40,565 nt of DNA from assembly GCA_029210875.1 (NCBI GenBank), contig JARGFJ010000023.1, forward strand, positions 1 to 40,565. Direction: 5' to 3'. Source of the stretch: Gammaproteobacteria bacterium (GTDB lineage: Bacteria; Pseudomonadota; Gammaproteobacteria; Nitrosococcales; Methylophagaceae). How positions within the stretch are numbered: position 1 is the stretch's first letter; every line of letters begins with the position of its first letter. Shown piece after piece: positions 1 to 40,565 of the stretch. The notes under the pieces were generated by a model. The model ran no database searches, was not told where the DNA came from, and saw nothing but the letters and a program-made list of their open reading frames with translations. A program made the translations under genes and the position numbers.

Positions 1-74
1 ATCCTGCTCAAGGGGGTCAAATTTAAACCGGTGTTTTAAAGCCAAAAGGGGTCAATTTTAAAGTGTTGTTGACA
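1..74. mobile_element. Possible terminal end of an IS21-family insertion sequence
   Basis: Two near copies of a short motif (gggGTCAAaTTTAAA near 14-28 and ggGGTCAAtTTTAAA near 48-62) sit just inside an end reading GTTGACA at 68-74. Repeated subterminal GGGTCAA-type boxes and an ACA-3' terminus are typical of IS21-like elements. No transposase gene is inside the window, so the element would extend to the left. Only 16 bases separate this end from the first CRISPR repeat, less than half a spacer, which suggests insertion into a spacer. This is inference from motif layout. Confidence 0.4.
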
Positions 75-90
75 AGTAATATGGACGAGA

Positions 91-1997
91 GTCTTAATCC
101 CCTTTGAGCGGGGCTCGTTTTCAAACTCGTTTACGGCAACTAATAAGGGGTCGTATCATGTCTTAATCCCCTTTGAGCGGGGCTCGTTTTCAAACGTGGT
201 TGACGGCCGCGTTATCGCGCTCGTATTAGGTCTTAATCCCCTTTGAGCGGGGCTCGTTTTCAAACAAGAAATGGAGTTCCTTGCGGGATTTATCCGCAGT
301 CTTAATCCCCTTTGAGCGGGGCTCGTTTTCAAACTTACCAAGCTGGAATCAAAGCCGCGAATGCGGCATCGTCTTAATCCCCTTTGAGCGGGGCTCGTTT
401 TCAAACCCACTAACTAAAAAGGAGTCATAAAAATGAACACGTCTTAATCCCCTTTGAGCGGGGCTCGTTTTCAAACCCAAATTTTTCTCCCTAACGCATT
501 GGGTGGACGTGTCTTAATCCCCTTTGAGCGGGGCTCGTTTTCAAACTGCCGTGGTTTTATGTACCTCTTGCCACACCGCGTCTTAATCCCCTTTGAGCGG
601 GGCTCGTTTTCAAACAAATGAACGAGTTTCATGCCCACAGGGTGGGTGAGTCTTAATCCCCTTTGAGCGGGGCTCGTTTTCAAACTTTCGTTCCTCGCGG
701 GTTTTATCCGCGAGGTCTTAATCCCCTTTGAGCGGGGCTCGTTTTCAAACCCACTTTGCCCAAGGTGGTACCGCGGCAAAGCGTCTTAATCCCCTTTGAG
801 CGGGGCTCGTTTTCAAACGCTAATGCCGCGAGTCAACGAGCGCTCGACGCGGTCTTAATCCCCTTTGAGCGGGGCTCGTTTTCAAACAGCCCGTAAGGTC
901 TTTGCATCATGGGTTAAGGATGTCTTAATCCCCTTTGAGCGGGGCTCGTTTTCAAACAAAAGCCCAAACAGTTGTTGACACGTTTAATGGTCTTAATCCC
1001 CTTTGAGCGGGGCTCGTTTTCAAACGCATCTTATAAACTAAAGCAGTCAGATACTTACTGTCTTAATCCCCTTTGAGCGGGGCTCGTTTTCAAACATCAT
1101 AGCTGGGTTAGGATATGACATTAAAAAGACGTCTTAATCCCCTTTGAGCGGGGCTCGTTTTCAAACTTATCCGCCACTAGGTATACCTGCCCTTTATAGA
1201 GTCTTAATCCCCTTTGAGCGGGGCTCGTTTTCAAACTTGAAAACGCTGGATCAATCAGCAATTGATCGCGGTCTTAATCCCCTTTGAGCGGGGCTCGTTT
1301 TCAAACAAGCTAGACCTTTCAGTTGCGGCACAAGAGCTTGGTCTTAATCCCCTTTGAGCGGGGCTCGTTTTCAAACCCAATCCACGCAAGTGGATCCGTA
1401 TAGCCTACCGTCTTAATCCCCTTTGAGCGGGGCTCGTTTTCAAACTCACAATGTCCACAACACAACAACAAAATAGTCTTAATCCCCTTTGAGCGGGGCT
1501 CGTTTTCAAACGGTACTAGCGGCACCAATGCAAGATCGAAAAATGTCTTAATCCCCTTTGAGCGGGGCTCGTTTTCAAACACGCTGATCAATCGTTATCA
1601 GACTTAGAGTCTGGTCTTAATCCCCTTTGAGCGGGGCTCGTTTTCAAACAACTACTTAAAAGAGGAAAATAAAATGAAATTCAAGTCTTAATCCCCTTTG
1701 AGCGGGGCTCGTTTTCAAACTATATACGTTTTTCAATATTATGCATCCTGCACAGTCTTAATCCCCTTTGAGCGGGGCTCGTTTTCAAACGCGATCTGTC
1801 CAGCCCGTTACCACTAACTATCTGTCTTAATCCCCTTTGAGCGGGGCTCGTTTTCAAACGTCCACTGTCCCGCGCTAACACGTCGTTAGCGTCTTAATCC
1901 CCTTTGAGCGGGGCTCGTTTTCAAACGGGAGGCAGGAACAAAGTATGCCTCGAGGTACACCGTCTTAATCCCCTTTGAGCGGGGCTCGTTTTCAAAC
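91..1997 (-). CRISPR. CRISPR array, 28 repeats and 27 spacers (type III-B)
   Basis: The 36-bp repeat starts at 91, 160, 230, 299, 371, 441, 511, 580, 650, 715, 783, 852, 922, 990, 1060, 1131, 1201, 1271, 1341, 1410, 1476, 1545, 1614, 1685, 1755, 1824, 1891 and 1962. All 28 copies look identical. Spacers are 29-36 bp. Orientation: on the minus strand the repeat begins GTTTGAAAAC and ends with a CCCC/GGGG stem followed directly by ATTAAGAC, which has the form of a Cas6 product with an 8-nt 5' handle. Transcription therefore runs right to left, in the same direction as the cas genes, and the newest spacers should be near 1961. Three spacers (407-440, 1650-1684, 1927-1961) carry a Shine-Dalgarno and ATG on the plus strand, so their crRNAs would be antisense to mRNA. 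No repeat is degenerate at the distal end, which fits truncation of the array rather than natural decay. Confidence 0.98.
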
Positions 1998-2076
1998 CGC
2001 CCGAGGCGATAAGTAAAATAAATACAATGTGTTAATGGGTGGTTTCGAGAAAATATTGCCACACATAAAGTTGACC
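1998..2076 (-). promoter_or_regulatory. Short AT-rich CRISPR leader
   Basis: These 79 bp lie between the stop of the second cas2 and the first-transcribed repeat and are AT-rich next to the repeat. A weak promoter-like pair (TTAACA, 17 bp, TTATCG on the minus strand) can be read but is not convincing. The leader is so short that the array may be transcribed partly by read-through from the adaptation genes. New spacers would be inserted at the 1997/1998 junction. Confidence 0.5.
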
Positions 2077-2346
2077 TCAGTTAAATAGGTTTAATCCATC
2101 CGGCAACCATGCACAGCCAATTTGTAATGCCTCCGATAGTGGCTTGACCTGGTAGGCACGAATGTCGTCATAGCGTTCATCCATAAGGTGTTGCAGTTCA
2201 TCGAGTAGGTTGTTCAGATCCTTTTTATCCCCTTTCAGATAATAAACCGAAAGTTGTATAAAAACGGCATGTTTGACCATTCTCCTATGCACTCTGCCTA
2301 GTCTTCGCGGATCAGCAATATCATAACAAACCAAGTAGTGCGCCAT
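2077..2346 (-). CDS. cas2: Second Cas2 protein (Cas2')
   Basis: An 89-residue protein, normal for Cas2, the dimeric structural subunit of the spacer integrase. It opens with a ferredoxin-like first strand ending in CYD (residues 7-9), followed by PRRLGRVHR; the middle holds FIQLSVYYL. Cas2 proteins share the strand-end Asp, the basic helix and this second strand. It differs strongly from the other Cas2 at 4127-4408, so it is not a recent duplicate. Its ATG lies one base after the stop of the Cas1-like gene, so the two are probably translationally coupled. It is the last gene before the array. Having two divergent Cas2 proteins in one cassette is unusual; a Cas2-Cas2' heterodimer, or separate pairing with Cas1 and the Cas1-like protein, is inference. 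Confidence 0.88.
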   Translation of the reverse strand: MAHYLVCYDIADPRRLGRVHRRMVKHAVFIQLSVYYLKGDKKDLNNLLDELQHLMDERYDDIRAYQVKPLSEALQIGCAWLPDGLNLFN

Positions 2347-2347
2347 G

Positions 2348-3103
2348 TCAGACGATCGCTTCCAAGCGTGTTGTTAGTTGGATGAGCATTCGTCGTGTGG
2401 AATATTCGATCAAACTAGTCTGTGTCTGGTAGAACGTTATCATAGTTTGTGATGTTATAGCAAAATGGGGCTTTCGTTGTAAATGATTGGCCAGACCGTG
2501 TAATAACCAAAGTTGTGCCAGTGGTTTTATGTCATTGAGTAGTTTGTTTTGACCACGCTGTTGGGAAAAACCAATCTCAGCAATGACTTGTTCGAGTTGG
2601 AAATGGAGTAAGCCGTCCAACCAATCGAGCGCGGTGCGAAAATCTTGTTTACCCAGTGATTCGGTGCAGAAACTCCGCAGTGCTTCATAGACAAGTTTGT
2701 GACGTGTCTGGTAAGCACCAAGGTGAAACCCCATTATTGACAGGGCATATAATCCTTGATGCAGTAGCCAGTCTGCATAAATTTGTTTGACTTCGGGATC
2801 AAATTCTACGTGTTCAAACCAGTGATCGACCAAGGCTGTGTCACTGGCTGGCGCTTGCAATCGACAGCGCAGGCGGCCATCTGCATGAAAAAATGCTACT
2901 GGAATACGCTGTTGTGCACAAAACAACAGTGCGTCCATGCCAGACTGTGGCGTGCCTATGATATGAATTCGCAGCAGTCGCCGTAACGGAAAAAGCACGG
3001 GGCTTTTCATTTTCATGACGACCTTTAGTGCAGGTCCGTCCATGCCTAGTTGGGCTAGTTTGCGGGTATCTATTACCAATGATGTAGGCACGGTTTCTGT
3101 CAT
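2348..3103 (-). CDS. Shortened Cas1-like protein lacking the catalytic residues (Cas1')
   Basis: A 251-residue protein against 338 for the neighbouring Cas1. The first 80 residues follow the Cas1 N-terminal beta domain: LVID at 9-12, PLRRLLRIHIIG at 39-50 and IPVAFFHADGRL at 67-78 line up with the start, the PLS segment and the VTVIFI strand of the real Cas1. Near the C-terminus, LLHFQLEQVIAEIGF (165-179) then DIKPLAQLWLL (191-201) resemble the Cas1 helices around the active site. The RGIEG segment with the first catalytic Glu is missing, and the loop with the catalytic His is shortened and contains only Gln and Asn. I therefore read it as a Cas1 homologue without nuclease or integrase activity. 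It overlaps cas1 by ATGA (3100-3103) and is followed at once by a second cas2, so it is probably made in step with both. A structural partner in a Cas1-Cas1' complex is the most natural guess. Homology is judged by eye only. Confidence 0.62.
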   Translation of the reverse strand: MTETVPTSLVIDTRKLAQLGMDGPALKVVMKMKSPVLFPLRRLLRIHIIGTPQSGMDALLFCAQQRIPVAFFHADGRLRCRLQAPASDTALVDHWFEHVEFDPEVKQIYADWLLHQGLYALSIMGFHLGAYQTRHKLVYEALRSFCTESLGKQDFRTALDWLDGLLHFQLEQVIAEIGFSQQRGQNKLLNDIKPLAQLWLLHGLANHLQRKPHFAITSQTMITFYQTQTSLIEYSTRRMLIQLTTRLEAIV

Positions 3104-4116
3104 GCTTTCTCTTCTGTCTGGCTTGCGGGCTTAGTTATATTGGTGTCGAGCTTTGGTATTTGTAAATCCAGTTGCAATTGTTTAAGCCAGTGACGACTGG
3201 TTCTGCGCATTAATTTTCGCCAGCCGCGTGCTTTGTGCTCGTAGTGACTGTAGTAGTTTGATCTACCTGCTTTACCCAGCAGGCATGATGTGTCGGTGCT
3301 GCCTTTTGCTTCGAAGCTGAAATGATCGTGTCTGAGGATTTCGTGAGCAAATAATGTCCACACCCATTGGTCGGCGATGGGTCGGTAGATCTCCACCAGA
3401 TCACACGCCAGTGATTCTCTACCAAAAGTCGGTAAGTGGTAGATCCCAAGGTGTGGATCAAAACCGGTCGAGATCAGTACTCGGATGGCTTCGGCATGTA
3501 GCATGGTATAGGTAAGCGACAGTACTGCATTGACCGGATCGCGCGGTGGTCTGCGATTGCGACCGGTGAATGCAAGCTTCGGTGCAAACAGGCTTTGATA
3601 TGCTTCGAAGTACATGGCTGCGGATGAACCTTCAATGCCTCGTAGTGTTTCGATTGTGCTCGCTGCGATCACTCGCTGTTCGACAGGATGCAGTCGCTCA
3701 ATGCCTTTGGTCAATGGCAAACGTTTGTCCGGTCGGCCGCGCAGGGCTTTTTTGAGTAGGGCTCGCTGTCCGCGTAGTTTTTGTCTGACCAGCATTTTGG
3801 CATAGCGTAATTGGATCTCTGGGTCGCTAATTGCCTTATATTGGATGAGACGGCGGTCGGTGGAATTGTGCAGTAAGCCGGTAGCAATGCTGGATGCTTC
3901 ATGCTTTCTCGGGTTGATAAAAATGACGGTGACATTAGCCAGTGTTAGTTGCGTCAGTATCGTTGATGAAAATTGCACTGATGCGCTGATAACAAGAAAT
4001 TCAAGTATGCTCAAGGGGACAGAAAATGGCCGTGGACGATCTGTAATTCTTACCAGAAGACGGCCGCCTTGAATTGTTAGCTCGGCATTTTTTCGGTCTA
4101 TGTATAAGGTTTCCAT
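3100..4116 (-). CDS. cas1: CRISPR integrase Cas1
   Basis: 338 residues, the usual length. Cas1 cuts and joins prespacer ends into the leader-repeat junction as (Cas1)4-(Cas2)2. The N-terminal beta domain starts METLYID. The catalytic domain has LRGIEG with E162, YHLP with H227 and ACDLVE with D239/E242, the metal-binding set of active Cas1 enzymes. The segment NAVLSLTYTMLHAEA precedes the His loop as usual. The protein begins directly with the Cas1 fold, so there is no fused reverse transcriptase or Cas6 domain. It follows cas2 by 10 bp and overlaps the Cas1-like gene by 4 bp. The ATG at 4116 has only a weak ribosome-binding site, so expression may depend on coupling to cas2. Confidence 0.97.
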   Translation of the reverse strand: METLYIDRKNAELTIQGGRLLVRITDRPRPFSVPLSILEFLVISASVQFSSTILTQLTLANVTVIFINPRKHEASSIATGLLHNSTDRRLIQYKAISDPEIQLRYAKMLVRQKLRGQRALLKKALRGRPDKRLPLTKGIERLHPVEQRVIAASTIETLRGIEGSSAAMYFEAYQSLFAPKLAFTGRNRRPPRDPVNAVLSLTYTMLHAEAIRVLISTGFDPHLGIYHLPTFGRESLACDLVEIYRPIADQWVWTLFAHEILRHDHFSFEAKGSTDTSCLLGKAGRSNYYSHYEHKARGWRKLMRRTSRHWLKQLQLDLQIPKLDTNITKPASQTEEKA

Positions 4117-4126
4117 GGCTCTGTGA

Positions 4127-4408
4127 TTATCCTAAATATGTGAATAGCTCATCTGCGGGTGTCATGGCAATTCCCAATGTGGAAACAGCATCACGGCTGA
4201 CTAGCTGAATGACTAGGAAAGCGTCTTCTTTCAAGTTGATGCAGTCTTCGACCCGGCCTACTAGTTCCTTACGTTCTGAATTGGTCAGATAACATTCAAA
4301 TGCCGATTTCTGACCACCGCAGGCAAATTCTTTCAGTACCTGGTGAACTCGGCGCAGCCGCTTGGGGTTACGCACATCATAAGCAACAAGAAAAAGATCA
4401 CGTGCCAT
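4127..4408 (-). CDS. cas2: Cas2, adaptation subunit
   Basis: 93 residues. The first strand ends in the conserved AYDV (residues 8-11, Asp10), then a basic helix RLRRVHQVL, then QKSAFECYL, as in standard Cas2. The C-terminal strand IQLVSRDAV follows. This is the more canonical of the two Cas2 proteins and sits directly before cas1, so it is the likely partner of the active Cas1. It starts 12 bp after the csx16 stop, suggesting one transcript csx16-cas2-cas1-cas1'-cas2'. Confidence 0.95.
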   Translation of the reverse strand: MARDLFLVAYDVRNPKRLRRVHQVLKEFACGGQKSAFECYLTNSERKELVGRVEDCINLKEDAFLVIQLVSRDAVSTLGIAMTPADELFTYLG

Positions 4409-4420
4409 TATCGTTAGCTC

Positions 4421-4735
4421 TTATCCATGTCCAAACATGACGGATTGTGGCTGCAAGGCTATATATTCGACCAGTGATGCACCTAGCTCGTTTAACATGT
4501 CAGCTGAGAGTTCTTGACCGCGTAACTGTTCTGGCAGATCCAATTGCAGGTGAAGATAACGCGCACCACGTCGGCAGATGTCGGCAACAAGATTGATCGG
4601 CATCGTTCCTATTACGATGTCGCCTTTGGCAATGACTTCCAACCGTTCAAGATGCCGAATATGGGTGGTAGGCTCTCTGATTTTTTGTTGCAGCCATTCA
4701 ACGGCACCAGGATGACGGCTAATAAGGTAAATCAT
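4421..4735 (-). CDS. csx16: Csx16 (VVA1548 family), probable cyclic oligoadenylate ring nuclease
   Basis: The start MIYLISRHPGA, the segment KGDIVIGTMPINL and the segment GARYLHLQLDLP near residues 60-71 are hallmarks of the Csx16/VVA1548 family. Family knowledge, from memory: Csx16 accompanies type III systems, and recent work assigns it ring-nuclease activity that removes cyclic oligoadenylate and so ends the response. Start choice: an ATG at 4753 is in frame, but AAAGGAGAG lies between it and the ATG at 4735, an ideal ribosome-binding site for the inner start, giving 104 residues. Csx16 heads the adaptation gene group rather than sitting in the cmr operon. This could let signal shut-off follow spacer acquisition rather than interference; that is inference. 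Confidence 0.85.
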   Translation of the reverse strand: MIYLISRHPGAVEWLQQKIREPTTHIRHLERLEVIAKGDIVIGTMPINLVADICRRGARYLHLQLDLPEQLRGQELSADMLNELGASLVEYIALQPQSVMFGHG

Positions 4736-5063
4736 CTTCTCTCCTTTATTCATTTATGAATTGAAAAGTGCGCTTGATCGTGTTGCAACTGCAAGTACAT
4801 TCAAGAACTGGAGAGCATTATGACTTGGTCTGATGGCATATACGATTTTGGCAAGCTTGCAGAGAAACTATGGCTGCTTGAGTGATACTTGTAATGAATT
4901 TGTAGACTTTCATTCATTAGCGTGAAAACGGTGAGTCATTGGGCAGTAGTGAGTACAATTATCGATAGAACCCCGATAAAAGGTTTTGGGAATGACGTGT
5001 TTTTTAAGTCTGTGAGATGAATGACGATGGTGTAAATCTACAGAATGATTTGATTCGGGTACA
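4736..5063. promoter_or_regulatory. Intergenic region between cas6 and csx16 with an operator-like dyad
   Basis: This gap of about 330 bp is the only long break in the locus and probably separates two transcription units. It contains a perfect 8-bp inverted repeat, TAATGAAT (4892-4899) and ATTCATTA (4912-4919), with 12 bp between arms, the geometry of a dimeric repressor site. A tiny plus-strand reading frame lies at 4820-4885. No clear minus-strand -35/-10 pair could be fixed, and I see no tRNA or larger gene here. Confidence 0.35.
4820..4885 (+). CDS. Candidate 21-residue leader-like peptide, opposite strand
   Basis: An ATG at 4820 is preceded by GGAG at a 6-base spacing, an excellent ribosome-binding site for such a short frame. 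The peptide begins MTWSDGIYDFGKLAEK and ends before a TGA at 4883. No family is recognised. It lies on the strand opposite to all cas genes, just left of the dyad at 4892-4919. It may be a gene remnant or chance. Confidence is low because only the ribosome-binding site supports it. Confidence 0.2.
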   Translation: MTWSDGIYDFGKLAEKLWLLE

Positions 5064-6020
5064 TTACTGTGATTGATTGACCCACTGATAGTGACCTAGA
5101 CCAAACGCGGTTTCTTTTCCGACATGCAGCCATTGGCCAAGATAGATAAATGGCAGTAGTTCCGCTGGCACGCGCTGCAGATGCCAATGTCCCATCAGTC
5201 CACCTAGGGCCATTTTATGTTGCTGGCGAGAAGATCGTCGTGTCCAGTCATGCCAGTTGAGTTGGCATGTATCACTGCTGACTTGATCTGCTAGCTGATT
5301 TAGCTGTCGGATTGTGTCCAGTGAGTAGCTGCCGGGTCGCTGGGCATTGACATGTACACTGACACGGCGGATCAGATGGCGTAGAAAAATAGATGGTGTC
5401 AGCTCGCGTGTGCCGATGAGTTGTCGCTGTTGCATGATGCGAAGAGGCGTTTGCACGTGCAGATGCACTTTTGCAGGTTCAGAAAATTGCGGGATAGCTA
5501 ACGCTGTGTTGTGAGCTTTAAGTGTCGAATCAGTCGATAAGATTTCACAAGCTGTGTTGTAAATGCTGTTGACCTTAGCAACTGTTGCAATATGTTCGAG
5601 TTTGATCAACTCGGCCGTACCGTCTTTTGGCCCGACCCCCAAAGCAAACGCTCGTTTCCAGGCGGCGACGATCAGCGGCAGTTCAGCGATGGCTTTTGGT
5701 GTCATCAGCACCATGTCAAAGGCATAGTCATCGCCCTGTCGATAGCGTGTAACTTCACCAAACGTCGTTTCGATCGCGTAAGGCGCAAGCGCGGCCAGAC
5801 CGTCGGGGTTCTTTGGGGCATGTTGCGGCTCAAACAAGGGCGGATAAGCGCAGTGAGCTATCAGGGCGCAGCCTTCACAATGAGCTGCACGAGTAACACA
5901 CGCCCGGTGCCGCAAGGCGTGACCAAAAATGCCTCGCAAGGTCGAGCTGGCATAAGGCGGTAGCTGCATGGGTCTGTTCACTCGCCAATGAAATCGGTAT
6001 CGAGCGATTTGGAGGTTCAT
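5064..6020 (-). CDS. cas6: Cas6-family crRNA-processing endoribonuclease (RAMP)
   Basis: 318 residues, typical of the larger Cas6 branch (Cas6 RAMP family, PF10040-like). The N-terminal ferredoxin-like domain begins IARYRFHWRV and contains STLRGIFGHALR. A cysteine cluster at about residues 40-58 (C, HCEGC, HCAYPP) is common in this branch. The C-terminal glycine-rich loop GKETAFGLGHY near residues 302-312 is the RAMP signature. Role: cutting the repeat below its CCCC/GGGG stem to leave the ATTAAGAC handle. It overlaps the end of the CARF nuclease gene by ATGA (6017-6020), so it is the last gene of the effector operon. The catalytic His cannot be assigned by eye. Confidence 0.88.
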   Translation of the reverse strand: MNLQIARYRFHWRVNRPMQLPPYASSTLRGIFGHALRHRACVTRAAHCEGCALIAHCAYPPLFEPQHAPKNPDGLAALAPYAIETTFGEVTRYRQGDDYAFDMVLMTPKAIAELPLIVAAWKRAFALGVGPKDGTAELIKLEHIATVAKVNSIYNTACEILSTDSTLKAHNTALAIPQFSEPAKVHLHVQTPLRIMQQRQLIGTRELTPSIFLRHLIRRVSVHVNAQRPGSYSLDTIRQLNQLADQVSSDTCQLNWHDWTRRSSRQQHKMALGGLMGHWHLQRVPAELLPFIYLGQWLHVGKETAFGLGHYQWVNQSQ

Positions 6021-7162
6021 TGGTTTATCCAGTCTCGCAGTCCGGATTTAAGATTGCGGATGTCTGTCCCCTGGATCACTTTGATACGCAAATCCTTGGC
6101 GCGCTTTTGATCTGCGGTGTTGAGCTTGCGATAGCTGACCAGCATCGACTTTGTCGCCAGCCCGCCCAGATCACTGATCGAGTCGAGCTTGTACACGGTG
6201 TCGGTGGTGGCATCGGCGGTGCCTTTACCGGCCATGCGTTTGGTCTTGCATTCAATCAGATGCAGGCGGTTTCTGGCCATGAAGCAGACATCGATTTCGT
6301 TATGCGAGGTAGCACCGATACGTTGAATATGCTGGTTCAATCGTGGGCTGTCCTGGATAACACCATCGCGTTTGAGTTCGTTAAGCTTGCTGCTAACGTA
6401 AACTTCCAACCAGCCACCATTAGCGAAAGTACGCGCATCTTCGTCGCTGAAGCAGACTTCGACGTTCGCTTTTTTTGACAATAAGCCAGCTTGGTAACAT
6501 TCAATTAATAACACGTTGAGCTGTGGATCTTGCGGGTGTGGAAGTCGCGCCAGTTGCACGGAAAGGCTGTTTTGGCTCTCAGCAATACTGGCAAGGTTGT
6601 TCAGCTGCCCGATCGCCGCTTGCCAGCTGTCAACTTTAAGAACCAGTTGCTGGCAAAAGTCGCGCAATTTTGGTGGCAAGCCGGTTGGCTGGCTTTGTTC
6701 ACGAAACTGGTAACCATAAGCCTGAATGTAGCTTTTGAGATCGATATGTTGTGACAGGGTATGACTGGTCGGGTCGCCATCGAGAAACAACACTTTGTCA
6801 TCTTCGACTTTCACATAGAATATCCCAGCCCCCTTCATACGGAATACTTCCTGGGCAGCAATCGCCATCCACTTGGTGCCACCGGTGACATTGAGCGCGA
6901 TTTCGCCGTCTGGCTCAGTGTCGATAATGCCAATCAGTTGTTCTTCCATAGCATTGAAATCATCAATCAGTTCTAACGGTTTCTGCACCACCTTGATACC
7001 CCGTGGTTTTATCACCTGTTCCAGATAGTTGGCCTGTTGCTTCATTTGTGGCGTGACCAGTAGCACTACTTGCTCTGGTTTCATGTCGTCGTCCAGCAAA
7101 GGAAGCAGGTTAGGCGCGGCCTGTTGCGAGACCATGCAAAAATGGGTTTTGTATTTTTTCAT
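6017..7162 (-). CDS. Can2/Card1-type CARF nuclease (DUF1887 family), cyclic oligoadenylate-activated
   Basis: 381 residues in two parts. The N-terminal half (about 1-150) is a CARF domain with the ligand motif VTGGTK at 92-97. The C-terminal half holds a PD-(D/E)XK nuclease core: NEID with D291, then LIECKTK with E304 and K306. The combination and length match Can2/Card1 proteins, which as dimers bind cyclic tetra-adenylate and cut nucleic acids nonspecifically, causing dormancy or abortive defence. No Csm6 or Csx1 HEPN RNase is visible in the window, so this is the only recognisable signal-activated effector. It starts 6 bp after the cmr6 stop and overlaps cas6, so it is made with the surveillance complex. 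The activator ring size cannot be read from sequence. Confidence 0.9.
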   Translation of the reverse strand: MKKYKTHFCMVSQQAAPNLLPLLDDDMKPEQVVLLVTPQMKQQANYLEQVIKPRGIKVVQKPLELIDDFNAMEEQLIGIIDTEPDGEIALNVTGGTKWMAIAAQEVFRMKGAGIFYVKVEDDKVLFLDGDPTSHTLSQHIDLKSYIQAYGYQFREQSQPTGLPPKLRDFCQQLVLKVDSWQAAIGQLNNLASIAESQNSLSVQLARLPHPQDPQLNVLLIECYQAGLLSKKANVEVCFSDEDARTFANGGWLEVYVSSKLNELKRDGVIQDSPRLNQHIQRIGATSHNEIDVCFMARNRLHLIECKTKRMAGKGTADATTDTVYKLDSISDLGGLATKSMLVSYRKLNTADQKRAKDLRIKVIQGTDIRNLKSGLRDWINQ

Positions 7163-7168
7163 GGTATT

Positions 7169-8485
7169 TTAATTTCCCTGACCTTTGAGTTCGTTGACAT
7201 CCGCTTTTAGACGTTCCTTACCCTTTTTCGACACACCCCACTTGAATGTTTCCTGCACGAGTTGAGCTGCTTCAAGACGGGAACGCGGATCTTCCCAAGA
7301 CAGTGCTACCTTAATAAATTCATTACGCCTGGAATTGAATGGATGGCTAGGGCCATAGAGATCATTACATGCCTGCTCATAGACTGCGCGAAACTTTTCA
7401 ATAACGGCTCGATTGTCTTCATAGGCGATATCCTCTGGGCTCATTTGGCTGCGGCGCGCCGCTTCCTGTTGTTGTTTTAACTGCTCGGCCCGCTCGGCTT
7501 TTTTCACCGCGTCTTCGGCCATCGCACCATAGCCTACTGCTGTTTTGGCACCAAAGCCCAGCCAACTGAAGGCATGATCAAATGCGGCTTGCAGCAATGT
7601 TTTCCAGTTTCCCTGCTCGACTAGATCTTCTGCCAACTGCCGCAAAAACAAGCTGTCGCAGGTGACATGAAAGGTGAAGCCGGAACCGGGCGGGACGGTC
7701 AGAAAGCCCAGCGGCACCGGCATACCTGAGTCATGCGGCGTTTGGCCGTCCTGATAGTAATGTTTCTGATGCGGGGTCATGATTTCAACCAGCAAACTAT
7801 TGCCCTTGATCTGCGGGATAACATCCCAAAAGGTCAATGCGCCGCGTTGCAGTTCCGTTTCTCCATCCTGACTTTCCAGCCCGAACAAGGCGGTGATGGC
7901 GGCTTGGTTCCAGCCGTGGCTGTCGCCCCAGTCACCGGAGGCCAGTTCGCGCGCAGACTGGCGCAACACACCTTTGACGCCACTGCCGGGCAGATAAGGC
8001 AAGCCGTAGGGATTAAGAAAGGCAAAGCCATTTTCCAGCGGGTGTGCGTTGCCGAGGCCAGTGGTAAACGGTGCGCTGGCGATGGCGTCCAGGATGAGTA
8101 CTTGGCCACTATTAGCAAAAGCCAAGGCCTGATGCTGTTGGCGAAGCTGCAGGTTCTCCATGAGTTTCCTGTCATTGACGCTCAACTTAGTGATGTCTTG
8201 CCAAGTCTGCTTTATGACATCGGCATCATCGTTTTTAGCCCACAAGGCGGGAATAGGGTTTTTGTCGCGCTTAATCCATTGAGTGATGGTTTCATCCATG
8301 CCATGCTTGTTTAGGTGCTCTTTTATTTCGGAACCTTCGCGGCTTTTGGCTTTAGCGCGTTTTTTTACCTGTTCTTCCTGATCCTGACGAGTGGCCCAGA
8401 TAGACAAATAATAGCCAAAACGCAGGCCCGGCGAGGCTTCTGAAAAATCAGTGCCCAGATAGGCAGGTACGGCAGCGATGGTCAT
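7169..8485 (-). CDS. cmr6: Type III-B RAMP protein Cmr6
   Basis: 438 residues. Cmr6 is the Cas7-family subunit at the crRNA 3' end of the Cmr complex. The RAMP motif LPYLPGSGVKGVLRQ (about 165-179) and the glycine-rich WLGFGAKTAVGYGAM segment (about 315-329) identify it. The N-terminus has a charged KKRAKAKSREG segment. A long helical C-terminal extension (about 330-438, rich in Glu, Lys, Gln and Arg) makes it longer than many Cmr6 proteins. The start at 8485 has a strong GGAGGGGAG upstream and lies 1 bp past the cmr5 stop. Confidence 0.93.
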   Translation of the reverse strand: MTIAAVPAYLGTDFSEASPGLRFGYYLSIWATRQDQEEQVKKRAKAKSREGSEIKEHLNKHGMDETITQWIKRDKNPIPALWAKNDDADVIKQTWQDITKLSVNDRKLMENLQLRQQHQALAFANSGQVLILDAIASAPFTTGLGNAHPLENGFAFLNPYGLPYLPGSGVKGVLRQSARELASGDWGDSHGWNQAAITALFGLESQDGETELQRGALTFWDVIPQIKGNSLLVEIMTPHQKHYYQDGQTPHDSGMPVPLGFLTVPPGSGFTFHVTCDSLFLRQLAEDLVEQGNWKTLLQAAFDHAFSWLGFGAKTAVGYGAMAEDAVKKAERAEQLKQQQEAARRSQMSPEDIAYEDNRAVIEKFRAVYEQACNDLYGPSHPFNSRRNEFIKVALSWEDPRSRLEAAQLVQETFKWGVSKKGKERLKADVNELKGQGN

Positions 8486-8486
8486 A

Positions 8487-9793
<1,307 letters not shown>

Positions 9794-9822
9794 CTACTGA
9801 ATCATTTTCTGAAAAGAAATCT

Positions 9823-9843
9823 GTGGCTGCTCTCGCCAGCCAC
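9823..9843 (-). other. Intra-operon hairpin between cmr3 and cmr4
   Basis: Arms GTGGCTG and CAGCCAC form a perfect 7-bp stem with a 7-nt loop in the 100-bp gap. On the minus strand it is followed by AGATTTCTTTTC rather than a clean T-run, so it is a weak terminator at best. It may mark an RNA-processing or stability site that raises the level of the multi-copy Cmr4 relative to Cas10/Cmr3; that is inference. Confidence 0.4.
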
Positions 9844-9878
9844 ACGTCGATATAATTTGCTTATTGCCCCTCTATTGA

Positions 9879-11006
9879 TTACCAAGCAGCTAGGGCAAAA
9901 CGATTAAAGCCTTCGGTGCGACGTGAAACATCTTCGCACGGTTCGCCCCACAAGCCGTTTTCGGCAAGCTTGCGCAGGCTGGATTCGGTCGCATCGAGTT
10001 CATCCAGCCAGTAAACACTGCCGGTCGGCACCGCTTTTTGTGCGGCCTTGGGCTGCCATCTGGCCAAATCCCAACCGGAAATGGTTTCAGCGCGAGGTAT
10101 GGCAGCACAAACCAGTCTGGCTTGAATGCCGCCCGGCAATCTGACCCTGTCATCACTGTCACAGCCGGGCAGTTTCCAGCCATCCGCGAACAACCCCGGA
10201 CTGGTCAGCACGATGCGGCAGCGTTTAGCCCGGACTATGGCGGTGTAATCGGCTTCCGGTAAGTTGAAATTCACCTGTTGAATGTTGGCAGCGCGACCAT
10301 CACCGCCCAAGCGTAACAAGCCGCTTTCCGGTGGGACGGCACCTGTAACCACAGCTATAAAACCGACCCCATCTTTCATCGCCACAGCTTGAGTTGAGAA
10401 CAATTTACCTTCTTCTACGCTACGGGTGGCTGAGCTCATGCCAATACCGACCCTGGCATCGAGACTCCAGAGTTGCGACGATTTTTCCAGTTGCTCAGGC
10501 AAAGGCGTTTGGCCGTTGAGATAGGCCGACCAACCCGCTTGCGTTAGCCAATAGCCGCCTTCTGGCTTGCTGCGTTGGTTGCCCTGTGCCAGCACCGGCA
10601 ACATCGGTAGCGGAAACGAAGACGCCAGCGCCAGTGGTTCAGGTGACAGCCGATCAATCAATAGCTTATCTTCAGCCGTTTTGCTGACCACCAGATCCGC
10701 CGGAGCTGGCATCAGTAGTTCAAGTTGGCTGTCTGCACGTTTACGTGCCAGATAAAAACCTGTCAGCATAAAACTGCCCGGTTGCTCAGGCGTGCCCAAT
10801 TCGGCATCATCTGTCACCTTACCGGCGCCAAAGGCTTTGAGGTCGATGTTTTTATCGACCAGCATTCTGGAACGCAGCGCGCCAGCCGCGACCGAGGGCC
10901 AAGGTGGAATTAGTGCTTCGCCATAACTGCCGGGGTCGCCAAATAACTTATTGCCACGCAGAAACAAAACATCCAACGGTTGGATAAAACGGTAATGCAG
11001 GTTCAT
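9879..11006 (-). CDS. cmr3: Type III-B subunit Cmr3 (Cas5 family)
   Basis: 375 residues. Cmr3 binds the crRNA 5' handle and bridges to Cas10. It starts RFIQPLDVLFLRGNKLFGD, followed by PPWPSVAAGALRSRML (about 34-49), both standard Cmr3 features. The C-terminal half has GSVYWLDELDATESSL and closes with EGFNRFALAAW, the conserved Cmr3 ending. It overlaps cmr2 by ATGA (11003-11006), with CAGGAGA upstream of the ATG. No truncation is seen. Confidence 0.93.
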   Translation of the reverse strand: MNLHYRFIQPLDVLFLRGNKLFGDPGSYGEALIPPWPSVAAGALRSRMLVDKNIDLKAFGAGKVTDDAELGTPEQPGSFMLTGFYLARKRADSQLELLMPAPADLVVSKTAEDKLLIDRLSPEPLALASSFPLPMLPVLAQGNQRSKPEGGYWLTQAGWSAYLNGQTPLPEQLEKSSQLWSLDARVGIGMSSATRSVEEGKLFSTQAVAMKDGVGFIAVVTGAVPPESGLLRLGGDGRAANIQQVNFNLPEADYTAIVRAKRCRIVLTSPGLFADGWKLPGCDSDDRVRLPGGIQARLVCAAIPRAETISGWDLARWQPKAAQKAVPTGSVYWLDELDATESSLRKLAENGLWGEPCEDVSRRTEGFNRFALAAW

Positions 11007-14000
11007 AGTTGGTCTCCTGTGCGAACTGCGCGGGCCAGGAACTCGGCCACGGCAAGCAGGTTACGCATTTTTTCGATGCGTTTGACCGGCTTGTCTTGTT
11101 TCTCTTGTTGCTCTTGTGACCAGTTCAGCGCCAACGTCACCAGCCGCCGTGCCAAATCGGGCACCTGATCCTTGGCTGCGCCTTGGGCCTGCCTGTCCAG
11201 TTGATACTGCAACAGGGTTTGCGCCATGCCGTTATCGAAGGCATTCTCCGGTATTTCATGCTCATCCAACCAACTGAGAGTGTGATAGACAGCGCGGCGG
11301 GACACGCCATCCTGAACCAGAAAGTCGCGCAGCGCGATCAACAGGTCGACCGGCTCGCCCCATTTTTCGGTGAAATACAAGGTGCCCCCGGAGCGCTTGA
11401 TAACGGTGACTGAAAAGGCATCGCGGCCACCCTCGTTCTTGGCTCTTTGTTCTGCAGCGCGCAATTCGCGCATGACCGCGCTCAAAGGCGCTTGATGGTG
11501 GGCGATCACCGCGCCACAGGAGGCAGTGGCATTTTTGCCCATCATGCGCATCAGGCGGCCTTTCAACCAGGCAAAACCTTGTTTGCACGCCAACGTGTTG
11601 CGTTTGCGTAGCACACCCCAATCGATATCCTGATCTTCCGGCACGGTGCCGCTGTAAGCATGACGTAGCCGCTGCATGGTCGAAAACAGATCGGTGACCG
11701 GCAACATGGCCAGCACATCGTCACCACCAGCGTAAATCAGGCGGCCTAAATGCTCGCGTTCCACGACATGACGCGCCACGATTTGCGAGAAATCATTGAG
11801 CGCGCCGGAAATCGCCAGATGGCGGTTTGGGGTGACCGCGCGCTTCTGCTCGCCATAAGCTTTAAGTCCTAGCTGGCGTTCGGCGCGTTCGGCAAAGCCT
11901 TTCTTCACTTTGGGGTGAAAACTGTCTTGATAGCTGATCGCCGTTTGCGTTATTTCATCACCAGACAAAATAGCGCCCATGCGATCACCATCCATCATGA
12001 TCAGGCTGTAGTAGGTTTCGACAGCGCCACCCAGCAGGTCTTTGAGCTCGCGTTGTGCGGCTTCATAATCGGTTTCGTTATCGCTATCTTTGGCATCTTC
12101 CAGCCAGCCGGGAATGCGGGCGATCAGATCACTTTGCGGGTGCTTGTTCTTACGGAGATTGGTAGCCAGTTGTGCCGGTAAGGCCACGCGGGTTTTGTCC
12201 TTGAGTTTGGCCGCCAGCTGAACATTGATGACGGTTTGGCTGGTGCAGAATTGATCGAGCTGATGAGCCAATGCCATGGTGTGGGTGGAGACCACAAAAC
12301 GATCAATCTGTTTTATCGATTCATCATCCGCTCCCGCCAATGCACGACCTACTTCACGTTTGAACAGGGTTGGCCACAGGCGTTTGATGGCCGGCAAGGC
12401 GCTCAGGTGTTCGCCTTTTTTGGCCCAGGCAGGTTTCGCATCGGCCACTTTGGTCCAAAGCGTGCCTTGTTGTTGGCGGTAGCTCTGGTTCCAGTGCAGT
12501 TGCTTACCGTCGGTGGTCAGCCATTCCTGTTCACCGGTCAGCGAACAACGCCAGCCTTGTTGCTGGCTTTGCGCAAACGGACGGCTGGCCTTGGCAGCGG
12601 CCAAGACGCGCTCGGCCAGATCAAACACCGCCGGATACAGCACACCAGGGTTGGGGCTAAAGAAAACCTGCTTTTTACCTTGTTCATTCTGTACGTTCAG
12701 CTCTTTTTGCAGCACTTTCCAGGCGGGGGTGTCCAAAAAGCCAGGCTCACCCTCGCCCTTGAAAAAGGGCCGCATGGCGTTGGATAGCAGGCTAAGATCC
12801 AGATCGCGCTGTTTTTGTCGGTCGTTACAGCGGATCAATGAAAACGGCACCACCGCCCAGTGCACTTCGGGAAAGCCCTGTAATTGTGTTTTCATTTGAT
12901 CATAGGGCGTTTTGATATTTTCCTGTTCGCCTTGATAACCGGCTACGGTCAGTAATTCGTTAACCACATCCTCACCCAGCTCTTTCAGCCATTGGCGAAC
13001 ACTGGTTTCAACCGCTTGCGCAATTTTTTTGGCCTGACTGGCCGGCACCAGCGCCACAAAGCGGTTGGGCAGTGCAGCGGAAAACAAGGGATTGGCATCG
13101 GTGCTGGATTGATGCCAGTCACAGTCTTTGAACAGTTCCTTCGGCAGATTCATATCATCGCGCAGCCATAAATCCACTTGCGGAATGCCGCGCAAACGGG
13201 GAAATAAAATGGCATCCGGCCCCAGTTGCTCACACACTGGGCGCATCGCTTCAAAAGCGAGGCGCGATAGCAGATGCGAGCCGGCCCACAAGTCAGAGGT
13301 GGTGCGGGCAGCGGCAATGAACGGCTGCACCGGACCGATGGACAGGCTTAATAAAGCCACTTCACCGTCCGGGTCGGCGGCAAAGGCACCGGCGAAGGCC
13401 GAAGTCAGATCGAGGTGATCCCAGATACTGTGATCGGGAATGCGGGTGTCGGCCGGCAGGATCTCCCACAGCTTGCCCAGTTTGTCGTTATCTTGGGTAT
13501 CGGCATCGGTCACATCCAGATCGGGACCGAAACGCCAGAAAGTCAGCAGCAATTTGCGCCAGTCCAGCTGTTGTTGATCACCTGCACCGAGTTTGACTAA
13601 AAGCTCGGAAAAATGGTTGAAACTGCGATCCTTGACCGCCTCGATCGCGGTCTCGGTCAGATTGTGCAGATCGATGCGGTCGCCGGTTAAAGGATGAATC
13701 AGCACCGGCTCCTTGGCCCAGCGCACCTGCGCCCAGCCGGAAACCGCCATCGTTTTGCTATCACCTTTTTTGGTTTTAACGGTGATTTCATCCATCGGAA
13801 ACTGAGGCCGATCTGCTGCCGCGGCCCACCAGTCAGCGCGCTGAACGTGGACGTACATGGCTTTGGGGATGCCTTTTTTGAACAGGGTGCGCACCAGCGC
13901 CTCGTCATTTTCGCTATCCATGGTTGCGGTGTTCAATTCATGAAAGCCCAGCAGCCGGGACAGCGCCAGGCTGGTGCCGTTTTCATGCCCTGCCGGATCG

Positions 14001-14083
14001 CGCATCAGCACCAGCGCTTTTTCCGCCGGATCGTGCAAACGGGCAGCGACTTTGGTTTGCCAGAGGGTGTTGTTATCAGTCAT
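11003..14083 (-). CDS. cmr2: Type III-B large subunit Cmr2 (Cas10), cyclic oligoadenylate synthase
   Basis: 1026 residues, at the long end for Cmr2. The N-terminus has RLHDPAEKALVL with H17-D18 and H33, the remains of, or a minimal, HD nuclease site. The first palm domain begins around SLSIGPVQPFIAAART (about 243-260). A CSLTGE segment stands where a zinc ribbon usually lies, but only one Cys is clear. The second palm contains MMDGDRMGAIL and then YAGGDDVLAML with GGDD at 786-789, the intact cyclase motif. The complex should therefore make cyclic oligoadenylate on target binding, consistent with CARF proteins at both ends of the operon. It starts 2 bp after the cmr1 stop and overlaps cmr3. 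Whether the HD site cuts DNA is unclear; many Cmr2 HD domains are weak. Confidence 0.96.
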   Translation of the reverse strand: MTDNNTLWQTKVAARLHDPAEKALVLMRDPAGHENGTSLALSRLLGFHELNTATMDSENDEALVRTLFKKGIPKAMYVHVQRADWWAAAADRPQFPMDEITVKTKKGDSKTMAVSGWAQVRWAKEPVLIHPLTGDRIDLHNLTETAIEAVKDRSFNHFSELLVKLGAGDQQQLDWRKLLLTFWRFGPDLDVTDADTQDNDKLGKLWEILPADTRIPDHSIWDHLDLTSAFAGAFAADPDGEVALLSLSIGPVQPFIAAARTTSDLWAGSHLLSRLAFEAMRPVCEQLGPDAILFPRLRGIPQVDLWLRDDMNLPKELFKDCDWHQSSTDANPLFSAALPNRFVALVPASQAKKIAQAVETSVRQWLKELGEDVVNELLTVAGYQGEQENIKTPYDQMKTQLQGFPEVHWAVVPFSLIRCNDRQKQRDLDLSLLSNAMRPFFKGEGEPGFLDTPAWKVLQKELNVQNEQGKKQVFFSPNPGVLYPAVFDLAERVLAAAKASRPFAQSQQQGWRCSLTGEQEWLTTDGKQLHWNQSYRQQQGTLWTKVADAKPAWAKKGEHLSALPAIKRLWPTLFKREVGRALAGADDESIKQIDRFVVSTHTMALAHQLDQFCTSQTVINVQLAAKLKDKTRVALPAQLATNLRKNKHPQSDLIARIPGWLEDAKDSDNETDYEAAQRELKDLLGGAVETYYSLIMMDGDRMGAILSGDEITQTAISYQDSFHPKVKKGFAERAERQLGLKAYGEQKRAVTPNRHLAISGALNDFSQIVARHVVEREHLGRLIYAGGDDVLAMLPVTDLFSTMQRLRHAYSGTVPEDQDIDWGVLRKRNTLACKQGFAWLKGRLMRMMGKNATASCGAVIAHHQAPLSAVMRELRAAEQRAKNEGGRDAFSVTVIKRSGGTLYFTEKWGEPVDLLIALRDFLVQDGVSRRAVYHTLSWLDEHEIPENAFDNGMAQTLLQYQLDRQAQGAAKDQVPDLARRLVTLALNWSQEQQEKQDKPVKRIEKMRNLLAVAEFLARAVRTGDQL

Positions 14084-14085
14084 GG

Positions 14086-15084
14086 TTATGCCTCGCCCCG
14101 ATGTAATTGTGCATGTCTATCCAGAAATGCGTGCGCTGTACTAAAACAGCCGATAAAACCCTGCTGCTTTTGCGCTGTAAGCTTCTTCCACAGTTCATCT
14201 GAAGGCCGACAGGGCACATGAAAGATAACGGCAATGAAATTTTTACCCTCGGAACGCACCTTGAAACGCAAACTATGAGGAACGCGCGCATTCTTGTCCC
14301 AGCCAGGCATGGATGACTTGGTGTCGGGGTAGGCCAGCATCAACCGATCAGGAACCGCTCTACGCATATCAGCACGCGTCTGAGCAAGCAGATTCATTGC
14401 TCTATCCCAACTCGGTTTTGGCCCGGAATGCCAAATTAGAATGCCCTTTTCGTCTCTGCCCAAGGCCTGAGGCCAATCCAATTCCATCGCTGTTTTCCAC
14501 TCCTGCACGAGCGTCTCCAACCCTGTCAATTCACCTTGTAATTCAAAAGAGCCCCAGCCATTACGGCTACGACCACCCAAGGTACCGTAGGCATTCATCA
14601 GTGCTATAGCTTGCTCAATGCCAGCATCTTCAGGAAAGGCAATGTGAAAACGGGTCTCTGCACCAGACTGGATTGCAGCATTGGCTTTTAGTTTCGGCCC
14701 TGGACGTTTCGGCTTTGGAAGTTTCGGCCCTGGAACAACAGGTCCGTAGCCGGAATACAGTGCACCCGGAATCTGATTCTTACCCATGACAACCCTGCCG
14801 ATATCGGGGGCCTGATTGAGTTTCCCCAAACCCCAGTCGTCAAGCCGAATCCTTACCCTGCTTTTCCTGGACTCGGCACCATCCGCCGCCACACCAAACA
14901 GCCGCCCTTCTTCTGTGCGCATGGCCGCGATATTAACCTGAAAATTATTTTCTGCCGCATACACTACCCGCCACCATTGCCGAAGTAGTGCCTTGAATGG
15001 CGGGGTGCGCCACTGGCCGTTCTGTTCAGCATTGCCAAGAAATGCTGGAGTGAGAAATTTCACGGTGTAGCTTGTTTGTTTCAT
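14086..15084 (-). CDS. cmr1: Type III-B RAMP protein Cmr1
   Basis: 332 residues. Cmr1 is the Cas7-like subunit near the crRNA 3' end. The opening VKFLTPAFLGNAEQN followed by TPPFKALLRQWWR (about 27-40) is diagnostic. NAYGTLGGRSRNGWGSFEL near residue 170 is the glycine-rich RAMP loop. A Pro/Lys-rich repeat, GPKLPKPKRPGPKLKA (about 118-133), is inserted before it and probably forms a flexible basic loop. The ATG at 15084 has GAAGGAA upstream. The stop is 2 bp before cmr2. Confidence 0.92.
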   Translation of the reverse strand: MKQTSYTVKFLTPAFLGNAEQNGQWRTPPFKALLRQWWRVVYAAENNFQVNIAAMRTEEGRLFGVAADGAESRKSRVRIRLDDWGLGKLNQAPDIGRVVMGKNQIPGALYSGYGPVVPGPKLPKPKRPGPKLKANAAIQSGAETRFHIAFPEDAGIEQAIALMNAYGTLGGRSRNGWGSFELQGELTGLETLVQEWKTAMELDWPQALGRDEKGILIWHSGPKPSWDRAMNLLAQTRADMRRAVPDRLMLAYPDTKSSMPGWDKNARVPHSLRFKVRSEGKNFIAVIFHVPCRPSDELWKKLTAQKQQGFIGCFSTAHAFLDRHAQLHRGEA

Positions 15085-15100
15085 GCTGGAGTTCCTTCAG

Positions 15101-16216
15101 TCATGGTTGCGGTGGGTTCTGTTGATCAATGCTCAACTCGATGTCGTCAGGCAAAGTATAGGCACGTCTGCCGTCAATGACACGGCTGGCAAGCTTGCAG
15201 CGTTCTGCCAACTCAATCCCCAAGGTATCGGCCAAGGCATGATTCAGTCGGGAGATATTTTGTTCCAGCCAACGCTGGGTGATGCCATCACGTTTCAAAG
15301 TGTCTTCTGTTCTGCTGGGCAGCGATAGCCAGTAATGTTCGGCCAGCGCAAGCAGCTCATCGGCAGGACGCTGTTCGGATTCAACCACCGGCTCGATGGG
15401 TGGCTGTTGCTGCAAAGCACGGGTCACCACCCACAGCAGCAGGCTCATATGCAGCGCATTCAGCGCTCCGGTTTGGTCGTTAACCTGGTAATGCTGACTT
15501 TTTGGGTAGAGCGTCAGACGAATGTTTTCAGTTGCTTGACGTGCCAGGCGCACGGTTTCGCTGAAACTGTGCGTGCCCTTGAGCAGGGTTTCCGGCAGGC
15601 GGTTGCGCAGGCGCACAAAGGGAATTTCCGCCAGCCACACTCTGGCATCGCGGCTATCGATTGACCGGCCGTCGCGGGTTTTGATCAGGCGGCTATGGGG
15701 CGTGGGATAAAAGAAATCCGGGTGTGATTCGTAATGTTCACTGACCAGCACATGACTCAGGCAATCTTGCGACCGGCCAAACAACGACAGCGCGTAACCG
15801 GCATAAAAGCCCATGGTTTTGCGCCCGCCGGCCAGGGAAACGTGCAGTTCGGTGTCGTCGTCGGCGGTCAATTGCTGAATGGCGGCACAAATGGTGTCGG
15901 CGGCCGCTTCGTTGTCTTGCGGGGTACGCAGGTCGGAAAGCTCGTGGCCTTGTGCATCCTCAATCAGAATAATCTGATCTTCAGTAAAGCGAATCGGCTG
16001 GGTGATCTGCAAATCGTCCATCAGCTGGTTGAAATGGCGCGGCCCTTCTAACAAATGCTGCATGGCGTTTTCTTTGCCGATGCGGGTGGTGATCAGCCAA
16101 ATTGCATCCGGTAGCCAGTTTTTATCTTTGATCAGAGCATAAAGCGTTTCGGTAATGATCTGTGGCGACATACCACTTACAGCTAGAAGAACTTTGCGGG
16201 CTTGGATGCTAGTCAT
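15101..16216 (-). CDS. NE0113-family CARF protein (SSO2081/Crn1-like domain), putative sensor or ring nuclease
   Basis: 371 residues. The N-terminus VLLAVSGMSPQIITETLYAL (about 9-28) and SLAGGRKTMGFYAGYALSLFG (about 126-146) match the Cas_NE0113 family, whose domain is related to the SSO2081-like CARF fold of ring nuclease Crn1. The last 100 residues (about 270-371) look helical with a GITQRWLEQNISRLNHAL segment and may form a winged helix; this is by eye. No nuclease motif of the Csm6 or PD-ExK type is visible. It could degrade cyclic oligoadenylate, act as a ligand-controlled regulator of the operon, or both. It is the first gene of the effector operon, with AAGGGA just before its ATG. Confidence 0.82.
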   Translation of the reverse strand: MTSIQARKVLLAVSGMSPQIITETLYALIKDKNWLPDAIWLITTRIGKENAMQHLLEGPRHFNQLMDDLQITQPIRFTEDQIILIEDAQGHELSDLRTPQDNEAAADTICAAIQQLTADDDTELHVSLAGGRKTMGFYAGYALSLFGRSQDCLSHVLVSEHYESHPDFFYPTPHSRLIKTRDGRSIDSRDARVWLAEIPFVRLRNRLPETLLKGTHSFSETVRLARQATENIRLTLYPKSQHYQVNDQTGALNALHMSLLLWVVTRALQQQPPIEPVVESEQRPADELLALAEHYWLSLPSRTEDTLKRDGITQRWLEQNISRLNHALADTLGIELAERCKLASRVIDGRRAYTLPDDIELSIDQQNPPQP

Positions 16217-16427
16217 TCCCTTGCTTCTTTAAATGGTCGTACCAATAAGTTGACCTGTTGCCAACTTGTCTGGATAACAATCGCTGTATTGCCATAGATA
16301 TGATTTAAGTTTTTTGTGACTGAACATGAGCTCCATCCCATTTTTGAGTATGGTTGTGGTTTTACCACATATTCTGGTGTGAGTCACTTGTAAGTGAAGA
16401 GTGAGTGAAGAGGGTCACAGAGTGAAG
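16217..16427 (-). promoter_or_regulatory. Upstream region of the effector operon with a short dyad
   Basis: The region before the NE0113 gene holds a perfect dyad TGTGGT/ACCACA (16355-16369, 3-bp loop). A 35-codon frame at 16229-16336 is open on the minus strand and ends just before the NE0113 ribosome-binding site. No strong sigma70 promoter is seen; TTCAGT, 18 bp, TATCTA is a poor candidate. A 14-bp direct repeat, AGTGAAGAGGGTCA, at 16404-16417 and 16421-16434 leads into the palindromic element at 16428. Confidence 0.35.
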
Positions 16428-16518
16428 AGGGTCAGGTCTTGAATTGTGCAAAATCAATTATTTAAATATGTCTTGAGTTAAAATGAATTAACCTTGCTGT
16501 ATTGCAAGACCTGACCCT
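16428..16518. mobile_element. MITE/REPIN-like palindromic element
   Basis: A perfect 14-bp inverted repeat, AGGGTCAGGTCTTG (16428-16441) and CAAGACCTGACCCT (16505-16518), bounds 63 bp of AT-rich sequence with further partial symmetry. There is no coding capacity. Palindromes with a GGGTCAGGTCTTG core are scattered in gammaproteobacteria and are linked, from memory, with REP-type single-strand transposases. Here the right end abuts the truncated HDOD frame, so it may have moved into that gene. Confidence 0.6.
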
Positions 16519-17210
16519 ATTTTCTTACTATTTTCTTATGGATACACTCTGTTATGGTCGCTGTGTTTGCAAGAACACTCGCTCCTTTTATACATGAATT
16601 TATTCTGGATGAAGAAGAGGCCTATCTTTGTGGGCTACTCCACGATATCGGTCGCTTTATCTTCTTTTCTCAACTCACAGATGCACCCAAATTGATTGAT
16701 GAATTTAATTGGGTTGATGGTGAACAGTTATTGATTTCGGAAGAAAACGTGTGTGGTATGGATCACGCTACACTGGGCGGCTATGTATGTGAAAAGTGGC
16801 AGTTACCTGAACTCATACATAATGTAGTGTCTAAACACCATGCCTATGAGTATACCGAAGACAAACAAGCCGATAAGAAACTTACAGCTATACTCAAACT
16901 CGTTCAGGTCAGTGATGCCTTAAGCATATTGATGATGCATAAACCTGAACTGATATCATTATCGGGCGACGCGTTACATGATGCGTTGATTCCCAAATGC
17001 CAACATCCTAGTTGGAGTTCTATGCCTATAGCTGTTGAGATAATTGCCTCTCATCTCACCGAGATCCTAGAACAAACAAAAAATATTTTACGTGGTATAG
17101 AAGGTCTTGATGAAGTTTTAAACCGTGATTATCCCGATTGGTTTCAAGTAGCTGTAGCTGAACAAGATACGGAGCGTGGAAGCCAAAAAATCGATAAAGA
17201 CCTGGAATAA
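16519..17210 (+). pseudogene. 5'-truncated HDOD/HD-domain signalling protein
   Basis: The frame encodes an HD-type domain: YLCGLLHDIGRFIFF, then MDHATLGGYVCEKWQLP and SKHHAYEY, the conserved histidines and HD pair of HDOD proteins. The first usable ATG is at 16554 (218 residues), but family-like residues (WIHSV) are encoded upstream of it, and the frame stays open only to 16518, exactly the end of the palindromic element. Complete HDOD proteins have about 100 more N-terminal residues. I conclude that the 5' end was lost at the element boundary. The C-terminal half is intact, so a shortened protein could still be made. The gene lies between the CRISPR locus and the core genes. Confidence 0.65.
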
Positions 17211-17248
17211 CATCTTGATAGGTTGAATTCCAATCTAGTTTTTTCCAT

Positions 17249-17282
17249 AAAAAAGCCCCAGAAGTATGTACTTATGGGGCTT
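17249..17282 (-). terminator. Intrinsic terminator after tRNA-Asn (possibly bidirectional)
   Basis: On the minus strand AAGCCCC...GGGGCTT forms a strong stem followed by a T-run. It lies just past the tRNA-Asn 3' end and also downstream of the plus-strand HDOD remnant. Confidence 0.8.
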
Positions 17283-17292
17283 AAATATTTAT

Positions 17293-17368
17293 TGGCTCCT
17301 CAACCTGGACTCGAACCAGGGACCTGCGGATTAACAGTCCGATGCTCTACCAACTGAGCTATTGAGGA
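17293..17368 (-). tRNA. tRNA-Asn (GTT)
   Basis: A 76-nt cloverleaf with acceptor arms TCCTCAA and TTGAGGA, discriminator G and encoded CCA. The anticodon loop CTGTTAA gives GTT. The T-arm GGTTCGAGTCC is standard. The sequence closely follows known bacterial tRNA-Asn. It is flanked by its own promoter (17383-17410) and a terminator, so it is a single-gene unit. Confidence 0.97.
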
Positions 17369-17382
17369 ACAGAAAGATGGCT

Positions 17383-17410
17383 ATTATAGAGCTTTATTTT
17401 TGATCGTCAA
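17383..17410 (-). promoter_or_regulatory. Sigma70 promoter of tRNA-Asn
   Basis: On the minus strand TTGACG, a 16-bp spacer and TATAAT stand about 15 bp upstream of the tRNA 5' end. This is close to consensus. Confidence 0.8.
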
Positions 17411-17430
17411 GCGCTATTGCCATTTAATTT

Positions 17431-18615
17431 TCATTTTATAAAATCAGCAATGCGATCTAAGGCACTAGTGAGGTTTGCTTCGCTAGTTGCGATAGATAAA
17501 CGAATATGGTTTTTAAGACCAAATGCCGTGCCAGGAACGACAGCAACACCTTTATCAACCAATAACGCTTCAGCAAATTCTAGATCATCATTAATGCCTG
17601 GCATTTTTGCGATTGCGCCACTGATGTTAGGAAAAACATAGAATGTACCATCACTTTCAAGCGACTCAATTCCATTCATAGCGTTAAGACGTGATACGAC
17701 AATATCATGACGTTTTTTGAACTCAATAAGCATATCTTGAACGCATTGCTGGTCGCCATTTAAGGCTTCAACGGAGGCTGATTGTGAAATTGAGGTTGGG
17801 TTGGATGTGCTTTGCGATTGAATTTTTTTCATCGCAGCAATGATGTTTGCAGGCCCTGCTGCATAACCAATGCGCCACCCTGTCATTGAGTAGGCTTTTG
17901 AAACACCATTTAACACAAGTGTGCGGTCATATAAATCTGGACACGCCATCAGAATGTTGCAGAAACCTTGTTGTGTCCACAAGATATGTTCATACATATC
18001 ATCAGTAGCAATGACGACATCAGGATAGTTACGTAACACCTCACCTAAAGCTTCTAACTCAGCCTTGCTATAAGCTATGCCTGATGGATTGGATGGGCTA
18101 TTAATTACAAATAAACGTGTTTTTGGTGTAATCGCTGCTTCTAGTTGTTCTGGTGTGATTTTAAAGTGTTGGTCCTGGCCTGCTTCAATAATAACGGGCA
18201 CGCCATCAGCGAGAAGCACCATATCTGGATAAGAAACCCAATAAGGCGCAGGAATAATGACTTCATCACCAGCATCTAACATAGCTTGGCTCAAGTTAAA
18301 GAAACTTTGTTTGCCACCGCACGATACTAAAATTTGATTAGCTTGATAGGAAAGACCATTATCGCGCTCAAATTTATCAATAACGGCTTGTTTTAATTCA
18401 GCAGTGCCATCAACCGCAGTATATTTTGTTTTGCCTTGATGGATTGCGTCTATTGCTGCATTTTTGATATGGTCTGGCGTATCAAAATCAGGTTCACCGG
18501 CACCGAGGCCAATAATGTCTTTGCCTTGCGCTTTTAAAGCCGCTGCTCGTGCAGTGATGGCAAGTGTTGGGGATGGCTTGATGCTTTGCACACGCTGAGA
18601 GAGTTTGATATCCAA
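17431..18615 (-). CDS. aspC: Aspartate aminotransferase (class I, PLP-dependent)
   Basis: 394 residues from the chosen start. It swaps amino groups between aspartate and 2-oxoglutarate using PLP. IKPSPTLAITARA and GLGAGEPDFDTP at the start, NSPSNPSGIAY (about 175-185), VLNGVSKAYSMTGWRIGYAAGP with the PLP Lys (about 231-252) and the C-terminal HIRLSIATS arginine motif define the Bacillus/Thermus-like AspC group. Start: an ATG at 18630 is in frame, but AAAGGA lies inside those codons, 6 bases before a TTG at 18615 that gives MDIKLSQRVQ, the usual family N-terminus. I therefore prefer the TTG. It diverges from uvrB. Confidence 0.93.
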   Translation of the reverse strand: MDIKLSQRVQSIKPSPTLAITARAAALKAQGKDIIGLGAGEPDFDTPDHIKNAAIDAIHQGKTKYTAVDGTAELKQAVIDKFERDNGLSYQANQILVSCGGKQSFFNLSQAMLDAGDEVIIPAPYWVSYPDMVLLADGVPVIIEAGQDQHFKITPEQLEAAITPKTRLFVINSPSNPSGIAYSKAELEALGEVLRNYPDVVIATDDMYEHILWTQQGFCNILMACPDLYDRTLVLNGVSKAYSMTGWRIGYAAGPANIIAAMKKIQSQSTSNPTSISQSASVEALNGDQQCVQDMLIEFKKRHDIVVSRLNAMNGIESLESDGTFYVFPNISGAIAKMPGINDDLEFAEALLVDKGVAVVPGTAFGLKNHIRLSIATSEANLTSALDRIADFIK

Positions 18616-18692
18616 AATCTTTCCTTTCATAAAACATAAATTGACAAAAATGACTGATAATATACGCCAAACCCGAAAAATGCAGAAGGTAT

Positions 18693-20708
18693 ATGGCTAA
18701 ACAATTTGAATTAGTGAGTGACTTTGAACCAGCAGGTGATCAGCCAACAGCCATTAAAGCGCTGGTGCAAGGTCTGAATAATGGTGAAATGTGGCAAACG
18801 CTGCTCGGTGTAACAGGTTCGGGTAAGACCTTCACCATTGCCAATGTTGCCCAAGCAGTGCAACGGCCTGTCATGATTTTAGCGCCAAATAAAACGTTGG
18901 CCGCACAACTCTATAGCGAGATGAAGGAGTTTTTTCCCAACAACGCGGTAGAGTATTTTGTTTCATACTATGACTATTATCAGCCGGAAGCGTATGTGCC
19001 TTCATCCGATACCTTTATAGATAAAGATGCATCGGTCAATGAGCAGATAGAACAAATGCGCTTATCTGCAACCAAAGCCATGCTGGAACGACGCGATGCA
19101 ATCATTGTTTCTAGCGTATCGTGTATTTATGGTTTAGGTGATAAAGATTCGTATCTGGAAATGGTGCTGCATTTAGTTCAGGGCGATGTGATTAATCAGC
19201 GTGATATCTTACGTCGCCTTACTGAACTGCAATACAAACGCAACGATATTGAACTTCATCGTGGTACCTATCGTGTCCGTGGCGAAGTGATAGACATTTT
19301 CCCGGCAGAATCAGAACGTGATGCGGTCAGGGTTGAATTGTTTGATGATGAAATTGAACAGATCTGCTATTTCGATCCCTTGACTGGTGAAGTGTTACAA
19401 CGCATGTCTCGTATCACTATTTATCCTAAGACACACTATGTCACACCTCGTGAGCAATTATTATCGGCTGTTGATGCGATCCAGGAAGAGTTAAAAGAAC
19501 GTTTAGACGTACTCAATGCAGAGAACAAATTGCTTGAAGCTCAACGACTTGAGCAACGCACTCGATTTGACATTGAAATGATTCTTGAGCTGGGTTATTG
19601 CAATGGTATTGAGAATTACTCTCGTCATTTATCAGGAAGAGCCGCGGGGGAAGCGCCGCCGACCTTATTTGACTATCTGCCAGATGATGCCTTATTAGTT
19701 TTAGACGAAAGTCATGTCATGATTCCACAAATTGGTGCGATGTATAAAGGCGATCGTTCGCGCAAAGAAACTCTGGTTAATTATGGTTTCAGACTGCCTT
19801 CAGCCTTGGATAATCGTCCCTTAATGTTTGATGAGTGGGAAAAATTAGCACCACAAACCATCTTTGTTTCTGCAACACCCGCCAAATATGAAGAAGAACA
19901 TGCCAGTTCAGTGGTGGAACAAGTGGTGCGACCTACCGGCTTAATCGATCCTGAAATTGAAATTCGTCCTGTAACAACACAAGTTGATGATTTGTTATCC
20001 GAAGTGAATCTGCGTGTTGCCAAAAATGAGCGAGTGTTGGTCACAACTTTAACCAAACGCATGTCAGAAGATTTAACCGATTACTTGCGTGAACATAATG
20101 TCAAAGTCCGTTACCTACATTCGGATATAGATACCGTTGAACGTGTTGAAATATTACGTGACCTGCGACTCGGTGAGTTTGATGTACTAGTGGGCATTAA
20201 CTTGTTAAGAGAAGGTTTGGACATTCCCGAAGTGTCATTGGTAGCTATTCTGGATGCCGATAAAGAAGGCTTTTTGCGTTCAGAACGATCATTGATTCAA
20301 ACCATAGGTCGTGCAGCGCGAAATCTGAATGGTAAAGCTATTTTATATGCTGATCAGATCACGGGCTCAATGAAACGTGCAATCGATGAAACAGACCGTC
20401 GTCGTACTAAACAGATTGCTTACAACAAAGAACATGGCATCACACCAAAAGGGGTTATCAAGGCGATTCGTAACAGTATTGATGATCATGAAAAACAAGA
20501 CCGTTTGGATAGACAAAACATTGCTCAAGTGGCAGAAGAACAGGCTCGTTATGCAGCGATGACACCGAAACAATTAGCCAAACGCCTACAACAAATGGAA
20601 CAAGCGATGTATCGCCATGCACAAAATCTTGAGTTCGAACAAGCAAGTAAATTACGTGATGAAATTAAGCATATACGATCCGTTGCATTGGGGCCTGAGT
20701 CAGCATAA
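18693..20708 (+). CDS. uvrB: UvrABC excision nuclease subunit B
   Basis: 671 residues, full length. UvrB is the damage-verifying helicase of nucleotide excision repair in the cytoplasm. Walker A GVTGSGKT is at about 39-46, then the [12 protein letters not shown] beta-hairpin (about 93-104), SVSCIYGLG, the DESH motif and QTIGRAARN (helicase motif VI). The C-terminal UVR domain (about 628-665, [20 protein letters not shown]) binds UvrC. The ribosome-binding site AGAAGG precedes the ATG. A TTGACA at 18641-18646 is present, but no well-spaced -10 follows, and I see no LexA box. Confidence 0.98.
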
Positions 20709-20713
20709 TTTGC

Positions 20714-20741
20714 TTGCGTTAAATTTGCAGCACTGTATAAT
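20714..20741 (+). promoter_or_regulatory. Promoter of tRNA-Val
   Basis: TTGCGT, a 16-bp spacer and a perfect TATAAT at 20736-20741 end 16 bp before the tRNA. The start would be near 20748. Confidence 0.75.
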
Positions 20742-20757
20742 TCCATCGCTTAACGGC

Positions 20758-20834
20758 AGGCGCGTAGCTCAGTTGGTTAGAGCATCACCTTGACATGGTG
20801 GGGGTCGGTGGTTCGAATCCACTCGTGCCTACCA
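20758..20834 (+). tRNA. tRNA-Val (GAC)
   Basis: A 77-nt cloverleaf: acceptor AGGCGCG pairs with CGTGCCT, discriminator A, CCA encoded. The anticodon stem TCACC/GGTGG encloses TTGACAT, so the anticodon is GAC. The T-arm is GGTTCGAATCC. It lies directly after uvrB with its own promoter. Confidence 0.97.
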
Positions 20835-21424
20835 ATAAATCTATTGTATTTCAACGTGTTGTATAGATTTGTTGGCAAATTGAAAATTCATTCCACAAAC
20901 TTTCCAGATATATTTCAGATATTAGCTTAGTTTAGTATATTCACTGTGATCCATTCTTGCTCCTTAAAATAAGCTGAGAGTGTCTTTTTTCTTAAGGTCT
21001 GGATATCCTTAAAGATGTGCTCCAAGGTTCAATAATTTCATCATAGCCACGTTCTAGCGCGGGAATGTAGCCAGCGGTGTGCCAGGTCACGGAGCGCAAT
21101 GCGTTCCTGAATGTTCTCCTAGCTATCCAAGATCTCTGTGTTGTCTCTAGTGAATCAAGCATTCGAATGACCGATGGTTTGTTGGACTTGAGTCTGGGTT
21201 TTCCCAAAGTTAAGTTAGTTAATATACCCGCAATCAATGAATTTACTGTTAAATTACTATGGTCTTTCCTGTAAAAGCGGGAATCCAACGATAACGAATA
21301 GTTTCACTGCCCATGGTTGCTCGCGTTCGTGAGGATCGACAAAAGATGATTTTCTGCAGACTGAAGTGTCAAGGGTATATAATTATTCGTAGCCCCAAGC
21401 TCCATAAGCCAGCCGGATCGGACC
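20835..21424. other. 590-bp non-coding stretch with repeats
   Basis: An 8-bp perfect inverted repeat AAATCTAT/ATAGATTT (20837-20844 and 20863-20870) follows tRNA-Val. It lacks a T-run and is at best a weak terminator. From about 21237 to 21350 lies a diverged intergenic repeat, described separately. A 98-codon minus frame (20992-21288) spans that repeat and shows no family features, so I do not call it a gene. Confidence 0.5.
21237..21350. repeat. Diverged intergenic repeat, copy 1
   Basis: It shares blocks with 40129-40215: ATTTACTGTTAAATTACTA (one mismatch), AAAAGCGGGAATCCAACGATA (two mismatches) and a GCGTTCGTGAGGAT-CAAAA block. The order is the same in both copies, with variable spacing. 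It contains no open frame of its own. Confidence 0.6.
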
Positions 21425-23203
21425 ATGTTGTCGATAAAATTTAAATTTTATGTACTACTTTGTATTACTACTCTGGCATTAATCACCTTATCCATTTATG
21501 TCGATAATCAAATTATTGAAAAATATAATGCAGATATAAAGAGCAATGCTCAAAATGAACTGAATGCCTTAGAAAACCAATTAAGCTCACATTTATACAA
21601 CAATATTCATGTGGCAAAAGGCGTTCCTGCCTTATTTTCACTTAACCCCAATTTATCGATAGAAGACTATCAGCGAGCTGTTAAACACTTGTTTGATGGT
21701 AATAACCAGTTACGCAATATTGCCGCAGCGCCAGATCTGGTCATTAAATATATGTATCCAGTATCAGGTAACGAAGCGGCTATAGGCTTGGATTTTCGTA
21801 CTGTACCAGAACAGTTTGATGCTGTTGATCGTGCCCGAAAACTCAACTCAGTTATTGTTGCAGGCCCACTCGAATTGAAGCAGGGTGGCACCGGAATTAT
21901 TACACGCTTTCCTTTATTTTTGAGCAATTCAAATCAGGAAAAATATTTTTGGGGAATTGTTGCTGCCGTAATTGATGCCAAACAGTTATACCAAGTAAGT
22001 GGCTTATTAAATCCTGACTTAACTATAGATGTCGCCATCCGAGGCAAAGATGGTTTAGGATCTGAAGGTGAGGTGTTTTTTGGTGATAAAACCCTGTTTA
22101 ATCAATCACATATAAGCACGTCGATCAATTTGCCAATTGGTTCATGGGAGATGATTGCACGACCCAAAACTGGTTGGAATGCTTTGCCTGATAACATTTG
22201 GCAGACCAGACTCTATACCCTGATGATCGCACTCATCATATTGTTATTGATTGCCAGCTACTCCAGAGCAATCATGACTAAATATCAAGCTAATGATAAA
22301 TTTAGAAAATTAATTGAACATTCACCCATTGCCTATATGTTAACCAATAATAAAAGAGAAATAACCTATGTAAATAAAGCATTTACCAATACCTTTGGCT
22401 ATAGCCTCTCTGACATTGCAAACAGAGATTTATGGTCAGAAAAGGCTTTTCCTCAACAAGATTACCGAAATCAAGTCAGAAACGAATGGCACAATTATCT
22501 GGTTAAATTTCGACGTTCACAAGAGCATCCCGATCCCATTGAGATCAACATTACAGCAAAGAATGGCACAAAAAGAATAGTACTTGTGAGCTTGGCCGCT
22601 GATTATCATGTTCAATCTGATTATCCTGTTGTGCTTTATGACATTACCGAAAGCAAACAACATCAGCAAGCACTAGAACTGATGGCACATTACGATGTAT
22701 TAACAGGACTGCCTAATCGTATATTACTGAGAGATCGTTATAAACAGGCTGTTGCCCATAGTAACCGGATGCAAACACTACTCGCTGTTTGTTTCCTTGA
22801 TCTGGATGATTTTAAGCCTGTTAATGACAGCTATGGACATGACATTGGTGATCAATTGCTAATAACCATCGCAAACAGTCTCAAAAATCATATTCGTGAT
22901 GAAGATACCATCGCTCGAATTGGGGGAGATGAATTTGTATTATTATTAGGCGATCTCAGTTCAATATCTGAGTGTGAACAATCGATAACTCGTATTCAAA
23001 ACGCACTCACACAACCCTTGACTATCAATAACCATAAGATAAAAATTAACGCATCATGCGGTGTTACACTTTATCCAAATGATAATGCTGATTTCGATAC
23101 CTTGCTGAGACATGCCGATCAAGCAATGTATCAAGCTAAATTAGCGGGTAAAAATTGCTACCAGTTGTTTAATGCTGTGCAAGATAAAGCGGTTATAGCA
23201 TAA
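21425..23203 (+). CDS. CHASE-PAS-GGDEF membrane diguanylate cyclase
   Basis: 592 residues. A first membrane helix (about 5-27) is followed by an extracytoplasmic CHASE-type sensor (about 40-255, with KGVPALFSLNPNLS and AAIGLDFRT), a second helix (about 263-283, LYTLMIALIILLLIASY), a PAS domain (about 292-410), then a GGDEF domain. The linker ALELMAHYDVLTGLPNR and the catalytic GGDEF at 500-504 are intact, with RDED at 491-494 forming the inhibitory I-site. It should make cyclic di-GMP in response to an external small ligand, with product inhibition. There is no EAL domain. It is monocistronic; the ribosome-binding site at the ATG is weak. The ligand cannot be inferred. Confidence 0.93.
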   Translation: MLSIKFKFYVLLCITTLALITLSIYVDNQIIEKYNADIKSNAQNELNALENQLSSHLYNNIHVAKGVPALFSLNPNLSIEDYQRAVKHLFDGNNQLRNIAAAPDLVIKYMYPVSGNEAAIGLDFRTVPEQFDAVDRARKLNSVIVAGPLELKQGGTGIITRFPLFLSNSNQEKYFWGIVAAVIDAKQLYQVSGLLNPDLTIDVAIRGKDGLGSEGEVFFGDKTLFNQSHISTSINLPIGSWEMIARPKTGWNALPDNIWQTRLYTLMIALIILLLIASYSRAIMTKYQANDKFRKLIEHSPIAYMLTNNKREITYVNKAFTNTFGYSLSDIANRDLWSEKAFPQQDYRNQVRNEWHNYLVKFRRSQEHPDPIEINITAKNGTKRIVLVSLAADYHVQSDYPVVLYDITESKQHQQALELMAHYDVLTGLPNRILLRDRYKQAVAHSNRMQTLLAVCFLDLDDFKPVNDSYGHDIGDQLLITIANSLKNHIRDEDTIARIGGDEFVLLLGDLSSISECEQSITRIQNALTQPLTINNHKIKINASCGVTLYPNDNADFDTLLRHADQAMYQAKLAGKNCYQLFNAVQDKAVIA

Positions 23204-23234
23204 CAACAGAGTGATGACATCAGTGATGCGTTAG

Positions 23235-23266
23235 AAAAAAGACCGCAGCTATTAAACTACGGCCTT
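23235..23266 (-). terminator. Terminator of tRNA-Gly
   Basis: On the minus strand AAGGCCGTAG and CTGCGGTCTT pair over 10 bp with two G-U wobbles around an 8-nt loop and run into six T. On the plus strand the two wobbles become mismatches, so it serves the tRNA more than the GGDEF gene. Confidence 0.75.
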
Positions 23267-23274
23267 TTGAAATC

Positions 23275-23350
23275 TGGAGCGGAAAACGAGGTTCGAACTC
23301 GCGACCTCAACCTTGGCAAGGTTGCGCTCTACCAGCTGAGCTATTCCCGC
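23275..23350 (-). tRNA. tRNA-Gly (GCC)
   Basis: A 76-nt cloverleaf: acceptor GCGGGAA with TTTCCGC, discriminator T, CCA encoded. The stem CAACC/GGTTG encloses TTGCCAA, so the anticodon is GCC. The T-loop GTTCGAA is standard. A terminator follows at once. Confidence 0.97.
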
Positions 23351-23691
23351 ATCAAGTACGTTCATAATATGAAGGGTACAACCAGAATCGCATCGAACTT
23401 TACTGGAAAATAATCTATAGAGATCAATTGGTTACAATGAAATTTAGCCTACCAACACCTACTAAAAAAACATGATTATACAGACTTTCCAACTTTAGCC
23501 AAGTTTTATTTGTTTTTGTTGTTTTTGCACAAATATTTAATGAAACATATTTGGCAGATATAAGCATAGGATGACGCTGTTTTTTAGCCGAAATAACGAT
23601 ATTTTTAAGTTTATACCCGTGGTCATTGGCGTTGTTGATGATAGTGCTAAAAAATTTTCGTTCGCCCTGAGCATGTGATCGAAGGGATAGC
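23351..23691. repeat. Non-coding stretch with REP-like repeat, copy 1 (about 23614-23690)
   Basis: No convincing gene. The right part (about 23619-23686) contains TACCCGTGGTCATTG, GATAGTGCTAAAAA and TTCGCCCTGAGC in this order, matching the reverse complement of 35400-35497. TTCRCCCTGAGC...TCGAAG cores are typical of short palindromic intergenic repeats. A 92-codon minus frame across it (23424-23702) is judged to be repeat sequence, not a protein. Confidence 0.6.
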
Positions 23692-25317
23692 TTACTTATC
23701 ATGGTTCAATTTGGTTACTGCCATATTTTGCAGCGCGTGTTGTTCTAAATTTGCTGCTTGATTCATGATATGAAAAATAACATTTTGTTCATTTACGCCA
23801 AGTACAGTTTCTGCCCCTACCCCTAGCCCATAAATAGCAACATCTTCAGCTGAGTGAGTTTCAGATTCAAGTGGCACCAGTGCTTCTTGATGATAACCGC
23901 TGTTCAAAGTGTCACTGTTAGTTATATCAGTGCGTCCTTCGGCTATGTGTGTCTCATAGACTACATCGGCATCGGTTTGATCTTGAAAATCATGAAAACC
24001 TCGTCCATTCATATAGCCAATTGTAGTATAGGGCAAGCCATCTTCAGCCTTTGCGGGTTGTGCTTCGCCTACATTGACCACCGTTCCTAAAATAGGATTA
24101 CCGCGTTTGGGATAACCAGCAAGCGTAAAGACATGACTATGGTCCGCTGTCACTAAAATTAAGGTTTGATTTGGTTCGGTATTTTCAACAGCCATTCTCA
24201 CAGCATTAGATAATTCGACTGTTTCATTGAGTGCATTAAACGCATTGCCAGCATGATGGGCATGATCAATCCGACCTGACTCAACCATTAAAAAATAGCC
24301 GTTTGGATTGTGTGAAAGTATCTCCAGCGCTTTTTTAGTCATCTCGGTTAATGATGGTTCACCAGCGCTGTCATTTTTTCTATCAGCGTCATAGCGCATA
24401 TGTGATTCATTGAACAATGCAAACAGGCGCGTTGTTTGGACAGGGTTTATTGCATTAAAGCCCTTTGAGTCTTCTACATAAAGCCCTGATGGATAGCGCT
24501 GTTGCCATTCTTTAATTAAATTACGACCATCGGTTCTATCGCCTTCAATTTTGCTAATGGCATCAGCACTGTTAAAGCGCTCATCATTTGGCAGGAAGTG
24601 ACGACGTCCACCTCCCATTACAACCTCAATGCCGTTGATATCATTTGCATTTGGAAAACGTTGCTTTAGATTTTTTTCAAAATCAATGAGTTGTGAGGCA
24701 ATATCTTCACAGCCTGCTTCGGTTGCGTCTTTGGGCATATCTGAATTATCTTCCCAATCACGATCTGCTGATTTTGCATAGGTGGCAGCAGGTGTGGCAT
24801 GGGTAACGCGTGTAGTCGTCACAATACCGGTAGATTTTCCTGCAATTTCTGCCAATTCAAGTGCTGTGACCAATTCATTAGCTGCAACAGTACGACAATC
24901 TCCCCTTACAACCTCTTGATCAACTCCAAGTACACCAGAGTCTGTTTTTACTCCGGTCATAATAGCAGTCATCGTGCCAGCAGAATCAGGCGTTTGGGCA
25001 TCTACATTGTATGTTTTTGACAATCCAGTGAATGGAAACTGTTCAAAACTCAGGCTATTTTCTTCACCTTGAAGCCCCTTATTCTGACCTTCAAAAATTC
25101 GGGCGGCAGTGACAGTACCAATCCCCATACCATCACCAACGAAAAGAATAATATTTTTGGCTTTTGTCTGCGTTTGAAAATGTGGTTTGGTCTTCATTTT
25201 AGAGACCGCATTGCTATACCAAGGGTTTAAAATTTGATGTTGTGGCACCACCTGCTGTGCAGACACAACGGTGATAGTGCTTAGCAATATAACAAACATA
25301 AGCCATGATTTAGCCAT
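23692..25317 (-). CDS. phoA: Alkaline phosphatase, periplasmic
   Basis: 541 residues with an N-terminal signal peptide ending near VSAQQ (about residue 22). ILFVGDGMG gives the first metal Asp. TPDSAGTMTAIMTG carries the nucleophile S112. VMGGGRRHFLP, VESGRIDHAHHAG and VTADHSH provide the zinc and magnesium ligands. It is longer than E. coli PhoA, with inserts, and resembles the marine PhoA-like group. It releases phosphate from organic esters in the periplasm. It lies 15 bp downstream of the mscS stop, so the pair may be co-transcribed; no Pho box is seen. The name phoA is by family, not strict orthology. Confidence 0.92.
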   Translation of the reverse strand: MAKSWLMFVILLSTITVVSAQQVVPQHQILNPWYSNAVSKMKTKPHFQTQTKAKNIILFVGDGMGIGTVTAARIFEGQNKGLQGEENSLSFEQFPFTGLSKTYNVDAQTPDSAGTMTAIMTGVKTDSGVLGVDQEVVRGDCRTVAANELVTALELAEIAGKSTGIVTTTRVTHATPAATYAKSADRDWEDNSDMPKDATEAGCEDIASQLIDFEKNLKQRFPNANDINGIEVVMGGGRRHFLPNDERFNSADAISKIEGDRTDGRNLIKEWQQRYPSGLYVEDSKGFNAINPVQTTRLFALFNESHMRYDADRKNDSAGEPSLTEMTKKALEILSHNPNGYFLMVESGRIDHAHHAGNAFNALNETVELSNAVRMAVENTEPNQTLILVTADHSHVFTLAGYPKRGNPILGTVVNVGEAQPAKAEDGLPYTTIGYMNGRGFHDFQDQTDADVVYETHIAEGRTDITNSDTLNSGYHQEALVPLESETHSAEDVAIYGLGVGAETVLGVNEQNVIFHIMNQAANLEQHALQNMAVTKLNHDK

Positions 25318-25332
25318 GATATTTAATGACTC

Positions 25333-26625
25333 CTATTGCGGATTAAGGATCCGAACTTCGCGTTGTGGGAATGGAATTTGATAGCCATGTTGCTGTAAGG
25401 TTTCCAGAATCATTAACAACAAATCACCACCAACTCGATTTTTGCCGTCATCGACACCTTCCATCCAAAACTCAACAAACATATTGATACCAGAATCACC
25501 AAAACCGTCGATTTCACAGTCTGGTCTTTCTTCTATTGGCAGATCGTCACCGCTAAGCACCTGAGGGTGAGTCGCTACAACCTCTTTGATGATCGCTACT
25601 AATTTTCGTATATCTGAGTGATAAGCAACCGGAAAATCGACCCGATAACGCTGCAATTTATTCTTGTGGGTCCAGTTGGTGAAACTTTCAACTATGAACT
25701 TTTCGTTAGGCACCATGATGTCCTTACCATCATAGGTTTCTAAGGTAGTTGAACGCATATTCAATTCACGCACAAACCCGGTACGCCCATCTTCTAATTC
25801 AATATAGTCGTCGATAGACACTGAGCGATCTAACAAAATAATAATGCCAGAGATAAAGTTTGATGCAATCGCTTGTAAACCAAAACCAAGCCCGACACCC
25901 AAGGCACCACCAAATACAGCTAATGCCGTCAGGTTGATCCCCATTATCTGTAATAACAGTAACGATACCGTTACAAATATCACTACTTCGAGCAGTTTTG
26001 AAGCGACTTCTCTGGTTCGAAAATCGAGCTGTTGTTGCCTGCGAATAATATCTTTACCGGTAGAATTTGATATACGTCCCAGCCAGAACAATAAAGTACC
26101 AAAAATTGCGACACGCAAAATACCATAGAGCGATAAATCAATATTTCCCACCGAGATCGAAATAGATTGCAAAATCTGGATTAGACTGGTTAACGCGCCA
26201 ATCATGTGTAGAAACAGTATGGGAGTACCAATCCACTTAATAATGCGTGCAACAATTTTATTTTCGACTAGATCGTCAACAACAGAATTGAATAATAATA
26301 AAACTGCAACAATCAATGCCGTTTGCACAATCCAATCGTGTGACAATGTTGTCTGACTCAATTCTGCCGCTATTCGTAACAATAAAATGGCAGTTAATGG
26401 AAAAATCAGATTTCCTAACTTGCTCAATAACTTCTGTATTGGGTGATCATCTACAGCGAGCTTTTCATTAATTACTGAAAAATACCGTCTAATATGATTC
26501 GCTACAATATAGGCAGCCGCATAGATTGCTGAAATGATTACAATTTGTATGTAAGTTTCAGATTGTGTAAACACAACTGCTGCTTGAGATTGAAGCTTTT
26601 CGAATAGGTGGTAAAGTTTTTCCAT
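25333..26625 (-). CDS. MscS-family mechanosensitive channel
   Basis: 430 residues from the ATG at 26625 (MEKLYHLFEK); a TTG four codons upstream is possible but sits on the only AAGG. There are five or so hydrophobic segments in the first 230 residues. The pore helix ALAVFGGALGVGLGFGLQAIASNFISG (about 233-259) is the glycine/alanine-packed TM3 of MscS. It is followed by the beta domain (DDYIELEDGRTGFV, ETYDGKDIMVPN) and the C-terminal alpha/beta cage. It is larger than E. coli MscS by about 140 N-terminal residues with extra helices. It releases solutes upon hypo-osmotic shock from the inner membrane. Confidence 0.92.
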   Translation of the reverse strand: MEKLYHLFEKLQSQAAVVFTQSETYIQIVIISAIYAAAYIVANHIRRYFSVINEKLAVDDHPIQKLLSKLGNLIFPLTAILLLRIAAELSQTTLSHDWIVQTALIVAVLLLFNSVVDDLVENKIVARIIKWIGTPILFLHMIGALTSLIQILQSISISVGNIDLSLYGILRVAIFGTLLFWLGRISNSTGKDIIRRQQQLDFRTREVASKLLEVVIFVTVSLLLLQIMGINLTALAVFGGALGVGLGFGLQAIASNFISGIIILLDRSVSIDDYIELEDGRTGFVRELNMRSTTLETYDGKDIMVPNEKFIVESFTNWTHKNKLQRYRVDFPVAYHSDIRKLVAIIKEVVATHPQVLSGDDLPIEERPDCEIDGFGDSGINMFVEFWMEGVDDGKNRVGGDLLLMILETLQQHGYQIPFPQREVRILNPQ

Positions 26626-26835
26626 GATAAATTTCAACCTTTTTTCTTGTGTCTTTCTGATGACTAAATCAAGGCAAAGTCTAACATCAAAACAAAATAA
26701 AAGAGCACTATGTGCACCATTACACCAATAGATTAGTTATCAATAACGCTTAAATATCATAGTAATTTACTGGATTATTTGAGCCGCAGGTGATATATTT
26801 TTCGACAGTTTCATCCTAATAAATCGAGAAATATC

Positions 26836-26940
26836 ATGGCAAAATTAGAGAAATATGTAATTGAAAACTTTTCTGGCATTATTTTTAGCTTCGCAATCTT
26901 CTGGATTGGACTTATCGCTTACGGCCTTTTAAATCAATAG
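26836..26940 (+). CDS. 34-residue single-span membrane peptide, copy 1
   Basis: The ATG at 26836 opens 34 codons to a TAG at 26938. The N-terminal 11 residues are charged (MAKLEKYVIEN), then FSGIIFSFAIFWIGLIAYGLL forms one membrane helix, ending NQ. It is closely similar to the peptide at 27109-27213: both have M-x-K-L-E at the start, NF at 11-12, IIF, WIGLxAYGL and a final Q. Conservation between two tandem copies, a terminator right after it (26961-26992) and a full transmembrane segment support a real gene. The ribosome-binding site is weak. I recognise no named family. Confidence 0.65.
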   Translation: MAKLEKYVIENFSGIIFSFAIFWIGLIAYGLLNQ

Positions 26941-26960
26941 CTTACAAAAAAGTATTTTCT

Positions 26961-26992
26961 AAAAAGCCAGTTATTAAAACTGGTTTTTTTTT
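26961..26992 (+). terminator. Intrinsic terminator after micropeptide 1
   Basis: CCAGTT and AACTGG arms around a 5-nt loop, followed by nine T. It ends the first micropeptide transcript before the second one's promoter region. Confidence 0.85.
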
Positions 26993-27027
26993 GCTCTCAA
27001 ATTTTAGTCAAAACATTAATCTTCAAC

Positions 27028-27041
27028 ATGATCTAGATCAA
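27028..27041 (+). promoter_or_regulatory. FNR/ANR-like box
   Basis: aTGATctagATCAA matches the FNR consensus TTGAT-N4-ATCAA at 9 of 10 defined bases, about 68 bp before the second micropeptide ATG. That places it where an anaerobic activator would sit. No equally good box is seen before the first copy. Confidence 0.6.
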
Positions 27042-27108
27042 TGTCTTTTTAGTCCAGATGGTTAACTATTCGCTTACAGGTTTATTTTTTGGTAAAGCGA
27101 GGTTGGTC

Positions 27109-27213
27109 ATGGAAAAACTGGAAAACATTATTATTCATAACTTCACACTGATTATTTTCTTATTTGCATTATCATGGATTGGTTTAGTCGCTTATGGACT
27201 CATCATGCAATAA
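27109..27213 (+). CDS. 34-residue single-span membrane peptide, copy 2
   Basis: MEKLENIIIHNF then a membrane helix with LIIFLFALSWIGLVAYGLI and a terminal MQ; stop TAA at 27211. GAGG stands 6 bases before the ATG, a good ribosome-binding site. It shares length, charge layout and WIGLxAYGL with the upstream copy. The FNR-like box and the terminator at 27241-27274 frame it as its own unit. The size and topology resemble accessory subunits of respiratory oxidases or other small membrane regulators, but no family match can be claimed. Confidence 0.72.
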   Translation: MEKLENIIIHNFTLIIFLFALSWIGLVAYGLIMQ

Positions 27214-27240
27214 TCGTTCGATTCCACTCAATTTAATTTA

Positions 27241-27274
27241 GGTTGGAGATATTTACTTATCTCCAGCCTTTTTT
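27241..27274 (+). terminator. Intrinsic terminator after micropeptide 2
   Basis: GGTTGGAGAT and ATCTCCAGCC form a 10-bp stem with one G-U pair, followed by six T. It lies between two converging transcripts. Confidence 0.88.
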
Positions 27275-27289
27275 ATGCGTGCTCGTTTT

Positions 27290-28408
27290 TTATAGCGTTA
27301 ATTCAAATTGATTTTGAATAAAAACGCGACCATTGATCACTATCTCAACCAGATGAATGCCAGCATAATACGTCCGGGTTGATATGGCTTTGATTGGATG
27401 TTTTTTAATTAAATCATAGTGTTCAAATGGCATTAATGTGAGCGTTTTCCATTTAAACACTTTACTCGTTGATTGTCCGTTGGCTTTGATATGATGCACC
27501 TTGTAATCAAGCACAATGGTTTGCTGTTCGCTTGATTCTGATTGTAACGATAATGCCATTTCAATATCTTGTCCTAGTGATATTGAGTGGGGCGTCAATT
27601 GAAAGTTTAAAACAACCAATTGCGGCTGTGGGTTATAAGCTAAGATCTCAAATGCAGATGGTTGGCCTGCCTTAATCAAACTTCTTAACGCCTGTTTAAT
27701 AATCCATTGACGTTCATTTGAAGCATCACTACGCCAGGTCTGGCAAAGGCTTGTAACCAGATTGGGATGATCTTTAGAAATATCGTTCAGATTATTAGCA
27801 ACAGATTTTCTAACATAAAGACTGGGATCATCTTTAAGCTGTTCTAAAATTTCAATCACTGGCGCTGGTTCAAGACGCAAGGTTTTTAGCTGTTTACCCC
27901 AAGGTAATCTGGGACGGCAGCCTTCTGATGCTAAGCGTCTAACATGCTCATCATCATGTTGAGTCCATGCCAGCATACGTCGATGTGTTAATTCAAAATG
28001 AGTGTCTATCAAAGGTCTAACGGCAAATTCAGCACTAAATAACGAGGTTAAATTTTCCAATACATCCAAGGCTAGCTCTGGATGTTCAAGACCATAAACA
28101 CCAACATAATCAATCACAGGCCAGGCAGCAAATGAAAACCAGCCTGGTTGTTGCGACTTTTGAGGCCAATGTGATTTTAATTGCAATAATAGCCGTGCAG
28201 TCTCATTAAAATCATCAGGCAAAAATCTGCCTAATACGTTAATGATATGGTCTACACGTTGTTTTAACTCACGTTGTTCAAGTCCTAAACACGCATCATT
28301 GATAAAGCTGTCCGATGGGAAATCAGGTATAAGCTTGCTTAAGACATAGCTGATTTCAAGCACTGCATCTTTCGCCAGTTTGTCTTTCATGAGAATGGCT
28401 TCACTCAT
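27290..28408 (-). CDS. AlkC/AlkD-like DNA alkylation repair protein
   Basis: 372 residues. The first about 245 residues are HEAT-like helical pairs with features of the AlkC/AlkD DNA glycosylase family: RRLASEGCRPRLPWGKQL (about 163-180) and DDPSLYVRKSVANNLNDISKDHP (about 199-221). The last about 110 residues are beta-rich and look like the immunoglobulin-like domain found in the AlkC type. It would excise cationic alkylated bases such as 3-methyladenine. The start is uncertain: MSEAILMKDK offers two ATGs. It lies 12 bp downstream of rlmD and is probably co-transcribed. Confidence 0.8.
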   Translation of the reverse strand: MSEAILMKDKLAKDAVLEISYVLSKLIPDFPSDSFINDACLGLEQRELKQRVDHIINVLGRFLPDDFNETARLLLQLKSHWPQKSQQPGWFSFAAWPVIDYVGVYGLEHPELALDVLENLTSLFSAEFAVRPLIDTHFELTHRRMLAWTQHDDEHVRRLASEGCRPRLPWGKQLKTLRLEPAPVIEILEQLKDDPSLYVRKSVANNLNDISKDHPNLVTSLCQTWRSDASNERQWIIKQALRSLIKAGQPSAFEILAYNPQPQLVVLNFQLTPHSISLGQDIEMALSLQSESSEQQTIVLDYKVHHIKANGQSTSKVFKWKTLTLMPFEHYDLIKKHPIKAISTRTYYAGIHLVEIVINGRVFIQNQFELTL

Positions 28409-28420
28409 GAACTAGTCGGC

Positions 28421-29755
28421 CTAATTTTTAACAAATAATGCAATTGATTCAACATGGGTGGTATGAGGAAACATATCCATCACACCGGTAGAAACCAGTT
28501 TATATCCATGTTTATTAACCAGCTCTCCGGCATCACGTGCCAAGGTAGCCGGATTGCAGGATACATAGACCAAGCGCTCGGCTCCTAAATCCGCCAGTTG
28601 ATGCAAGACTTCAAACGCGCCACTACGAGGTGGATCAAGTAAGATCTTGTTAAAACCAGCCTTAGCCCAAGGGTAATCTTTTAATTGCGTTTTAGTTAAA
28701 TCCGCTTGTTCAAATACAGCGTTATGCAAGTTATTGTTAGCCGCATTTTTGCGTGCGTGTCGAACAAGTGCTTCATCACCTTCAACACCCACTACTTCGC
28801 TTACTTTTGTTGCCAGCGGTAAGGTGAAATTACCCAAGCCACAAAATAAATCCAAAATGCGATCATCAGCTGAAACAGCTAATAATTCCATTGCATAAGG
28901 AATCATTTTTTGATTAATACCAGCATTGACCTGAGTAAAGTCGTTCGGCTCAAACTCAAGTGTCAGACCTTGCTCAGGTGCATAACGTAATTGTGGATGT
29001 TCAGGCCAAATAGCAGCGACAGTATCGGGGCCACCCGGTTGCAGATAAATCCACAAATCATTGGCTTGACCATAGTTAATTAAGGCGTTTTGATCATCAT
29101 CAGATAATGGGTCAAGATTTCTGAATACTAATGCAACATGTTCATCATCCATCGCTACTTCTATTTGTGCGATGCGATTATGTGCTTCTAATGTCGCAAT
29201 CATATTGCCTAACTCAGCCAATCGCGCACCAACACGTTGATCCAATACCTCACATTGTTCTAATAACGCCAGATAGGGTGTGCCTTTTTCGCGAAACCCT
29301 ACCAACACCCGTTCTTTTTTAGGCACATATTTAACTCCTAAACGGGCTTTACGGCGATAACCCCATAGTGGGCCAGTTAATGGTTCCAACCAATTTTCAG
29401 GTGTTAATTGTCCAAAATGGGTTAAGTGTTCTTTTAAAGTTTGCTGTTTTAATGCTAACTGAGCTTCCGGCTTCATATGCATCAAACTACAACCACCACA
29501 TAGACCAAAGTGCTGACATTGTGCTGCAACACGATCGTCTGAGGCACCGCTGATTACTTCAACTATCTTGGCTTCATCAAATTTGCTGTGTTTTTTAGTA
29601 TAAAGTGCTGTGACAGTTTCTCCGGCTAAAGCCCCGTCTACAAACAAAATTTTACCATCAATACGAGCAATGCCTCGGCCATCATGGCCTAATGATTCTA
29701 TCGTTACGTCGATTGGATCTTGCGGTAATTTTTGTCTGCGATTACGTCGTGCCAT
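28421..29755 (-). CDS. rlmD: 23S rRNA (uracil-1939-C5)-methyltransferase RlmD
   Basis: 444 residues. The N-terminal TRAM domain (about 10-68) contains ESLGHDGRGIARIDGK. Iron-sulfur cysteines appear in CQHFGLCGGC (about 79-88), with a further Cys near 168 (LEQCEVL). The SAM-binding motif is LDLFCGLGNFTLPLA (about 299-313). LDPPRSG and SCNPATLARD carry the catalytic residues of RumA-type enzymes. Full length for RlmD. It methylates U1939 of 23S rRNA with SAM. It has its own start region, separated from ydbL by a terminator. Confidence 0.96.
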   Translation of the reverse strand: MARRNRRQKLPQDPIDVTIESLGHDGRGIARIDGKILFVDGALAGETVTALYTKKHSKFDEAKIVEVISGASDDRVAAQCQHFGLCGGCSLMHMKPEAQLALKQQTLKEHLTHFGQLTPENWLEPLTGPLWGYRRKARLGVKYVPKKERVLVGFREKGTPYLALLEQCEVLDQRVGARLAELGNMIATLEAHNRIAQIEVAMDDEHVALVFRNLDPLSDDDQNALINYGQANDLWIYLQPGGPDTVAAIWPEHPQLRYAPEQGLTLEFEPNDFTQVNAGINQKMIPYAMELLAVSADDRILDLFCGLGNFTLPLATKVSEVVGVEGDEALVRHARKNAANNNLHNAVFEQADLTKTQLKDYPWAKAGFNKILLDPPRSGAFEVLHQLADLGAERLVYVSCNPATLARDAGELVNKHGYKLVSTGVMDMFPHTTHVESIALFVKN

Positions 29756-29780
29756 TACTGTTTCTCTAAAATCTAAAATA

Positions 29781-29816
29781 AAAAATCCAGTGATGTTACA
29801 ACATCACTGGATTTTT
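29781..29816 (-). terminator. Strong terminator of the ydbL operon
   Basis: AATCCAGTGATGT and ACATCACTGGATT form a perfect 13-bp stem around a 4-nt loop with T-runs on both sides. It lies between ydbL and rlmD and should end the long minus-strand transcript. Confidence 0.9.
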
Positions 29817-29853
29817 GTCGGATTACTGACTTAAATATATCTCTAGTATTTGT

Positions 29854-30465
29854 TTATTTTTGTTGCCAACTGCCAGCAGATTGATACCACCAACCACTTG
29901 CGGCATTACTGATCCAACGTCGTGAAAATGTTGCTTGAATATCGGCTTTCCACTCTGGGTGACCATTGGCTCTAGCAATTTCTGCATACAAGGCATTGCG
30001 ATCAGCATTTTCAGCTGCAACCAGACCTTTGACGGTATTTCTATCTTTTAACGCAATCGCTTTTGCATCTCTGACAGTCACTAAACCATCTTCGGTCAAA
30101 CCAACCGCCCCACTCTCATAATACGCTTTTAAACTATCATGGCGTGCTTTCATTTGGCTTTGTAAGGTGGCAACAGCAGGTGAATTAATGTTTAAATTAG
30201 CCTCAGCAGCAGCTGGCGATACCAACCAATCCAATACCTGCATTGCGACAGGATAATTATGTTTTTGGATTGCACTGTCTTTTTGTGAGTCTTTATTTTG
30301 ATCAGAGCTCGATCCAGCTGGCGCAGTTTCAGGCCCCCATACATCTTCGATAATACGATCAGCAGCTTTTTCAGCGGCGGCGGCTGGGAAATAAATATTG
30401 ATTGTGACACACGAAACTAACATCAATCCCGCCACACTACTTGTTAACCATTTAATTAATTTCAT
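29854..30465 (-). CDS. YdbL/DUF1318-family lipoprotein
   Basis: 203 residues. The N-terminus SVAGLMLVSC is a lipoprotein signal with the lipid-bearing Cys at about residue 19, then VTINIYFPAAAAEKAADRII, a pattern common in this family. The DUF1318 domain spans about 95-185 (LTEDGLVTVRDAKAI, RNALYAEIARANG). YdbL acts with YdbH and YnbE in envelope lipid homeostasis. Here a lipobox and a DUF1318 domain are in one protein directly after ydbH, and no separate ynbE is seen, so it may combine both roles. A low-complexity charged linker lies at about 50-68. Confidence 0.8.
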   Translation of the reverse strand: MKLIKWLTSSVAGLMLVSCVTINIYFPAAAAEKAADRIIEDVWGPETAPAGSSSDQNKDSQKDSAIQKHNYPVAMQVLDWLVSPAAAEANLNINSPAVATLQSQMKARHDSLKAYYESGAVGLTEDGLVTVRDAKAIALKDRNTVKGLVAAENADRNALYAEIARANGHPEWKADIQATFSRRWISNAASGWWYQSAGSWQQK

Positions 30466-30491
30466 ATTATTTCCTTTTTTAAAGCCACCAC

Positions 30492-32546
30492 TTACTGGAC
30501 GACTGGGCCTGAACTATTTTGTACCGCTTTTAATCGCTCAATCAGATCTGACCAATCTACCCGACGAGTATAACCAACTACGTTAATCCGTGGCGGCAAA
30601 CCGCCACCTTTCACAATGTAATAACCATTTTCCGTTTCTTCAACACCTGACATTTGGCAGACATTGTTTAATAACTGGCAACTTAGACCTAAACGTTGAT
30701 AGGAAAAATCCTCAAAAAACCGTAAAAAGCTACGTGATAAAATACCACTGGCACCACCACCAATTTGCGAGAGGTTATCTACGGCTCGTTGGCTGATTTT
30801 TCGGCGACTTTTGTCACCTTCAGGTGTCGCAAATTGAGCCTCAAATTGCACTGGCTGCCAATTAGCTAAACGTAGATTTTTTACTGTTCCATCCAGTTTG
30901 CCGGTTATTTTACCAAAATCAAATGTGCTCGTAAGTGTTTCTAAATCCAAACCTACAAGATCAATATTGCCATAGAGCTGAGGCAACGCGCCAAAGGGTT
31001 TATTTAGGCGTAAATCACGAATTACTGTGGTACCTTCAAATAGTTTCACCATCAAGGCACCATCAACCTCTATTTTTTGATCAACATAACTCACTCTGGG
31101 AATAACACCCGATAACTTGCCATGCAACAATGGCCAGTCTAAGGCTGCACTCAACGGCTCCATTGAAATAGGCGTTAATAAACCATCAAACGACCATGTT
31201 GCGTGTTCACCGTCAGGATAATGCAATTGAAGTTGATTGAGTTGAAGTTCACCATCCAGAATGGGTAAATGCCAGGTTTCAGTTAAATTAAGTGTTGAAG
31301 AATCGACCTCAGCCCGCAAACCAGATGCTCCCATTGCAATAGAATAGATATAAGCGCCGTGCCAGCTAAGATCCGTCGTCATGACATTATCAGAATTGGT
31401 CCAGGCTAAATTGCCCGAAAGTGCATCAATACCAAAGCGTTGAGCTTGATCATCAATATAGATATCATCCAAGCCGAGTAATAATTGATAGTTATCGGCT
31501 GTTTGTTGGTAGTGCATTTGAACCTGCCCCGCCAATTCCAAGTTATCGACAGCAGTTCCTGTCATAAAGGGTTGCAACCATGTCTTGTAAAGCGAACTTA
31601 GCGCTGTTTTATTTAACGTAATATCTGCCTGTGTGATGTTTGTATCATGAACAGTTAAACCGCCAGATAATTGCACTACATTCGGTTGATTAAACTCAAA
31701 ATGACTCACCGTTACCAGCTTATGTTGCTGTTGCCATTGACCTTGCCCACTAAATGAAAATGGCGTTGCACTGGTATCAATAAAGATAGGCTCTGCATAG
31801 GCTTGACCACCATTTACTGTTAGCTGTGTTTGCCAAAGCCAATTTTTGTGTTGTTGCTCAAGTTTAGCTTGCATAGTGACAGCCAATTGCTCTGACACAT
31901 AGCGACCGACACTATCACTGACATTCAAAGACGTGGTGCTAATATCCAGTTCTGCTTTCTCAATGACATCAGCATGTCCGACTAAATCAATATGAAAGGT
32001 GATAGTGCCGTCACTATCCCAATCAGCAAGTGCCTGCGGTTCAGCACTAAGATAAGGTAACACGGTCGTTAACACTTTTTGTATCTGAACTTGCGGACTA
32101 TCAATTATGGCGTGCCACCTTGATTGATCCTGCCAGTCAAGATCAACTTTAATCGTTGCATCAGCAATATTTAAATCTGACACAATCAAATGATACTGAT
32201 TATTATCGGGTTTAGCGCTTAGCTGGAAATGAACATTTTGTTTGCCCAAATCAGCATGAGTAAAGCCAAATTGACCTTTTTGGCAGGAGAAGTGTTGTGC
32301 TTGAATAACAAGCTGTTTGCAGGTGAGTGTAATATGTTTCACTCGTCCGACAGGTGCTGGTAACTGCATAGAATCTGCTTTAGCAATCAGACTTAAACCA
32401 GTTGTAGTCAGCGTCACGTCAAACTGAGCATTGTCAGCTTGGATATCATTAAATAGCCATTTACCAATTGATAAACTAAAACTATCGCTGGCAATAGCGA
32501 CGGTAGCAAACAGCCATAACGCACACGCAGCGATTAGCTTATTCAT
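30492..32546 (-). CDS. YdbH-like AsmA-type intermembrane lipid transport protein
   Basis: 684 residues from an ATG at 32546, which gives a signal sequence (MNKLIAACALWLFATVAIAS). The longer frame up to 32678 would overlap cysM and lacks a signal, so it is rejected. The body is beta-rich, as expected for a lipid-carrying groove protein bridging the inner and outer membrane. The C-terminal block (about 590-670: GGGASGILSRSFLRFFEDFSY, GGGLPPRINVVGYTRRVDW) is the conserved YdbH end. It starts 1 bp past the cysM stop and is followed by ydbL, the known partner. The function is by family. Confidence 0.82.
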   Translation of the reverse strand: MNKLIAACALWLFATVAIASDSFSLSIGKWLFNDIQADNAQFDVTLTTTGLSLIAKADSMQLPAPVGRVKHITLTCKQLVIQAQHFSCQKGQFGFTHADLGKQNVHFQLSAKPDNNQYHLIVSDLNIADATIKVDLDWQDQSRWHAIIDSPQVQIQKVLTTVLPYLSAEPQALADWDSDGTITFHIDLVGHADVIEKAELDISTTSLNVSDSVGRYVSEQLAVTMQAKLEQQHKNWLWQTQLTVNGGQAYAEPIFIDTSATPFSFSGQGQWQQQHKLVTVSHFEFNQPNVVQLSGGLTVHDTNITQADITLNKTALSSLYKTWLQPFMTGTAVDNLELAGQVQMHYQQTADNYQLLLGLDDIYIDDQAQRFGIDALSGNLAWTNSDNVMTTDLSWHGAYIYSIAMGASGLRAEVDSSTLNLTETWHLPILDGELQLNQLQLHYPDGEHATWSFDGLLTPISMEPLSAALDWPLLHGKLSGVIPRVSYVDQKIEVDGALMVKLFEGTTVIRDLRLNKPFGALPQLYGNIDLVGLDLETLTSTFDFGKITGKLDGTVKNLRLANWQPVQFEAQFATPEGDKSRRKISQRAVDNLSQIGGGASGILSRSFLRFFEDFSYQRLGLSCQLLNNVCQMSGVEETENGYYIVKGGGLPPRINVVGYTRRVDWSDLIERLKAVQNSSGPVVQ

Positions 32547-32547
32547 A

Positions 32548-33435
32548 TTATTCTGCCGGGAAAACACCCGTAGACAAATAGCGATCACCACGGTCACAAA
32601 TAATACTAACGATGACGGCATGTTCAACTTGCTGAGAAAGTCGTAATGCCGCTGCAACTGCACCGCCTGACGATACACCGCAGAAGATACCTTCTTCTGA
32701 GGCTAAGCGTCGCATTGTGTCTTCAGCGACCTCCTGCTCCATATCAAGTATCATATCCACTCGTTCAGGTTCAAAGATGTCAGGTAAATAGTGTGCAGGC
32801 CATCGGCGAATACCGGGAATACTGGCACCATCAACAGGTTGTACGCCAACAATTTGAATTGCCGGGTTTTGTTCTTTCAAATAACGCGATGTACCCATTA
32901 TCGTACCAGTCGTCCCCATAGCACTGACAAAATGGGTGATTTCACCATCGGTATCACGCCAGATTTCTGGGCCAGTCGTTTGATAATGTGCCAAAGGGTT
33001 ATCAAAGTTGGCAAACTGATTTAAGACTTTACCTTTGCCTTGTTGCTGCATTTCCAGTGCACGATCCCGTGCTGATTCGATATTTTCAGTCAGGATAATT
33101 TCAGCGCCATATGCACGCATCGAAGCACGACGTTCTGCACTCATATTTTTTGGCATTAACAATACCATTCGATAACCCAATATGGCAGCAACCATCGCTA
33201 AAGCAATACCGGTATTACCACTTGTCGCCTCAATTAGGGTATCGCCAGGGGTAATATCACCTCGGTCTTGTGCGCGTTGAATCATCGTCATGACCGGTCT
33301 GTCTTTGACAGAACCAGCTGGATTATTACCCTCTAATTTAACCAGAATGATATTTGTTGTATCACCAGGCAAGCGCTGTAACCTGACTAAAGGTGTATTA
33401 CCAACACATGCTGCAATTGTAGGGTACTGTTTCAT
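32548..33435 (-). CDS. cysM: Cysteine synthase B (CysM)
   Basis: 295 residues. It condenses O-acetylserine with sulfide or thiosulfate using PLP. VGNTPLVRLQ is at 11-20, NNPAGSVKDRP holds the PLP Lys (K44), and TSGNTG binds the cofactor phosphate. The NPLAHYQTTGPEIWRDT and SSGGAVAAALR segments and the length suit CysM better than CysK. It starts 5 bp after the acpS stop, extending the core operon toward ydbH. Confidence 0.95.
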   Translation of the reverse strand: MKQYPTIAACVGNTPLVRLQRLPGDTTNIILVKLEGNNPAGSVKDRPVMTMIQRAQDRGDITPGDTLIEATSGNTGIALAMVAAILGYRMVLLMPKNMSAERRASMRAYGAEIILTENIESARDRALEMQQQGKGKVLNQFANFDNPLAHYQTTGPEIWRDTDGEITHFVSAMGTTGTIMGTSRYLKEQNPAIQIVGVQPVDGASIPGIRRWPAHYLPDIFEPERVDMILDMEQEVAEDTMRRLASEEGIFCGVSSGGAVAAALRLSQQVEHAVIVSIICDRGDRYLSTGVFPAE

Positions 33436-33440
33436 ATTAA

Positions 33441-33821
33441 CTATCCATTGACTAAGGTCACATAAGCAATCGCATAATCACCATCATCGCTTAAACTGAT
33501 CAAACTTTGACTAATATTAAATTGCTTGAGTAACTCTTGGGCTCGATTTGTAAAATGTAGTTCCGGTTTGCCTGCTGTATTGTTAGTCACTTCAATATGA
33601 CGCAAACTTAAACCATCGCGAAAGCCAGTGCCAAAAGCTTTGGAAGTGGCTTCTTTTGCTGCAAAACGTTTTGCTAAAAAGGCCGCTTTCTTAGTTGTGG
33701 TTTGAAACTGTTCAAATTCAGCATCGCTCAATATACGTTGAGCAATTTTGTGATGATGTTTATTTAATAAATCTTGCATACGTGCAATTTTTACTAAATC
33801 AGTTCCAATACCAAATATCAT
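33441..33821 (-). CDS. acpS: Holo-acyl-carrier-protein synthase AcpS
   Basis: 126 residues. It transfers 4'-phosphopantetheine from CoA to acyl carrier protein. [12 protein letters not shown] (D8) and [17 protein letters not shown] contain the metal-binding Asp and Glu and the basic signature. The length is standard. It overlaps pdxJ by 4 bp (33818-33821), the usual gammaproteobacterial arrangement. Confidence 0.96.
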
Positions 33822-34549
33822 GGCCTGCGTGCATCCAAAATGAGTTGTTTCATTTCACGGACTGCACTTTGGAAACCGGTAAAGACGGAACGAGCCACAA
33901 TTGCATGACCAATATTTAACTCAACAACAGTTGGAATTTGAGCAATCGCTTGCACATTATGATAATTAAGACCATGGCCGGCGTTAACTTGTAGGCCCAG
34001 GTTGTGAGCATAATGCACCGCATCACTAATAATCTGACGTTCATGCTGAGCATCTTTTTGAGTTTCAGCATCGGCATAACGGCCAGTGTGAAGTTCAACC
34101 ACTGGCGCGCCACAGGCAACAGCTGCATCAATTTGAGCAAAATCAGGGTCAATAAACAAAGAAACCGTCACATTAGCATTAGCTAAGCGTTGGCACGCAG
34201 CTTTGATTTTGTCTTGTTGTCCTACAATATCAAGGCCACCTTCGGTAGTCAGTTCTTCACGACGTTCAGGCACTAAACAACAATCTGCTGGCCGGTATTT
34301 TTCAGCCATCGCCAACATTTCTTCCGTCACCGCCATTTCAAGATTCATTTTAGTTTGCAAAATATCAGATAACATCGCTACATCACGTTCTTGAATATGA
34401 CGGCGATCTTCACGTAAATGCAATGTAATACTATCAGCACCGGCTTGTTCTGCTTCAATTGCAGCTTGAACCGGATCAGGATAGCGCGTACCACGTGCTT
34501 GTCTTAATGTGGCCACATGATCAATGTTCACACCTAAATAAATCGACAT
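33818..34549 (-). CDS. pdxJ: Pyridoxine 5'-phosphate synthase PdxJ
   Basis: 243 residues, a TIM barrel. [16 protein letters not shown] opens the protein, then [15 protein letters not shown] and [11 protein letters not shown] carry active-site His and Glu residues, and [11 protein letters not shown] the third catalytic His. It condenses deoxyxylulose phosphate with 3-amino-2-oxopropyl phosphate to give pyridoxine phosphate. The product's derivative PLP is used by CysM and AspC in this window. It is followed directly by acpS. Confidence 0.97.
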
Positions 34550-34568
34550 AAATCTTTCTTAACCTTCG

Positions 34569-35282
34569 TTATGAGTTGCTAGTTTGCATTTGAGCAAATA
34601 ATTGGCGGCTTTGCAGTGGTTTTCCATCCAAATAGAAATGTATCACGCTACGCATCATTTTTTTTATTTCATTCAAACTTTGCTGATCAAAATCAGTTTC
34701 TGTAATTAAGTGCCGTAAGCTTCGACCTGAAATTGTTGGATAATTACTCTGCGTTGTTTGGCAAAATAAACCCGCATCAGGTCTATAATAATAATCCTTA
34801 TTATCAGCTATTTTTAGTTCGGTTTCGACCTCATGATCTAATACAAGCCCATAGCCTATATGCGTTAGTAATTGTTTTTCAAAAAGTCGTAAAGCGATTT
34901 CTATGTTTTTTCCAGCATCCAAAGCAGCCAAAACCTGTTTATAACCATAAAACAAATCTGGTTCAGCTATATGCCGAGGGAATAGTCTAACCAGCAATTC
35001 ATTGATATATAAGCCACATAAACTGGCATGGCCTGTCAGTAAATAGGGAGCGGATTCGGCTTCTACCGCGGTTACCGTCGCTAAGTCACTTTGCCCCATC
35101 CATGACAACAGTAATGGCTGATAAATCTGTAATACACCTTTTTGACTACGCTTATTATTCGATACACCTTTAGCAAACAGGTTGACTCGGCCATGATGTT
35201 CAGTAAATACATCAAGTAATCTACTTGATTCTCTAAACGGCCGTTGATGAAGAATAAAAGCGGAGGCAAATTCGATTTTCAA
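34569..35282 (-). CDS. recO: DNA repair protein RecO
   Basis: 237 residues from a TTG at 35282; the frame extends to another TTG at 35300. SAFILHQRPFRESSRLLDVFTEHHGRVNLFAKG is the RecO OB-fold start, and the helical domain follows (LCGLYINELLVRLFPRH). RecO loads RecA onto SSB-coated DNA with RecR. There is no ATG at the expected N-terminus and no good ribosome-binding site, because a repeat insertion ends about 20 bp upstream. Expression may therefore be altered compared with the normal tightly packed era-recO junction. Confidence 0.93.
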   Translation of the reverse strand: MKIEFASAFILHQRPFRESSRLLDVFTEHHGRVNLFAKGVSNNKRSQKGVLQIYQPLLLSWMGQSDLATVTAVEAESAPYLLTGHASLCGLYINELLVRLFPRHIAEPDLFYGYKQVLAALDAGKNIEIALRLFEKQLLTHIGYGLVLDHEVETELKIADNKDYYYRPDAGLFCQTTQSNYPTISGRSLRHLITETDFDQQSLNEIKKMMRSVIHFYLDGKPLQSRQLFAQMQTSNS

Positions 35283-35301
35283 GCCACTATACCCAATCAA
35301 C

Positions 35302-35391
35302 TTGAAGATGCTTGCTACTTTTACCGTTCGTGGTGAGCTTGTCGAATTGAAGATGCTTGCTACTTTTACCGTTCGTGGTGAGCTTGTCGAA
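35302..35391. repeat. Perfect 45-bp tandem duplication
   Basis: Two identical 45-bp units at 35302-35346 and 35347-35391. Each ends in GTTCGTGGTGAGCTTGTCGAA, a REP-like core. The unit count may vary between strains by slippage. Confidence 0.95.
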
Positions 35392-35497
35392 CCATGAACC
35401 TAAGTAAGCTAACCCATCGACTCTTCGACCAGCTCTGAGCTCAGGGTGAACGGAAATTTTTAGCACTATCTGCATCTTCAATGACCACGGGTATGTG
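35371..35497. repeat. REP-like palindromic repeat insertion, copy 2
   Basis: GTTCGTGGT (35371-35379) and ACCATGAAC (35391-35399) pair around GAGCTTGTCGA. Further right, the reverse complement of 35400-35497 repeats the block order found at 23614-23690 (TACCCGTGGTCATTG, GATAGTGCTAAAAA, CCCTGAGC). With the tandem units it forms about 200 bp between era and recO. Confidence 0.7.
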
Positions 35498-35502
35498 ACC
35501 TT

Positions 35503-36408
35503 TTACATGTCGTCGTTATAGCCCAGATTTTTTAGCATACGCTCGTTATCGCCCCAACCTTCTCGAACCTTGACCCACAAGCGTAAAAACACTTTGCATC
35601 CAAATAGCTTTTCCATTTCTATTCGCGCATCTTTTCCAACCGACTTCAGTAACTCGCCTTTTTTACCAATGACTATCGATTTTTGACCATCGCGCTCAAC
35701 ATAGATAACAGCACCGATCCGAAACAAACCGTTTTCATCATCAAACTGTTCAATTTCTACAGTGATTGAATAAGGTAATTCTTGGCCCAAATGACGAAAT
35801 AGTTTTTCACGGACGATTTCAGCAGCTAAAAAGCGTGAGCTACGATCGGTTAATTGATCCTCAGGGAAGATTAACTCACCTTCAGGCATGAGCTCTTCTA
35901 TCGCGTGTTCTAACTGTTCAATGTTGATCCCGCGTCGTGCTGAAATAGGAAACACGTTGTTAAAATCATATTTTGAAGATAATTTCTCAATATGTGGCAA
36001 CATGACTTCCTTATCTGCCAGTTTATCCATTTTGTTTATAACTAAAATAACCGGCGCTTTAGCACTGGTTTTTAAACGTTCCAGGACTTTGTCATCCTCA
36101 TCTGTCCAATTCATGCCATCAACAACAAATAAAATCACATCGACATCATCAATAGATGACGCGGCAGCTCTATTCATATAACGATTCATTGCTCGCTTAT
36201 CATCACTGTGTATTCCAGGTGTATCAACATAAATCAACTGACTTTGATCCGTTGTTTTAATGCCTAAAATACGATGCCGTGTGGTTTGAGGCCGGCGCGA
36301 TGTGATACAAAGTTTTTGGCCTAACACGCGATTGATTAAGGTCGATTTACCGACATTAGGCCGACCGATAATAGCGACATACCCAGATTTAAATGCATTG
36401 TCTGTCAT
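35503..36408 (-). CDS. era: GTPase Era
   Basis: 301 residues. G1 is GRPNVGKST (about 16-24), G2 RRPQTTRHRI, G3 DTPGIH, G4 NKMD. The C-terminal KH domain includes VIGKKGELLKSVGKDAR (about 242-258), which binds the 3' end of 16S rRNA in small-subunit assembly. It overlaps rnc by ATGA (36405-36408), as in most gammaproteobacteria. Confidence 0.98.
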   Translation of the reverse strand: MTDNAFKSGYVAIIGRPNVGKSTLINRVLGQKLCITSRRPQTTRHRILGIKTTDQSQLIYVDTPGIHSDDKRAMNRYMNRAAASSIDDVDVILFVVDGMNWTDEDDKVLERLKTSAKAPVILVINKMDKLADKEVMLPHIEKLSSKYDFNNVFPISARRGINIEQLEHAIEELMPEGELIFPEDQLTDRSSRFLAAEIVREKLFRHLGQELPYSITVEIEQFDDENGLFRIGAVIYVERDGQKSIVIGKKGELLKSVGKDARIEMEKLFGCKVFLRLWVKVREGWGDNERMLKNLGYNDDM

Positions 36409-37088
36409 AATTTACCTTCTATTAAAATCAATGCACGTTCTGCCGCTTTTTGTTCTGCTTTACGGTGGCTAGAACCATGGGCAATAATCACTTTGTTTAA
36501 TAATGCCACTTGGCAAGATGCCTCAAATTGTGGCTGATTTTCTTGTGTTTTTATCTCACTGACACTGTATAAAGGCAGTGGTTGTTTTCGGCTTTGTAAT
36601 AGTTCTTGTAGACGTGTTTTTGCATCTTTCACCACTTCATCAACATCAATCGAACTTAAACGCTCTTGATACAACCATAAAACCAATGATTTAACGACAT
36701 CAATGCCACTATCAAGATATAACGCACCCAGTATTGCTTCAAACGCATCTGCCAATATCGATTCACGACGGTAACCGCCACTTTTTAATTCACCCGGGCC
36801 TAATATTAAAACCTCACCTAATTTTAGTTCGCGAGAAATTTCTGCCAATGTCACACCTTTAACCAACGATGCGCGTAATCGACTGAGCTTGCCTTCTTTA
36901 ACCTGAGGAAAACGTTTAAACAACTCTTCGGCAATCACAAAGCTTAAAATTGCATCGCCAAGATATTCCAAACGTTCATTGTTTTTTGAGCCGGCACTAC
37001 GATGTGTTAATGCCTGTTCAAGCAAGGACTCATCATTAAAACTGATGCTTAATTGTGCACATAGGGCTTTCTGTCGTTTCGATATCAT
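36405..37088 (-). CDS. rnc: Ribonuclease III
   Basis: 227 residues. The catalytic motif ERLEYLGDAIL (about 39-49) and the second acidic set ADAFEAILGALYLDSG (about 112-127) are intact. A double-stranded RNA-binding domain lies at about 155-225 with KAEQKAAERAL. It cuts double-stranded RNA and processes rRNA. It overlaps the DUF4845 gene and era by 4 bp each. Confidence 0.98.
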   Translation of the reverse strand: MISKRQKALCAQLSISFNDESLLEQALTHRSAGSKNNERLEYLGDAILSFVIAEELFKRFPQVKEGKLSRLRASLVKGVTLAEISRELKLGEVLILGPGELKSGGYRRESILADAFEAILGALYLDSGIDVVKSLVLWLYQERLSSIDVDEVVKDAKTRLQELLQSRKQPLPLYSVSEIKTQENQPQFEASCQVALLNKVIIAHGSSHRKAEQKAAERALILIEGKL

Positions 37089-37465
37089 TTACGTTTTGGT
37101 TCTACATCAACTTCTGTGTGAAAATGGCCAATCAGGTCGATTTGAGCCATAAACGGTTTGCGGACTTCATAGTCGATAACAATCTTAGTCACATAAACAT
37201 TGTCTTTGCCTCGACTCAATTCGACATTGTCCTTGTTCACACTAAAAACATACCCCGTATTAAAGCGTTTTTGTAACAATGTCATCACTTGTTGTTTGGT
37301 CAGTTTGTTGTTCTTTATTTCGACTTCCATACCATCCATAATTTGCAAAACGCTATAATATTCCTGATACATAGGAAGCATACGCATAGCGACCGTTGCA
37401 AAAAAGGCAATAATACCTAATATTAGAATCCAACTTATTAAGGTCAATCCACGTTGATTTTTCAA
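37085..37465 (-). CDS. DUF4845 membrane protein
   Basis: 126 residues from a TTG at 37465, which has AGGAG six bases upstream and gives MKNQRGLTLISW, the family start. The longer frame to 37522 overlaps lepB by 47 bp and is rejected. The N-terminal RGLTLISWILILGII resembles a type IV pilin-like segment with one membrane helix; the rest is a small exported domain. The family is regularly found between lepB and rnc; its function is unknown. Confidence 0.88.
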   Translation of the reverse strand: MKNQRGLTLISWILILGIIAFFATVAMRMLPMYQEYYSVLQIMDGMEVEIKNNKLTKQQVMTLLQKRFNTGYVFSVNKDNVELSRGKDNVYVTKIVIDYEVRKPFMAQIDLIGHFHTEVDVEPKRK

Positions 37466-37475
37466 AGCTTTTCTC

Positions 37476-38237
37476 CTACTTAATTGCGTCACCAATTCGA
37501 TGCCATACGATACCACCCGCATTCCAATCCCAACTCATCCAGATAAAAAATGCTTTGCCAACCAGGTTTTGTTCAGGAACCGTGCCCCAATAACGACTAT
37601 CATTACTATTATCGCGATTATCGCCCATTACAAAATAGTGCCCTTCTGCAACAACTGTTTCACCTTCAATTCGACGAATATCATAGTCAATTAACACGTT
37701 GTGTTTATGTTCACCTAACTGTTCCGTATGTAATTGAATCCGTGATGGCACAAGGCTTACCAAGCTTGAATCTTTTTGTTTTTGAATATGCTCAACAGGC
37801 TCACCATTGATATAAATCGTTTTATCAAAATAACCTACTTTATCCCCCGGCAAACCAACAATCCGCTTAATATAATCGACGTTTGGATCATTAGGATAAC
37901 GAAAAACGACGACATCGCCTCGTTCAGGTTCACCGGTTTCTAAAATTTTTGTATTCAATACCGGTAAGCGAATACCGTAAGCAAACTTATTCACCAAAAT
38001 AAAATCACCGACATGCAGGGTTGGCAACATCGATGCTGATGGAATTCTAAATGGTTCAACGATAAACGAACGTATAATTAAAACAGCTAAAATAATAGGG
38101 AAAAAAGATCGCGCATATTCCACGACTAATGGTTCTTTATCTTCACCAACGCGTTTAGGCGCCCATACAAAACTATCTATTAGCCAAATTATCCCCGTTA
38201 TTACAACAAGTGTGACCATTATTGCTGGAAAACTCAC
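37476..38237 (-). CDS. lepB: Signal peptidase I
   Basis: 253 residues with two N-terminal membrane helices (about 5-22 and 47-63). PSASMLPTLHVGD holds the catalytic Ser, VDYIKRIVGLPGD the catalytic Lys, and GDNRDNSNDSRYWG the family box E. It removes signal peptides at the outer face of the inner membrane. The start is a GTG at 38237 with a weak upstream purine tract. It lies 16 bp after lepA. Confidence 0.97.
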   Translation of the reverse strand: MSFPAIMVTLVVITGIIWLIDSFVWAPKRVGEDKEPLVVEYARSFFPIILAVLIIRSFIVEPFRIPSASMLPTLHVGDFILVNKFAYGIRLPVLNTKILETGEPERGDVVVFRYPNDPNVDYIKRIVGLPGDKVGYFDKTIYINGEPVEHIQKQKDSSLVSLVPSRIQLHTEQLGEHKHNVLIDYDIRRIEGETVVAEGHYFVMGDNRDNSNDSRYWGTVPEQNLVGKAFFIWMSWDWNAGGIVWHRIGDAIK

Positions 38238-38253
38238 TATTCTCTATCCCTTT

Positions 38254-40050
38254 TTATTTTTTCGATAATTGTAATACAGCAAGAAACGCTTCTTGCGGCA
38301 CATCAACTTTACCGATTGATTTCATACGTTTTTTACCGGCTTTTTGTTTTTCTAATAATTTACGTTTGCGTGAAACGTCACCACCATAACATTTAGCCAA
38401 TACATTCTTACGCATCGCTTTAACGGTCGAGCGTGAAATAATATGTCCACCAATTGCCGCCTGAATGGCAATATCAAACATTTGGCGTGGTATCAATTCC
38501 TTCATTTTCTCAACCACATCACGCCCACGAGAAATACTTTGATCGCGATGCACAATCATCGACAAGGCATCAACACGCTCACCATTAATCAAAATATCCA
38601 ACTTAACCAAATCAGCCGGTTGAAATCGTACAAAATGATAATCTAATGAGGCGTAACCGCGACTGACTGATTTAATCCTGTCAAAGAAATCAATCACGAC
38701 TTCATTCATTGGCAATTCATAGGTCAAGGCAACCTGTTTACCCATATATTGCATTGATTTTTGTACGCCACGCTTTTCAACACACAATGTGATAACCGCG
38801 CCTAAATACTCTTGTGGCACGAGAATATCAGCATTAACTATCGGTTCACGAATTTCATCAATGGTTCCCAGATCGGGCAATAAGGCTGGGTTTTCAATCG
38901 TAATGACCTCACCCGCTTGTCTAAGTGCAACTTCAAAAACAACCGTTGGTGCCGTGGTAATTAAATCAAGATCATATTCACGTTCCAAGCGCTCTTGAAT
39001 GATCTCCATATGCAATAAGCCAAGAAAGCCACAACGGAAACCAAAGCCAAGGGCTTGCGAGTTTTCTGGTTCATAAAACAAAGAAGCATCGTTTAATCTT
39101 AATTTGCCCAAAGCCTCACGAAATGCTTCGAAATCATCCGAACTCACAGGAAACAATCCAGCATACACTTGCGGTGTGACTGATTTAAATCCAGGCAACA
39201 TGTCTGTTGCGCCATGGTGACTATGGGTCAAGGTATCGCCCACTGGCGCACCATCTATATCTTTGACACCCGATATAACATAGCCCACTTCACCACAATT
39301 TAAGGCCGTTTTAGGTGAACGTTTAGGCGTAAAAACACCGACTTGCTCAACGTGATATTCATGCCCAGTAGACATCACTTTAATTTTGTCACGGGTTTTT
39401 AACGACCCCTGCATGATTCTCACTAAGGAAATAACACCAACATAACTGTCAAACCATGAATCAATAATAAGCGCCTGTAATGGCCCATCAGGATCACCTG
39501 TTGGTGCAGGAATACGCTCAACCAAGGCTTCTAATAAATCGTCAATCCCTAAGCCGGTTTTTGCACTACACCGCACAGCATTTAGCGCATCAACACCAAT
39601 GATATCTTCAATTTCTTGTGCAACCCGCTCTGGCTCAGCTGATGGTAAGTCGATTTTATTAAGTACAGGCACAACCTCCAGACCTAAATCAATTGCGGTA
39701 TAACAATTAGCAACACTTTGCGCTTCAACACCCTGCGCTGCATCCACCACTAATAATGCCCCTTCACACGCGGCTAACGATCGAGAAACTTCATAAGAAA
39801 AGTCAACATGGCCCGGCGTATCAATAAAATTAAGCTGATATGTTTCGCCATCTTTCGCTTTATAATATAAAGACACACTTTGCGCCTTAATAGTAATGCC
39901 GCGTTCTTTTTCAATATCCATCGAATCAAGCACTTGCGATGACATTTCACGGGCAGTTAAGCCACCACACACCTGAATAAAACGATCCGCAATAGTAGAT
40001 TTACCGTGATCAATGTGCGCGATAATGGAGAAGTTACGTATATTCTTCAT
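38254..40050 (-). CDS. lepA: Elongation factor 4 (LepA)
   Basis: 598 residues, full length. AHIDHGKST (G1), DTPGHVDF (G3) and NKIDLP (G4) are intact. The LepA-specific C-terminal domain is present ([71 protein letters not shown]). It is a ribosomal GTPase acting in translation or ribosome assembly. It heads the visible core operon lepA-lepB-DUF4845-rnc-era. Confidence 0.98.
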
Positions 40051-40128
40051 TTAATTAAATTTATTACCTTGCTTGAGCCTTGACTGTTTCGATTTTGTAC
40101 ACCGTTTCGTGCCGGTGATCATTGGATT

Positions 40129-40215
40129 TGCTGTTAAATTACTAGAACCTGTCATTCCCTCAAAAGCGTGAATCAAACGATAGCTACTTCCCGCATTCGC
40201 GAGGATGGCAAAACA
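40129..40215. repeat. Diverged intergenic repeat, copy 2
   Basis: Same block order as at 21237-21350: ATTTGCTGTTAAATTACTA, then TCAAAAGCGTGAATCAAACGATA, then CGCATTCGCGAGGAT-GCAAAAC. It is shorter by loss of bases between blocks. Confidence 0.6.
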
Positions 40216-40426
40216 ACGGCAATTATACTCACCATAAGATAATGATGATACACAACACTGAAATTATAGTTATCCGACAACACCGGATTGAGGGTTCTGC
40301 CACGCAGTTACGTCGTTTCCAATCTAGGGTTCTATCCATTACTGGGGTTGATATTCCACCTTAAGCTACGGTTCGAGAGCAATGGTAAGGTCAGAAACAA
40401 AATAACAACGGAAATCAGCCAAACAC

Positions 40427-40456
40427 AAAAAAGCCCCGACATTGCTGCCGAGGCTT
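40427..40456 (-). terminator. Intrinsic terminator on the minus strand
   Basis: AAGCCTCG and CGGGGCTT arms pair over 8 bp with one G-U and lead into six T on the minus strand. It should end a transcript coming from the right, outside the window. Confidence 0.7.
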
Positions 40457-40565
40457 GTTTGTAATCTTTAAATCAAATCAAGTTGGCTGACCCTGACCAA
40501 TCCCCACAAAAGATAGAACAAAAACAATCAATTAACGCATAATGAAAGGAACTCTCACAGCATTT

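Follow-up and report, generated by a model that had tools for sequence, protein, structure and literature searches.

A predicted catalytically dead Cas1 homologue and two Cas2 families in a conserved adaptation cassette of type III CRISPR-Cas loci

We analysed a stretch of 40,565 nucleotides from a gammaproteobacterium (referred to here as the window), which contains a CRISPR-Cas locus with a doubled adaptation cassette. Translation of the frames of the window gave four undamaged cassette genes, cas2, cas1, cas1' and cas2', all on the minus strand. The cas2 gene (4127-4408, 93 aa; Pfam, 2.6e-13) represents the first of two Cas2 families and carries a GGQKS motif. It is separated by 10 nt from cas1 (3100-4116, 338 aa; Pfam Cas1, 1.9e-68), an intact integrase gene, whose end overlaps by 4 nt (ATGA) with cas1' (2348-3103, 251 aa). 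The latter encodes a Cas1 homologue without the catalytic residues, recognised by Pfam Cas_Cas1, hhalign and PADLOC. After a gap of 1 nt it is followed by cas2' (2077-2346, 89 aa; Pfam CRISPR_Cas2, 6.5e-13), a member of the second Cas2 family. A CRISPR array with 28 copies of a 36-nt repeat (91-1996, minus strand; crRNA sense GTTTGAAAACGAGCCCCGCTCAAAGGGGATTAAGAC) lies downstream of the cassette in the same sense, and the gap between the array and the stop codon of cas2' (1997-2076, minus strand) is, by its position, the putative leader side.

Upstream, the cassette is flanked by csx16 (Cas_VVA1548; 4421-4753; Pfam 1.4e-29, TIGR02620 7.8e-27) and further genes of the locus, all on the minus strand. 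The latter comprise cas6 (5064-6020; PADLOC 4.9e-81), a gene for a CARF-PDDEXK (Card1-like) effector (6017-7162; Pfam Card1_endonuc 2.1e-32) and a run of type III-B effector genes (7169-16216) with cmr6, cmr5, cmr4, cmr3, cmr2/cas10, a probable cmr1 and a protein of the NE0113 'ring nuclease Csm6' family. Profile matches were clear for Cas10/Cmr2 (TIGR02577, 5e-66), Cmr4 (4.6e-58), Cmr6 (2.2e-31) and Cmr5 (2.3e-20); the match of Cmr3 (1.6e-26) was slightly below its cut-off, and that of Cmr1 was weak and sub-threshold. Judged by these profiles, which identify Cas10/Cmr2 together with Cmr3 to Cmr6, the locus is assigned to type III-B. Csx16, the Card1-like CARF nuclease and the NE0113 family protein (15101-16216) all occur in this one locus. 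Another contig of the host genome (G000 C27:1592-2239) carries an additional Cas1 with a frame of 316 residues, and therefore a second CRISPR system is likely in this host.

The sequence-only reading of the window had described its Cas1 as intact, with E162, H227 and D239. These residues were correctly placed, and they were invariant, together with E242, in 48 of the 48 Cas1 proteins that we aligned, 46 of which are partners of Cas1' in a cassette. None of the 46 partners had lost the catalytic E/H/D/E set.

We wanted to establish whether the 251-residue protein encoded by cas1' is related to Cas1. Taken alone, it matched Pfam Cas_Cas1 in its N-terminal part only (2.7e-6; 27.2 bits, with a cut-off of 22.3). 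Further, we built a profile from 15 Cas1' sequences and compared it by hhalign with the profile of the partner Cas1 proteins. Approximately 250 columns were aligned (probability 98-99%, E 1e-13 to 5e-18), and the similarity extended along the full length of Cas1', across both the N-terminal beta domain and the C-terminal helical domain. In the same profile alignment, Cas1' had no counterpart of the segment bearing the GxEG motif, no counterpart of the arginine-rich loop R-x-R-R-P-P-x-D-P, and no catalytic His. Since the GxEG segment and the arginine loop are missing, Cas1' is shorter than Cas1 (about 250 and 320 residues, respectively). The sole catalytic counterpart was the Asp of an SLAxDL motif, which falls on D239 or close to it, so that Cas1' does not hold the GxEG Glu, His and Asp/Glu set of an active integrase. 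The protein had been proposed to be Cas1-like and devoid of the GIEG Glu and the His, and the profile comparison bears this out on both points. Cas1' is therefore a homologue of Cas1 that is predicted to have no active site and to be catalytically dead. The mean net charge was +4 for Cas1' and +16 for Cas1. Structure prediction by AlphaFold2 from a two-sequence input gave a pLDDT of 54 for Cas1' with no match in Foldseek, a depth too low even for a genuine Cas1 (pLDDT 46), so that the prediction weighs neither for nor against a Cas1 fold.

Cas2 and Cas2' formed two stable and separate paralogue families across the loci. Both gene products were above the Pfam and TIGR01573 cut-offs for the Cas2 domain and both families retain the YD that closes the first strand. 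The Cas2 family is marked by GGQKSVFEC, whereas the Cas2' family has PvQYSVF...DDvRxYpLP, with (P)vQ.SV(F/Y) and DD.R.Y as its motifs, and each family has a C-terminus of its own. The second Cas2 of the cassette, noted earlier as divergent, is thus a separate conserved family.

We surveyed other genomes for Cas1'. The survey covered one phylum, 14 control genomes (searched with the PADLOC profile) and contigs, the latter by a pattern scan that detects close relatives only. With the single sequence as query, 12 of the 369 genomes searched in the class, the window's own among them, proved to have Cas1', and more loci were obtained by profile searches in the phylum, in one order and in smaller groups. 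The total came to 49 to 51 loci, the exact number varying with the treatment of contigs that end within the cassette. The hosts belong to the Gammaproteobacteria, the class of the window, and, in the case of G468, G488, G499, G527, G566 and G574, to a second class within the phylum. Among the sampled gammaproteobacterial genomes with Cmr4 above its cut-off, approximately half (13/28) carried Cas1'. No other genome that we searched in the genus of the window had the gene, and Cas1' was not found among the proteins of phages, plasmids or viral contigs either.

The order cas2-cas1-cas1'-cas2', on a single strand, was kept in all 45 complete loci of the main survey, and the same order was seen in three more type III-B loci (L157, L158 and L166). 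This conservation had been put forward as a check of the sequence-only reading, as had a search for close relatives that have the same system without the gene; no such relative with the same cassette was found. Both cas1 and cas1' were present in 48 loci, and the 4-nt overlap of the stop codon of cas1 with the start of cas1' occurred in 27 of them. One copy of Cas1' (G060) lies beside Cas10a, Csm3 and Csm4, which means that this locus is of type III-A and that the cassette is not tied to a single effector. Two decayed loci (L154 and L171) have a broken cas1 and no cas1'. The type III-B locus L152 (2629-4369) has an intact cas1 and both cas2 families without cas1'. It indicates that Cas1' is not always required alongside two Cas2 proteins and offers a natural comparator.

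Further, we examined the evolution of the cassette genes. In a tree built from 117 Cas1-like proteins, with weak support for many internal nodes and long branches in Cas1', all 46 Cas1' sequences fell into one clade (SH-aLRT 99). The 46 partner Cas1 proteins formed one group as well, except that the decayed L171 fell inside it and L152 adjoined it. The Cas1 and Cas1' trees were similar to each other. Pairwise distances of Cas1 and Cas1' were correlated with r = 0.96, the highest value of the six gene pairs in the cassette; the others ranged from 0.84 to 0.90 (Cas1-Cas2 0.90, Cas1-Cas2' 0.89, Cas1'-Cas2' 0.87). Linked genes are also expected to co-diverge. For most close pairs the dN/dS of Cas1' lay at 0.08-0.24; two pairs had 0.35-0.40. 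Cas1' evolves faster than Cas1 (mean identity across loci 0.29 vs 0.48), and its conservation is higher in the N-terminal region than in the rest (0.53 vs 0.38), the reverse of what was seen in Cas1 (0.56 vs 0.60). Outside the catalytic set, P39 was conserved in 46/46 and C62 in 44/46 Cas1' sequences; at position 198, in the numbering of the window's own Cas1', 40/46 have Trp, and that protein itself has Leu.

These substitution patterns indicate that Cas1' is functional, under purifying selection and evolving together with Cas1. The tight packing and undamaged state of the frames had been taken as a sign that no decay is under way, and both the gene order and the purifying selection support that view. 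An origin of cas1' from decay or a frameshift of Cas1 was also considered and rejected on the grounds of its own start codon, the order kept in 45/45 loci and the purifying selection.

We wanted to see whether the spacers carry traces of an unusual integrase, as directional insertion and the holding of hairpin-ended prespacers had both been suggested for the cassette. The pool consisted of 845 distinct spacers, read in crRNA sense, from 31 arrays or array groups adjoining Cas1' (868 spacers after the addition of L157). We counted perfect stems of at least 5 bp whose base lies exactly at the spacer end. Such hairpins were found at the 5' end of 42 spacers, 4.2 times the shuffled expectation, and at the 3' end of 18 (1.8 times); at inner positions the excess was 1.7 times. 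The asymmetry persisted without the window's own spacers (38 at the 5' end vs 18 at the 3' end, p = 0.01). As controls we used arrays whose class and orientation were set by gene content and repeat ends. Hairpins at the 5' end were more frequent in the Cas1' arrays (42/868) than in type I arrays, a group that is mostly I-C-like and was not typed gene by gene (4/485, p = 3e-5). They were not significantly more frequent than in the small set of type III arrays without Cas1' (7/259, p = 0.17). Hairpins were therefore rejected as a hallmark of Cas1': their excess is clear against type I arrays, but not against type III arrays without Cas1'. Exact scans of viral sequences gave no protospacers for the hairpin spacers.

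A strand direction was observed as well. T exceeded A on the crRNA strand in each of the 27 loci that had 8 or more spacers (arrays of L052-L157 and the window), and a Shine-Dalgarno-ATG arrangement lay on the target strand in 63 cases vs 20 in the Cas1' arrays. The corresponding numbers were 12 vs 13 for type I arrays and 23 vs 6 for type III arrays without Cas1', while the RT-type arrays, a small sample, had no strand direction. The T-richness and the Shine-Dalgarno-ATG bias mean that type III spacers are strand-directed here. Since similar signals are present in type III arrays without Cas1', neither the orientation nor the hairpins can be credited to Cas1'. Directed spacers and an enrichment of hairpins at their 5' end agree with the two suggestions, but a causal part of Cas1' does not follow from them. 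The orientation can be explained by selection for working guides, with no special integrase required.

The integrases known to us consist of one Cas1 and one Cas2. The cassette resembles the Cas1-Cas2 heterohexamers of four Cas1 and two Cas2 subunits, including that of Cas6-RT-Cas1-Cas2 (PMC8102632), in its Cas1 E/H/D/E residues, its Cas2 and the adjoining array; a further point in common is that known Cas1-Cas2 complexes use only one catalytic Cas1 per dimer. However, here a predicted dead paralogue is present as a gene of its own, there are two Cas2 families, and the locus has no RT. In the RT-Cas1 fusions of type III systems, too, the Cas1 of the adaptation module is modified. Pfam and TIGR profiles found no reverse transcriptase among the cassette genes, and RNA capture linked to an RT, as in RT-Cas1 type III adaptation, was rejected for this reason. 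The sole RVT_1 match in the host genome (5e-24) is on a separate contig (G000 C21:8429-8989).

In Streptococcus thermophilus type III-A, a preference for hairpins during adaptation was reported by Zhang et al. 2021, as related in PMC9048733. According to that review, spacers derive from stem-loops and are enriched for the coding strand, no RT is known, and Cas1 and Cas2 are described as the only proteins needed. The present cassette adds Cas1' and Cas2', and its hairpins lie exactly at the 5' end in crRNA sense and concern a few percent of the spacers.

The PADLOC profile PDLC01185 is labelled 'Cas1, diverged variant, second in the loci', which fits the place of cas1' after cas1. Several other Cas1' members had it as their best PADLOC match, and for the window's Cas1' it ranked lower. 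The match covers the N-terminal 110-125 residues (at most positions 1-122 of 246), with 2.4e-5 for the window and about 1e-12 for the others. PDLC01185 is a label only, with no function and no partner Cas2' described. No description of the doubled cassette was found in the open full-text papers, the 2025 CRISPR classification and the other reviews that we searched, and nobody appears to have studied it.

Taking together the gene order, the homology, the loss of catalytic residues, the purifying selection and the co-divergence, we lean towards the view that the cassette encodes a spacer integrase that is specialised and divides the work among its subunits, in which Cas1-Cas1' heterodimers are placed on Cas2 and Cas2'. 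The dimer contact of Cas1 is made by the N-terminal domain. Cas1', with that domain conserved and the active site gone, fits what would be expected of a dedicated non-catalytic protomer. In a solved heterohexamer Cas1a is catalytic and Cas1b is non-catalytic (PMC8102632), and in another integrase the repeat is touched by a Cas1 that is not catalytic (PMC6895254); an active site is therefore dispensable in one of the two Cas1 protomers of a dimer. In the cassette, Cas1 would be the catalyst of integration and Cas1' would fill the non-catalytic position of the heterohexamer. The core that carries the Cas1-Cas1' heterodimers would consist of Cas2 and Cas2', perhaps paired as a heterodimer. As these two Cas2 proteins differ, they may give the machine unequal ends, so that a prespacer would be loaded and inserted with fixed polarity. 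The physical association, the stoichiometry, the protomer that Cas1' would replace and the role in polarity are what we infer from the observations. A bolder version seems to us doubtful: an asymmetric integrase made of an active Cas1, a dead Cas1 paralogue and two different Cas2 proteins, which by virtue of its asymmetry would take up single strands in transcript sense that have a hairpin at the 3' end, and would insert them in the one orientation that gives a working antisense type III guide.

The strictly kept pairing of Cas1, Cas1' and Cas2' suggests a two-part memory-writing machine. Cas1 has apparently been divided during evolution between an active gene and a dead one, accompanied by two Cas2 proteins, in about half of the sampled gammaproteobacterial Cmr genomes. 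The cassette thus offers a natural experiment on integrase asymmetry and on what a non-catalytic Cas1 protomer contributes. It bears on how a useful spacer orientation arises in type III systems without Cas4, PAM or RT, and the system is tractable, since four proteins of modest size and one short repeat would suffice for tests.

Other explanations were weighed against this division of labour. The adjacent pairs cas2-cas1 and cas1'-cas2', each with a Cas2 that has its own C-terminus, would also suit two complexes, namely a Cas1-Cas2 integrase and a catalytically silent Cas1'-Cas2' complex for capture, delivery or regulation, which would bind prespacer, leader or repeat DNA and pass it on. We regard this as a minor possibility, as co-divergence is strongest between Cas1 and Cas1' and not between Cas1' and Cas2', Cas2' is retained without Cas1' in L152, and the net charge of Cas1', much lower than that of Cas1, speaks weakly against a stand-alone DNA binder. 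The sequence-only reading had itself suggested a hetero-integrase with an inactive Cas1 arm; in this version one arm would be a Cas1 dimer and the other a Cas1' dimer, so that one prespacer end is held unjoined. The dead homologue and the conserved four-gene order make a hetero-integrase the best reading; nevertheless, one dead protomer in each dimer is preferred to a whole dead arm. Full-site insertion requires chemistry at both ends, for which a wholly dead arm would be insufficient without help, and the enrichment of hairpins at one spacer end, which would suit such an arm, lacks a clear tie to Cas1'. This arrangement is therefore considered unlikely.

A novel activity of Cas1' itself, such as that of a nuclease with different residues, or a role in docking a partner that is unrelated to integration, is similarly improbable. 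The conserved P39, C62 and the Trp at position 198 could be read in this way, but among the best conserved positions of 46 Cas1' sequences there was no set of acidic residues and His suggestive of a metal site. Least probable of all, and hardly credible, is a functionless duplicate that is decaying or hitchhiking. The faster evolution of Cas1' and the intact L152 without it would agree with such a duplicate, whereas the intact frames in one order, the mostly low dN/dS and the occurrence in two classes speak against it.

We also inspected individual spacers of the window. Two of them (266-298 and 686-714), both hairpin-ended, share the sequence GTTCCTyGCGGGwTTTATCCGC. Both were probably acquired from one and the same site in mobile elements that are related to each other; the shared sequence had no match among viral contigs. 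Another spacer (1650-1684) matches, in 31 of 32 bases, a family of shrimp-associated Vibrio plasmids (e.g. NC_025152.1), where a small gene begins, and its crRNA would be antisense to the mRNA of that gene.
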